From: Aureobasidium sp. EXF-3400
Taxonomy: Eukaryota; Ascomycota; Dothideomycetes; Dothideales; Saccotheciaceae
Length of the DNA: 64,000 nucleotides
Reading direction: 5' to 3'
NCBI GenBank assembly: GCA_024195585.1
Contig: SWBL01000201.1
Coordinates: 1-64,000, forward strand
The notes under the pieces were generated by a model. The model saw only the letters and a program-made list of their open reading frames with translations, did no database searches and had not been told where the DNA came from. Both the position numbers and the translations under genes were made by a program. Positions 1 through 64,000 of the stretch are shown here, one piece after another; position 1 is the stretch's first letter, and each line of letters starts with the position of its first letter.

Positions 1-173
1 AAACACCACGACTAGTGGTGGCGCTTTGTCTCAGTCTGTACGCAAGGTCCGCACGGCGTATTCAAACACCGTCCAGGACGGCGTCTCGCATAATTGAGCG
101 CTCGCCTAGCAAACTCGTGGTGTTCTTGCCTATCCAACTCTGTGAAGTCATGCTAATTGTACCTTCGCTTTAG

Positions 174-1114
174 GTATCGCTGATGGACACCCTGAGCCTT
201 TCAAGATCAACTTCGTCGAAATTGGTAACGAAGATTGGTTTAGTGTCACCTATCCTTACCGCTTTCAGATCATGTACGATGGTTTGAAGAAGGCATACCC
301 TGACATCACCTACATCAGCACTGCCTTCAACGAGAATGCCGCTCATTACAACATCTCCATTCCTGAGGGTAACATGTGGGACTGGCATGGCTACCAAGAA
401 CCTTCATGGTTCTTGACCAATTTCAATCTGTGGGACAACTGGCAGCAGGAAACAAACAATACCAACGTCACAGTTCTTCTGGGCGAGTACTCGGTCATTC
501 AGATCGACACACCTTCTGGCGTTGTCAACTACTCTTACCCCATTGATGTCCACGTCCAGTACCCTCGTCTTCTCTCAGCAATCGCCGAGGGTGTCTACGC
601 ACTTGGTGCCGAGCGCAACCCTCACACCGTCAAAATGTCATCATACGCGCCTTCACTACAGAATCGCAACTTCACAAATTGGACTCCTGACATGATTTCA
701 TACGATGCTTTGCACGATAACACGGTATTGAGTGCTAGTTACTGGCAACAGTGGCTGTTCGCACACTACCGTGGTACTGAGACACTGCCTGTCACCGCCA
801 CCGAGGGACAGCTGAACCCTCTGTTCTGGGCAGCCAGCATCGACGAGGAGAAGAACGCTGTCTACCTCAAGGTTATCAACACTTTGAACTCCACCGTCCC
901 TCTGAGCGTCAACATCCCTTCTGCTTACTCGGGTGTTAACGGCACTTCCATCACTGCTAGCGATCTCAACTCGTACAACTATGTTGGAAACAAGACTGAG
1001 GTGATTCCTCGTCCTGCTGAGATTGAGTCGTCGGCAAGTTCGGAGAATGGCTCTGCTTGGTCTTGGGATGTTCCCAAGTACAGTATCACTGTTTTGCAAT
1101 TTAACTTGTGCTGA
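174..1114 (+). CDS. GH51 alpha-L-arabinofuranosidase, C-terminal part (5' end outside window)
   Basis: Releases terminal arabinofuranosyl residues from arabinan or arabinoxylan; usually secreted. The reading frame opens after an intron-like 3' end (TTAG at 170-173) with a sequence reading GHPEPF, then VEIGNEDWF, the GH51 acid/base motif (Glu of GNE). LLGEYS near 481-495 carries the likely nucleophile Glu. MWDWHGY and the C-terminal beta-domain ending in ITVLQF also fit the family. Several NxS/T sites (for example NNTNVT) suit a secreted glycoprotein. Bases 1-173 hold the preceding intron and perhaps the end of an upstream exon. I could not find a donor that joins in frame with confidence, so the N-terminus is unresolved. 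Family assignment is firm; exact substrate is not visible. Confidence 0.9.
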
Positions 1115-1636
1115 GTATTACGATGAAAGCATTCTACGAACTATGATTGTGATGATGACGGTGGACTTGTTGGAAGGTTGGAGATAGATGTTATACATGC
1201 ACTTGTGTCTTGTGTCACTGTATAGAATAAGATGAGGCTATGCTTCAAAGTTTCACTTCCAAGTCAAGTGTTCACTGAGTCTTTGCAAAATGTGAACTAC
1301 GTCTGTATATACCACGTTGTTCCTGCGCAACGAACTTGCAAATGGCCATTTCAATGCTCTTGTACAAAGCTCCTTCCGGGAAGACAGTGTGCAATGTGAT
1401 TGCCAAGTTCCGAAAAAGTGAAGCTGAATTAGGTAGCCTGGCTGTTTGCAAGAGAGGAAGTGACCATCAAGCCTCGCACGTGTCAGTCACCTCCTTCCCA
1501 TCCCAGGACTTGACACTCAACACTCGACTTATAAATCTCATCAAATCCCTCGACTCAATTCTTCTCTGCTTTCCATCTTCTTGATCATCATCATCATCTG
1601 GTTCATCGATCTGTTTCACCGGCTCTACAATTCGTT
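1115..1636. other. Intergenic, 3' UTR of GH51 gene and promoter of next gene
   Basis: No supported gene. The distal part is pyrimidine-rich with a TATAAAT box at 1530-1536, consistent with a promoter for the gene starting at 1637. Confidence 0.6.
1530..1536 (+). promoter_or_regulatory. TATA-like box
   Basis: TATAAAT about 100 nt upstream of the start codon at 1637, followed by a CT-rich tract typical of filamentous fungal core promoters. Confidence 0.45.
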
Positions 1637-2688
1637 ATGCCTAAAGCTACAGAAGTTCGTCCGGCACATAACGGTCAAAAGATCGCCAGCACGCATGGCT
1701 TCTCGGCAGTGGAAACAGAGCGTCTCGAGCAGGCGCTACGCGCATCTGCAAAGACAATAGCCCCAACACCCATCGGCCAAAATCGCAACACACTGTATGC
1801 CTCGCACAAGAATCACATCATGACTCGGTTCCAAAACCAATGGGATTGGTCCAAGGCATCACAGAAATGGACCGAGAGCTCGATTGGCAAGGTCTTCTCG
1901 AATTATCTCTTCGATTACAACAAGAAGAGCACTCCCAAAACAGCTTCCAAGATCAGGACTCCCAAGACAATTCCCAAGGCCAAGACTACCAAGAAGGACG
2001 ATACCCTGAATTTGGTCAGTCATCCGAAGCACATTGTGCCGTATCTGGGAGAAGAAGAAGAAGCACCTATCAAACCGACTCGGGGACGTCCACCCAAGAA
2101 CCCTTTCAGCTTTACATCTATCAACAAATCACCGTCGCCCGATGATCAGCTTGTCCCAGGGCTTTGGGAATCCCCTTTCGATAAGCCGTCAAGATCGCCA
2201 ATCGACTCAGTACTCCCATCTACTGAGCACAGCCTCGATGAGCCAAAATCTGAGGATGCAGCCCAAATCCTGCCAAAGCTGGCCGACATCATTCTAGTGG
2301 TCTATCCAGGCTCGTCAGATCCTTGGGGTCGGGAGTCATTCTCCTTTCCACTTTGGCGTTGTCAGGTACCGGTTAATGGAAGGGACGCTGCCCCGGAGTC
2401 GCTCAGTGACTGGCGCGACTTGTCATTCCTTGACTTTGTGCGTCAACTCGAGTCCGAGCAAGTGTTGACTTCAGAGGAGATGGTTGTCTGGTCTGAATAC
2501 GATTATATCATCACAAGTGACGTTACCTTCGCAAGTGCTGTCCAGGAGCAACTCCATGACGCCTCAAACAACAACTTGGCTCCCAACGAGGCTACCTTTG
2601 CAATTATCAAAAGTAGGTTGCTCGCTTTACTGATTCGTAAATCTTCGCTGCTAACATCCAACCAGGACCAAAGAAGTTGACAGGATAG
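1637..2688 (+). CDS. Hypothetical protein with AT-hook-like motif
   Basis: Not recognised as a named family. CDS join(1637..2612,2666..2688), about 332 aa. The terminal intron (GTAGGT at 2613, CTAAC at 2651, CAG ending 2665) replaces the unspliced tail with a short basic end, KRPKKLTG. The N-terminal third is Lys/Thr/Pro-rich. Around residue 150 there is GRPPKNPF, which resembles an AT-hook (GRP core), so minor-groove DNA binding is possible. The C-terminal half (from about residue 215) looks folded, with hydrophobic strands (IILVVYP) and an acidic helix (EEMVVWSEYDY). The splice model rests on sequence signals only. Function unknown; a chromatin role is inference. Confidence 0.65.
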
Positions 2689-3243
2689 GCTTGACGAGAG
2701 GGTTATTGACACGATGGGAACGGAATGTATCTTGCAGACTGGCATGGCTAAAGGATATTTTTTGCATCTTCATCTGAGCATAGCTTTCGGGGTTTGGCTG
2801 GCATGTGAGAAATTAGCTAGCTATCGAGCAGAACACATGAGAACATGAATGAACCATTCTTGCTCAAGTATTCAGGTTGTCTGAAGTGAGAAGACCTCCC
2901 TATGTGTCAAAGTCTGTATCCCCCATCGTACTCCCGAGTAGCAAAGAGCAGAATATGATTCAGTATAGAAATGCATAATTATTCTCGAAAGCAGAAGTAT
3001 GTCCAGGGAGAGCCGATAAGTTATCGCCTCTCAGTGGGACCTGTTCGTTTTCGTAGTATTTTGTGCATTTCTATAGCTACCTGTGACCCCCTTTACCACA
3101 CGGGGAGAAGCGAGAGGGCGTTACTGTATAGAGGATGTTACTGTATGGACGGGACGTTTTGGCGGAGTGTCGTCTGTTGATGCCCCACAGCCAATGCCAC
3201 GCGAGCCAAAGCGCGCTGACCCTGATCCTGGTCATCAACCTCG
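2689..3243. other. Intergenic region
   Basis: Nothing coding supported. It contains the 3' flank of the preceding gene and the promoter of the folliculin-like gene. Antisense open frames overlapping 3077-3631 are shadows of the downstream gene. Confidence 0.55.
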
Positions 3244-4353
3244 ATGGCCGACACGCTGATATCACTGGGACATTTTTGCGAGATCCACGGGCCGCAAGCA
3301 CTTTTGACGACTTCGGTCCAGTCACCGACTGCAACATCACCGCCGCCAAACGAAACCGGCACGAGTTGCGCCAACTGCTCGTACAACGTGCCAGCCGCAA
3401 CAACAACTCCGCCCGTACTTCGCAGCAAATGGCGTGATTCAACCTTTGCGACCACCCGCGCGCCCTCCAATCCTCTATTGCGTGATGCCTGCACAAGAGC
3501 TCTGGCCGTAGAATCTCTGCCGCGTGGTCAGAATTCTGGATCCATAACCTTGACCACAGATCTGGCGACACAAGGTCCAAAAGATCCGAGGACCGTGAAT
3601 GTCGCACATGTCTTTCGACTGCCAGATCCAAGAGCTAGGGGACAACGAAGAGCATATGCATTTGTAGCTGTCGGTTCGCGGTCGCTGTTCCGACACCAGA
3701 TGACCGTCCGTCGTGCTTTTGAAGCGTGGGCCAAGTCGATCATTACACTTGCTGAAACACATCTCTCAACCTTGCAGCAAGGAGAAAGTGCAGAAGCCTC
3801 GCCAGTAGAACTTTCTGCTGCAAATGTCGGCTCCCTACGTAGTTACAGTTCAAGTGCTACGCCTTCACCACCTATGTCTATGGGATCTGCCGAACGCACT
3901 CCGCCACCTGTATCTCCACCACAGCCCCTACGCAACCATTCGCAAGCCTCCTCCATTGCTTCTTCGACGAGCCATCCTCAAAAGCCAGCACCTACATCTG
4001 CAGTCGTTACACCTGTATCGAGTTTCTTGTCCGCCAAATCGGTAGACCCAGATGGTTACCCTCGCTCTTCGCTTTCTGCAGCTTCTCCACTAGCAAATGT
4101 ACCCAAGACTCGTAGTCTGGCTGAGATTGTTGGAGATGAGTACTTCTTTGTACGTCTGCATGCCGAGTTCTGCGGATTACTGAAGAGCTTGATTGAAAGG
4201 GAGATTGCTGAGAAAGGCCCCGAGATCGAAGATGGGAATGGTGTCATCGATGAGGAAGACCAGAGCTATGGAAGTGGCAGTGATGATAACGCCGTACAGA
4301 GTGGTGAGGACGATGAAGACGACGGGTGTGTTGTTGGTTGGGAAAGATACTGA
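3244..4353 (+). CDS. LST7: Folliculin/Lst7-like protein
   Basis: Intronless, 369 aa. The N-terminus reads LGHFCEIHGPQAL, the folliculin signature (F-C-E-x-H-G-P), followed by a CANC cysteine pair and a longin-type domain to about residue 165 (AYAFVAVGSRSLFRHQM). In yeast Lst7 pairs with Lst4 as a GAP for the Rag GTPase Gtr2 at the vacuole, linking amino-acid supply to TORC1. Residues 185-275 are Ser/Pro-rich and probably disordered. A second conserved patch (SLAEIVGDEYFFVRLHAEFC, about 290-310) is followed by an acidic tail. There is no recognisable C-terminal DENN module, as in yeast Lst7. The start at 3244 is chosen because the family motif begins a few residues later. Confidence 0.85.
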   Translation: MADTLISLGHFCEIHGPQALLTTSVQSPTATSPPPNETGTSCANCSYNVPAATTTPPVLRSKWRDSTFATTRAPSNPLLRDACTRALAVESLPRGQNSGSITLTTDLATQGPKDPRTVNVAHVFRLPDPRARGQRRAYAFVAVGSRSLFRHQMTVRRAFEAWAKSIITLAETHLSTLQQGESAEASPVELSAANVGSLRSYSSSATPSPPMSMGSAERTPPPVSPPQPLRNHSQASSIASSTSHPQKPAPTSAVVTPVSSFLSAKSVDPDGYPRSSLSAASPLANVPKTRSLAEIVGDEYFFVRLHAEFCGLLKSLIEREIAEKGPEIEDGNGVIDEEDQSYGSGSDDNAVQSGEDDEDDGCVVGWERY

Positions 4354-4633
4354 GCGATCTGTTGTAAGACGTATGGGAGACGACCTTGATGAGAAACATG
4401 ATTGTTATGAGAATTGCTACACAGTTAGAGTACGGCACTAGTAGAGATGAGATTGGTACACAATGAATGAGACGATGATAAACACTTTGAACATTCCGAA
4501 TACTTGCAGCCCTTTGGTAGTTCTTAATGCGTGAAGCTATTATGGAGAACGAAATATAGTTATGTATCCAACAAGCTAATTTTAGCGCAACAACACGGTT
4601 GTATAGTGTAGCGGTTAGCACGCAAGATTTTGA

Positions 4634-4646
4634 TTAACATCGAAAT
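4634..4646 (+). other. Canonical tRNA intron (13 nt, position 37/38)
   Basis: Lies one base 3' of the anticodon. It contains TCGAAA, which is complementary to TTTTGA of the anticodon loop (one G-U), giving the anticodon-intron helix expected by tRNA splicing endonuclease. Confidence 0.8.
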
Positions 4647-4657
4647 TTCTTGAGTCC

Positions 4658-4713
4658 GTAAGTTTCACTCTTGGCTTCACTATCCCCAAAACATCAATCC
4701 TAACACATTCCAG
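4658..4713 (+). other. Spliceosomal-type intron inside tRNA T arm
   Basis: 56 nt starting GTAAGT, with CTAAC at 4700-4704 and ending CAG: the full consensus of this genome's mRNA introns. Only this exact GT-AG excision rejoins C4657 to T4714 and gives a perfect five-pair T stem. Left in place, base 49 would be a G-G mismatch with a variable region of about 60 nt. It has no internal TTTT, so it would not stop RNA polymerase III. Confidence 0.75.
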
Positions 4714-4737
4714 TGGGTTCGAGCCCCAGTACGACCT

Positions 4738-5246
4738 AATCAACCATTCTTTTTGCACTTTTTCGAGTGCTCAGTCTCTTGAACTCACTCTTTCCTTGTT
4801 TCTTCTTTTTGAATGGTGCCTTTTGATATTGAGCTCTTCTGCATTCCAGCCTGGCCCAAGCTCCTAGCTCGATCTTGTCTTCCGTTCTTGCATATCCCCA
4901 ACAACTGTATATGGCGAGGCTGGAAGTGACACGAAGTTAGGCAGATATCAACGTTCTCCAGCATTCATTGAAGAACCCTGCTTGTGCCCTGCTTTCGACA
5001 GTGGAAACACAAGTTGCACGGTAGGATGCAGGGTGGATGACCGAATTATGACCATTCTTAAAGCTGCGATTCGCGGGAAGCGGAGGGGCCGATCAAGATT
5101 CGTCCATTTCTCGACGAAGGAATCAATATTTATAGACAACTGTTTGTTTGCTTTTCACGAGATCCAGCTAAAATCTCCGAGAGCCTCTTGCAATCTCACT
5201 CCTCCACTTTTCACCAAGTTTTGTTGTTATACAGCTTCCATCAATC
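4738..5246. other. Intergenic, tRNA 3' flank and promoter of DUF2231 gene
   Basis: Starts with the Pol III terminator. The remainder has no supported gene and leads to the start codon at 5247. Confidence 0.5.
4750..4763 (+). terminator. RNA polymerase III terminator for tRNA-Gln
   Basis: Two TTTTT runs (4750-4754 and 4759-4763) begin 13 nt after the discriminator base of the tRNA. Confidence 0.8.
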
Positions 5247-5899
5247 ATGTCTCTCGAGTAAGTCGAGGAAGCTTTCCCCACATTGTCATTTGTTGAGCAA
5301 TGACAACAATGTGCTCTGCGACCGCGTGCAGGAAGAGCTGACATGTTGGTCTGCACAGTCACCCCGTTCACCCCGCGACTGTCCACTGGCCCATTGCCTT
5401 CTTGAGCACGGCCTACGGTCTCGATGCCCTCCATGTCGTCCGTCCCTACCTACCTTCGACCTTGACCAACTACCTCCCCGCCGTCGTCGAGACCACAAGA
5501 ATTGGCTACTGGGCTCTCGGACTTGGTGTCCTGACTGCTCTTCCCTCAGCTGCCTCGGGTATCGCCCAAGCAGCAAAGATGGTCCAGAACCAAGGTCTCT
5601 ACGACCAGAGCGGAAACTTGAAGGCAAAGTCCAAGGTTCTGATTGCACACGCCTTGGTCAACGACATTGTTATTGCCGTGTCCGCTTGGATCTGGTACAA
5701 GAGAAGAAACGCATCCAGCTTGGAGTACATCAAGGAGGGCCTCAACCCCATGGCCTACGAGCCCCAGAACTGGATGGTTGGAGCAAGCATTGTGTTGGGA
5801 GCCTTGTTGATGCTCGGTGCCAATCTTGGAGGTACTCTTGTCTACGACTACGGTCTTGGTCTCAGCATGGGCAAGAAGGTCATCAAGAAGAACGAGTAG
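5247..5899 (+). CDS. DUF2231 integral membrane protein
   Basis: CDS join(5247..5257,5359..5899), 183 aa. The tiny first exon (ATG TCT CTC GA) ends at a GTAAGT donor; the acceptor is CTGCACAG ending 5358 with a CTGAC branch site. Splicing gives MSLDHPVHPATVHWPIAF, the typical DUF2231 opening with its HP and H-W-P residues. About four membrane helices follow, including LPAVVETTRIGYWALGLGV, ALVNDIVIAVSAWIW and WMVGASIVLGALLMLGANL. It ends in a basic KKVIKKNE tail that could act as an ER-retrieval-like dilysine signal. Biochemical function of the family is unknown. Converges with the dehydrogenase gene 164 nt away. Confidence 0.85.
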
Positions 5900-6063
5900 A
5901 TTCATGATTGATCTGTTGTACTCAGGAACAGGCTGGAAGATATGGGATACAAGTAACGACGAGCTGGACTTCGTCTAATGAATACCATGATACAGATTAC
6001 CCCCAACCTCAGAAAGATTGCTGTCTATTAGTACGTGAGATCCTGTTGCAATCCCTGGGTGGA

Positions 6064-6883
6064 TTACCAAGGAAGCTGGAGTGGTGTCGACAACTGGTCC
6101 TTCGGGCCCAGTACAGGCTCTGCAGTTCCGATGTCTCCTGGTCCTCGCGGTGCCCAGTACTGTCCTGTTTTGGAGATGTCAAAGGTGTCGACAAACTCAA
6201 TTACAGATCTGGCCGAAACATCAGGCGTTACCGCTGGTGTTCATGTCAGTTCTCTCTTAATAAGATTTGAATGATCGACGCGTACCTCCACCAGCATCCC
6301 AATACTTGTCAAATCCAACACCTTTAGTCATCTCGGTCCTCATGAAGGCAGGATGAACGAGGCCCACAGCAACACCATGCTCCTTCAGATCCAAGCTTAA
6401 CAGCTTGCCGACCATGTTGGAAGCAGCCTTGCTTGCATGGTGACCATAGTTGCCGCCTCCCTCACTTTCATGCCGCAAAGTAATGCTTCCCGACTCTGAA
6501 CTGACAATAATGACTTTGGAGCCATTGCCCAGTAATCCAGCCTTGGAGAGATGCTGGACAATAAAGACAGGACCAATAGCACTTGTCTTGTACATGAGTA
6601 ACTCCTTCTCAAAGTCGAGTTTGTCAAAAGTCTCGAGTCCAAAGTAGCCAGCTGCGAGTATTACAATGTCGAGCTTGTGACTGCCATCTAGTGATTTTAC
6701 TAATTTTGCGCCTGCTGATTCTTCTGCTACGTCGATTCCATCGATCCAGTGTATGTTGGCAGGTGCTTCTTGTGGTTTGCTGGAACGTGCTGTGCCGTAG
6801 ACTGTGTCACCTCGCTCAGCGTACTGTTTCGCGAGCTCGAAGCCGAGTCCTCTGGTAGCGCCAACGACAAGTACAGAAGGCAT
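6064..6883 (-). CDS. Short-chain dehydrogenase/reductase
   Basis: CDS complement(join(6064..6233,6286..6883)), 255 aa. The N-terminus has the Rossmann motif VGATRGLG (TGxxxGxG-type NAD(P) binding). It is followed by LAAGYFG (NNAG-like), a catalytic Ser in IIVSSESGS, and YGHHASKAA, where Tyr and Lys form the YxxxK pair. Intron 6234-6285 (52 nt, GTACGC donor, CTGAC branch) changes the end from an early stop to a tail containing SVIEFVDTFD and TGQYWAPRGPGDIG, found in related fungal SDRs, ending LQLPW. Substrate unknown. Divergent from the fluG-like gene, with 229 nt between start codons. Confidence 0.88.
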
Positions 6884-7112
6884 GATACAAATGCAGGGGG
6901 TAGTTTCTCTCTGAGAGAATCCTACGATTAGGAAGGATAGCCTTTAATGTTTATTCAACAATACTTGTATGAGGTGATACGAGAACAAGATGGTGCAACA
7001 TTATCGGTAGGTGACGTGGACTCTTATCGATAAGGTCCTACGCGTGGACATGCCAGTCGCGAGTTCCTCATGAGCATCCTGGCTAGATTGAAGATAATCT
7101 GTACAAGTAGAG

Positions 7113-9917
7113 ATGGCTACTTTAGAAGACCTGCGGAAGGTTGTGCGCTCGTGTCCAGTCATCGACAATCACGCGCATAATCTTTTACTGCCTTCGAAGC
7201 AAGACGTTCACGACCTGCTCACCGCAACGACAGAAGCACAAGGAGATGCTCTTGAAGATACAAAAACGTCACTATCACACATTCGTGCTGTTCGTCAACT
7301 ACGCGAACTGTATGATCTTGATAATAATGCAACATGGGACGACTTGATGGAAAAAAGAGCAGACATCCTACAGGGAGACTTCGAGAGCTTTCTTCAAAGA
7401 TGCTTTACTGGCATACACACAATTCTTATGGACGATGGTCTCGATGATACAACCGTCTATCTCTATGACTGGCACGATGATTTCGTCCTTGATAAAACAC
7501 TTCGCATTGTTCGCATCGAAACTTTGGCTGCAGATATTCTGCGAGAGATGTACAGGAAAGGCACTCTGCCAATCGGACCAGCCATACACAATGATGACCT
7601 GTGTGCTGAAGCCTGGATCACCTTCCTGCAAGCTTTCGAGTCCTCCATCGTCACCGAGATTAATGATCCGGACGTCGCTGGCTTCAAGTCTGTGATATGC
7701 TACCGGACTGGTCTGGATGTTAAGGTCGCTGGAGATGTCCAAGTAGCCACAAATGGTCTTGAGGCTTTCCAAAGCAGCTATCTGCCCAATTGCTTACAGA
7801 ATGACTTTCGCCTCGAGTCCAAGGGACTAAATGACAGTCTCGTCATCTCAACGTGTCGACTTCTGAGCGCTGCAGCCAAGCAAGACTCGATAAGCAAACC
7901 ACTCCAATTTCACACTGGTCTCGGCGATGCAGACATTGATTTGCTTCGCTCCGACCCCTCACATCTCCAGCCTCTTATCATTGCTTTCCCTGATGTTCAG
8001 ATAATTCTTCTTCACACATCATATCCCTACATGCGTCAGGCTGGTTACCTTGCAACGGTCTACAAGAACGTTTATCTTGACCTCGGTGAGGTGTTTCCAC
8101 AGGTCAGCAGGAATGGTCAAGAGACCATCCTGCGCCAATGCATGGAGATCACGCCTTTTTCAAAATTGCTCTTCAGTACTGATGCTCATCACTTCGGCGA
8201 AGTATATTGGCTTGCATTGAAGCAGTTCAGAGAAGCATTTGAAAAGGTTCTGGTAGACTACGTCGAGAACGATGACCTCACAATTGAACAGGCCATCCAA
8301 GCTGCAAAAGATATTTACTTCAACAATTCGAAGCGAGTGTACAATCTCACCACGGAGCTTCCAGAAATAGAACTGGTAAGTGTATTCAAGCATCGCGTGC
8401 AAGCATAGCAAAGGATGTTATTCTTGACGGACCTCATCTGTTCGCTAATTGAACCCTTTGGCTGATATCTCGAATAGGACATTCAACCTCGAAGGACCAG
8501 GGCACAGAGTGATCGCGAAGCCAAGATCATGCAGGCTCCTCAGCCTTTACAGCTCGCGTGGAAGGAAATCGAGCCACACGAGAAGCCTTACGACTTGAAT
8601 ACATTCACAAAATTCTTCGAGCAGCACTCAGGGTTGAAGTATTTTTATGTACAGTGGCTCGACTACCTCGGTACGCTGCGTGCTCGCATGCTGCCGATCG
8701 CTTCATTTCACCGCCTGATCACAAGCGCAGAGCGCATTGGCATCTCACGAGGCAATACAGGTACTTTGCAAAATGATCACGTCACTTCAGCAGTCACTGC
8801 TACAGGCCAGCTCTACGTCGAGCCTGACATCACGACACTAAGGCTTTCGCATTCTCGGGATCCGCTTGCTTCTGCAACGGTGATAGGATCTTTCTGCAAC
8901 GAAGGCGGTCGTCGCTCAGGATGTTGTCCGAGAAACAGTCTTCGAACTTTGACAGAGCGCTTCTCGGATGACCATGGAATTACATTCCTCGCTGGGTTCG
9001 AAATTGAGGTTGTCTTCCTCAAACAAAATTTGGATGGCCAATACAGTCCTTGGACCACAAATCATGCTTGGGGCACTTTCACTCCAGAACAATTTGAGGT
9101 TGCACTCCCGTTGCTTGCTGAGATCGCGGACGAATTGGCAAACATTGGTATCGACGTCCAACAGTTCCATTCTGAATCTGGACCTGGACAATACGAGTTC
9201 GTGCTGTCTCCTCTACCAGTCATTGAAGCAATTGACACACTCGTGCAAGCGCGTCAAGTCGTTCAACAAATTGCTCGTCTGCATGGGCTGCGTGCTACGC
9301 TACATCCGGTACCTCTCAACAAAGTGGGTTCAGGACAACATGTTCACATCTCGTTCAACTCAACCAACCTATCTTTGCAAGAACTGGAAAACAAGGAATT
9401 ATCGTTCTTTGCTGGAGTGCTCGAGCAGTTACCGTCGCTTTGTGCTTTCTTACTGCCCAACGACGCGAGTTACGCACGCGTTGCCGACGATATGTGGACC
9501 AGCGGCGCTTGGGTAGCTTGGGGCACGCAGAACAGAGAAGTGCCACTTCGCAGAGTTAAGACAGGGCGCTGGGAGATCCGCTGTCTGGACGGCTTCGCCA
9601 ATCCTTACCTTGCTCTTTGTTCTTTACTTGCTGCCGGACTAGACAATATAGAAGCTGAAAAACACATGGAGATGAAGGACTGCTCCGAGAATCCCGCACG
9701 TTTGACTGAAGCTCAAAGGACTGAGCTCGGTATCACGAAACGAATGCCTGCTTCACTTGAGGAGTCGCTACATCACCTTGAGACAACCGATGCGTTGAAG
9801 CAATTTGTGGGCCCTCGACTGATCGATGATTTCGTCGTTATGAAGAGAGCTGAGAAGCAGATGCTTGATAGGATGGGCGAGAAGGAACGACATGCATGGC
9901 TGGTTGAAAGATATTGA
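7113..9917 (+). CDS. fluG: FluG-like amidohydrolase/glutamine-synthetase fusion
   Basis: CDS join(7113..8375,8478..9917), 900 aa (A. nidulans FluG is about 865). Intron 8376-8477 (GTAAGT, CTAAT, ATAG) joins the two open frames in phase. The first half is an amidohydrolase-like domain (about 1-420) with an HxH metal motif in IDNHAHN (residues 17-23), a conserved HTGLGD and FSTDAHH. The second half is a glutamine-synthetase type I catalytic domain (about 450-900): SGPGQYEF near 654, a GSGQHVH histidine motif, and RCLDGFANPY. In Aspergillus FluG is cytosolic and required for the signal that starts asexual sporulation. Here that role is inferred from architecture; a purely metabolic gamma-glutamyl ligase role is possible. 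Confidence 0.92.
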
Positions 9918-10775
9918 TGGAAAGGAACATTGCATATTGCTGCTTCGGTCGCTCGGTCATATACATGTGGCTTGGTAGCCCAACAAACAACGGTTTTAGG
10001 CATTCTATCTCAAGCTCTCAACTCCAGATTGGCTCCAGATTTATTGTTCTGTCGATCGATTTGTGCCTCTCACCCGCATGCTATCATACCATTCCAAAGC
10101 GACTGAAGAGAAAAAGGCCAGTCGACAAACACGCCTCACCCAATCGTTCAACCATTCTCCAATCAATCCAGAGTGATTCTGCTAGCATAGTAGATCATGA
10201 AATTAACAATCTACAGAGCCTTCGCATGATCTGAAAGGAGTATAGAGCTTGGAGAGAGATAAGAGCAGGGTCGTATCAGCAACAACGCTCCTGAACCAAG
10301 ACAAAAGGAGTAAATCCACGAAACATCACGGAGACGCACCAAACGTGGTAGCGTAAGAGATACACTGTCGGAAACACAGGCATCGATATGGTGACTTTAA
10401 AGAGGTACTCGATAGGACCCTCAGCATCGTTGCCGTGATACAGCTGAGCGCTAGTCCAAAGACAAGGCTGTTATAACCACGAGGAGACACTTCTATCACA
10501 ATCATCACGCAGAAAGAGCACAGAATACGTGAGATGGAGGAGAGGACTACGCTTGGAAGCATTCGCGAGATTGAGTAGAACAGGACAAATGAGGGAACAA
10601 AAAGGTTCTTGTAAAACTAGCTAGGGAAGCAAGAGGAATCCTCCTGGGTCATCAGTGTCGTTGACTATGATAAAAGTACAGGCACATTGGCGTCGCCACT
10701 TCCTCCTTCGATCATCATGATTCGTAAAGATTCATTTCGGCTTTTTCTTTCTTACTGGGGTTGGTGTTGATGAGC
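9918..10775. other. Intergenic between two convergent genes
   Basis: 858 nt of 3' flanks. No supported coding frame or RNA gene seen. Confidence 0.5.
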
Positions 10776-12672
10776 TTAAAGCTCCTCCTTGACACGGTCG
10801 GTGGCTTTCTGGGCAGCCTCAGAAGCTCTGTGCTTGGCTGAGCTAGCGTTCTCGCTGACGGCATCAGCAGCCTGCTGGGCGTAACCGGCGGCACCATTAG
10901 AGGCACTGCTGGCAGCGCTGCTAGCAGACTTGGGGCCCGAAGCCGAAACGGACGAGGCGGACTTGGCAGCAGCGCTCGAGAGAGACGAGGACGACTTGGA
11001 AGCAGCGACCGAAGCGGCGCTCGATGCAGACGAAGCAGACTTAGCAGCCGCACCGCTAAGGGAGGAGGCCGAGTTGCCAGCGGCATCAGTTGCAGACTTG
11101 CCAGAAGCAGCAGCAGCATCGTAGGCGCTGTTGGCGTAGTCACCAGCAACGCTGGAAGCGGATGAGGCGGAAGCAGCAGCGGCATTAGTGGCAGCAGCAG
11201 CGGCATCAGTGGCAGCGTTGTAGCCGGAAGAGCCGGAAGCAGAGGCAAGGCTGGAAAGGGACGAGGCAGAAGCAGAGGCGACGCTGGAGATGGAAGCGAG
11301 AGAAGCCTTGGCCTCCTCACCACCAATGCCGACCTGAGCCTTGGCCCAGTCGAACCAGTACTGAGCGGAACCGTAGACGGTGTCGGTAGCAGATGCAAAC
11401 TGGCTGCCAGCAACGTTGGTGGCGGAGTGAGCAGACTGGGCAGCAGCACCAGAGAGGGAAGAGGCGGACTTGCCAGCGACACCCGAGGCGGAAGAGGCAG
11501 ACTTAGCGGCAGCACCAGAAGCAGAAGAGGCAGAGTTGCCAACAGCACCAGAAGCGGCGTTGTAGACGGAGCCAGCAGACTTGGAAGCCTCACCGTAGAG
11601 CGAAGAGGCTGAGGCGGAAACGTTGTCACCAGAGAGCTTAGCGCTGTGCTTGCGGGCAAGAGCGATCAACTCGTTGCGCTTGGAGCCCTGGGGAACCTTG
11701 ATACCGTTCTTGTCAAACCACTGCTTGAGCTGGCTGTCGGACCAAGAGTTGAGGAGCTGCTCAGACAGAGACTGCTGGGCACCGGCGGCAGAAGCAGAAG
11801 CAGAGGCGGCAGCCTTGGCAGCCTGGTTGGAAGCAGTGCGAGAGTTGCGGCGAAGGGCAGCAATCATCTTGTCACGAGAGCTGGGCTGAGGAACAGGAAT
11901 GCCACGCTCATCGAGCCAGGCCTTGAGGTCAGAGTCGGCCCACGAAGAGTAGAGCCAGTTGCCGGGGTAAGCAGTGGTCTCACCAGCCTTCTTGGCGACA
12001 GATTGGTAGCTAGAGCGAGCAGAGTGGAGCATAGTGTCGCGGGAGCGAGGAGAAGGGTTAGGGATGCTGTGGTAGTCAAGGAAAGCCTTGAGCTGAGAGT
12101 CGGTCCAGCTGTCGAAGACCCAGTCCTGGACAGACGAATAGGCGTCCGAGGCTTGGTCGGCAGTCTCACTCCAGTACGACTTGACCTGGCTGACAAGGCT
12201 GTCCTTGTTCTGCTCAGTGCCCTTCTTAACCTGCTGGCCAGAGCTTGTGATGTAGTTCTGGAGCTGCTTGGTGTCCCAGGTGTTGTAGGGCTGAGCAACC
12301 TTGTCATCCCAGTTGTTCTTGACCAGGTCAACGAGGTCCTTGCGGTCGGCAGGGGTGGGATAGGGAACGTCGTGGTCAGAGAGCCATCTCTCCAACTCGG
12401 TCTCATGCCACTTGTTGTAAGCTGCAAATTTTGTCAGCCTCAGAGCACACCGTATTGCTTCAACACAACCAGATAGCTGTGTCAAGAAGCTGCAGCAGGC
12501 TCTACTGATCGTTGGACATGTGCTTGAAAGCGCGTCCGATCAATGCTCGAATGGCGAGCTAGCTGTCAACAACAAACATTCTTCACTTACCAGCTTTGCT
12601 GAACCAGGTGCTGGCGGCAACAGATTGTGCGCCGAGAGCGAGCACTGCGGCGGTCGCGAAATTGAATCTCAT
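10776..12672 (-). CDS. Ish1/Msc1-domain stress-response protein
   Basis: CDS complement(join(10776..12421,12591..12672)), 575 aa. Exon 1 encodes a signal peptide (MRFNFATAAVLALGAQSVAA). Intron 12422-12590 has GTAAGT and a CTGAC branch site. Then come about five Ish1-type repeats of the form W-x-x-x-x-L-x-x-W-L-x-x-x-x-(I/V)-P: YNKWHETELERWL, a degenerate one at YNTWDTKQL, SWTDSQLKAFL, SWADSDLKAWL and SWSDSQLKQWF. From about residue 275 the protein becomes a roughly 300-residue Ala/Ser-rich low-complexity tract with KSASS, GAAAKS and SAASVA units. S. pombe Ish1 is a stress-induced nuclear-envelope protein and yeast Msc1 an ER/nuclear-envelope protein. Location here is inferred. Strong antisense open frames across the Ala/Ser region are composition artefacts. 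Confidence 0.88.
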
Positions 12673-15176
12673 ATTTGCGAATACCGAAATAAATTTAGGT
12701 AGGTTGATGAGGAAGGTGGAAGGGAGAAGGCAGATGTCGCGTTTTGTGAAAGTCGCAGCTTCCTTGTGGTGAGCGTCATTATGACAAGTGACGTAAACGT
12801 GCTCCGTAGAGAAAGAATGATCGAGCTCATGCCTGATTTTTTTGTGATTCTCTTGAATCTATCGCTTTCCACAACAATACCAAGTAGAGCATCGGATTGA
12901 TTTTCACAGCAGGCGTACATGTCCTCTGCTTGTTTCCACGAACAATACCTAACTTTCGCCCGCGACTCTGATTAATTTGGATTGTGTGTCTAGCTGACCC
13001 CAGAGTAGTTCCCCACTCAGCCAAACAATTGACATGTGTTGTGTCAATGGTCTTGGCATCGAACCAGCCACTTTTCTGGTTTTATGGCGCCATGTCAACG
13101 TCAAGACATGACAATTCTTGTATCATTGCTTGCTGCAATCAAGTAAGAGCGTCTGTCGACGCTGTAGCATGTCATTCTCGTTCTCGTCTCGGCGTGGCAC
13201 ATGATGAGTATACCACACAGTTGTTGCCCGACTATTTTGAACAACGTATAGCTCGTCTAGGGGGAGTCAATAGAGCCACGAATCTCAGTGCAGACAATTC
13301 TGCTACTCAAAAGGCATGATTTTTTCAAAATGCTCACGTGTCGTGCCAAGAGGACGGACTACGTGGTACAGCCACATCAGTATCCAAATGCCAGGCGTTG
13401 AAGCATGGAGGTTACTCCGAAGCAAGAAAGCCTGCTCACGAAGACACACGAGCACTAAATTTCCTCCAAGGAAGTCCAGATAAGCAGCTGTATTTTCAGT
13501 GCGCACCTTGCTTGTATGCTGGAGACCGTCACGATCGTATGGGTTGATCGCTGTCTTGGAATGTTATATGGTTGTTTGAGGAGCTATACAAATGCAAAAT
13601 AGTTTGAGAAATAAGCGCGACCCTGAACACCGAAGACGGAGTCCTCTTCTGCTGAAAACGCTCATTACATATTGTGCAATTCTATGGTTGCAAATTCAAG
13701 GTGACACTCTTTAGCACCCAGGAATGATGCATTGCTTCCATTGTCGCCTCCGCGAAATGACGCCTGTAACAAAGATACTCAAAAATCCGAATTGATATGC
13801 ATGAATGACAACAAGTCCTGCTGTCGAATCTCGCTTAGCTGAAGATCGCATGCAGCCATACTGGCGCATACCATAGTCGTCGATCAGATCGTCTCTTTTT
13901 GACGAATGTGGGATAAGTCGCGTCGGAGTTCAAACATCCTCATATCCTTCTTGGTAACGAGGATCCTAAACGAGTGGTCTTTGTGATGCAATTACCATCT
14001 CTCTTGCGCTCCAGATACCCTGGACCGCCTATTTGGTGGGGAGACAACGGTATTCAAAACACACCGCACACCGTTTGTTTGGCCAAGAGAATGGTGTGCC
14101 TAGCAACATTCGCTGGATGATTCAGAATAGGGGCCGACGATGTACGTTGTAGCAACGATATCCTTCTCCTACGTATCCTCTGCTCTTGAGTAGAACCTGC
14201 GTAAGCAGATCTGGTTCGTGCAATAATATCAAAAGAGTTTGATTGTAAAATTGTCTCACTTGTCACGTCAGGACCCTCAACACAGAGGCACGCGCAAGAA
14301 CCACCGAGCCGTCATCACGATCCGAGGTTTGATCAGAATAAATCTCTGAAGACTGTGTGGGGATACATGGGTATGATGAGACGTTAGGAGGTTGGGTAGG
14401 AGTTCTGCTTTGGCGTCGACCGTGTGCGCGGTAACGTACCCGTCTCCGTCATGATAATTTTCGAGCCGCAGACAGGTGGGGACGCATGACGTCGATTTGT
14501 TGATCTTCTGTGCTTGGAGAGACGTCTGGAGAATTCATGTTGAGACGACGAAATGTGCGACGAACAATACGTCCATAAACGAGAGTTAGCGGAAAGGAAT
14601 TGACAAGGTACTCGAGCTTGGTATTCGTAGGTGGCGACTGTTACTCGCAAAAAGCCTTCTTTTTCACGGCTCTCGGTTGCGTTTGACATGGCATCGGATG
14701 GGGGAAAGTTTGCGGGATAAGCCTTGAGACGTCGGTGGCGTTGAGGATCGACGAGGCTATTCGGGAACAAGCTCACCGGAAACGATTCGTTTGCGAGCGC
14801 TGCGTCAAGGGCGCTTGATGAGATGAAGAGTTGACGGCTGCAAGGAAAAATTGTTGGTCGAAACATAACAAGATAGGCATAGCATTACGGGATAGGGCTG
14901 GTCGAGTACGGACATGGGGAACTGCTGGTCTTGCTCTTAAGCTCGCTGTCCGCCCACACTCCACCACTCTTTCTTCCTCCGTTTCATACTCTTTGGGACC
15001 CTTCCAACCTCCTTGCTGACTGCCGTCTTCTTCAGCTTAGAAATCAGTCTCAACCGCAGAAGAACCTGGTTACACGCCGCCACTTTTTATCGCTCCCAAA
15101 ACTCACAAGGATTCAAACAAATTGCTTCGACTATATCAATTCTTCCCCCAGTTTTAACCACCAAACATCCAACAAG
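12673..15176. other. Long intergenic region (2.5 kb)
   Basis: It contains the upstream regions of the Ish1 protein gene and of the 4-TM protein gene. The scattered open frames lack domain sense or splice support. A CT-rich tract before 15177 fits a 5' UTR. Confidence 0.5.
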
Positions 15177-16061
15177 ATGGCGCCCGTCATCTTCGGCTTG
15201 CCCTTCAGCGAGTTCACATGGTCCAAATTCGGCAATGCAAACATGTGGAACAACGTCTACCACTTGAGAAGAACCAAGTTCATTGTCTACCAGCTCGCCA
15301 TGATCTTTTGCGTCGTCTCAGAGTCTCTCGGAACCGACGCTCTGTCACGATTCGTCAGCCAGCAAAAGTGGATTGAGCGACACGGAGGCCCTAATGCCAA
15401 CGAATACAATAACGACTACGTTGGTGTCGCATCATACAACATCTTCGCTGGAATCTACGTGGCTACTATCTTTGGTGGCGCTTTCTTCTTCGACTTGATC
15501 TGGCCAGAGAGACGTGAGGATCATGGTGTCAGACTCGCTTGGAAGATCTGTGCCGTTTCTTGTATCTTTGTGCACCTTGCCAGTTGTATTGCCATGACTG
15601 TCATTGTTGCTACGAAGAACGCCTATGTTACCGGTATCAGCGCAGCCGAGGGAAATAGACTGGTCATGGAGAACGGCAAGATTCCTCTGGACTACAGACA
15701 CAGCGCCCGTATCGTCACTTCGGTCGTGTTTGGATGGGTTGGATGGGTCTTCGTCGTCGTCAGTGCTGTCATCCTTGTCGTTGGCAAGAACCACGATGAA
15801 AAGACCGGACCTTGGAGCACACATGTCCGCGAGGCCAAGTTGAACAACATCGACGTCGAGTCCAACTTCGTTTCAGGACACCCATCTGAGAAGCCCTTGA
15901 CCAACCCCCTTACTGGCGAGCAACCTGAGGCCCTTCGTCCTCACCACCGCCCCGAGGCTGCTCACGTTCACGAGCCTACTCGTGTCCAGGAACCATCGCC
16001 CGAGATGCAGAACCACAGCTTTGACTCGAGCGCGCCGCCTGTCAACCCTTCCCACGTCTAA
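15177..16061 (+). CDS. Four-transmembrane fungal protein of unknown function
   Basis: 294 aa, intronless. The ATG at 15177 (context AACAAGATGG) is preferred over an upstream in-frame ATG at 14931 because the intervening frame is 5'-UTR-like. Four hydrophobic segments are visible: FIVYQLAMIFCVVSESL, IFAGIYVATIFGGAFFF, ICAVSCIFVHLASCIAMTV and IVTSVVFGWVGWVFVVVSAVI. A long extramembrane loop lies between segments 1 and 2. The C-terminal 75 residues are hydrophilic, His/Pro-rich and probably cytosolic. The four-helix layout resembles MARVEL or claudin-like fungal plasma-membrane proteins, but I see no diagnostic motif. Function not assigned. Confidence 0.8.
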   Translation: MAPVIFGLPFSEFTWSKFGNANMWNNVYHLRRTKFIVYQLAMIFCVVSESLGTDALSRFVSQQKWIERHGGPNANEYNNDYVGVASYNIFAGIYVATIFGGAFFFDLIWPERREDHGVRLAWKICAVSCIFVHLASCIAMTVIVATKNAYVTGISAAEGNRLVMENGKIPLDYRHSARIVTSVVFGWVGWVFVVVSAVILVVGKNHDEKTGPWSTHVREAKLNNIDVESNFVSGHPSEKPLTNPLTGEQPEALRPHHRPEAAHVHEPTRVQEPSPEMQNHSFDSSAPPVNPSHV

Positions 16062-16481
16062 GCGGCTGGTTTGGGTCAACGTTCGAGTGCTCGGCGCCGA
16101 GTACACCAAAGGCATATTTTAATGATGATTACCCCGTGAGGCATGGGTTGTATTAATGAAGTTTGACGAGTTGGCATTTCTTTTGTTTATTGTTCGCAGC
16201 AGATACCCATAGAGTTGTTGCATGCATGGCGTTCCTTGGGGGTATAAAACGATAGCATACCTTCGCATGGAGGGTAATGACAAGATTCTAATGCATAAAT
16301 TCATCTTATCAATCTTTACTCAGCTTTGCTCGTGTGATAGATATCGAATTCAACTAATAGGACACACCAGCTGGTATGCATTCAAGGATAATATTGCTCA
16401 CGAATCGATAGGAAATTTGAAGATGATTGATGTCGGATGGTTCTAATGGGGTATTGTCGTGATATACATGGGTCAAATGCT
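16062..16481. other. Intergenic between convergent genes
   Basis: 3' flanks only; AT-rich stretches with TAATAAA-like signals. No gene supported. Confidence 0.5.
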
Positions 16482-17160
16482 CTAGACAGTTCTGCGGTCT
16501 GACATGACGCGTACGATGGTACCTGGACCGGCGACTTCGACAAGCTATAGGAGAGTGTATGGTCAGTACCAGACAGGTGGTGAGCAGGCCATGGAAAGAG
16601 GGTTACCTTCTCGTGCCAACTCAAAAAGACACCCATGTTTCCGCCTTGACTCTCGGCAGTGTTTCGCGGTTGGACTTGGGAGAAGCCAGTGACTTGTGGT
16701 GTGACGTTCTTGGAGGGGTTGGTAGTGGAGGCACCGGTAGCCATGCCCTTGTATCTGGAGGGGTTCAGCTCATGACGGACAGAGAGATGCTGAGGAAGTG
16801 ATATTACAGGTACTTCATCAGGACGTCGCATAACTCAGAGCCGGCTTCGGATGTGTAGATGCGCTGCAATAAGGGACCCATGTCGGCGGTGCGGACCTGT
16901 TGCAGGACTTCGGTGACGGTGTGCATGTATGAGTCCTTGGACTGAGCATCGGCTCCGTAGGGGGCGTTCTCGAGAGCACCGCGCAGAGCACCCTCGGCAT
17001 CACCTCCGCGCCATAGTTGTCTGATCTGCTGGCTCAGTGCCTGGACGTCTTGTGGGCTAACGGGCTGGACAGCTGGTGTCAGGGTGGAGAGGTCGAAGTT
17101 TGTGGAGGATTCGGGATCGAGAGCATCGATGTTGAGTGTGCGCCAGTTGAACTCGGCCAT
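16482..17160 (-). CDS. ARC15: Arp2/3 complex subunit 5 (p16-ARC)
   Basis: CDS complement(join(16482..16544,16607..16754,16808..17160)), about 187 aa. Part of the actin-nucleating Arp2/3 complex used in endocytic patches and hyphal tips. The N-terminus FNWRTLNIDAL and the region PYGADAQSKDSYMHTVTEVL fit ARPC5. Exon 2 begins YKGMATG right after the exon 1 end DVLMKYL and leads to VFLSWHEK. Exon 3 supplies LVEVAGPGTIVRVMSDRRTV. Introns are 53 and 62 nt with GTAATA and GTAACC donors. The start at 17160 is chosen for the conserved MAEFNW opening; an in-frame upstream Met at 17373 gives a non-conserved extension. Divergent from the gene at 17538. Confidence 0.9.
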
Positions 17161-17537
17161 GGTTGGTGTATGTGCGAGGAGAATTGGGAGTTTGAATGTC
17201 GTCTGGGCGGTCGTCAGTAGACGCAGCTTGCTTGGGAGTGGCTTCCGAGAACGACGTGGGGGAGAGGCTGAGCTTGGGCCTTGGCGGTAACCCTGACGCG
17301 CCGAAAAGGCGTCAACAAAGACAGACGAGGATAAACAAGTCTGTTGGATGCTGAGCAACCTCGACATTGACATTCTATACCACTGCCGCGCTGTCCAGCC
17401 TCGGTCGCGTAGCCATTCTCAACAATTATGAAGTATAGCAGACCCTCCTACTGGTCGGGTTGGACATGAATGTGCATGCAAACATCTGTGTGCTGCTATA
17501 AACATCAATTCTTAGTCGAGTCTCGCTCGTCGCAACC
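17161..17537. other. Shared divergent promoter region
   Basis: 377 nt between the ARPC5 and membrane-protein start codons. No further gene seen. Confidence 0.5.
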
Positions 17538-19856
17538 ATGTCGCACTACGACGACGCTTCCAACTTCTCTGACCTCAGCTCTCTCGACGGCTCGGATGAG
17601 TTTGGTCGCAAGCTGCTCCAGCATACCAAAGACGCTCAGCGCATTTCGGCCCTGACCCAGTCGCACGCCTTTAGCAAAGCAAAGCCCCTGCCACGCGCCG
17701 CCCTGAGTCTCGACAACCTCGAGCGCAACAACGTTTATAACCCTCCCTCATACCAGCCCGACCATCATCCAGCTAGCCTCTCAGGCAGTACCGCCTCAGA
17801 CCCGCCACTGAACCCGCCGCGAGCATGGGGAAGGAAAGGGAGACCAAACCACTCTTGGATGCGTCACATCCACGACGAGCCCCAGCCCAACATACAATCG
17901 AGTCCCAATATCGACTGGGCAGATGCTGCGAACGACTCCCTGTACTCGTCTGCCCATGTCTCCCCACCACAAACACGTACCCGCACCCTTTCGAAACAGG
18001 CTGTAGTCGAACAGCACGATAGTTACGTCCATCAATGGGATCCAGATCAAGACTTTAGTGCCGCCTCGCTGCTGGTTTCCACACCCGCCGTACCCTCGCG
18101 CTCGCGTTTGACCATTGATCAAATCCGCGAACGCGAGGTTCAGACGTACGAAGCTCGCGCTTCCTCATCCGCTCGCCGCCAACTAAGACAACAGTCGACA
18201 AATGAGACAACTTCGCGTACATATCGAGACACCCATGCAGAACCCACTCCATCTCAGGATCCCAAGCCAAATGTTGCCCAAAAAGAGAATATACCCCTAG
18301 CACCACGGCAGTCAGCCCGCTCTTTGTACAAAACTGTCGAGACCACACAACATATGCCTACGACCACTCCACGACCTGCACAACGAAAAGCGGACTCCCT
18401 GGCATTGCTTAAAAGGCTGTCAAGGACTCCGAGCGCTTCGCCCTCCCCTACTGCGGTCAAGGATGCTATGCCTGCAAATAATCCTCCCCGTCAGGATACT
18501 GCATGGTCCGACAAGTACCCAAAGCAGAACACGCGATCGCTGTTCCGAGGCGACTCGCCGCAGGCTCCCGAGGTGGTCAAAGGCCCTGAGATGGTTTACG
18601 TTGAGCAGGGTGATTCTTCACAAGCACCTGAAGTAGTCGAAACCCCAGAGCCTGCGCTTTCGGAACCTTTAGTGACCCCTTCAAGGCCGCTTGAACGACA
18701 ACTGCCCGCGAAGACCCCTGTAGTGACGGGTGCCTGGATTGACACACCACAGACTGGTCGTCAGTCGCACAACTCTATGACATCTCAGGTCGATCCTCGA
18801 ACCACAGGACCTAGTAAGCTAACTGCTGAAGATCCGCATCAACGCTCGATTAGCGAACCGAATCTGCCCACCTCGGCGTTGGACGCTCTACTTCAAGATT
18901 TTCGGAATGGCAAGCGACGAGACGATGATGATCCCACGCTTGGTGATTCTACCATTGCCAGCTTGGAAAACGTTATGGCCCCATCTGCCGACAATACTTT
19001 GAGACTCGATCTCCCGGATGTCCCTTCAGCCCAAATTCAATCTTCGAAGGCAAGCGAGAAGCAAGATATATCTCAAGCCGAGACTTTGAAGAAAAGACAA
19101 GATTCGGAACCTGTGAAGAAAGACAACAAACCGGCTTTTCCGACAGACGCGGAACTAGAGCAGAGACGGTCCGTTCTGGAATTCTCAAACAAACAATTGA
19201 GTGGCACAAGTGCCTCTAGAGGATCTACCTCTCGACCGAGCGATAGCAAGAGCGCACATCAGCATGCACAGTGCATGCGATGCGGACAACCAGCCAGTGT
19301 GCTTCGCGCTGCATGGAATGAGTACTGGGGCTGGTTTTTCCGTCGCGATGCCCAAGCTGTGCTAGGCTTCCGGTTAACTTGGCTCGGACTAGCATGCACA
19401 ATATTCTGGACATGGCTCATCACCGAGTGGATATTCAGTTCCATTTTGAGTCCTCCGAAGTACGCGACTAAGATGCGTGGATTTGGTGTAGACCCACACG
19501 CGCCACGTTTCCCTTACGTTCTGCCAACTGTGGCATCACGGCCCTTGACTCCGTTTATATCCCCGCTTGCGTCTTCGGCTGCGTGGTTGTGGAAAGTCGT
19601 CTGGGGACAACAAAAATACAGATACTACCCTGCTAGTCCTGGTGCTTGGGGTTCGGCTGCGAAAGTAAAGATTGGACCTCCTGGCCCACGGTCAGCGTAC
19701 TACACTAGCAGCAACATAGCAGACGATGTGCGATGGGCGGACCAGGAGACTACAGGGCATGCATGGGATACCAATGAAGGAGCCCGGCGAAATACTTGGA
19801 GCACTTGGGGAACAAACGGCGATGGGAGCATGCTCGACGATGAGCTTATCGTTTGA
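17538..19856 (+). CDS. Large disordered protein with C-terminal membrane anchor
   Basis: 772 aa, intronless, family not recognised. About 600 N-terminal residues are Ser/Pro/Gln-rich and likely disordered, with a short conserved-looking patch PRAWGRKGRPNHSWM near residue 95. A repeated motif (SPQAPEVV and SSQAPEVV) lies around residues 345-370. A C-x-x-C pair (CMRCG, near 583) precedes a hydrophobic helix (FRLTWLGLACTIFWTWLITEWIF). A second apolar segment follows (LASSAAWLWKVVW), then a C-terminal Trp-rich tail. The layout suggests tethering of a long cytosolic or nucleoplasmic region to an internal membrane; that is inference. Base composition is like its neighbours. Confidence 0.8.
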   Translation: MSHYDDASNFSDLSSLDGSDEFGRKLLQHTKDAQRISALTQSHAFSKAKPLPRAALSLDNLERNNVYNPPSYQPDHHPASLSGSTASDPPLNPPRAWGRKGRPNHSWMRHIHDEPQPNIQSSPNIDWADAANDSLYSSAHVSPPQTRTRTLSKQAVVEQHDSYVHQWDPDQDFSAASLLVSTPAVPSRSRLTIDQIREREVQTYEARASSSARRQLRQQSTNETTSRTYRDTHAEPTPSQDPKPNVAQKENIPLAPRQSARSLYKTVETTQHMPTTTPRPAQRKADSLALLKRLSRTPSASPSPTAVKDAMPANNPPRQDTAWSDKYPKQNTRSLFRGDSPQAPEVVKGPEMVYVEQGDSSQAPEVVETPEPALSEPLVTPSRPLERQLPAKTPVVTGAWIDTPQTGRQSHNSMTSQVDPRTTGPSKLTAEDPHQRSISEPNLPTSALDALLQDFRNGKRRDDDDPTLGDSTIASLENVMAPSADNTLRLDLPDVPSAQIQSSKASEKQDISQAETLKKRQDSEPVKKDNKPAFPTDAELEQRRSVLEFSNKQLSGTSASRGSTSRPSDSKSAHQHAQCMRCGQPASVLRAAWNEYWGWFFRRDAQAVLGFRLTWLGLACTIFWTWLITEWIFSSILSPPKYATKMRGFGVDPHAPRFPYVLPTVASRPLTPFISPLASSAAWLWKVVWGQQKYRYYPASPGAWGSAAKVKIGPPGPRSAYYTSSNIADDVRWADQETTGHAWDTNEGARRNTWSTWGTNGDGSMLDDELIV

Positions 19857-20304
19857 GCAGTTCAACCTTTGCATTTCATGGCGTTTTGGAAAAGGCTTTG
19901 TATAAGCGACTGTATTTGGAAAGAAGGAGACTCCTATGGTTGTACCTGCTGTTGGATCATCAGACTGGAGACTTTTGTAATCGGATCTGAATGTGCACAT
20001 TGATCATGCTATGGTAATTACCGCGCTCTTGTTTGCTGATCCATCCTTTTGATGCATATCTATGCCAGTCGATTGTTATAATTCATAATTCACAATTCAT
20101 GACTCCAGATTGCATAAATCGACAGATGTCACTCATAGCAATTCTGTGGGGAAGGCGCTCGGTGACATCATTGCGATGGAGCTCCTACCTCGATGATGTA
20201 GCTCCCCTTCACCAGAGACGACACGCGATTGCTTCAGTTGTTTTTTTCCAATTCTCTTTCTCCTTCCTTCTGATCCAAACAAACATCACATTCATCAATT
20301 CACC
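19857..20304. other. Intergenic region
   Basis: 448 nt, AT-richer than neighbours, ending in a TTTTTTTCC pyrimidine tract just before the start codon at 20305. No gene supported. Confidence 0.5.
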
Positions 20305-21105
20305 ATGAGTCTTCTACGAACCACCTTCCTTCGCAATGCTCCTCGCACCTTTGTCCGCAGTCCTGCCTTGAGCGTGAGCGGCAGACGCTTCGCTTCGCAA
20401 GACTACGGCAGCGGTTCTGGCGACCCTAAGGGCGAGAAGCCTCAAGAACAAGGAGCAAACCCCTCTGCCGACAAGGAGCACCCTGGCCCACCACCTCCCA
20501 AGGTTGGCCAGGGCAGTGGTGGCGCTACCAAGGCCGACAGCACTGGTCACAACACCGGTGCCTCCAAGCAACAAAAGAAGAGCTTCTCCACCATGGCCAG
20601 AAGAATGGCCAACCAAGACTATGGCAGCGGCTCTGGTGATCCCAAGGGTGAGAAGCCTCAAGAACAAGGCGCGAACCCTTCGGCCGACAAGGAGCACCCT
20701 GGTCCCCCTCCCCCGAAGGCTGGTCAGGGCAGTGGTGGCGCTACCAAGGCCGACAGCACTGGTCACAACACTGGCTCCTCAAAGCAACAAAAGAAGAGCT
20801 TCTCTACCATGGCTAGAAGGATGAGTGACGAGCACCCCAAGTCAACGAAAGGTTTGGAACCCAAGCTCAACAAGAATACCTCTCCTCCCGCCGAGAAAGA
20901 CCTTCCCGAGGATGTGAAGCAACATAACAAGGAGATGGAGGAGAAGCCCAACCAGGCTGCTGAAAAGCTTGATGGTGACAAGAGCAAGAAGGACGACAAG
21001 GTTGGCAAGCAGTTCTGGTATGCTTTGCGTCATCTGTTTCTTCCTTCTTCATGTGCTAATCTAAATCACAGGGCTGGCCATGGTGGTGCCGACAGAGACC
21101 CTTGA
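20305..21105 (+). CDS. Mitochondrial protein with 72-residue tandem duplication
   Basis: CDS join(20305..21017,21072..21105), about 248 aa. The Arg-rich start (LLRTTFLRNAPRTFVRS ... GRRFAS) is a strong mitochondrial presequence. Two near-identical 72-aa units follow: residues 32-103 and 104-175, each starting QDYGSGSGDPKGEKPQ. The hydrophilic C-terminal part has EKDLPEDVKQHNKEMEEK, and intron removal joins KQFW to AGHGGADRDP, a terminal motif (VDRDP/ADRDP type) I associate with small fungal mitochondrial proteins. The 54-nt intron (GTATGC ... CTAAA ... CACAG) is a multiple of three without a stop, so retention would add 18 residues. Function unknown. Confidence 0.85.
   Translation: MSLLRTTFLRNAPRTFVRSPALSVSGRRFASQDYGSGSGDPKGEKPQEQGANPSADKEHPGPPPPKVGQGSGGATKADSTGHNTGASKQQKKSFSTMARRMANQDYGSGSGDPKGEKPQEQGANPSADKEHPGPPPPKAGQGSGGATKADSTGHNTGSSKQQKKSFSTMARRMSDEHPKSTKGLEPKLNKNTSPPAEKDLPEDVKQHNKEMEEKPNQAAEKLDGDKSKKDDKVGKQFWYALRHLFLPSSCANLNHRAGHGGADRDP
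20398..20829 (+). repeat. Tandem duplication, 2 x 216 nt, inside coding sequence
   Basis: Unit 1 20398-20613 and unit 2 20614-20829. The proteins differ at only a few positions (for example V/A before GQGSGG and A/S before SKQQKK). Many synonymous differences exist between units, so the duplication is not extremely recent. Confidence 0.9.
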
Positions 21106-21647
21106 TTGCTCTCTACCACCCGTCTACAAGACGCCTTTCCATCTCTTACGACTTTTCCGACTTCTATCATGCCCGACGACGAACGAAGAGAGCAACAGGC
21201 AATAACTTGACATAACGTGTACTTTTACTGTATCAATGATTGCACAGAGCGATCTTTCCAGCATGAAACGTGTTTCTCCGAGTGACCGTATTGCTCCATG
21301 TTAATGGCCAACTCTAGACAGGGGCTTGGTGATCACAAAAGTGATGCTGGACCCAACACATCTGTCAAGATGAACGTTCGTCATATTGGCTCGTCTGTAC
21401 TCTCCAGGCTTTCCTCCAAATGCAGTTTAGACATTAGATCCCGCCGGTCGTGGCACACTCACCTTCCCCCAACTGTGGAACGCCAAAAAGATCACATGCC
21501 CATACTTTTTCTTGTCGTAAAACGATTTGTCCGCCACATATATCTTCGGTGCAGTGCTCTCAAAGCAAGCAATCTTGCAAACTTCAAACGCAAAATGTTA
21601 GCATACTTTCATCGTTCGCAGGCAAGTGTCGGAAGGGAGTTCGAAAC
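21106..21647. other. Intergenic, may hold missed 3' exons of the minus-strand FHA gene
   Basis: On the minus strand 21463-21573 (37 codons, begins IACFES, ends HSWGK before a GTGAGT donor) and 21301-21408 (35 codons plus TAA) are open and phase-compatible with each other. Joining them to the end at 21648 needs a one-base phase change, so they are left out of the CDS. Confidence 0.35.
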
Positions 21648-23144
21648 TTACTCGCAAGGCTCGTTCTTCCTGACATACTCGAGGTAGTCAAAACATTCAT
21701 CACCCTTCAGTGTTTCGACATCAGGTCTGAACTTTGGCGCTCTCTCCACCATCCTCATCAGCAGCTCCTGCCCTTCATCACTAACTCCATACTCTTGCAG
21801 CTCCTTGACCCTAGGTTGCCAGTTCAGAATGGCACGGAAGCAAGACATGTAATTCAAATCTTCCAGGAATGGGACTGGCGAAGTACCGACCAGCAACTCC
21901 CACATGATGATACCTAGACTCCAGACGTCTGTCTTAGAGGGCAGGGCACCAGCACCGCGTTCGAAGATCTCGGGGGCGACGTAGTCGATTGTGTCGTCTG
22001 CGATGCGGTCGGCGAGGTATTGTCGTGCGTCTATCAAGTCCTCGCCGCCAAACTCTGTGAGCTTGAATAGGGGAGGGTCGGTGCGGAAGACGATGATCTT
22101 GCTGGGCTTGAGGTCGCGATGTGAGATCCCTTGTGATGCGAGGTAGGAAAGGGCTTTGAGGGTTTGCAGAGCGAGATCCATGACGGCGTCTTCTTTTAGT
22201 CGTCTGGCGTTGTGGTTGCGGATGAACTCGGTGATGTTGCCGTGAGGCGAGTATTCGACGAGGATCACATTACCTTGAGGCCACTGTTCGCGGAAAGCAG
22301 AGACGACGTTTTCGTGCCGTACTCGGGTCATGGCGGCCGTTTCGCCCATGTTAATGCGTTCTTCCCTGGCATCGCCCTTTCTATCTCGTAGCTTCTTCAG
22401 AACGACAGGAAAGCCGGTCTTTTGCTTCTGCTTGCCTTTGGCGAGCACCACTGTCATGCTGCCAGTCTCGGAACGGAAGGGTCGTGCTTCTTGCCAGATA
22501 CAATCTTCCTCTGCGTCGAGGTATCTTTGGCGTGCATCTTGGGGAATGAGTGCTTGCCGCACAGAAGGCCGAAGCAGAGACCATGCTGTTGTTCTCAATT
22601 CTGCCCATCTAGACTGCGTTTTGCGATTGCTGAAATCCAGGAAAGGAAACATGAGCATAAGTGAGACGCTCCCGGCGGTGACAGTGACAGCCTCGCCCTG
22701 GTAGATCCGTATGCGTTGCCCTACTCCAGAAAGCAGTTTGTCGTCGACTTCGGTTCCTTTTAGACTGCAATTGTATATGTCCAGTTCCGGAATCTGCTGC
22801 GTATAGTCCAACTGCACTCTGAAGTGCACCGTATCGACGCTATCCTCGTTCTCTTTGCCCAGGACAATGTCGCACTTGTCTGAGTCTCGTCCAAACTTGT
22901 GGCCCTCCGTCAAGTCGGTGAAGGAATCGATGCTGAATGTCAATGACAATCCAAACTGCGTGTCGTCATCTTCGTTGTAGCCATCTCCCAGGCCAGCCGT
23001 AGGTTGGATTTGGCAAAGGAAACGTTCATTTTCGGGACGCTCTAGTATGCCGGTGCCGCTTGACTCGATGCCAATGATGCAGTACGTCTTGGTGGTATCA
23101 TGCCACCCGAATGTGTCGCTGTCGGCTGAGGCGGGACTGGACAT
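21648..23144 (-). CDS. FHA-domain protein kinase-like protein, probable pseudokinase
   Basis: 498 aa as read. An FHA domain spans about residues 70-165: HKFGRDSDKCDIVL, VHFRVQLD, and NCSLKGT in the place of the N-G-T loop. A kinase fold follows from about 235 to 475: VVLKKL (beta-3 Lys), HENVV, catalytic loop HRDLKPSK at 342-349, TEFGG at 363-367, YVAPEIF (APE) and DVWSLGIIMWELL. Two metal-binding positions are changed: the Asn after HRDLKPx is Lys349 and the DFG Asp is Glu364. The Gly-rich loop is also not evident. FHA plus kinase recalls Rad53/Chk2-type proteins, but a scaffold role is more likely. The stop at 21648 directly follows a GAGTAAGT donor-like site, so the C-terminus may extend. 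Confidence 0.82.
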   Translation of the reverse strand: MSSPASADSDTFGWHDTTKTYCIIGIESSGTGILERPENERFLCQIQPTAGLGDGYNEDDDTQFGLSLTFSIDSFTDLTEGHKFGRDSDKCDIVLGKENEDSVDTVHFRVQLDYTQQIPELDIYNCSLKGTEVDDKLLSGVGQRIRIYQGEAVTVTAGSVSLMLMFPFLDFSNRKTQSRWAELRTTAWSLLRPSVRQALIPQDARQRYLDAEEDCIWQEARPFRSETGSMTVVLAKGKQKQKTGFPVVLKKLRDRKGDAREERINMGETAAMTRVRHENVVSAFREQWPQGNVILVEYSPHGNITEFIRNHNARRLKEDAVMDLALQTLKALSYLASQGISHRDLKPSKIIVFRTDPPLFKLTEFGGEDLIDARQYLADRIADDTIDYVAPEIFERGAGALPSKTDVWSLGIIMWELLVGTSPVPFLEDLNYMSCFRAILNWQPRVKELQEYGVSDEGQELLMRMVERAPKFRPDVETLKGDECFDYLEYVRKNEPCE

Positions 23145-25317
23145 TTTGGACTCGATGTTGTCGGCTGGGGAATGAAGTGATGCAAGAAAGAGTCGTTTTG
23201 TTCGAGACAGTCCAGCTGTTGGCTTAAGTTGTCGAGAAAGAGCTGCGGCATCGCCAGCATTTAAACTTGCGCTTAGGGTCTTTTGCCTCTGTGCCTCTGT
23301 TGTAACGAAGCACCACGCCGGGAGTCAGTTGTGATATGCGAGTTTTCTCTCCGTTGTTGCAGATGCGAGCTGTCAGTCGTATTGGGTCTAACTGCGACCT
23401 AAACAAGGAACACGGTGGCCATCGTCGACGCGTTCAGACTTGACTGGCATTGATTGGGACCAGCGAAGTCGTCGTGGTAACGCCAACTTAACTTGCTGAC
23501 GACCGGGATGATTTCGTCCACTGATTGTCCGCGCAATTTTACTGCTAGGAGGGAGCACTGACGATCTATCGCAAAAGTTTCCGAGGTCCATGTCGAGAGA
23601 TGCAACTATCCGGTATCGACTGCAAGCCGCTTCATTCGGACGTCTCAAGCACGGTTCGTCATCCTGTTAACCTGCAACTACCTTCCGAGACAAGAGTAAA
23701 TCATCTGCCGCAGATGGACGGTTGCTGACATGACTGGCGCACAGTCTTGCCACCCCGCTTTCAGGTCCTCGGATGATGTTGCTATCCGGTGTCGTACAGA
23801 ATCCGTTGGCGAGAGCCCTGAGAGAAATCCTCTCTGATGATTTTAATTCTGATCCTTTGCCTCTCTTTAAGAGCAGAGCGGGAAATGCTTGATGATTCGC
23901 CACTCTCTTGTAGTATGCGGACTTCGGTTGCTCCGACCATGCGTAGGAAATACACCAGGACCACTTGTATACAATGATTGGCACCAGAGCCGACGACAAG
24001 GTCCGGCTTCTTGCTTTTCTTGCAAAGTCTAAATGCGGAGGTGGGAAGGCTCCATGCAGATTCTGCTGCGATCCTGTCGACACGGGGCTACTCAGAATGA
24101 TTCCTTGGATGAAGTCGACAATGATACACGGTGCCCTAGTTGTCGGCTAATGGTCATTGGATGCTTGAATATCAGTATGAGGATACCAAGACTTGCGAAT
24201 ATGTCTTTTGCTGGTTATGCATGTACATGTATCTTCTCTTTACGTAGCTTTTCGAACCCATCGAACTTGCAATCACTTGCTACGACCCACCTGTTCGCAT
24301 CAGAGCTCGTATTGAGAAATGCCTACTTGCTAGCTCTGCAAAGGAACTGCTCGTGCTATCTCTGCGTCCAACCATCGTGCTTGACGCGTTCATGCAACGA
24401 GCCGATGACAATAGCAGATACCCGTCCATCCAAAGAGAGATGCGTTGATCGAACACTCCTCACTGGGCGTTTGACTTTGGTGTCATGGAGGTCATGAACT
24501 CGAAGCCGCAGAAAGCAGCTAAGCAAGCAGGAAGTTCGAGACCGATCGAAGAGCCAACAGGGAACACTAACGGAAGGACGGCCCGTGGTGATGTATCTGC
24601 GAGACAACGATACAGCTGAGAAAGGGAAAAGGTCAGAAGACGAAAGGTAATTGCTGAATGCGACAATGGTGGAGGAAAGCACAATGAGGAGGCTGGGCTG
24701 TTTGCATTGTTTGACGCACGCGAGGACTTCGTTCGATCCCGTGAGCCAACGTATTTAACACATCTACTTATAAAAATACACAACACTTTCCAGAAGAGAC
24801 TGCTGTCCACAGAGAGGCGAAACCTTGTGGAATTTCTGTGGCCATATTCCTGTTCTGGAAAGTAACTGTGCATTTTAATGGCTCGAAATATCACTGTAAG
24901 CTACCGTGAGAGCTGTCACTGACAACCAGAAACCTGTTGTCGAGGGCTTGCTTCCTTCCTGGCCGGGGTCTGCGTCCTTCCTGCTCAGCAAGCTCCTTCT
25001 CCACCAGGCATCTACACAACCTCATAGTGTTGGGCAGTCACTCGCGATTCAGAAATCAATCACAGGTCCTGGTCCCTGGTGCATGTAAGTTTCTCTTTCA
25101 CCGGACATTGCTCCGTAATTTTCATCGCGCTGTGCCGTCACTCGCGTTCAGCAGCCAACCTCAAGACATCCTCTGCTATCACGATTGCTTGGTAAAGTAC
25201 ACTCCTAGAAGGCATTGGACAATAATCTCGTCCCGCTCTGTCGTCACTCGTGGTCCTAAGCAACTCCTCCGAGGTCCGTGCGCTACGGTGCAAACACTGG
25301 GCTCGCACTTACAAGCT

Positions 25318-25325
25318 TATATATA
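25318..25325 (+). promoter_or_regulatory. TATA-like element of the Myb/SAP-like gene
   Basis: TATATATA followed by CT-rich sequence (TTTTTCTTGCTTCC), about 85 nt before a likely 5'-UTR intron donor. Confidence 0.4.
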
Positions 25326-25410
25326 TACGTTTTTCTTGCTTCCTTCCCCTTGAATTTCCTCTAGCACAGCCCATTCGTGTCGTTGACACGCGCCCCGCCG
25401 CCCTCTCAAG

Positions 25411-25616
25411 GTAAGTTTGATCCTCGCATGGCTGTTTCCTGTTTGAACATGTTGAAGCGCTTCGAGAACTGAGGAACTGAAGCACCATATCCATGCTTGC
25501 GTTTTCACCCAACTTCCGTCCCAATCCTGTACACCAGTGCTTTCATATCTATTATTTATACATGCAGCCACCTCATAATCTCCCACTTTCCACTTTCCAC
25601 TAACCACTGACCACAG
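25411..25616 (+). other. Probable 5'-UTR intron
   Basis: GTAAGT donor at 25411, CTAAC and CTGAC branch-like sites near 25600, CACAG acceptor ending 25616, 37 nt before the start codon at 25653. Inferred from signals only. Confidence 0.45.
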
Positions 25617-25652
25617 CCACTCGTCTACAGTACACCCAATCTTCAAGCTACC

Positions 25653-27764
25653 ATGTCGACAGAACAAAACACTCCAACTGAAGAACTCTTCTTCGGAACA
25701 CCATGTAAGTCTCTTCCGGTTGGTATACCCGCTCGGAACTACTGAAGCTGATATGTTGTAGCCGATGTTCTGGTCCCTTACACCTGTCCTGTCGCTCCGC
25801 GTCCGGATGGTGAAGACGATGGCGATTACGTCGATGACATTGACAAGGTACGGTTCGAGGTCAACATTAGATCAATCGTGCAAAGCTGATGTCTCACAGA
25901 GTTCGAAGCAGAACCCGTTCTTGAGCAAGGGATCGAAGAAACGTCCTGCTGCGGATGAAGTCCTCCCTGCCAAGCGCCAAAAGAGATTCAAGATGGGTAC
26001 CAATATCAAAGGTGGCCATGCTCCTTCATTCAAGCCCATCACAGTCGATCTCGATGAGGAAGATCAGATGATTGTCGACATGAAGCAGCAGGGCTATAAA
26101 GATGAAGATATCCGTGACCGTCTTATCGAGAAGGGTTTCACCTGCTACGAGGCTAGAAGTGTCGCCTGCCGCTGGATGCGTATTCGTAAGAAGACACAAG
26201 GGTACGAGGAGAAGCTACTCGACGAGGAGCTGACCGACTGGCATCTTGGAGAGGTAGGAATACTGATACTCGTTGCATGTATTCCTTGACTGACCTATAC
26301 TAGGACGAAATGCTCGAGGAAGCATACGAAGTTGCTGACAAAAAGTTCCAAATCGAACTGGAAAAACTTGAACAAAAGCGCTGGACTTGGACAGCTCAGA
26401 ATCTCAACAAGCGTCTTCCTCGTGAGCGCTTCTCCGCTAAGGCTTGCCGACAGCGTCATGAAGCACGCCGTAATGGCACTGCCCGATGCCCTCCAGAGAT
26501 TGATCCCAATCCAGAAGCTCGCCAACGTGAACGTGAAGAGCGTATCGCCGCCTACAAATTGCGCAAGGAGGAAGAAGCAAAGCGTGACGCCATCGAAGCT
26601 GAGGAGAAGAAGCGTTCAAAGAAAGACAACACCGCCGAAAAGGTTGCTGCTCGTCAGCGCAAGGAGGCTCAGGCTGCGCTCAAGGCCCAAAAGAAGAAGG
26701 ATGCAGACGAGTACCGCCAGTCTCTGGTTGAAGCAGTTACTCTCGCAAAACAACGCAAGCAGAATGCACTCAATGCCGCCCGCGAGGAGCGTATCTACAA
26801 TGAGAGAAAGCACAGGTTCTTCAATCGTCTTCACAAGCAGCTGAAGAAGGAAGTGGCTGCTTTGCTGAGGAAGAAGGAGAGGAACAACGGTGTTACCCCC
26901 GAGCCAGAAGATACTGAGACCGTTCACCCACCCAAGAGCAGATATGCTTACAAGAACACCGCCGAACAGATTCGCAACGAGAATATCAGTGCGACAGAAG
27001 CTGCTATCAATGCTCGCTCTCACGAATTCATCGGTGTTGTAGAGCCCGTAGCTACAGCTGCGGTCGGCACTCAACCTATGCCTACCACCACGCCTTCTGC
27101 TTCCAACAGACGCGGATCTCAGCATCCTGCCATCGCCGCTGATGGCTTCTCTGAAGAACCTCGTAACTGGTGCACCATCGATGAGCTGCAAAACATCCTG
27201 CGCGCGCGTGGCATGCTTCTGAATCGTATGAAGGAAAACAAGGCTATCATCATCTCTCGTCTAAACAACGAGGACAAGACTAACGATATTGAGCAGCTCA
27301 GGGATCTGCTGAAGGCACGCCACGAAGACTCAAGCGGCACGAAGACTGAGTTGATGAGACGTTTGGCGATCTCCGACGCAAAGGGTTCCAGAAAGTACCA
27401 AAACCTGCGTACCAACCGCCCACTTGACGAAAATGGCAACCGTATCAGAGTCACGATGCCAGCGAAGCCGGCTGTGTCAAAGGCAACCGCTCGCTACAAT
27501 GCTCGCGATGTCACGATCAAGAACGGCAAAACTGTCGTCAAACCCCGGACTCCCACTACCAGGAAGAGAGCCTCTAATACCACCAAAAAGACTCCTGCAA
27601 AGGCTGCTTCAAAGAATCCATCTAACAAGGCCAAGGGCACCAGCGCTTCCAAGAAGTTTATTCCTGAAGACGACGATGGAGACGGTGAAGAGTCTGGCCT
27701 TCTCCACGAGCCTACTGAAGACGACATGAAGGACATCGTGAGTAGCTTGCTCTCAGGTTCCTAG
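25653..27764 (+). CDS. Myb/SANT-like and SAP-like nuclear protein
   Basis: CDS join(25653..25704,25762..25847,25900..26253,26304..27764), 650 aa; all three introns are 50-57 nt GT-AG and in phase. After an acidic start comes a basic stretch (KKRP, KRQKRFKMG), then a region (about 90-145) that reads like a helix-turn-helix: MIVDMKQQGYKDEDIRDRL. A Myb-like segment follows near 185-215: KRWTWTAQNLNKRL, FSAKACRQRHEARRNG. Residues 225-330 form a long charged coiled coil. Around 450-520 lie two SAP-like helical pairs (TIDELQNILRARGM and DIEQLRDLLKARH, the latter followed by KTELMRRL). The C-terminal tail is Lys/Thr/Pro-rich then acidic. Chromatin or DNA binding is likely; the exact role is unknown. 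Confidence 0.85.
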
Positions 27765-28787
27765 ATGTCGTCGTCCGCAGTCAGGGAAGTGAGAGGAAGA
27801 ACTAACAGCCTCTGAAATTCCCGCAAGATTCGATGGAAGTTCACAATTTTGGATAGCAACTTATGGCCAAACCTGAGTACAGTCCACGATCTCCAAGTTC
27901 AAACTCACGGCGAAAAGGAGCCTTCTTGGAATTGATCGCGTGGTATTACTGTGAAGTGGCGGCGTTCCGGATCGCCTTTTTGGTCGATCTTCAGTTTTGT
28001 ACCTCAGTACCCCAGACTTTCCAGTGGTCCGGCGCGTGCATACCATTACAATCGCTTGCAAGACGCGATGGATCTTTCTTTTGTGTTTCTCATCTGGATT
28101 GTTTTCTCATTGGACAACAGCAAAAGTCTGCCGACTTTCTTTGATGTTTTTGGCCTTGCTTCAAGTCCCTAATACTCTGATACCCCAGCATAACATAGCA
28201 TACAATAGCACCAATGATTTACCCTGTAGCTTTCAGAATCCATCATTGAGTCCTTTGTGACACTACTGACTTCCTTTGGCCCTTTTGCCAATGTCCCGGT
28301 CGAGCGAAATCCTTCTCAGCTGACAACAACACTTGGAATCTCAGTCCATATAGCCAAGCACTTCACGTAGACCAAACAAAATACGAAAGACTACCAGAGC
28401 TAACCAAACACACGCTCAACAAGGTAGGTTTCCCGAGAGATATAGTCGGCGCACCTGCCTCTTCCATCACCAGCGTTTGGCCTCCCCCACATCCCCCACC
28501 CAGCCGTTTGTGGAGTCCCCGGTTTCCGAAATGTTTAAATTACGAGTTTACTTGGAGGTAGCACAAGGACGTGCGGCAAAGTTTCTCTGTTTGGTATTCC
28601 GGTAGGCTCAGAGGACTCGAAGGGGGGGTATCTGAAGGTGTTTGGGAAGGTAGGCCGACTGGACTCCGGCCCGTGCCAGGATGGTCGAAGGATAGATATA
28701 AAGACTATCGACGGACTCGAAGAAACCAGAAGGCATTCTCTATCAATCTTCAACTCAGTCTTCGAGTACATATTCACACACGTCATC
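27765..28787. other. Intergenic, promoter of the monooxygenase gene
   Basis: 1.0 kb without a supported gene. A GTAGGT donor-like site near 28423 may mark a 5'-UTR intron, but I cannot place its acceptor. Confidence 0.45.
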
Positions 28788-30526
28788 ATGGTACACTTAC
28801 GAACAGACATTGGTGCTACCAATCCCAATGCACCATTGCACCCCGAAGAGAACAGCACATATGCCAAAGAACTCACCTGCGATGTTCTCATCGTTGGTGC
28901 CGGTTTTGGTGGTGTCTATCTGCTACACAAGCTTCGTGACGAGGTCGGTCTGAATGTCAAGATCTTCGAAGCCGCAAACGAGCTTGGTGGTGTTTGGCGA
29001 TGGAACTGCTACCCAGGAGCCCGCGTCGATACACAAGTCCCCATTTACGAATACTCGATCGAGAAGGTCTGGAAAGACTGGACATGGACCCAGAAGTACC
29101 CTGATTTCAACGAGCTCCGTGAATACTTCATTCATGTCGAAAACACCCTTGACATTAAGAAGGATGTCAGCTTCAACACCCGTGTCATTGGCTCTCAATT
29201 CGACAACGAGTCAAAGATGTGGACCGTCAAGACCGAGGACGGCCGCACCGCAAAGTGCAAGTACCTGATCAACGCCATTGGCTTCGCAGCCAAGCGCCAC
29301 TTCCCTGACTGGAAGGGTCTTACCGACTTCAAGGGCGAGTTGCACCACAGCTCTTTCTGGCCTGACGAGGGTGTCGACGTCAAGGGCAAGCGTGTTGCTG
29401 TCATTGGCACAGGCAGTACCGGTATTCAGATTGCCCAAGAGACAGCAAAGGACGCCGCCAGCGTTACCGTGTTCCAACGCACACCCAACCTCTGCTTGCC
29501 AATGCGTCAACGCGACTTGACGAAGGAGGAGCAGCAAAACGCTAAGGGAGAGTACCCTGAAATCTACCGCAACCGCCTCACCACTTTCGCCGGGTTCTCA
29601 TATGACTTTGTCGAGAAGAACACATTCGACGACAATGAGGAACAGCGCGAGAAGTTCTACGAGGAGCTGTGGGAAGAAGGCGGCTTCAAGTTCTGGCTTG
29701 CAAACTACAAGGACCTGCTGTTCGACAGCAAGGCCAACGACCAAGCCTACAACTTCTGGGTTAAGAAGACCAGAGCTCGCATTGCCGATCCTCGCAAGCG
29801 TGATATCCTCGCTCCTCTCAAGGCTCCCCACGCCTGGGGAACCAAGCGTCCTTCTTTGGAGCAGAACTTTTATGAGTTGATGGACAAGGCCGAGAACGAT
29901 GTTGTCAACGTCAGAGAGACACCCATCACCGAATTCACAGAGACTGGTATCGTTACTAGCGACGGTAAGCTCAGAGAGTTTGACATCATTGCTCTCGCTA
30001 CTGGCTTCGACTCGGTCACTGGTGGCATGAAGAACATGGGCCTGAAGGATACCGAAGGCAAGGACTTGGGCGAGAGATGGAAGAACGGTACCTGGACATA
30101 CCTTGGTATGACCTGCAATGGTTTCCCTGTAAGTGATTCACTACTGCCCCACCTAACCACATACAAAGTTACTTACAAGCCTCGCAGAACATGTTCTTCC
30201 TGTACGGTGCTCAGGGTCCCACCGCCTTCAGTAACGGCCCCACCTGTGTCGAGGTGCAAGGCGACTGGATTGTTGATGCCATTGCCACACTGCAAAAGAC
30301 CGGCAAACAGACCATCGAACCCACCAAGGATGCAGAGACCAGCTGGCACAAGCTCGTCACCGAGCTCTCAGACAAGACCTTGTTCCCTGGCACCGAGTCC
30401 TGGTACATGGGTGCCAACATCCCTGGCAAGCCAAGAGAACAACTCAACTTCCCTGGAGGTTTCCCTATGTACGAGAAGGAGTGTAGAAATGCACTCGATG
30501 GCTGGAAGGGCTTCGTTGTTGCTTAA
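28788..30526 (+). CDS. Flavin-dependent Baeyer-Villiger monooxygenase
   Basis: CDS join(28788..30128,30188..30526), 559 aa. Converts ketones to esters or lactones with NADPH, O2 and FAD. It has an FAD-binding VGAGFGG Rossmann motif near residue 35 with downstream ELGGVWRWNCYPGARVD, then the BVMO fingerprint FKGELHHSSFWPD (FxGxxxHxxxW), then the NADPH-binding GTGSTGIQ. The late ATGFDSVTGG motif is also typical. The 59-nt intron (GTAAGT ... CTAAC ... GCAG) joins CNGFP to NMFFLYG in frame. An upstream in-frame ATG at 28638 exists, but sequence typical of the family starts only after 28788. No secondary-metabolite cluster is visible around it, so a catabolic role is as likely as a biosynthetic one. 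Confidence 0.92.
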
Positions 30527-30973
30527 GCATTGGCTGAAGTGGTCGACTCTGCTGTTATGAATACTAAGATGTAATGTATGTATGTATGAACGAAATTATG
30601 CTTCTTGAATTGAAGATTTTCAATGTCTGTGTATCAGTAAAGTATCTCCGTTCTTTTTCATAGCCACGTATGCATCAGGGCAAAGATGAGACCGACTTGG
30701 GCAATGGGCATTGCTCACGCAATCAGCCTGGTACAATGAGTACTGACAAGAAGGCTCTAAATGCACCTTTGCAGACAGTCAGACAAGACTCGTTGAGTGG
30801 AACGAGCAGGTGTATGTTACTTTCAAGAAGACAAAACGTTTCGAAGTCATGGATATGTGCTGTGCCAGATCTTAGAAGAGTAGAATCGAGGTAGTTCGCA
30901 TTTCAAAACGCCGTCCCTAGTTATGTAGTCATCTAAAGATGATAAAAAAGAAATATATACACATATAAAGATA
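30527..30973. other. Intergenic between convergent genes
   Basis: 447 nt of 3' flanks; AT-rich TAAAGATG-type repeats near 30930-30970. No gene supported. Confidence 0.5.
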
Positions 30974-32038
30974 TCATGATTCGGAACCACCGTTCCGCAG
31001 CTCGTCACTCAAGCAGGTCTCCTGCTCGGGTAACAACTTCGCTACCTTGTCATCTCGCAGGCTCTCGACGCCAATGCCATGCATGGTAGCCTCTCTTTGT
31101 CTGATGAAGAACTGGATACGCTCTTCCTTGGGTCTATTTTCAGATAGTTGACGCACGCGCCTCAGATCCTTGCTCGCGCGATCATGAACTAGATCCCTCG
31201 CTGCCACGACTTTGTCACCCTCAGACTCTGCGCGGCTCAGATTTAGAGAAGCCCCTACGATTGCGAGCAAAATGACACACAAGACAAAGTTTCCGTTGGA
31301 CAGATATCGTGGTTGCTGAGCCACACCATCTCGGCGAGCATAAAATCGCTCCCAATCCTCCCAGGTCGCATTGCCCCAAATGTCTGAGTCTGTATGGTGG
31401 CGCCAGCCGCTGAAGGGACCTGCAGGAGCACCGGCTCCGGGTTTACCACCAACTGTGCTGGGGACACCACTCCAGCCGACACCAAATCGATCGTACATCT
31501 TGCGTTTGTCCGGATCTGAGAGAATGGTATGAGCGGCCACGACCAGACGATAACGTTCTAGACGTAAGGGTTGTGGCACGCTATGGTGATGATGGTGCTT
31601 TTCGCAGGCGCCAGAGTCGGGATGGTATAGTTTTACTAGCTCATAGAAACGGCGTTTGCTGTAAGGCTCAGATTCGGTAGTTGAGAGGATCTGATATGGT
31701 GTCGGGTGCGTATGACCTTTTGGTGCCTTGGGCCATGGCATGTCATTTTGTGGCGATGCCGAGGGCGACGAAGATGGATCAGGCGAGCCTGCGGACATTG
31801 GGTCACCAGCTATGGTGGCATAGCCTCGCGGTGGGCATGATGGAGAGCTGCAGGCATTAGCCCTTCTTGCTGGTGCTGCTGCTACTGTGGTCGCTGGTCG
31901 TGTGCCGGAGCGATACCGTAGTGGTGATGACGTCGACGAATTTGGAGCAGTGGCGGCGTGAGAGAGAGCAGCAAGGTTGTGGCAGCGACGAGGGAGCGGC
32001 GCGGTCAGTAAGGTACGAGAGGGATGAGTAGGAGGCAT
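30974..32038 (-). CDS. Mitochondrial J-domain (DnaJ-like) membrane protein
   Basis: 354 aa from the ATG at 32038; a longer in-frame start exists at 32218. The N-terminal 90 residues are Arg/Ser/Ala-rich without acids (SRTLLTAPLPRRCH ... RGYATIAG), fitting a mitochondrial presequence. The J domain lies at about 115-190: PYQILSTTESE, KLYHPD (the HPD that stimulates Hsp70) and DPDKRKMYDRFG. A His run (EKHHHHHS) sits in the loop after HPD. One transmembrane helix follows (FVLCVILLAIVGASLNL, about 260-276), then a charged tail with DLRRVRQLSENRP. It would therefore present its J domain at a membrane, likely the mitochondrial inner membrane (inference). Confidence 0.82.
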   Translation of the reverse strand: MPPTHPSRTLLTAPLPRRCHNLAALSHAATAPNSSTSSPLRYRSGTRPATTVAAAPARRANACSSPSCPPRGYATIAGDPMSAGSPDPSSSPSASPQNDMPWPKAPKGHTHPTPYQILSTTESEPYSKRRFYELVKLYHPDSGACEKHHHHHSVPQPLRLERYRLVVAAHTILSDPDKRKMYDRFGVGWSGVPSTVGGKPGAGAPAGPFSGWRHHTDSDIWGNATWEDWERFYARRDGVAQQPRYLSNGNFVLCVILLAIVGASLNLSRAESEGDKVVAARDLVHDRASKDLRRVRQLSENRPKEERIQFFIRQREATMHGIGVESLRDDKVAKLLPEQETCLSDELRNGGSES

Positions 32039-33354
32039 GCCGCAAGGGTCATGATGTCCTTCTGCAAGAAGTTCGAGTTCGACTGTGCTGGTCTTGCGGA
32101 CTTGCACGATGCGAACGGCACCTTCTGTCACTTGCCGGGAGATATGGTGCGCCAAGGCTGTCGTGCTTTCGGATGTTTGAAGTGCAAGCCGATCGAAGGA
32201 AGCTGCGAAAAGCGCCACGCGGGGGTCGACCCACGCAGCTCAGCAGTGCCACCACAATCAGCAGCGATTCACGCTGCCACCACTTTCAGCGGCGCCATCT
32301 CGTCGCTTCTTCTTGCAAACCCATCAGTCTGAATCTGCTTGCCAAAACAAGGCCTCAGCTTTCCGTCAGATCTAGCGCCCAAAGCTAATCTGTCCTACCC
32401 AGCACACAGATCTTGGCTTGCCCTGTCTCACTTTGCTTTGCTCGCGATTGTCACTCGTCCGTTGCTACCCGTCCCTGCGTGCTGCGATCGTGTTTTTCCA
32501 TGTGCTTCCCTCGATGCCGCCAGCGTTCCCATAGATCTTGAACATCTCGTGTTCGCAAAGGCTTGTCTGTCGTGTGCGAGATCTGTAGATACACGTGGGT
32601 CATGGCTCAGGGCCAGCGCCGATGGCTGTGAGAATCGAAAACCACCAACTGTATCGACTGCAGTGCACACAGATAGGCCAAGACTAGGCAAGCTGCAAGA
32701 CAGGGTCGCTGACATCCTTCGCCGCAAAACGCCGCCTACGCGTCCGCTCTCAGCAGTAGTGCCCCCTCTTTTTCTCCTCTCCATGCGAGGCTAAAAGCTG
32801 CGTGCGTGTCGTGACAAATAGGCTTCCTGGGGGCTAAATTCCCGCTGGCCCTTTGGTGCAGGAACATGCGCCCGATCCTTGCCTGGCGTTTCCAATTGCT
32901 TTTTGGTCCTTGTTTCTCGCCGCAATCGTCCTATGCATCTTGTTGCTTCCCACCACTGTCACCGCGGATCCCTTGTCAACCATTGTTGTCATGAACCAGC
33001 CATCCCAATTAGGCCAATTTTGCATCATATTCACGTTGGATAAAGTAGTTGTAGGAAGAGTTGTTGTGCAAAAGAATTGGGCCGCTCTGCAAGTAGAGCA
33101 AAGCAGCCCTGTCATTGTTCAATATTCATGAATCTCAGTCATTACCGCTCCAAAAGAAAAGAGACCCATCCATATTCTCATAGCCCACCATGGTAAAACC
33201 CTTGTGTTTCATACCGTGCAACGCCATTTCGTAAATTATCCTCCCATTTTATCCCAGTAGATCCATCATCCGTGAGGTATCATCAGAACACCAGAACCCA
33301 AACCAGTATATCAATACATTATAGAAATGAAGATTAAGAGACAGCGAGGGGAGC
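32039..33354. other. Intergenic region (1.3 kb)
   Basis: Open frames here lack coding character. Contains the J-protein promoter and the 3' flank of the next minus-strand gene. Confidence 0.45.
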
Positions 33355-34705
33355 TTAGTTGACAACAGCAGATTGCGAGCTCTGCTCCTCCCAAGCATTC
33401 GAGTCAAGAAGATTTGACCAGTCGTTCTCGCCAGGCGTCGTCATGCCACTGACATTGTTGTGCGAGAATCCCTTGAGAGGGTCAAAGTTTGAATCGAATC
33501 CAAATGTGGTTGACGGTGTGAGAATAGAGTCAGCACCAGACATCGGCGTGCCGAACTTGTCCATGTTGTTATCAAGCATGCCAGGAGCAAGTGTCTGGTT
33601 GATGCCGTCAAAGCAAGGACTGCCGCCCTTGAACTTTGTAGGGTTGGGGTTGTAGGTGTAGAAAGGCTGAGACTGCTGAGACTGCTGCGGGCCGTAGCTA
33701 CCCATCAGCATCTGCGAGAAAGCATCATTCTGATCAAATGCAGGTCCAAGCAGTTGCTGTGATTCGTGAGGCAATGAAGTAGAGAAAGGCATCATGCTCA
33801 TCATGCTAGGATCGAAGGCAGGCGAGACGTTGTTGTATGAGGGATATGTAGGCGGTGAGGTTTGACCTGTTGGCGACATCTGACCATTACTCTGCTTAGC
33901 TGCTTCATGCTTCAGGTTGGTGAGGCTGGTAGATGATGAGGTTCGCGAAGCAGAAGTAAGCTGGGGCGGTGATGCAACAACATTCTGCTGAGATTGAACG
34001 GGCAGAGACATGCGACGATCCTCAGGCTTGATGAACGCAGCGTTGGGGCTTTGTGCTGAAGAGGAGAAGTTGTTCATTTGCTGCAATTCCTGGGGCGTGG
34101 CAATAGATGCTGAGCGGCCGTGCATAGTCTGGCGGAAACCCTGCTGAGGGTAAGGGGATGCACGGAAGCTTTGAGGTGATCTGTTGGCCATCTGGGGAGG
34201 AAGCATAGGGTTTGGGAAAGATTGAGGGAATTGGCCGAGTTGGTTGGCGAACTGAGGAGCGTTGGGGTATTGCTGGGGGTTGTACTGGTCGCCCATGGTT
34301 TGGCCAAGGGCAGCACGCATAGCAACATGGTTGGTGAGGTATGCAGCCAGTCTACGATCGAAATCGGCATTCGATGTTTGAAGATGAGCAGTGAGGCGAC
34401 GGTACTGCATGGGCAGGTCGTCGTCCTCCTCCTCGTACATCTCTTCGTTGATAACGTCTTGCTCGGTTACGCGGAGTGATCTTCCTGTGCGTCTCTTGTG
34501 GATTTCGGAAGCGCGACGAGCAGACTCGACTCGAGCCTCGAGACTACGATCACTGCGGCGAGAAGCAGCAATGTATGCTCTAGAACTGTGTTAGTGCTAA
34601 ATTCTTGAGTACAGAAGAACAAGTTACAAACCTCTCCTGGTTCTCTTCGTGAGTGCGCTCCGTCTTGACGGGCTTGGCAGCGGGGATAGATCTGAGAGGA
34701 GGCAT
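33355..34705 (-). CDS. Conserved fungal Gln/Ser-rich protein, function unknown
   Basis: CDS complement(join(33355..34579,34632..34705)), 432 aa. The first exon encodes MPPLRSIPAAKPVKTERTHE and joins across a 52-nt intron to AYIAASRRSDRSLEARVESA, a basic helical block. It continues through RRASEIHKRRTGRSLRVTEQ and an acidic MYEEEDDDLP to YRRLTAHLQ. The remaining 330 residues are Gln/Ser/Pro/Asn-rich with many SP/TP sites and look like an activation-type disordered region. The basic helix plus disordered tail suggests a nuclear regulatory protein. No classical bZIP leucine heptad is visible, so I do not call it one. Confidence 0.82.
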
Positions 34706-36318
34706 GTCGATGAGAGGATTGTTTGTATTACTTGTGTCGAAGGTTGGAAAGAAAAAGTGCCGGGGTTGCAAGGGGACAGAAGTGGTCCTGGAAAGAGGGG
34801 TTTCGGAGAATTATGCCAGAAGCTTCAAGGCTTGGACCTGAGTGCTGAGTGATGGCGCCGTGGTGGTGGAACGTAGGAATGCGGAGGCAAAGGTGATAAC
34901 CAGTAAGCCGGGGATAGTGTTTGAGGTATGAAGCAAAGTAACTGAATGACTTGGACTCGAATTTGTCTAATAACAAATGTTCGAGAGACGAAGAATGTCG
35001 ATGGGAAAGACGACGAGAATGAGGAGGGTGGCCGGGGAGATAAAGCCTTGCAGCATTCGATCGGAGCTAGAGACCAGAGGGCGTGGGATTTGCAGTCTGG
35101 TGTCATTGGCAGGAAGCCGCCGAGGTTGAAGGCTGAGCTTCGATCGCGCCAACTCTTTCTGTTCGCCCGGACCACAACAGCGGCTCATCCTAAGAGCTTT
35201 CGGTTCTTCGGTTTCGTGTGGTCGTGGCTTGGGAGCCCCAATGATTGGCCCATCTGAAAGTGGAGTAACGGGACATGCGCTCGGAGCATTCTGGCATCGA
35301 CTCTATCTGAGAGCTGCACCACACAGGCCACGTTCCCCGATCGCCTTCCCGCTTGAGTCTGGCTCCCGCGCATCCGCCGAGCTCACTCTTTCCACGTCAC
35401 TTTCCTCAAATGTTCAGCCAAACGTCGTTTTACCTCCAACTATCTGCTGTTGCAGCATGTCGCTGCTCGACAGCTCTCATCTACGAGCTTGCTGAAACTC
35501 TCGCCCTCTGTTCTTTCGGGCCTGCTCGGGTCCATGTTTCGTAGTTGCTTCCGAGTTCATCCATGAGACCTTTCTGCTTGATTAAATTCCTGCAACGACA
35601 AACTTCGTTGCATGTGCCTCACAAGCAAATTGACTCGCTGCGATCAAAGGACGTTTTCATCCTTGTGTCCTTGAAGATCAGCATTGTGTTTGGAAACAAT
35701 CTGACGTGGCCAAGGGCAGGTACCGCGATCGTCTTTTCGGCGCTTGAGACCTAATCTCACTCGAGGTGTATCGGCAGAATGATCGTCAGAGGCTTCCAAA
35801 TGGTGTTTCTCGATCAACGCTCGGTTTGGCCTGCTCCTCCAGTGTCATTTTGACGCCTTTCTAACGCTCGAGATCCCCAGATACGCATACTCGATGCAGC
35901 TAAGCTCTTCGGCGGGTTGTTCGATCTGGTACGGTTCACGCCAATCGTAGAGTTTCCAGCGCTAGGCTTAGATCACAACGGCCCGCCCGTGGACAGCTCA
36001 CCGGCCGCGGGAACCGGTCCACAAACTGGTACGTCCTTCGTCATAGCTCCGATACCTTGACCAAGCGTCTCCGTTGTACTTGTTAATTCGACACGCCCAA
36101 ATCTCACCAGTTTACTCACGCTTGTGGTGCTTGGAAAAGATTTTCACAAACACGCCGTCGATATTGCGGTTCCACAGTGGTACTTGAGTAGGGGCTAGCT
36201 CCGTTGAAGTCGGGTACGTACCTTTGGCATTCCGGGGCAGCAATCAAAAAGTCGATTGAGTGTGGCAAATACCTCGCTTATCTGGATAACTCGTACACCG
36301 CATCTGCATGTATCGTGG

Positions 36319-36328
36319 TACTCCGTAC
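36319..36328 (+). repeat. TACTCCGTAC motif, copy 1
   Basis: Exact 10-mer in the gene-poor block, flanked as GG(TACTCCGTAC)AGC. Confidence 0.6.
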
Positions 36329-37466
36329 AGCACGAAGAGATGCCTCCAAGCAAGGATAGAACCAATAATACAGATGTGGCCCCAATATTAACGCTTCAGG
36401 GTTGCCAGTCCTCCCTAGAGCGACAAGTCGACACTCGTGAGCATTCTTGAGCAGACGGCACGATACGGTGTCAACGTTGCACAATATCTCCTGTGGCAAG
36501 GATTGTGACTCTGTGAATGGAAAGCCCTACACTCAAGTCAGCAAAACAAGCATCACCTCAGATCTCGTACCACCCAGATCTATAAAACCTTGGTGGGAGA
36601 TGGTTCCCGGCACAGTGGACTGCAGCCACTAGCACTATGCTCACAAGATCTGTGCCGGACTCTGCTGTCCATGGAGGGTCGTCACTGGTCAGATCATTCC
36701 CAGCAATCTCGTTGATATCTGCTTGGGAAACATCTGCTAAGCTGCCTTCCACCCTGCATGGGTGATGAACCTGTCTTGAGACTATCGCACACCAAAACGT
36801 CAGTCGGTGGACGAATGGCATTATGTCTCGGATGCGAATTGCTGAGATCGGATCGAGGAATCTGCACATTTTCAACATTTAGACCGGCTTTTGCAACCTG
36901 CTAATCAACACGACGCCCATCTCGCTAAGTAATATTAGGCTTGGTGCCTCACTTTGCTGGAGTTCGCACCCGCGATCAGGCGTGGGGTACGCATGCCTAG
37001 CGCGCTGCCATCTTCCGCAGGAGAGGGGCGACGTAGAAAGGAATCGTAGAAATCCTCCGAATTGTGTGGTTATCTCGGCCGCAGACACGCGCGGTGTGGG
37101 CCAGCAAACGGCTGCTAAAAACTTCCAAATGACGCTGCTGCTTTCTCTGCAACTTCCGGGATGGGCAAAAGATTGACTGGCGTAAGCCTTTGTCTCAACT
37201 GTTCACCTGGTGACAACAGAGCCGCAAGAGAACCTAAGAGGAGTTGTTCCATCATTTTGGCCATCTCTTTGTTCGACGGACGACATCGTTTGCACACCCT
37301 TTTCGTCACGCATAGGCATTATCTGCAATGCACGACCTGATTGGACATCCTATTCAGGGTTGTGAATGAGCCGCACGCCTCGCGTACACATCCTTGCCTG
37401 CATGGCAGGACTCCACATCACGAATCACGATTGGTGGGCAGCCAATATCGTCCTTTCCCTCGACAA

Positions 37467-37476
37467 TACTCCGTAC
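37467..37476 (+). repeat. TACTCCGTAC motif, copy 2
   Basis: Exact 10-mer followed by CTCCCC. Confidence 0.6.
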
Positions 37477-38754
37477 CTCCCCTGAGTTCCTGCAAGATAC
37501 GGCATGCTGGTCCGTTAAGTCCCTGTTGGTCTCTGGTTGTCCATTCCTTTATCTAAATACGGACTGCTCTCCGCCATTATTTGAGTGTCTCAGCAATGCC
37601 AGCAGACGCGTGCGTATGTATTGTGACAACCATTCGTGGGGCCTAGAAGGTACCTTCAACTACTGTGTGCATTAGGGTCAGGCATTCACCATGATTCTGA
37701 TCCCTACCAAGTACTTGCTCGAGTATGAGAACATGGCCGTCTCAGAAATCTGCTGAACCCCCTCGGCCGTGCCTGGTTGTGAAATATAGTACCATGGTCA
37801 ATCTTGCAACTCTCGGCACGCAGGCGATCGTGGATCTGATGCCTGAGAACTTGTAAACTCGTACTGAGGTTCGTGCTAAACCAACGGAAACACGAGCTAA
37901 AAGCCATTCGTCAGTTTTAGCAGCCCCCACTGCCAATAATGATCACTAATCGCTGCTCCTCATATTTTGTGTCAGGATGGGATCTACACGTGCGCTTCAT
38001 CCTTCGAGAGCCTCAACTTCTTATGCCTACCAGAAAGACGTCAGTCGGGTTACCGGAACGTACCATGAGGGCTGAGTGAAACAAAACGCCATGTTGCTTC
38101 TCGACCTACGCCAGCAACCATTCATTTATGTCTTCCAATAAAGGTACTTCGTACGCGATGTTCGGCTCCCCACGTTTTGTGGGCGGCAGATAGCGAGAGA
38201 GAGGCTTCACAAAGGCACCACAGCACAACATCGGTATCGCCAGACTTCACTGATTGTTGAGCTCGAGCGCCGTCTTGAAAAAGACGCGCATTAGCCAACA
38301 GAGCCATCCCGCGCGTGCTGCCCATATTGTTAACTCCGCACAGCGGCAAATCCTGCCGAGTAACTGCGAGGTGCGTATCTCGTAGGACAACCTTTCGAGC
38401 CGCACCATACACGGGGCTTCGTTCCGCCGCTTTTTACATAGGCTTTTCGTTTAGCTGTAGATCTATCTTCCTGTTTTGACAATCTTAACCCCAAATGCGG
38501 GAAATATTCCAAGGAGGCAAAGAGCACGTTTTGAAGCATACGGTTGGTTCCGACCGCGAAATAAACAGCAGGCAATCGTCACGGTTGTTCATGAATGCAA
38601 TGTCATGCGTAAGATGGGTTTTCTGACCTATGGAAATATGCCGCTTGGGACGAGGATTGACATTTGGAAGATCTTTGTGAATCCTTCTCCGCTCCGCGTA
38701 CTTCTGTACGAGTATCTGTATCTGTACCTCTAAGGTTCAAATTTGTGTCTGTCT

Positions 38755-38764
38755 GTACGGAGTA
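38755..38764 (-). repeat. TACTCCGTAC motif, copy 3 (reverse strand)
   Basis: Plus strand reads GTACGGAGTA followed by CCTCCC, so both sides of the quasi-palindrome resemble the other copies. Confidence 0.6.
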
Positions 38765-39353
38765 CCTCCCAGGTTCGGATTCGTGTCCGAAGACTGGATG
38801 CCTGTCTCCACGACCTTCAAGTTGGAGCGATATTTACTTGTTGCTCCAGGACCCTGCGCTTTGCTGCAAGTTCGCTTGATCATGCAGCTGAGGCTGGAGC
38901 CCTCCAAAGATACCCCCCATAAAGTACCGTCGTGGTTAAGCTGATTGCAGATCGATCATCCCGACGCAAGCACCCCTATCTCTGAAGAAGACCACCCAAT
39001 ATCTCTCTCGCGCGTATCTGGTGTGACAACCCTTGGACACAGGACAAAAATCCTGACCCACAGAACATCTAGCCCACGGATACATCTAATTGGACAAAGA
39101 ATAAGATATCAGAGCATGGAGTAGCGAGTTTACCCGGGCTAGGGCACTTCACCCGGCACCAACCCTCCTCAGTAACATAGATCCCATCCGTAGTCCCTCT
39201 CAACAATATGAGCAGCTACTGTAGCATCCTTGTCGTCTGTTCGCCATGGGTATCAACCCTACGCCTCCCACCATCAACACCTTCTTCACATGAAAGGAGT
39301 TGAGATGGTTTGGAAGTGCAGGAGTACCACTAAGGATTTGGGTCGAACCATAC

Positions 39354-40065
39354 TCACTGATTGGCAGCGACGATAGCTTTGCCAACGGCCAGTCTGTCTT
39401 GTCGGTCGAAGCATTCGCGGCCCTGCTTGAGTGCGCTGATCAGCAGGCCCAGCGACTTGTCGTTAAAGTCACCTGCTGAGCGTATCTTGTCGAGGTCTTC
39501 GGCAAACTCGGTCGTCATCTGGCGGAGGTAGAACGAGGTGAATGCATCTTCGGCCTCTGCGTCTCCGACCTGGGGTCCATCTGTGGACGCAGTGATGGTC
39601 TGATCTTCTTTTGGGGATAATGACCGGGATGGTGACTATACAACAGTTAAGCGGTGTATCTAGCTGGGGAGCCTGTGTCGTATGTTCACGCATGATCAGA
39701 GGAATCAGGGAAGGATCCTGGAAGAAAGTACAATCCTGACTGAAGGAAAATGAAGCAAGCGAGAAACAAGAAACAGAACTTCCAGATGGAAAACGAAGTT
39801 TCACCAACCTTTGTAACGGCCGTTGTCTTGACCTTAGACTTGGACACGGCTTGCTCCTTGGGCGTAGTTTCCGAATCACTGCTGTCGGACTCTGACGATG
39901 ATGAGGAGTCTGACGACGATGAGTCTGAAGAATCCGAGACTGGGTGTTTTCAGTCAGTGCATGCGCGTAAATGTTCCTTGATCAAAACACACCTTCAGTT
40001 CTGGCTTTGCGCTTCCTCAATCGCTTCGGCCTGTCAGCTTGCGCTTGTCTCCTTACTGCAGGCAT
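39354..40065 (-). CDS. RSA3: Ribosome assembly protein 3 (Rsa3-like)
   Basis: CDS complement(join(39354..39635,39809..39939,39993..40065)), 161 aa. Acts in nucleolar 60S pre-ribosome assembly in yeast. Exon 1 is basic (ADRPKRLRKRKART), a nucleolar-type signal. Exon 2 is a Ser/Asp/Glu run (SDSSDSSSSD ...) followed by KSKVKTTAVTK. Exon 3 has the family core FYLRQMTTEFAEDLDKIRSA, then DFNDKSLGLLISALKQG. The first intron is 53 nt with a GTGTGT donor. The second, 173 nt, starts with a weak GTTGGT donor and ends TATAG; the phase fits. The protein is hidden from simple open-frame searches because each exon is short. Confidence 0.83.
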
Positions 40066-40249
40066 CTTGTTGTTTTGTGATTAGTATGCGAGAAAGGTCC
40101 AGCAGGAAAAATGGTCAAGTTTGCCAAGAAGAAATTTGGAGAACAGGGTCACACCAGAAACATGATTTTGACGGGCGTTTCAAAGTAATGTGATCTTTCG
40201 TCTCTACTTTCTACAGATAATTGCAACTACTATAGGAATTTCGATGCTG

Positions 40250-41302
40250 TTAGACGCCTGCGTCTTCAGGGGCGACATTGAGATTCCAATCGATCACACC
40301 ATCATCACCATATCTCTCTTTGAGCCATTCATTCGCCTTGGTAAAGTGGCCACAGTCAAACTAAAAGTCCCGTCAGATGATTCTTCTTTTCTATACCCTA
40401 AGGAGAGGAAAAACTTACGAAGCCTTTGTGTGCACTCAGAGGACTAGGATGAACGCTCTTGAGAACATAATGCTTTGATCCGTTGATACCCGCACAGCGT
40501 TTCTGTGCAGGAGAACCCCAAGCCAAGAAGACAACGCCGTGGGTACGCTTCTGACAGACGATATCAATGACTTTTTGCGTGAACTTCTCCCAGCCCTTGC
40601 CAGCGTGTGAGTTGGCCTCGTGAGCGCGAACGGTAAGGCAGGTATTCAGTAGCAGGACGCCACGATCGGCCCAAGGTGTGAGCAAGCCTCCCTTGTTGGG
40701 CGGAGGCTCGAAAGATGGGTATTCTTTTTTCAATGCTTTGTAGATGTTCTGGAGCGATGGAGGGGCGGGAGTCGGAGGTCTGACGGAGAAGCAAAGGCCG
40801 TGAGCCTGATTGAGGTTATGGTAGGGATCCTGACCTAGAATGACCGCCTGGACGGTACTGAGCGGCGTGTGTCGCGACCTGGAGGGGTTGTTAGTGATTC
40901 ACGGCACGTTGATGGAGGTCTTGAGCAGACGCACCAGCTGTAGACATCTTCTGACGGAGGGAAGATCTTCTTGCCAGACTCGGCTTCGCTCTTGAGGAAC
41001 TTCTTCAGGTCAAGGAACGACTTGGTTGTGATTTCATCCTTGAGTACGGCGAGCCAGCTTTCGTGCAATGTTTCAATCTCAAGTTTGAGTAGTGTCTTTT
41101 GTTCTTCGGTCAGGCCGGCGATCCATTTTTCCTTGTCAAACTTGAGTGCAGGAGCAGGGTCGGTTGAACCTTTGGATGGGTTGGTCGATGACGTTGACGG
41201 GTTAGGCTTGGGAGGGCCAAAGAAACTGGTGATGGAGCTGTTGGCCTTTGGCTTTTTTGCTTCAGCGGCAGCAATGTCGGCTGCTTTGCGTTTGAGAGAC
41301 AT
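40250..41302 (-). CDS. UNG1: Uracil-DNA glycosylase, family 1
   Basis: CDS complement(join(40250..40360,40419..40878,40935..41302)), 312 aa. Removes uracil from DNA to start base-excision repair. Near the start, after a basic stretch (LKRKAAD ... KKPKAN), SITSFFGPP resembles a PCNA-binding PIP box. The catalytic water-activating motif GQDPYH is at about 138-143, [20 protein letters not shown] supplies the uracil pocket, and the DNA-intercalating motif [10 protein letters not shown] begins near 266. Exon 3 completes the fold with [13 protein letters not shown]. Introns are 56 and 58 nt. One locus may give nuclear and mitochondrial forms by alternative starts, as in other eukaryotes, but no clear presequence is seen here. 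Same strand as RSA3, 184 nt upstream of it. Confidence 0.95.
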
Positions 41303-41618
41303 GGTAGCAATTGAATGAGATAAGTGAATCGTCCTCGAGAAAGAACGATGTCTCGCACCTCGAATAAATTGGTTCAGGCGGACGCGCCTCACGCGTAGTG
41401 GCCTGTGCTGTCTGTCCGTAGGGAAGACCTGGTGGCTGAAGCTTTCCCCACAGCACAGTGGCGCAAGAACCATGTCATGCGTCATCACTTGAACGGCAGG
41501 AGCACAAGTGATGAACAAGGAAACCGCAATCCGATAGCAAGCTTTCTTCTGTCCTTCTAGACTCTTCCACTCTTCCACTCTTCCGCTTCTTCTCCTCACC
41601 TACACATCTATCACAACA
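41303..41618. other. Divergent promoter between UNG1 and WW-protein genes
   Basis: 316 nt between start codons; contains a CTCTTCCACT direct repeat just before 41590. No gene. Confidence 0.5.
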
Positions 41619-42467
41619 ATGGCGTCCTCATCAGCAGCTCAGATCCCTGGAGATCAACCCCCTCCTTACAGCAAGAACGACCCGACTCCTCACAAGACTC
41701 GCAATGGTATTCCACCTGACCACCGCCGCTCTATGGAAGACGCAAGCCGCGAAGTCCCCGAAGGCTGGATCAGACAGTATGATCCTCAGACCAGCCATCA
41801 GTTCTATGTCGACACACGCACCGAGCGCGCCATCTGGCACCATCCCTACGATGACGACGAGTACATGGCCTCCCTGTCGCCTGAACAGCGCGCCCGCATC
41901 AGAGGTCTGAGTCGTGTGCCTACTGATGCCGACATTATCGCCGAGAGCTCAGAAGACGACGCTCATGACCCCAGAGGTCCACCTAAACGCCAAGACTCCA
42001 ATCCCAGCGGCATGAAGAAGTTTGGCCGCAAGATCAAGGACAAAGTGACCTCGAGCACTCACCAAGAAAGAGAAGCCGCCCGCAAGAAGCGTGCCGACGA
42101 AGAGCAAAAAGCTTACCAGCGTCATCTCCAATTCCGCCAGGCAATGCAAAAAGCTGTTCAAACTGGTCAGCCTCAGTTGATCGGCAAAGACCGCGAAGGC
42201 CGCGACTGCTACCTTACTCCTCCTCAAGGTGCCCAAAGCCAGCAACAAAACGTCCGCATGATCAATCCCTTCGGTTCGCCATATGGAGGTGTCGGTGGAG
42301 GCTATCCTGGAGGCTATGGCGGAGGCTATGGCGGCGGTTACGGAATGTACGGACGTCCAGCCTATGGTTATGCACGTCCCTATGGCTACGGCTACGGAGG
42401 TGGTTTGGGTCTCCCTATCTTGGGAGGTCTCGCTGGAGGTGCTCTTCTGGGAGGATTGCTGTTCTAG
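41619..42467 (+). CDS. WW-domain protein with Gly/Tyr-rich tail
   Basis: 282 aa, intronless. A single WW domain lies at about residues 44-80: EVPEGWIRQYDPQTSHQFY and the second Trp in AIWHHPY. WW domains bind Pro-Tyr motifs, and this protein itself has PPPYS near residue 14, so self- or partner-binding is possible. A basic coiled region follows (REAARKKRADEEQKAYQRH). The last 70 residues are Gly/Tyr-rich (GGYGGGYGGGYG, YGYARPYGYGYG) and end in an apolar Gly/Leu segment (LPILGGLAGGALLGGLLF) that could insert in a membrane. Such a tail is prone to phase separation (inference). Confidence 0.85.
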   Translation: MASSSAAQIPGDQPPPYSKNDPTPHKTRNGIPPDHRRSMEDASREVPEGWIRQYDPQTSHQFYVDTRTERAIWHHPYDDDEYMASLSPEQRARIRGLSRVPTDADIIAESSEDDAHDPRGPPKRQDSNPSGMKKFGRKIKDKVTSSTHQEREAARKKRADEEQKAYQRHLQFRQAMQKAVQTGQPQLIGKDREGRDCYLTPPQGAQSQQQNVRMINPFGSPYGGVGGGYPGGYGGGYGGGYGMYGRPAYGYARPYGYGYGGGLGLPILGGLAGGALLGGLLF

Positions 42468-43114
42468 GAGTCCTTAAGTTTGCTGCACCATCTTTAACGA
42501 CGTAACGAACGCCAGCCTTAAGCTGATACCCTAATTTTATCCTAGTATCCTTTACTCGTCAATTTTGCAAAATCTCAGTCACTCGGAAATCCGAGTCGGG
42601 ATACAGAACGGCCGCAACCTGGTTTTACTCAATCAAAGCATGACAATTCTGTGTCTTTCCCTCATTTCGGTGATTGACTGAGAAGAATGGTGGAAACAAC
42701 AGTCGGACCACGCGACTTCCATATCTGCTGCTCTCACGACTAAATATCGTAAAAATCCCGTCTTCGATGTTTCGGCTCATAGATCTCCACTGCACTCAAG
42801 GCGAAGTCTCGTAGAAGGGTTGCATGCGAAACGTTAATAAGCAAAATGGCCTATAACCATGCTTAGGAATTACAGTCCTGGAGAGTCACACGCATCGAAC
42901 CCATCACCCTGCTGTATGGAAGTTGTATCGGAGAGAATTGAACACGGTGGAGGCCTTTTCTGATTGCTAGTTTACGTCCTGCATTCTTGCTTCTCGCTTG
43001 CGCTCACATCTCTCTGCGCGTCCTGCTCATTTCATTGCCTCATTGTGGTTGATCTTGTTTGTACATGCTTTTGAAACTCAAGTGTTTTCAGATACTGCAA
43101 AGCTCCAAGTTGCT
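42468..43114. other. Intergenic between convergent genes
   Basis: 647 nt, no supported gene. Confidence 0.5.
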
Positions 43115-43697
43115 TCAGACTTCAGCATCTTCGGCATCAGCACCTGCAACAGCACCGGCCTCAGAGTCCTCGTCGACAGGCTCGTTCTTGATGACGGTCT
43201 TCTTCTTGATAGGGGTCTCCTCGTCGTTCTCGCTGTCATCGCTGTCGCTAGCGACCTTGCGCTTCTTGTTTGCCTTGCCCTTGGTGCTCTTGGTCTTGGG
43301 GGTGGCCTTCTTCTTGGGAGTCTTGACGGCAGGGGTGTTGGGAGGAGCAACAGTACCGTTGGTAGTAGTGATGGTAGTGTCGAACTCGAGGAGCTTCTTC
43401 TTGGTGACGCGCAGCATCTCGCGAGCCGAGTTGGCGGTCTTGGAGCCGGTGAGCTGAGAGAACTTCTCGTAGTCGATCTGCAAGAGGAAGCGAGGATGTT
43501 AGTTCGAGTCCAAGATGAATGAAGATCCATTATATCTTTGGAAAGCTTGTACTGTTCTGCACTGCAGACACTTTGCACATTCCTGGATGATCTTCTGTGA
43601 CAGATATGAGAACGCTTACCTTGGGTTCGACATCAACGCAGAGCCAGGCCAGGGCCAGGTAGCGGTTCTGGGTGTCAGAAAGCGGAAGACCAGGCAT
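43115..43697 (-). CDS. Small basic nuclear protein, conserved in fungi
   Basis: CDS complement(join(43115..43477,43620..43697)), 146 aa. Exon 1 encodes MPGLPLSDTQNRYLALAW and ends EPK at a GTAAGC donor; exon 2 starts IDYEKFSQLTG. The first 65 residues form a compact helical domain (KTANSAREMLRVTKKKLLEF) that looks like a small DNA- or chromatin-binding fold. A Lys/Pro/Thr-rich linker follows (KTPKKKATPKTK, KGKANKKRK), resembling histone H1 tails or a bipartite nuclear signal, and then an acidic end. No named function known to me. The 142-nt intron is long for this window. Confidence 0.8.
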
Positions 43698-45430
43698 CTT
43701 GAATGAGATGGCGCGAGTTGAAGGTTTCCGAATGTTGTTGCTGCCGAGGAGGTTAGATATGTGTCGCGAGAGTGCACTGTTGTGGGTGTAGCAGGAAGTC
43801 TGACGCGTCTGAGGAGCGTTTGTGAGTGAAGGGAGTTGCTGGAGAAATGCAAGTGGTGAAGATATGCTCGAGAGGAAACTAACGCTGATGAATGGATCTG
43901 GCAAGATCTTGATCCAGATGCAAAGATCTGGAAAGTGCTGGAGGAGAGACAGGAGAGAAAAGAGGAAAAGAATCTCTCGGAGACTTTATGGTGACAAGTG
44001 TTGTGCAGACCAGTGAGGATAGAATCGCGAGATGCAGTGAGAAGGAGACCAACACGTCCAACCTTGCGAGTCCAGGAAAATGACTGTCAAGCAGCCAGAA
44101 AATCCCACTCACTTTGGATGTCAAGGAACTGTCCAATCTGATTTGTCGAGAATGCAGAAAGAGTCGATCACTAGGATATGGTTGGAAACATACTGTGTTT
44201 AGAAAGCAAGAAACGACCCAATGTTAGAGCTGCTGGTGTAATGTTTACAGATCATCGATCTGAGCTTGACAGCCTGAAGATATCATGTTCTGTTCGGATT
44301 CTCAAAGAGCATTAAGTGACTACGGCCATGTCGAGAACCACACATTGTTGCTCTTGATTGCGTGCTTGGGTGATATCAGCGAGGGTTCTTGAGACATACT
44401 TATCAGTCACAACGTGCAACAAGGCGTCTTCTGAATCAAGACCGGGAACAACTCCTTATCCACTGACCCGAGAGCTGGATATCTCTCCTGTTTGCTTGGG
44501 CCATCTGTATGTATAGTGTATTCAGTCCTAAGAGCCATCAGGCATTGCGGAGTATCTCAATCAAACAAGGTGGAGCATGGATGCCTTGGAGGGTTACATG
44601 TGGGGATGTCCATCTAGAAGATCGAGTGCGAGACATTGACTTTGCTGAGCCTTGGAATCTACCTTGCTGTTCTTTGATCATCATGAATCCTGGCACCTGG
44701 TATGTCCGGTAGAATAGAAAAACCATGCTAAATCCCTCAAAGACATTTTGGCCGAGCATCCATTGACAGAACACAGAACCTCCAGATCTGTCGTTCAGGC
44801 ACCAACATACTGCAGGGACTAGCGGCTCCTTGCAGATCTATGAGTTTAGATTCGATGGACGCATGATTCAATGCGAGAGAAGTGCAGAAATTTTGTCGCA
44901 ATGATGTTTGTTTAATGCAGATGCTTGTGCCAATACGACTTTTCATTCTTGTCTGTTCAAGAATTCATACTGTCAGGTCTTCGGCAGTGCCAATAAAGCG
45001 GTGAAATCCTGACCAGAAGGCTACATACCGAATGGCAGGTAATGGTTGTGTTATAGCCTGACGTTGTCATGCCGCTGAGGTTGAATCAGGTTCAGTTATA
45101 AATAGAAACAAAAAAGAAGGAACAATTGACATAAGCCACCATTTGTGACGATCAAATCTGCAAAGTCAGCAGGTTTTGGCAGATCGAAGGAGCAACACAG
45201 CCATTTCAAAGCCGCTGCGTGGGAGATCTGATCCTTAGTGGCTTTTGGTAGAGGGGAAATACGAGGCGACGCAAGGCAACAACATAAAAACTGAAAGTGC
45301 TGCTGTACCGTCTTCGATCCTTCGCCAAGGACCAATACATGCTTCTTCGAGATGGAAATATAAATACTGAAAGTTCCACTTGTAGACTGTACATATCAAT
45401 TGCAACCTACTTCAGAGCTTCTATTCCAAT
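43698..45430. other. Intergenic region (1.7 kb)
   Basis: No supported gene; a TATAAAT box at 45359-45365 belongs to the next gene. Confidence 0.45.
45359..45365 (+). promoter_or_regulatory. TATA box
   Basis: TATAAAT about 70 nt upstream of the start codon at 45431. Confidence 0.5.
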
Positions 45431-46130
45431 ATGACATTCCAGGAAACTGCAGACATGAACCGAAAGATTGCCTGGTCTGGAAAGGTTCTCATCCCGATGT
45501 GGACAATCCAAATTGCAGCGACACTGTCAAACATCATTGGCTACATATGTTTCCTGGTATGGTATAGAAACTACAGCTACAATTGGGCCTCTGGTGGCGC
45601 TCAGTACGAGTAAGTGATATGTAATACATGTGAACCTAGCAGAAGTAAGCTTACCAACGATAAAAAAAATAGCATGAACCGTGCGACCTACGGGTTCATC
45701 TCAGCAGTCATTCTCGTTATCCTGTGGTTCTTTGCTCTTTCCATGATAATCGTTGAGATTGCTCGGTTCCACAAGAAGCACCTGCCTGCCAAGACGATGC
45801 TCACATCTCAAATCATCCTAAGTGTCTTCTGTACCATCTGCTTCCTTCTCGAAATGCTTGGGCTCTTCCTCAATGTCGATGGCGGGATCAAGACGGTGCT
45901 GAACTTCTTTGCCACGATTGTTGCCTTGTAAGTGGTCATCTTTTTTTGTTATAGAATGCTGATGAGGTGACAGAGCATTCTTCTATGGCACTCTGATCTA
46001 CACAATTGTCATCTACCACAGACGAAAGCTGGCAAAGAGAGAGTCGAAGAACTCGTATGGTATGACAGGTCTGGACGAAGAAGCCGGTCATGGTAAGGGC
46101 GAGACCAAGGTTGAAGTGAACAAGGCATAG
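45431..46130 (+). CDS. Four-transmembrane protein, function unknown
   Basis: CDS join(45431..45609,45673..45927,45974..46130), 196 aa. Introns of 63 and 46 nt have GTAAGT donors; the second acceptor is CAG ending 45973, after GACAG. Four hydrophobic helices: LIPMWTIQIAATLSNIIGYI, FISAVILVILWFFALSMIIV, SQIILSVFCTICFLLEMLGL, and one spanning the last junction (LNFFATIVALAFFYGTLIY). The cytosolic tail is Lys/Glu-rich. It has the same layout as the protein at 15177, but I see no clear sequence identity between them. Small fungal tetraspan family of unknown role. Confidence 0.8.
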
Positions 46131-46383
46131 GAAAGCAAGCTTTAAGGTAGCCGTCAAGGTCTCCTAAAAACTCAGGACAATACAAGGAAGGGGAATCCGC
46201 ATCATGGTCTATTGGCGATGTTCAGATGGACGTTCGTTATTGATGAGGGTATATAATCATAATGCGTTACCGCTTGCTTCTACTTTGTCATTAATAAAAA
46301 GTGCGCTTGTACTTGAACCAGGACCGGGTCTAAAGGAAAATGAAAAACAGATCGGAAGGGTGAAAGGAGGAAGAAGACAAGTC

Positions 46384-47326
46384 CTAGACTGAAGAGTCCT
46401 TAGTTCTGATGGTGTTCAATTCAACGGTGTCATGGGTTTGAGCTTTGATCAATTTGCCGTTGCGAGTAGACAGGTTTCCGTAGAGTCCGAGTTTGGTTTC
46501 GGTGATCCATTCGCGCAGCTTGATCAAGTAATGGACAATGACGAAGACGACAACTGTGGCGGCCAGGATGCCGATACAAGCTCCGGCGACTAAACCCGTG
46601 CCGTTCTTACTATCTCTCCAGTAAGCAAGAGGAATCATTCCAATGTCAACTTGAGTGTATGCTTACGGATCTAGGAAGGGATACACATAAAAGTGTTGCG
46701 TTGAGTGGGTAAGATAGGCGAGGCCGAGGTAAAGTGCAAGCAGAATGATGAGAGGGACAATGTTGAACCAAGGATGCGGCAGCGTCCGAGGAAACACGAT
46801 TTCACCGAATGCCATAACAGAGTTGAGCGCATGCTGGGAGATATTGGACCAAGTAGTCCACTCATTGGCGAAAGCTCCATTGGAAAGAGCACCCCAGAAT
46901 ACGGCTGCCACCATGTTAGCATCGCATCAATTGTTACAGTTTTGTTACCCACTTACCAGTGACGATGAAGGGAAACACTGTGACAGTGGCATAGAACACT
47001 GAATGCAACCACTGAAGAGACCTCGGCCACTTTTGCAGCCAGGACTCGCCGTACACCCAGAAACTCGCTGAATGAGCGCACGAAACAGCGTAGTAGAAAG
47101 CCAGTCCCCAATAGCCGAGCACAGTGAAATAACTGAATGATTGGCCTGCATATTTACTGCCTTCATGGCCCAAATTGACGAAGATGACGATAAAGGCATA
47201 GAAAGCGACGATGCCACGCCATACGGCCAGTTGCAGAGGCGAGAGGAACCATGAAGTTGCGAAGCGCGAGGTATAGTCGTCTGTAGTGGCGAGGCGGTAG
47301 GGCTCACGAACCCATTGATCAAACAT
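46384..47326 (-). CDS. FAR-17a/AIG1-like multi-pass membrane protein
   Basis: CDS complement(join(46384..46615,46667..46904,46957..47326)), 279 aa. Introns are 52 and 51 nt with GTAAGT and GTAAGC donors. About six membrane helices include IVAFYAFIVIFVNLG, VLGYWGLAFYYAVSCAH, TVTVFPFIVT, IVPLIILLALYLGLAYL and GACIGILAATVVVFVIV. The layout, with conserved Thr around VFPFIVT and His in QHALNSVMAFGE, matches the FAR-17a/AIG1 family. Its mammalian members AIG1 and ADTRP are Thr/His hydrolases of fatty-acid esters of hydroxy fatty acids. Enzyme activity here is inferred. Converges with the 4-TM gene at 45431, 253 nt apart. Confidence 0.75.
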
Positions 47327-47932
47327 TGTGTACCCGCAGTTCTCGATCTCGAGACCAGATAATGTATCCTGAAGCCTTGCAAGCAAGGAGAAAAGAAGAA
47401 TGTGTCCACCAGTTGAGGAATGTTTGTTGAGCAGGCAGGGTGACAAAAAGTCCGAAGCCCGAAGAGATTACCGTAGACGAACGATTATTATCGGTCGCTG
47501 CAAGCGATTAACGAGCGGCAAGCAATCACTATATTATATTATGGACATAGCGCCTGGTCTGGAAGCCTTGTTTTTTTTTGAGTTGAGCTGCGACCACGTT
47601 TTGCTGATCAGCAAATCCTAACTACTCGAGTGTAATGTTCTGAGAACTGAAACACTGTTTGGGTTGCTATATAGCTAGAACACTGAGCGTTGATTGGGCT
47701 AGCGCGGATGAACTGCAGACTTCAAAATTATCGGCGAGGTCTGCCCATCACGCTGCAGAGCCCGCCCAGTGCGCAAAAGTCGCGACATAATTTCATGGAG
47801 AGTGTAGAGCAATATTGTCTGTTGTCGAGGCAGTGAGGAAATAATACGGCGCCATCGATGGTGTGGCTTGGCCGTTAAGTTTACTCTAACCGTCACAAGC
47901 AAGACACCATGTTTCATTTCTGCTTCTTCGCC
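47327..47932. other. Intergenic region
   Basis: 606 nt; includes a TTTTTTTTT run near 47570. No gene supported. Confidence 0.5.
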
Positions 47933-49363
47933 TCATCGTGAGCGGTCCTTCCAACCGCAGGCGGTGCAACACCACCACATATGCTCCACGAATGTTCCAC
48001 ATTCACGACAATTCCATCCCAGTGATTCCTTTTTGCTCTGCTTCTTCTCTGCGTATGCTGGCGTAGGACGCGCGTCATCTCTACGGCCAGCAATGGTAGA
48101 ATTGGCGGCTGGAGTCAAAAAAGCTGGACGCTCCACGCCGCAAGCATCGCAGGCTAAATGCGTCTGCAGGTTGATGAAAGTACAAACTTGACATGCCCAA
48201 CTATCAGAGTCGGGTGGTTGGTGGGTGACCACACCCTCAGTGGGGGATTCGTCGTCGTCGTCCTCAGTCAAATCGATTAATGGTGTGTCCTTCTTGGCAA
48301 CTCCTCCAAGTAATGGTTTCGCAAGAAGCGGTGGCTTGGTAAGAATCTGTACATCCTCGTCCATGGACAGAGGACGCTTTCTAGATTGATCGTCTTTCAG
48401 ACTTTCCTGCAGTGCCCACCTCATCTGTTCGTCCTCGCTTCTGAACAAATCAGAGTCGTGTGTGCTGGGTCCGGTTGTAGCGAGTCCGTGTTCTTTAGAC
48501 CACGTCAGACCGCCAGTTGGTGGAGGCGTACTGAAAGTGCCGTTCATCTTTTGAGCTTCTTCTTCCTCGATGAGATCGAACAGTGCCTCTGCTATAGCGC
48601 GATTGTTGGCATCGTCTTCTTCTGCCTTAGTTCTGAAGGTATGCCTGCCAGCCTGTTCTGCGAGGTTGTTGGCCTGAGCAGTGCCAGATGCGCATCCACG
48701 ATCAACGGTGGCTCTTCGATCTGCTGCGTCTGCTAGAACCTTACGAAGATCTGCCCCTGGGGGTATCCTCTTTCCTCCAACAGTCCTGCCGGAACCCTTC
48801 TGAAGCACACGACGCTGCTCTGCGTTGGCACGCGCTAAGCGTCTCATCTCATGCTGTGGAGGCACAGGACCACCACCAAGCTTTCTGCCACCAGTCAAGA
48901 AGCCTTCGCCAGTATAGCCTCGGAGTAACAGCGTCTCATGGTCGTCCCTTAGCTCGTCCCAGAGGGCATGGAAGTTTGAATCGTGGTCACCAAAGACGAT
49001 ATGAGAAAGTTCATGTAGTAGCGTGTCGACACACTGTTCGATGGGAAGGAAGGTGCCTGGGTTGTGGGTGTATCGTAGACGTACACAGATCTTCGCCGTC
49101 CTGTTGATATTCAAACCCAACAGACGCTCATCGTCAGGCAGAAACTCGCTTAGAACTCTGACCTTCCAAGAACGCTTCCTCATTAGAGGCTTGACGAGAG
49201 AAGCTATCTTTCGCAGCCGGAGAAGAGCCTCTTCGGGTTGTGGACAGTCCCTGAGGTGCTCATAGGAGCCAAAGAGCGCGTCATGTTCTTGAAATGACGA
49301 CGGGTACGATTTTTGGTGATTTGATGGGCCGCCGACTCTGATGTTGTTACCGCGTGGGAACAT
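47933..49363 (-). CDS. WSS1: Wss1-like DNA-protein crosslink metalloprotease
   Basis: 476 aa, intronless as read. The WLM protease domain (about 25-180) opens with HDALFGSYEHLRDCP and holds the zinc motif HELSHIVFGDHD (HExxH plus downstream His). Behind it are EDEQMRWALQESLKDD (about 316-331), which fits a ubiquitin-interacting motif, and PLIDLTEDDDD (about 371), a SUMO-interacting motif with an acidic flank. Two RanBP2-type zinc fingers follow: WACQVCTF ... CDACG and WNCRECG ... CTACG. Wss1 cleaves proteins crosslinked to DNA and works with Cdc48 and SUMO. The first 25 residues are non-conserved, so the true start may differ. Divergent from the DUF1776 gene. Confidence 0.92.
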   Translation of the reverse strand: MFPRGNNIRVGGPSNHQKSYPSSFQEHDALFGSYEHLRDCPQPEEALLRLRKIASLVKPLMRKRSWKVRVLSEFLPDDERLLGLNINRTAKICVRLRYTHNPGTFLPIEQCVDTLLHELSHIVFGDHDSNFHALWDELRDDHETLLLRGYTGEGFLTGGRKLGGGPVPPQHEMRRLARANAEQRRVLQKGSGRTVGGKRIPPGADLRKVLADAADRRATVDRGCASGTAQANNLAEQAGRHTFRTKAEEDDANNRAIAEALFDLIEEEEAQKMNGTFSTPPPTGGLTWSKEHGLATTGPSTHDSDLFRSEDEQMRWALQESLKDDQSRKRPLSMDEDVQILTKPPLLAKPLLGGVAKKDTPLIDLTEDDDDESPTEGVVTHQPPDSDSWACQVCTFINLQTHLACDACGVERPAFLTPAANSTIAGRRDDARPTPAYAEKKQSKKESLGWNCRECGTFVEHMWWCCTACGWKDRSR

Positions 49364-49948
49364 GGTTGCTTCGGTGAGACAGGACGTCTCGGCGCCAGGA
49401 TAATCTGGTGATAGTCAAGTAGCAAGATCAGTGGCGTTCGCGAGGTGTGCTGGGAGCGGGCAAGCACTCTTTCACTTCCATTACGTGTAGACAGTGACTC
49501 GTGTAGGAGATCAACTACAAGCCGGGGCAAGATAGAGGTTTTTGCTGGCAAAGACAACAAGTGATGGGTTCGTCAGCAGTGGCGAGGCCGCAACACACGA
49601 CGACCCTAGAGGGAAGGCGCCAAGACGAGCACGATGAAGCATTGCGTGTTGGCTCATCTCTTAAGACAGAATCACACTCAAGCAACTAGAACTAGGCATT
49701 GTGCTCACGGATACTGGTCGTCCCGAAAGCCTCAGGGTGAATGAGGGAGATGGGAGAAACAGCACGCCCAGGCATGAAAGCGAAAATAAGCACTCGCTCG
49801 GCACAGTTTCCCTTCTCAAGGACCCCGCATCATACAGGAATACAGGAACCATGACGGTGTTTTTCGACAACCCTTGACGAACTTGGTCGCGAGACCTGCC
49901 TACTTCTACATAATCACTCATCAACCATAACAACCAGGCCCGGACGAC
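49364..49948. other. Divergent promoter region
   Basis: 585 nt between the Wss1 and DUF1776 genes; no gene seen. Confidence 0.5.
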
Positions 49949-51215
49949 ATGACTGACGCCCAGTACTTTATCGACTCGGCACGGCAGCAGTACAACGACC
50001 TTGCTGGTGGTCTAGAGAGACACTTCGAAAATGTTGCGACGCAGTTGAGAGACTGGTTACCAGAGCAGATGCGACCTCGTCCTCCGCCACCGCCTCCACC
50101 TCGCTCACTCAGTCCTGCCACGTACTGGAACCAAGTCAATCGATGGATATCGCGCAACAGCGCTCTGAGTGCTGGTATCCTTGCTTTTGTCGGCACAGGT
50201 GCTGTTTTGGTATTCATACAGAGGTCGACACACGTCAAAAAGAGAAGAGCTAGGAAGTCGAACAATGGTGCAAGGACAGAGGTTGTAGTCCTTGCTGGTT
50301 CTCCTACTTCACCCTTGACTACCGCCATCGCTATGGACCTCGAGCGTCGCGGCTTCATTGTCTATGTCATCACCAGCACCAGAGAAGATGAAGAACACCT
50401 GCGCAAGCAGTTGCGTCCAGATGTGCTTCCCTTTGACCTTGATCTCATCCATGTGAGTGCTTTTCGGTAGCCACAACGGAACGCCCTGACTGACTATGCA
50501 ATAGCCCGACAAGGCCGAGGGCCAAATGCATCGCTTCCACCACTTCTTGTCCCGCCATCACCATGCCTTCGACGGAGCTTCTGCTCATCGTCTGACGTTA
50601 GCAGGTGTCATTCTCGTTCCTGACATTTCATCTGCGACTGTTGGATCGATTGCCCAGCTCTCGCCAGAAGCTTGGTCGACCGCTCTCAACGCGAAAGTCC
50701 TGCACACCATCACCGTCGCAAGATATATGCTCCCGCTTGTGACTGAGTTCAAGAGTAAAATACTCCTTCTTACACCAAACGTCATATCTTCCTTGCGACC
50801 ACCTTACCGTGCAATCGAAAGCACCGTATCTTCTGCGCTTGGCGCGTTTGCTGCCTCTTTGTCCTCGGAACTCAGTCTTCAAGGGTTGCATGCCTGCCAT
50901 TTCAAGCTCGGAAACATTGAAATCGCGGGGAGCAAACAGAAAAGAGATGAGAACAGGAGGGTCAGGGGTGCTTTAGGCACACCGATACGCAAACTCCACG
51001 AGGCCATGTTTGACGCGTTGCACAGTAGCAATCCCAGTCGTACATGGCATGTAGGCAGGGGTAGCTTGATCTACGACTTGGTCGGATCGTGGATACCTAG
51101 TGGAGTTGTAGGTTGGATGATGGGATTGCGGCATGCGCCTGGAAACGAGGATCAGCAAACTCCTGAATCCGAAGATTCTTCAAGCGACCGATCGATCACA
51201 TGGGAGAAGATTTGA
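49949..51215 (+). CDS. DUF1776 family protein (SDR-like, membrane-anchored)
   Basis: CDS join(49949..50452,50505..51215), 404 aa. The 52-nt intron (GTGAGT ... CTGAC ... ATAG) joins LDLIH to PDKAEGQ. An N-terminal Pro run (RPRPPPPPPPRS, near 42) precedes one membrane helix (AGILAFVGTGAVLVFI, about 75-90). It is followed by a degenerate Rossmann-type domain: VVVLAGSPTSPLTTAIAMDLERRG, then SSATVGSIAQLSPEAW, KILLLTPNVISSLRPPYRAIES and LSSELSLQGLHACHF. The usual glycine-rich TGxxxGxG and YxxxK residues are altered, so cofactor binding is doubtful. Fungus-specific; function unknown. Confidence 0.85.
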
Positions 51216-52415
51216 TGTAGTGCTCCGCGTGTACAACTTGGCGAACACGCTCGAGTCTGGCAGCAACTCTCAGGGTGCTTTGTCGGGTGTATTCTAGCTG
51301 CAATGAATATTGTAGTAAACGGCAGCTGGCCAATAATGATATACTTCTCTCACGACCAAGATCGGAAAGCGGGTCAAGACGCTGGGACGCTCAGCAGTCC
51401 GTCCGGCGGAAAACGTTGCAACGGCAGTACCTGTGAAATGACGGTAGAAGGCATGGACGATCATTGTCGAATGTGCTGAGACCCAGTTGTTGCAAAGACC
51501 TTGGCCAAGTCAACTGTATATCAAGAATCCAATTCTAGGGGGCTCAGATAATTGCGATAGTGCAACAGGGCGTGCGAACTCTTGTCAAGCCAAAACAAAA
51601 GTGGGGTTGAAAGCCGAGGCTCCAGACCCAAGCCACTGTTCAAGGGTGTGGAAGTCACATTAAACAGCAGTTATTAGAGTAAGGACAGCCAGCGCACGCG
51701 AAGACGGTTGCTCAGCCCTCAAAATTGACGTAAGAATATGAGCGGAGGATAAAAGAAGGAGACGAAGCGGTGATTGTTGCTATGTGGGCGACGTAACCAA
51801 ACAGACATTGCACAAACGGACAAGGGATGCATGTCCAAGCACGGCAAAACAGACGTTTTCAAGGGTCCCGTAAACCATGGCTGGCGCCGCAGCACGAGAT
51901 CCACATGTGTATTGCAGTAACAGTCACGGGGAGACCGTAGACGACCATCTCGCAGGTGCGTGGTGGTCTTGGTAGATTTGACTAGCCCAATCAACGCATC
52001 TCGTATTCACAGCCCTCGTCTGGCTTCTGCTGCGCTTCTATGCTATTTTCCGTTTCTTCATGTTTTGCTGCCTAAGCACCACACAACCCACGCTCCTTTC
52101 CAACACCTCCACACGGCTACCTTGATAGCGTCTCATCGCCACGCTCTTGGCCCGACAGCGATCCAATCTTGATCTCGCAATTCTACCAGTCCACTCCTTT
52201 TTATACAGCCCCCACGAATGCGAATTAGCCAGCCCTCTAGTCCGCATTGATCTCTATTTTGACAACCATTAATTCGCTCTATGCACCTGCACTGGCCGCC
52301 GGCGACACCCTCCCTTGCAGGAAAATCAACACATTGCCGACTGCTCTACAGGGCGACCAATTAACACTTGCTGAAAACGCAATTAATCTGGAACCCCGTT
52401 CATTGCCTACCAACC
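51216..52415. other. Intergenic region (1.2 kb)
   Basis: No supported gene. The last 400 nt are CT-rich with short open frames and probably form the 5' UTR of the Sel1-repeat gene. Confidence 0.45.
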
Positions 52416-54680
52416 ATGACCATCCGACCTCAAAACCTCGATTTGAGCGGTGCTCGAAGTCACGACCGCCTTCCCAGTCGTTCTCGCCCAAACTTCCACA
52501 TGGATCTGCCGTCGCCTCGAGCAGGTGAAATTCCGCCTGCCCTCTCTCCGCTCGATGCTTTCGCCCTCCACTCACGCGCCCTGGCGAGAAAGCTGGAGGA
52601 GAGTTCCAAGGCTGGAAGACGCATGAGCAGGCTACCACACCAGGACATTGCCGACGAACTCGCAAAACGACCTGGTTACTTTAGATCTGTTTCGAGTGGC
52701 ATCGAGAGCCTCTACGATGAGGACCAAGAGGAGGACGATGATGGGGATGAGGAAGATCAATGGCAACCACCCCGGTTGCAGGCGCAGACGCCCAATGGTG
52801 CTGTTTACCGCCCTGTGTCGCATTACCCCATGCTAGGAAATGTCGTCCGAGATGACCAGGATGTTCCTAACATACCAGAACCTATCGAGGAAGCCAACAC
52901 CGAGCACGAAGAGAAGGGCTATTTTGGCATAAAGGTACCGCGCTCTTCATCTCCAGAGCCATTCGATTCCAGGAACATCAAGAATGACGACGCCTCTCCC
53001 GCCTTGCCCAGTCTCACTAGCAGTATTGACTCAATACAATCTTCGCAACCACGGACCCTGACCAATGAATCTTCGAGGAGACAAGACAATGGTCTGGCAC
53101 CGCCTCGGTCACCTGCACATCCAAGATCAGCGCGTAGTATCGCCAGCATTAGATCGGTCATCGACAGTGCCGAAGAGGACAACGGCAGTCCATCTACATC
53201 GCTTGAAGTCGGTCCATCTAGCAAGATACGTACTCCGTTCAGTCCGGAAATGCTACCTGTTTCGCGTTCTCCGTCAAATCTGTCCGAGTATTCTGTATCT
53301 TCAGAATTGCCTCGTCCATCTTTCAACTTTTCCAGACCGCGAGGCAACTCGCTCGCAAGGCCAGGTGCTGAGGCCAATCTAACTGTTGATACACGCCGTG
53401 CCATCGAACGCCAGGCATCCAATGACTCTTCCATGTCGCAAACTGCCAGAAGTGTCAACTCGATGCAAACCATGCGTGTCAGGGCGCCGGTTGAACGTCA
53501 GAATTCAGACAGTGCGACAGACATCTCCGGTGCTCTATCGGACAGGGAATGTTTGAGCGGCGAAGAGACTCCAATTGTACAACCAGGACCGGGTGCGCCT
53601 TCCTACGTATATTCTAAATACTCGCTGCCTCGTGGGCGCATGCTCGACAGAGATTCGGTCGAAGCAAGATCCTCATGGGCACAGCACCAATTTAAGTGGG
53701 AGCAGCACCCAACTGGCCTGGAGCCCAAAATAGTCGAGAGTCCTTTACCAAGCCCGAATCTCGACAATCCCATGCTCAGTCCTGGACCAGGCACACCACG
53801 CAGACAAAGTCCAGCACCAGGGTCGAATCGAAACAAGTCAGCTGAGCGCCCTGCTCCTTCACCCAACAGGCTGACCAAAAAGACGACACCGCAGACGCCA
53901 TCGATTGCGTCTGAAAGCACAAACCGTACGATCAGAGCAGGATCGCATGTTCGAAACAGCCCATCTACTGACATAGCTGGTCTATCACCGGAGCAACATC
54001 TCGAGAAAGGCATAGAGTGCCACTCGTCAGGCTCCCTCAGCAAATCAACGTATCATCTTCGCTTGGCCGCGCGAGCAGGGCTTCCAACAGCGATGCTGTT
54101 ATATGCTCTCGCATGCCGACATGGGTGGGGTATGCGTCCCAACCAAGCCGAAGGTGTATCGTGGCTTAGACGCGCGGTCGATTCGGCTGGAGTGGAATTT
54201 ATTGAGGACAGCAGCAACGACAACTCAGGAGCAGTATCCAAGGAGCAAAAGGCACGCAAGGCCCAGTTCGCACTTGCCATCTATGAGCTTGGCATGTCGT
54301 ACATGAACGGGTGGGGCATTCCGAAGGACAAGCCGCTCGCGGTCAGATGTTCCGAGATTGCTGGGAGCTGGGGCGACACGGATGCTCTTGCTGAAGCAGG
54401 ATTCTGTTACACCCAAGGCGTTGGATGCAGGAAGGACATGAAGAAGGCCGCAGAATTCTACCGCCAGGCTGCGGACAAGGGCATGAGCATGGCGGGCAAT
54501 AGCTGGTATGTTTTTTCTTCTTTCTCAGTACTGTACTTGAAGCTAATATTTGACAGGATTTACAAGCCCAAATATATGCCGGATCCACCTCCAAGGGAAG
54601 AGACACCCGAGCCTGTGAAGAAGGCACGAGGCAGATCCAGAACGCTGTTCGGCCGCAAGAAAGCTGCAGTAGCATCCTAG
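52416..54680 (+). CDS. Sel1-repeat protein (Dsf2/Nif1-like)
   Basis: CDS join(52416..54505,54557..54680), 737 aa. Residues 1-530 are Ser/Pro-rich and disordered with many SP/TP sites. The C-terminal part has Sel1-like repeats: HLEKGIECHSSGSLSKSTYH, AMLLYALACRHGWGMRPN, YELGMSYMNGWGIPKDK and AGFCYTQGVGCRKDMKKAAE. The last exon ends in a basic tail (KKARGRSRTLFGRKK). S. pombe Nif1, a mitotic inhibitor acting through Nim1, and yeast Dsf2 share this long-disordered-plus-Sel1 plan; orthology is inferred. The 51-nt intron is a multiple of three without stop, so a retained form would still be full-length. The ATG at 52416 is preferred to one at 52368. Confidence 0.85.
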   Translation: MTIRPQNLDLSGARSHDRLPSRSRPNFHMDLPSPRAGEIPPALSPLDAFALHSRALARKLEESSKAGRRMSRLPHQDIADELAKRPGYFRSVSSGIESLYDEDQEEDDDGDEEDQWQPPRLQAQTPNGAVYRPVSHYPMLGNVVRDDQDVPNIPEPIEEANTEHEEKGYFGIKVPRSSSPEPFDSRNIKNDDASPALPSLTSSIDSIQSSQPRTLTNESSRRQDNGLAPPRSPAHPRSARSIASIRSVIDSAEEDNGSPSTSLEVGPSSKIRTPFSPEMLPVSRSPSNLSEYSVSSELPRPSFNFSRPRGNSLARPGAEANLTVDTRRAIERQASNDSSMSQTARSVNSMQTMRVRAPVERQNSDSATDISGALSDRECLSGEETPIVQPGPGAPSYVYSKYSLPRGRMLDRDSVEARSSWAQHQFKWEQHPTGLEPKIVESPLPSPNLDNPMLSPGPGTPRRQSPAPGSNRNKSAERPAPSPNRLTKKTTPQTPSIASESTNRTIRAGSHVRNSPSTDIAGLSPEQHLEKGIECHSSGSLSKSTYHLRLAARAGLPTAMLLYALACRHGWGMRPNQAEGVSWLRRAVDSAGVEFIEDSSNDNSGAVSKEQKARKAQFALAIYELGMSYMNGWGIPKDKPLAVRCSEIAGSWGDTDALAEAGFCYTQGVGCRKDMKKAAEFYRQAADKGMSMAGNSWYVFSSFSVLYLKLIFDRIYKPKYMPDPPPREETPEPVKKARGRSRTLFGRKKAAVAS

Positions 54681-55395
54681 CATGTCTTAACAATGCTGGC
54701 AGGCTACAATTCTCATTTGTACTTGGCATCAGATGCAGCATTTCTTCTGTTCATCCTCTTCGTCCCAGCGACGAATTATTTCTTTCTTTCTTCTGGCTTC
54801 GTTGTACATACTTATCTGCCAGGATTCGAGTTTGCATGTATGAGATGAAGCGTGGGGCGCAGGCAGGCTGTCTGAGAGCAAACGCATTGCTGTGACAGAT
54901 GGGAGCGGCGTTTACAGGACCTCGGATTCAGGGCTAATGTTTGTTTTGTCTAGTTCGTTCTCATAGCAATGCGAGCACATGGCTGCAGTCCAGTGGCCTC
55001 AGTCAAAGCGTGGTGTTTACATTGGCTCAGTATGCATGAATACGACTGTACTAGCCAACGTGGGTGTTTGAGGTTATTCCAAATATAGCGTCAGGCAATT
55101 CAGGCAAGGGCTCATTCTCGGGCGGAGATTTGGACGGAGATACAGATAAGGTTTAGGGTACCTACGGATGCACGAGCTGAGCAGCTGCCGCCAGCATCCA
55201 TGGTCCTCCGCTCTAGCATTGTACCTTTCTTCTTGTTCGATAACATCATTTCTTGCCTTCTTCTCAGCATCTCGCCATCTTTGTCTGGACAGTAGGACAA
55301 GTGTTAGCCCGTCTTACACTCTTCTTTTCGACTCGCCCTCCGAAAGCGCGGCTCACTGGATGAAGTCATAGCCTCGTCCTTCACTCTACCCAGAC
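54681..55395. other. Intergenic region
   Basis: 715 nt, no supported gene. Confidence 0.5.
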
Positions 55396-56610
55396 ATGAC
55401 CGACTACAACTCGACCGCCCGGGCTCTGGCGTTACCTGTAGACGAACAAGAAAGTCGCTCCCAATCCACCTCGCCCGTGTTTTCTCGACGATCAACATCG
55501 GTTCCACGCTCAAATCGCCGCGCAAAGTCAGGCGGCATACTGGCTCAGGCAGCCAAGCTACAACGCAATGCTGCAAAAACATTCTTCGGTCTTAGCCCTG
55601 CGAAACGCATCCTGTTGGTGATTGCTGGCATCACAACTCTTGTTCTCGGCATCCTATTCCTCGTATACAATGAGAAGATTTTCCATGCCATGTCGCCCGT
55701 GGCTAAGCGCTGGAGGAATATCACTGGCGGTTGGTTGATTCTGTGGGCGGCGACCTTCCTGGTCAGCTTCCCACCACTGATCGGGTATTCCACCTGTGTG
55801 ACACTTGCTGGGTTTGTCTATGGTGTACCCAAGGGGTGAGTTATCATCAGGATGGATGTTCCATGTGGGCCTAGCGACTAATCGAATGGCAGATGGCTCA
55901 TTGCAGCATCCGGAACAATCATCGGCAGCACAGCCTCATTCCTCGCCTCACGCACGCTTCTGAAGTCTTACGTGACACGACTCACAGAAAACGACAAACG
56001 ATTTGCAGCACTCGCCTTGACTCTGAAACATGACGGCGTCAAGCTTCTGATGATGATCAGACTGTGCCCACTACCTTATTCGCTCTCAAACGGAGCCATC
56101 TCTACAATTCCCACTGTGCAGTGGCCACAATTCATGGCAGCAACGGCAGCAGCAACTCCCAAGCTGATCCTACATGTATTCGTGGGTAGCCAGCTCGGAC
56201 GTATTGCCGACAGCGGAGACAAGATGGATGGCAAAACGAAGGCCATCAGTTATCTCAGCATCGCGATTGGGCTGACTGCAGGCGTAGCTACAGGGTGGAT
56301 TATGTACACCAAGACGAAGGCCAGAGCTCAAGAGCTGGAGGCTGAGGAGCGTGAAGCTGCTGTTCGTGGAGAAGCACCGGACGGGGACGAGTTTGACGAG
56401 GAAGGCAGATACGAATACTCGGATGATGCTATGGAGAGGGAAGCTACCGAGGCGATTCGGGGCGACGATGGTATCAGTCTGCGCAGCGACCAGGAATACC
56501 GCGACGACTTCGACGATGACGCAGACGACGCTCAAGACTTGGACAAAGTGTTCCGACACGGCGATGGAGACGAAGAGGAGGGATTTAGAGATAGAGTAGA
56601 TAGGCACTAG
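55396..56610 (+). CDS. TVP38: Golgi membrane protein Tvp38 (VTT/SNARE-associated domain)
   Basis: CDS join(55396..55835,55893..56610), 385 aa. A cytosolic Ser/Arg-rich N-terminus precedes helices ILLVIAGITTLVLGILFLVY and WLILWAATFLVSFPPL. The VTT-domain core follows: GYSTCVTLAGFVYGVPKG, then after the 57-nt intron WLIAASGTIIGSTASFLASR, LLMMIRLCPLPYSLSNGAIS (the R-x-x-P-x-P signature) and PKLILHVFVGSQLG. A last helix is YLSIAIGLTAGVATGWIMY. The roughly 100-residue C-terminal tail is strongly acidic. Tvp38 is a late-Golgi protein; VTT relatives such as TMEM41B and VMP1 are lipid scramblases, so lipid handling is a reasonable guess. Confidence 0.92.
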
Positions 56611-56815
56611 GAGGTGTAGAATTGGATTTTCACGTATTTGGGCAGACACTGCTGTCGATAGTCTTAAATGGCCGCATACTACAAGTCTTGGCGGATCGTC
56701 ATGTCAACCTCGACGGAGCCGCAGGGTCTCGTAGCTACTCTCGTGTTCGCAAGAGACACGCGTACCCGACTCTGACCAATTTGTGCCTTTGGCTCTCTGC
56801 GTCACGTCGGCGACA

Positions 56816-58111
56816 ATGTCTTCGTACGTGGTGGATCTCATGTGGCAGCTCACCAACTGCTTCAACTGCTTCCCGAGCAATCCCGCCCTCAAGATCAATG
56901 GTCGCTCATACAAGATCCTCCGTCTTCTAGGAGAGGGCGGCTTCTCATACGTCTACCTGGTCCAATCACCGCCGTCGCCGAATCTATACGCCTTGAAGAA
57001 GATCAGATGTCCATTCGGAGCCGAGTCGGTGGCTCTGGCTCTCAAAGAGGTTGAAGCATACAGCTTGTTCCAGCCGCATCCCAACATCATCCACGCCCTT
57101 GACCACGCCGTCATCCCGGATCGCAGCGACCCCTCAGCAAAGACTGTTTATATCCTTCTTCCATACTACCGTCGTGGTAACTTGCAAGATGCCATAAACG
57201 CGAACCTCGTCAATGGCGCAAAGTTCCCTGAGCGCAGGTTGATGGTCCTGTTCCGTGGTGTCTGTGTGGCACTACAAGCTATGCATAACTACAAGGTCGG
57301 AGGCGCTCCAGGTGGTAAAGGCGCACAATCAAGAGCAAAGCGGGTACGAGCCGATGCTGCAAGAGCCGATAGAGGAGAAGACCATGGCGACGATGATGAG
57401 GAGCTAGGAGATGCCGAGCCGCTGATGGAGGGCGAGATCTCCATGGCACAAGAGGGCATGTCTGAAGGTCAGACCAGGGCATATGCACACCGCGACATCA
57501 AGCCTGGTAAGAAGCACCATCTCTAACACACTAGAGACGCCCAAGACTGACAACATTCAGGCAACATCATGATTTCAGACGATGGTCAATCACCTATCCT
57601 CATGGATCTCGGCTCACTAGCTCCTTCGCCCACTCCCATCACATCACGCGCTCTCGCACTACAAGTTCAAGATACAGCTGCCGAACACAGTACCATGCCT
57701 TACCGCGCTCCCGAACTCTTTGACGTCAAGACCGACTCTGTCATCGATACAAAGGTAGATATCTGGAGTTTGGGATGCACACTATACGCCTGTCTAGTTG
57801 GCAAATCACCATTCGAAGCCCGCAGCGAAGAAACCGGCGGAAGTCTGAGTCTCTGTGTTTTGGGTGGTGACTGGAGATTCCCAGACGAGCACAACGCACA
57901 AGCGAACAAGAGTAGAGGAAAGCAAAAGATGCCCACGAATGCAGATGCTGCTCGGGCACAAGACGCACCTATCACTGAGATGATCAAGGATGTGGTTAGG
58001 AGATGTCTGAGAGTTGAGCCGTCAGAGAGACCAGATGTTAATGAATTGCTCGCCATAGTCGACGACGTTATTGCAGCTCTGCCAGAAGATGGAGACCCAT
58101 TGGAAGATTAG
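56816..58111 (+). CDS. ENV7: STK16/Env7-type serine/threonine kinase
   Basis: CDS join(56816..57506,57561..58111), 413 aa. N-terminal cysteines in TNCFNCFPSN (about 13-22) fit palmitoylation, as known for STK16 and yeast Env7 at the vacuole. The Gly-rich loop is GEGGFSYVYLV and the ATP Lys is in YALKKI. The catalytic loop reads YAHRDIKPGNIM across the intron, and the magnesium motif is DLGS, which is normal for this subfamily. An APE motif (YRAPELFD) and DIWSLGCTLYACLVG follow. Between helix alpha-E and HRD there is a roughly 65-residue hydrophilic insert (GGAPGGKGAQ ... DDDEELGDAEPLM), so the protein is longer than yeast Env7. Start at 56816, just after an in-frame upstream ATG at 56783 that lacks conserved sequence. 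Confidence 0.9.
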
Positions 58112-58594
58112 CTTTAGCTATAGTCTCCATCTCCAAGCTTCCGTGGACCTAACTAATGTCTGTATGCCAAAACTGATGTCGATTGCTTATGTGAGCTGGC
58201 TCACAGCAAAAGACTCCCCATTTTTATATGAGCCTAGACATAGCAGTGTCAAACTCCTTGAGGACCAGCCGAATTTGATGCCTAACCATTTCCGACCCAT
58301 GCTCCTTTCAGATGTTATGAGCTACAATTTTGATCCTGCAAGATAACATTGAAGCTCTACCCAAGAAAAGCTTTAATGAGCTCTCGGCAATGACAGCCTT
58401 GATTCTAGAGAGTGATTCGTATTATCCCAGCGACACGTATGACAGACTTTAGCACAACGGGAAGACGCACCAACATGGTTACCCAAAGAGGAAGGTGCGA
58501 TGCGGGGCCTTCCCGTTACTTCTGCATATATAGGTAGCTGCCTCACCTTGATGTTTGAGACTGCTTCTGCTTTCTTCTAAGCAATATTCACGCA
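58112..58594. other. Intergenic region
   Basis: 483 nt; only the TATA element of the next gene is recognisable. Confidence 0.5.
58527..58532 (+). promoter_or_regulatory. TATA-like box
   Basis: TATATA about 65 nt upstream of the start codon at 58595. Confidence 0.45.
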
Positions 58595-61011
58595 ATGACC
58601 GTCAAAGCCAACAAATTCACACCAGAGGTGTTGCTCTCGGCACCACGCCGCTCAGCTGGTGTACCTAACGCGGATGGCAGCTCTGTCCTTTACACCACGA
58701 GCACGTACTCTTTCGACTCCCACACTAAAACCGTCGAGTTGAGAAGCCTGGACACAAAGTCCAATGAGAGCACATTGCTGGTTCAGGAGAATAGCGTTAG
58801 CGAGCCTGTCTGGTTGCCTGGTGAGAAGGATGTCTTTGCCTGCCTTAAGGGTGAGGATAAGGGCAGGACTTCTCTCCTCATTGCAACAAATAAGTCTAGC
58901 TCTGACTGGAAGAATTCTACGTATACCGCTGGCTCGATTGATGCTCCTGCCGGTAGCTTGAAGATCGCACAACTGTCTAGGTCTTCTTACGCGGTTGTTC
59001 TAGCCGCTCAATGCTCTCCGGACGGTTCTCTATACAACTCGGAAACGGCTCCCAAGACTCGCTCGACTGGAAAACTCTACAAGAGCCTCTTTGTGAGACA
59101 TTGGGATGACTACGTTACTCCACAGAAGAACACCCTATGGTATGCTACTCTGACCAAGGCCAAAGATGGCAAATTCGAGTTGAGCAAGTGGGTCAATGCC
59201 CTCAAGGGAGCTGGTCTCGAAAGTCCTATTCCACCTTTTGGAGGTACAGACAGTTTCGACGTCAGCAAGTCGGGCATCATCTTTGTCTCCAAGGACCCGA
59301 AGACCAATCCTGCGCTGAGTACCAAGTGTAACGTATACCACATCGAGCTTCAAAGCTTTACGGAGGATCCTGCGCCGAAGCCTTTCGAATATACAATTCA
59401 GGACTTCAAGGGTGCTAGTTCTTCGCCCATCTTCTCTCCCGACGGCAAGAAAGCTGTCTTCCTGAGCCTGTACACTGCCGGTTACGAGAGTGACAAGTCT
59501 CAGATCTTCTTGATCGAGGACTTGAAGAAGGATTCGGTCAAACGCTTGTTCAACCAGAAGAAGGAGGGCAGCCTGGACAAAAGCCCACAGAATCTCGCCT
59601 TCAGCTGCGACGGTAAGACGTTGTACTTTTCCGCAGAAGATCAAGGATACGGTCGCCTTTTCGCGTTAACTTCTGATTCTACTAATGGTGAAGTATTGCG
59701 TCCGCTTACCAACACTGGTTACGTTTCTGATATACGCCCCTTGGAGTCCGGGGATGTGTTCTACACCAACAGCTCGCTCGTCGACTACTCGTCGTACAGC
59801 ATTATCGGAACTTCGAAGGCCGATGCCCAAAACGAAAAATGGACACACTCCTCATCCAAAGGAGGTTCTTCCCTTGGTCTGAAAGCATCTCAGGTCTCTT
59901 CGATTCATACACCTGCCTCAGACACGACGGTGAACAAGACTGTGCACTCTTGGGTATACAAGCCATCCAACTTTGAAGAAGGCAAGAAGTACCCGCTCGC
60001 ACTGCTTATCCATGGTGGGCCTCAAGGATCTTGGGGAGATTCATGGAGTACACGTTGGAACCCTGCGGTCTACGCAGAACAGGGCTGTAGGTCACCCTGA
60101 CCATCAAATGGTCCAACTCGACTAACTCTTACAGATGTGGTTATCACACCAAACATTACTGGCTCAACAGGGTACGGGCAGGCTTTCACAGACGCTATCA
60201 GGTGAGCTCTTACCTCTATATGCAGCCCAAGTCTTGTACTAATCAGTCTCGACATCAGGAAGGATTGGGGTGGTGCACCGTACAATGACCTCGTCAATGT
60301 CATCGATTGGGTTGAGAAGCACATGCCCGAAGTCGACATGACAAGAGCAGTGGCTCTTGGTGCAAGCTACGGTGGATACATGATTAATTGGCTCAATGGC
60401 CACGATCTTGGACGCAGATTCAAAGCACTTGTCTGTCATGATGGCATCCTCTCCCTCACAGGCCAGCTTGCTACGGATGAGCTCTATTTCGTGTTCCAGG
60501 ATTTGGGCGGTTTACCCTGGTACTCTCCACCCAAGAACAAAACCTCGAATGATGCCAAGGAGACATTTGGGGAGACCTCACTGAATAGCTGGATTAAGAA
60601 TGATCCAAGTCGCTACCTCGACCACTGGCAAACACCTGAGCTGGTCATTCACAGCGAAAAAGACCACCGTCTATGTATCTCTGAAGGGCTCGCCGCTTTC
60701 AACGTCCTACAGGCCCGTGGTATCGACAGCCAGTTCCTGACGTTCCCGGTAAGTTGAAATCGTACCATCTTATCTCAAAAATCCATTTTGTATGATTACT
60801 AACGAACGTGCTTTAGGATGAGAACCACTGGGTGCTCAAGCCAGAAAACAGTTTGGTCTGGCACAAAGTTGTGCTAAACTGGATCAACAAGTATACCGAT
60901 CTCCCGCCGTACTGTAAGGATGACGAGGAGAGTGAGAACTTCTTCGGTGGGTTGAAGGAGGATAAGGCAGAACTTGTCGAGATGGCAGGTATGGGTAAGC
61001 CTGAGACTTGA
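58595..61011 (+). CDS. dpp5: Dipeptidyl-peptidase 5-like serine peptidase (S9C), intracellular form
   Basis: CDS join(58595..60086,60135..60201,60259..60748,60817..61011), 747 aa. Removes dipeptides from peptide N-termini. The N-terminal beta-propeller (about 1-450) includes [16 protein letters not shown]. The alpha/beta-hydrolase domain starts at [15 protein letters not shown], with the nucleophile in GASYGGY. The acid lies in HSEKDHRL and the catalytic His in DENHWV (first residues of exon 4). Three introns of 48-68 nt are phase-consistent; exon 2 is only 67 nt and supplies [14 protein letters not shown]. There is no signal peptide at the start ([14 protein letters not shown]), unlike secreted DppV of aspergilli, so a cytosolic role is likely. 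Confidence 0.93.
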
Positions 61012-61597
61012 GGGAAATTGTTACCATATTGTACAACAATGGGGTAACCCTGTCATCTGATGTAATTGAACACACTTTTCCAGACCAGAGTAAAAGGACC
61101 TTTACAATGATCAAATTTCACACTCACAGAGCAAAAAGAAATATCGGAAAGGGCCTGGGAAGGTATGGACAAGCCGATCAAAACATACGGTATGGAGTAG
61201 CTTCAAAACTCAACGTTACAACCACTCTAGAGTACAAGCAACGTACTACATGAAAGACAAAACCAAAAACCAGACTCGTCCAAGGATAGAATGTTGAAAA
61301 CAGAAAAGCCATCATTTGATTCTCATTCGCTGTATGCAAGAAGAAAAAGGAAGGAGGCAAGTATATGTACAAGGGTGACTCGCTTCGAAAGAAGAAAGTC
61401 GAGCGGGCCTCTCAAAACAAGAAGACAAAAATGCTAAAGCAGGAGCCCAAAGTGAAGCAGGAAAGAAAGAAGATCGGAACCTGCTTGCTTAAAAGAATCG
61501 ACGCTTTCCAACAATCAAAAAGAAGAAGGAACGAAAACTACACAGACCTAAAAACAAAACAATGGGTATATCTTCAAAGAACGGAGAAACAAGGTCT
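61012..61597. other. Intergenic between convergent genes
   Basis: 586 nt, purine-rich (AAGAAG-type) on the plus strand, which is a CT-rich 3' UTR for the minus-strand ArfGAP gene. No gene. Confidence 0.5.
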
Positions 61598-63692
61598 TTA
61601 ACGGGCATATCTTGCACTCAGACTTGCAAATGCATCAGGACTGTGAGGTCTTCCGTTGCCCATACCAACAAAATCTCTGCTTTCCTGACTAACGTGCCTG
61701 GCGCCTGGTCTGGCTTGCTGATCTTGCTGGGGTGCTGAGAAACCAGAGCCGAAGGGGTTCATGCTGCCGCTTCCCACTGGCATGGTGACGCTTCTTTGTG
61801 GTCCTTGCTGCATGTGGAGTGGAACCTGCACCTGCTGCTGCTGTTGCTGCTGAGGCATCATCGGGGGAGCCATGCCGTTTTCAGGAAGTGGCTGCAGAGG
61901 CCTCGGTGGCGCTAATTGAGGTTGGTTGTAGAGTGCCATAATGTCAGTCTTGCCATAGCGACCAGTAGGTTGTGAGAAGAGTTGTTGCTGTTGCTGAGGC
62001 ATCTGCTGTTGAGCGGATTGGTAGGATTGGTAGGGCTCCGGTTGGCTGGATTGAGGGACCTGGAAGGGATTGGAGGCAGGCTGAAGTGGCATGTTTGCAT
62101 AGGGGTTTGAGGTCTGTTGAGAAGCCAGCTGCTGAGGGGGTTGTTGATAGAGGTTCTGCTGATGTTGCGGCTGCTGGGGTTGCTGCTGATATTGGGATTG
62201 TTGTTGTGGTGGCTGCGGCTGTGCGGAGAAGAAGTCCTGTTGAGGTTGGTAGAAGGCACCAGGTGACTGTGCTTGTGGTGCCTGGACCTGAGGCTGTGCG
62301 AGCCATGGGTTCTGTGGGGCGGCTGATAGTTGAATGCCAAATGGATTCGAGGGAGCGAATGTTTGAGACTGAGTCTTTCTCAAGAAAGGGTTAGACTGTT
62401 GTTGAGGTTGTTGGTATTGTTGTGTGTCCTGAGGTTGATAAGCAGGAGCCTGCAGAGGCTGCTGCATTTGCTGAGGCATGAATGGATTGTTCTGGTACTG
62501 CTGAGGCTGTTGGGCGGAAATCTGCATGGCCGAAAAAGAGGTCTGAAGAGCTTGCTGTGCTTGTGCCTGAGGCTGTGCTTGCGATTGAGGTTGAAGAAAG
62601 GGGTTGTACGAAGGTTGCGGAGCCGCAGTCGAGAGAGCGGGTTGAGTAAAAGCGCGGCGCGGAGGTTGCAGGTCCAATGCATCAAAGGGATTCGTCGAAG
62701 CAGCCTTTTCTGGCTGTGCCCTCTGCTTCTCGATGAAGATGCCGTTTGCGTTAGAGCTGCTCGTGCTGCCTGACATGGGTGTTAGGGTACCCTGTGCCCC
62801 TGAAGTCGTGTCACCCAAGCGCACAAGCGTCTCGACCGCCTTGTCCAAGTTTCCATTGACGTTCTTCAAAACCATCGAGTTGCGGCGTGTGTCGGGGAAG
62901 CCCATCTCTCTCAGCGATGCCAATTTTGTGTCAAATGTTTCTTCCTCTTGGTTTCCTACGTTGGATCCAAACACACGCGATGGCTTGTTCATCTTTCCAA
63001 TAGGCGGCGTCGAGCGACCATCAGAACCAGTCAATGCAGGCGACAGTGGAGGAGTGAATCTCTGTTGGGTGGCTGACGAGGAGCGGACACCGAGCGAGAA
63101 ACCAAACTTCTTTCCAGGCTTTGGCGGTAGAGGTGGTGGCACGCCCTCGTTCGAACTAACACTGGCACCTCCAACCGTATGGCTCCTGGGTCTTGGGCCA
63201 ACAAAGGCTTTGTGCTCGTACTTTTGGCGGATGAAGCGTTCCATGACACCACCGACCTCGTCGGCATCGGTGGGAATGTCGGGCTTGACATTCTGCGGGT
63301 TGAAGGTGCGGTTTGAAGTGACGTTTCCTACGCGCTTCATGTTGTCGACCTGATCAGGGGACCAGCTATCCATGCTCAGCGACTTGACCTTTGAGATGTG
63401 AGTTCCCATTTTGCGATGTAGGGCGGCGCAGCTCATGCAGAGGAAGATTCCCAGCTGTTGTTGTTGTCAGAAAGGGCCAAAAGACGGACGCGACTTTTAC
63501 TCACGCTCCAACTCGACCATGCTTGGACAATGTCAGCACGCAGTTTCCAGAAAGTGCCGTGTTGGCTCAGGCTTGCTCACCTGGATTCCTTGCAGCACAA
63601 TCGGCGCACCTGTCGTTGCCAGGTACCTTCAACAGATCGTGCAGCATGCGCTCATTGCGAGCCTGCTGCCTCTTACTGACTGTACTAGACAT
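61598..63692 (-). CDS. ArfGAP with UBA domain, NPF repeats and Gln-rich tail (Gts1/Ucp3-like)
   Basis: CDS complement(join(61598..63454,63505..63521,63581..63692)), 661 aa. Stimulates GTP hydrolysis on Arf GTPases in vesicle traffic. Exon 1 gives VPGNDRCADCAARNP, a 17-nt micro-exon gives AWSSWS, and exon 3 gives LGIFLCMSCAALHRKMG. Together these rebuild the C-x2-C-x16-C-x2-C ArfGAP zinc finger and its catalytic Arg (HR). A UBA domain lies near residues 205-245 (LASLREMGFPDTRRN ... AVETLVRLGD). The remaining 400 residues are Gln/Pro-rich with seven NPF motifs, ligands of EH-domain endocytic proteins. The ArfGAP-UBA-polyQ order matches yeast Gts1 and S. pombe Ucp3. Confidence 0.92.
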
Positions 63693-64000
63693 GTTGTTCT
63701 TGGTGCCCACGTGCGGGAATGGAAAGGGGCGGTTGAAAAGATGCTAAGCTACGAAAGAGGGTATATGCGATGCGACGGGTATTACGGTGGGAGCGGATGA
63801 ATATGGTCGTCTGGCCGGGTCAAGTGGTCGGCATGGTTGCAAAGTCGCAGAGAAATAGATGATGTACTTGGTCTTGTAGACCAAATACTGCAACCACCTG
63901 GATTCCCGTCTCGGGTCGGCGCTTCTCAGCCATCCCCGGCTGCAACTTCCACCATCGCATAGTCAGTGCCATCCATCGCTCATTGCCTCCGAGAAGATCA
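63693..64000. other. Promoter region of the ArfGAP gene
   Basis: 308 nt to the window end; no gene seen. Confidence 0.45.

Follow-up and report, generated by a model that had tools for sequence, protein, structure and literature searches.

Probable spliceosomal introns in the T stem of tRNA-Gln(UUG) genes of an Aureobasidium genome

Introns of tRNAs and introns of mRNAs are taught as separate classes with unrelated removal machines. In some fungi mRNA-type introns also interrupt nuclear 18S rDNA; these likewise lie in a non-coding RNA gene, but one that gives a Pol I transcript and not a tRNA. One reference title given in PMC11782384 concerns such mRNA-type introns in the nuclear 18S rDNA of fungi. 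A closer parallel is the U6 snRNA gene, which in fission yeast contains an mRNA-type intron (PMC10484740); for such introns of fungal U6, with Schizosaccharomyces pombe as the case, Tani & Ohshima (1989, 1991) and Canzler (2016) are cited in PMC10484740 and PMC5832005. A passage of a 2017 paper names U3 and U6 as the only small structured RNAs for which frequent interruption by introns was known to date (PMC5832005). Introns outside the canonical 37/38 position of tRNAs, those in the T arm included, are described for archaea, nucleomorphs and Cyanidioschyzon merolae (PMC4090602, PMC3978253). The relevant part of a tRNA-intron review assigns the eukaryotic non-canonical introns to nucleomorphs and C. 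merolae, treating them together with the tRNA endonuclease (PMC4090602), and the string 'spliceosom' has no occurrence in the text of that review; a 2026 review states, in the passage concerned, that tRNA splicing uses protein enzymes instead of the spliceosome (PMC13149111). Among the matches listed by a literature search that covered mostly papers outside subscription, no title or beginning of an abstract announced a spliceosomal intron in a tRNA gene.

The tRNA-Gln genes described here resemble fungal U6 genes such as that of S. pombe in that a small-RNA gene of the Pol III type holds a short intron with GT-AG ends and a branch motif, and fungal U3 snoRNA genes in having an mRNA-type intron in a small structured RNA (PMC5832005). 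They differ from U6 in that the host is a tRNA with its own non-spliceosomal intron and splicing enzymes and in that the true B box of tRNA-Gln lies in the exon, and from U3 in that U3 is not a tRNA. With the archaeal, nucleomorph and C. merolae introns they share a site outside 37/38, but those introns are attributed to the endonuclease and often form a bulge-helix-bulge (as far as described in PMC4090602 and PMC3978253), whereas here there is no consistent fold and spliceosomal motifs are found instead.

The window, the whole stretch of 64,000 nucleotides analysed, carries one such gene, denoted C201, with the following features (tRNA position numbers were assigned by hand).

4597-4737, + strand: tRNA-Gln(TTG), whole gene with two introns (sequence; ARAGORN after in silico cut)
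4597..4657, + strand: 5' part, comprising the acceptor 5' strand, D arm, anticodon arm, variable loop AGTC and C49 (4657) (sequence, gene alignment, ARAGORN)
4630-4632, + strand: anticodon TTG (sequence)
4634..4646, + strand: canonical 37/38 tRNA intron, 13 nt (ARAGORN i(38,13))
4658..4713, + strand: GT-AG spliceosome-type intron, 56 nt, at T-stem position 49/50 (inserts at the same site in four other genes, none in gene C106)
4658..4664, + strand: 5' splice site GTAAGTT (same in 5/5 inserts)
4700..4704, + strand: branch-site motif CTAAC (9 nt from the insert end in 5/5)
4711..4713, + strand: 3' splice site CAG (CAG in 3/5, TAG in 2/5 inserts)
4714..4737, + strand: 3' part, comprising the T arm from T50, the whole B box (GGTTCGAGCC), the acceptor 3' strand and base 73 (22 nt identical in 6/6 genes)
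4750..4754 and 4759..4763, + strand: T5 runs, likely Pol III terminator (first T5 run at +14 to +26 in 6/6 genes)
3244..4353, + strand: Folliculin-domain ORF, context (Pfam Folliculin)

A sequence-only reading of the window had described a 56-nt insert, starting with GTAAGT and ending with CAG, in the T arm of a tRNA-Gln gene, and this is confirmed from the window sequence. The insert sits within the T stem, between C49 (4657) and T50 (4714). The same reading had placed the B box wholly downstream of it, which is borne out: the motif GGTTCGAGCC, which we take to be the B box from the box consensus, lies entirely in the 3' part. The CTAAC motif had been put 9 nt before the 3' AG; the distance of 9 nt holds to the end of the insert, and that to the AG itself is 7 nt. 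In the raw window no tRNA is reported by ARAGORN or by Rfam at gathering thresholds. After removal of the insert at GT-AG, ARAGORN recognises C201 as tRNA-Gln(ttg) with the 13-nt canonical intron, and after the equivalent cut it calls tRNA-Gln(ttg) in all five insert-bearing genes of the genome. Excision at GT-AG gives the T stem CTGGG/CCCAG. The claim that a shift of the cut by one base breaks this stem is nearly true. Among 289 combinations of donor and acceptor shifts (−8 to +8 each), two restore five Watson–Crick T-stem pairs together with a variable loop of 3–5 nt, and all five genes share these two solutions. One is the exact GT-AG cut; the other moves only the donor, by −1 (CG-AG), and leaves a variable loop of 3 nt. 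The junction of the insert-free gene C106 is reproduced by the GT-AG cut only.

Genome-wide, six tRNA-Gln(TTG) genes were found, in three locus pairs, and the same six were returned by a spliced-gene search and by a 22-nt 3' pattern with at most three mismatches. A 25-nt 5' pattern, also with at most three mismatches, found 18 genes, namely the six TTG genes and 12 tRNA-Gln(CTG) genes; no TTG gene beyond the six was found in the whole genome with the 5' or 3' end patterns at this number of mismatches. All 12 CTG genes were found without insert and uninterrupted. The 37/38 intron is present in each of the six TTG genes (11–14 nt in the other four insert-bearing genes by ARAGORN; 16 nt in C106 by hand count on the alignment), and five of the six have a second insert at the identical site, 49/50 (56 nt in C201, 53 nt in C534, 55 nt in C256, 53 nt in C182 and 51 nt in C180). 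The sequence-only reading had proposed a count of the other TTG genes as a check: four of these five have a GT-AG insert at that site too, each diverged in sequence, and only C106 is without one. The original observation is thus confirmed and, being multi-copy, is larger than first reported. The presence of a same-site insert in five of the six tRNA-Gln(TTG) genes found indicates that the C201 insert is not due to chance. Three of the five insert-bearing genes are absent from the Rfam tRNA list at E ≤ 0.01, and such genes would be a warning that standard searches miss them.

Flanking sequences pair the genes as C106/C201, C256/C534 and C180/C182 (79–83% identity in the longer aligned pieces). 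The aligned flanks of C106 and C201 are 82–83% identical, so that these two genes represent one locus in two versions, with and without the insert, and the C106 sequence is the joined product expected from exact GT-AG excision of C201. Base pair 28:42 is A–T in C201 and C180 and G–C in the other four genes, a compensated change. It separates the partners in C201/C106 and in C180/C182, both members of the latter pair carrying the insert. C201 and C180 can be told from C106 at this pair, and C180 also at base 15.

All five inserts start with GTAAGTT, have a CTAAC ending exactly 9 nt before the insert end and terminate in YAG, while their interiors are only 47–66% identical (ten pairs), compared with shuffled-pair means of 46–51%; the joined tRNA bodies of the insert-bearing genes are 96–100% identical. 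Conserved motifs together with a compensated change are, as far as sequence can show it, what one expects of a functional tRNA that contains a functional intron. U2-type introns have the consensus GTRNGT at the 5' splice site and YAG at the 3' splice site. Both ends of all five inserts agree with it, the branch motif of all five has a spacing found among the CTRAY-selected mRNA-like introns of the genome, and the products are plausible in junction (as in C106), T stem (CTGGG/CCCAG) and ARAGORN call (5/5).

For the further claim, that the insert matches the mRNA introns of this genome, likeness can be shown only within the limits of the sets compared. For comparison, mRNA-like introns were taken as ORF-based predictions, errors included: 13 from the window (CTRAY motif, YAG end, 40–99 nt, GTRNG donor) and 63 from wider DNA (CTRAY at 4–22 nt from the end, YAG end, 42–89 nt). 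Length and branch spacing are similar, in that 49 of the 63 are 45–75 nt long, CTRAY lies 6–11 nt before the end in 40 of the 63 (its occurrence within 4–22 nt being a selection condition) and the motif lies 9–11 nt before the end in 30 of this CTRAY-selected set; the start GTAAGT is found in only four of the 63, after GTGAGT (eight) and GTATGT (six) as the commonest. Since the sets were selected for motif, end and length, these agreements argue only weakly for likeness to mRNA introns. The exon before a 5' splice site usually ends in AG; in the tRNA inserts the context before GTAAGT is TCC, unlike this. The absence of TTTT from the five introns was dropped as a sign of Pol III selection because only 11% of the mRNA-like introns contain TTTT and each tRNA body has one.

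The insert is very probably a true spliceosomal intron, and its host a nuclear tRNA-Gln(UUG) gene transcribed by Pol III. The common site in five genes, the splice motifs, the insert-free counterpart, the intact bodies and the terminator-like T runs are read directly from the DNA, and the gene has the marks of a nuclear tRNA-Gln(UUG) gene: a cloverleaf after the in silico cut, A and B boxes (by what we take to be the box consensus) and T5 runs. We infer from these features Pol III transcription, spliceosome action, the order of steps and the making of a mature tRNA. Pol III, directed by the A box in the 5' part and the B box in the 3' part and stopping at the T5 terminator, would give a pre-tRNA with two introns; tRNA endonuclease and ligase would take out the 11–14 nt intron at 37/38, and the spliceosome the 51–56 nt GT-AG intron at 49/50, the latter excision restoring base pair 49–65 and joining the T arm to the body. 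One tRNA would then probably need two unrelated splicing machines to mature. This two-machinery reading, raised from the window alone, is supported and remains the preferred one. If it is true, CAA decoding would depend on the spliceosome, and Pol III tRNA precursors can enter it.

The origin of the intron was considered in relation to U6. At least two U6 genes of this genome lie above the Rfam cut-off (47 of 3461 candidates scored), at the following loci.

G000:C230:57311-57366, + strand: U6 locus L049
G000:C246:43985-43932, − strand: U6 locus L050

In both genes the Rfam alignment reaches GCACTAAGGATG and then enters a GT-AG intron; beyond the introns, of 56 and 54 nt, lie the remainder of U6 and a T7 run. 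The flanks of the two genes are unlike each other, which makes them two different U6 loci, and both introns carry the B-box-like sequence GTTCGANCC at their start. Together with fission yeast U6, these introns provide a known parallel and, in this genome, a likely case of the spliceosome handling a Pol III transcript.

When whole introns are aligned, splice motifs included, the C256 intron matches the two U6 introns in 44 of 59 and 42 of 58 columns. Likeness to the two introns (U6a and U6b) was scored only between the 5' splice-site hexamer and the branch motif, with dinucleotide shuffles, and 40 of the 63 mRNA-like introns served as controls (cores of 22–45 nt; 23 dropped). The five tRNA introns are mutually alike, with a mean z of 1.91 that one of 20,000 random sets of five from the 40 mRNA-like introns reached; without C256 the mean is 1.61 (95/20,000 random sets as high). 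The best of the ten tRNA–U6 pairs is C256 with U6a (z 6.8, 0/20,000 shuffles as good), which remains at z 5.7 (0/20,000) without the 7-nt B-box-like start, and the five tRNA introns together score against U6 at 39/20,000. A genome-wide search for the pattern AGTTCGANCC..CTAAC..AG had three matches, C256 and the two U6 introns. With 20 matches for the reversed control the pattern shows no enrichment in itself, yet every match it has is one of these genes. On this evidence the tRNA intron may, with chances about equal either way, be related by descent to the U6 intron, the relationship resting on one of the five copies, C256.

The further proposal is that a spliceosomal intron moved from a U6 snRNA gene into a tRNA gene. 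The U6 intron would likely have been reverse-spliced into a precursor of tRNA-Gln, and reverse transcription and recombination would have followed; the intron would then have come to occupy each of the three tRNA-Gln(UUG) locus pairs and later been lost exactly from one gene. The B-box-like intron start is needed in fission yeast U6, and in U6 here it would be needed as well, but in a tRNA it would be free to decay. C256 has it intact, C182 keeps part of it, and it is no longer present in C201, C534 and C180; this suggests the direction from U6 to tRNA. For this history as a whole, with its route, spread and single loss, we regard the case as evenly balanced. If the U6 link holds, it would be a traceable move of a spliceosomal intron between genes and would bear on intron gain.

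A somewhat less probable alternative, though one with real weight, is that the tRNA introns are spliceosomal but were gained independently of U6, the likeness of C256 being due to chance or to convergence on a B-box-like start; it opposes the U6 origin only and leaves the main explanation as it is. It would account for the other four introns, which have no clear U6 likeness (mean z 0.79, with 4281 of 20,000 random sets as high; best of eight pairs 0.039 uncorrected, and 471/3000 in another run), and for the comparison of C256 with U6b, which falls from 10/20,000 with the B-box-like part to a non-significant 2700/20,000 without it. One mRNA-like intron, moreover, reached z 4.26 with U6b and 3.71 with U6a. 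Against it stand the scores of C256 with U6a, with and without the B-box-like part, neither of which was equalled by any shuffle, and the scarcity of high values among the 780 pairs of the 40 mRNA-like introns, of which two exceed z 4, both homologous by eye, and the next is 3.3.

As to the transcript on which the spliceosome would act, the sequence-only reading had suggested Pol II read-through from an LST7-like gene just upstream. The gene is there: a same-strand ORF that ends 244 bp upstream of C201 matches Pfam Folliculin, LST7 being, we presume, the yeast name for a gene of this type. Splicing on such a read-through transcript instead of a Pol III transcript is nevertheless improbable, given T5 runs 14–26 nt downstream of all six tRNA-Gln(TTG) genes and U6 genes in the same genome that combine a T7 run with a GT-AG intron. 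In addition, the Folliculin-type gene of the window locus cannot serve all the insert-bearing genes, because these five span three locus pairs.

It is very unlikely that the insert is instead removed by the tRNA endonuclease as a non-canonical intron, with a bulge-helix-bulge or a relaxed form of it, as in archaea, nucleomorphs and Cyanidioschyzon. The precedent is that non-canonical tRNA introns, T-arm ones included, are discussed with this enzyme in the parts of PMC4090602 and PMC3978253 that treat them. A clean bulge-helix-bulge fold, which the sequence-only reading had named as a sign of ordinary endonuclease cleavage, was not found. Held strictly to the junctions, none of the five genes forms the 4-bp central helix flanked by two 3-nt bulges, the pairs formed being 2, 2, 2, 3 and 2 of four, and the minimum-energy folds of the five precursors differ (z-scores −1.1, −0.4, −2.0, −2.3 and −1.2). 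Allowing a shift of ±2 nt gives four of four pairs in two of the five genes. The absence of the motif alone is not enough to exclude the endonuclease, since the relevant passage of PMC3978253 describes many nucleomorph tRNA introns without a defined motif. The conserved splice motifs weigh more than this test, and endonuclease removal leaves the conserved GTAAGTT, the CTAAC at fixed distance and the YAG in otherwise diverged inserts unexplained.

We likewise give very little credence to the view that the five genes are dead copies whose inserts are never spliced out, with C106, which is intact and without insert, alone making tRNA-Gln(UUG): it is disfavoured on paralogue and compensation evidence, namely bodies 96–100% identical despite diverged inserts, a 22-nt 3' pattern identical in all six genes, a paired 28:42 change between two insert-bearing homeologs (C180/C182) and splice motifs kept in all five. 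A CUG anticodon does not decode CAA, which makes UUG genes necessary. Should the locus pairs correspond to parental subgenomes, one of the parents carried UUG genes of the insert-bearing kind only: the C201 parent, with the insert in all three UUG genes found, must then have spliced them. Selection likely keeps the intron-bearing tRNA-Gln genes in working order; since C106 could supply the tRNA in the present cell, selection to keep the other copies is something we infer, and this possible substitution by C106 is the main weakness of the functional argument.

The genome appears to be that of a diploid hybrid close to Aureobasidium melanogenum, although it may alternatively be an assembly of two species. 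The assembly comprises 53.4 Mb in 717 contigs, and one window protein is 94% identical to its counterpart in A. melanogenum, 91% in A. mustum and 87% in A. pullulans. Passages in PMC8401163 and PMC9535773 give about 25–26 Mb for haploid A. melanogenum and describe frequent, highly heterozygous diploid hybrids of about twice that size. Window positions 3000-5900 have one long homologous region elsewhere, G000:C106:30595-33521, at 82–83% identity; besides this region, the segment matches the remaining tRNA-Gln genes and, at 3000-3110, 15 short stretches. The genome appears duplicated at about 82% nucleotide identity, and the SRP RNA genes on C52 and C120 likewise have flanks that resemble each other. 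The 15 matches to 3000-3110, at 73–89% identity and on other contigs, point to a dispersed repeat or a small gene family.

Further intron-bearing RNAs were sought with scans for T-arm inserts. The CTAAY form gave 26 matches, compared with 35 in the reversed control, and at all 26 loci, each of which was examined, only the five tRNA-Gln genes have inserts; L036 is an uninterrupted and unrelated tRNA-Gly, and L026 was set aside as a doubtful AT-rich relic. The AT-rich tRNA-like stretch at L026:1423-1538 is followed by a T run, is called by ARAGORN as tRNA-Ile(aat) with a 45-nt intron and is probably degenerate. The CTGAY form gave 41 matches, compared with 50 in the reversed control; no tRNA with a T-arm insert was seen at the 30 of these 41 loci examined, and at L081 a tRNA-Val lies upstream of the pattern match and is unrelated to it. 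SRP RNA, considered as another intron-bearing candidate, was rejected: its two copies match the full model in 276–278 nt without insert (26 of 315 candidates scored). Scans for relatives in viral contigs (two patterns) and in contigs of GTDB genomes (one pattern) had no matches.

Two other parts of the window deserve mention. Adjacent ORFs on one strand, at 7113-8408 and 8529-9917, encode amidohydrolase and glutamine-synthetase domains; the segment between them at 8376-8477 looks intron-like by eye, and the two ORFs may form what we take to be one FluG-type gene. The best matches of the glutamine-synthetase-domain protein are metagenome proteins (71–87%), and among the 120 matches listed there is none from Aureobasidium, the nearest named one being from Friedmanniomyces (48%); the missing match may reflect a fused FluG-type protein that is too long for the protein search. 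On the minus strand, 10776-12485 encodes a putative nuclear-envelope protein, rich in serine and alanine, that has Ish1 repeats in five stretches (Pfam PF10281) as well as HeH/LEM-like matches.
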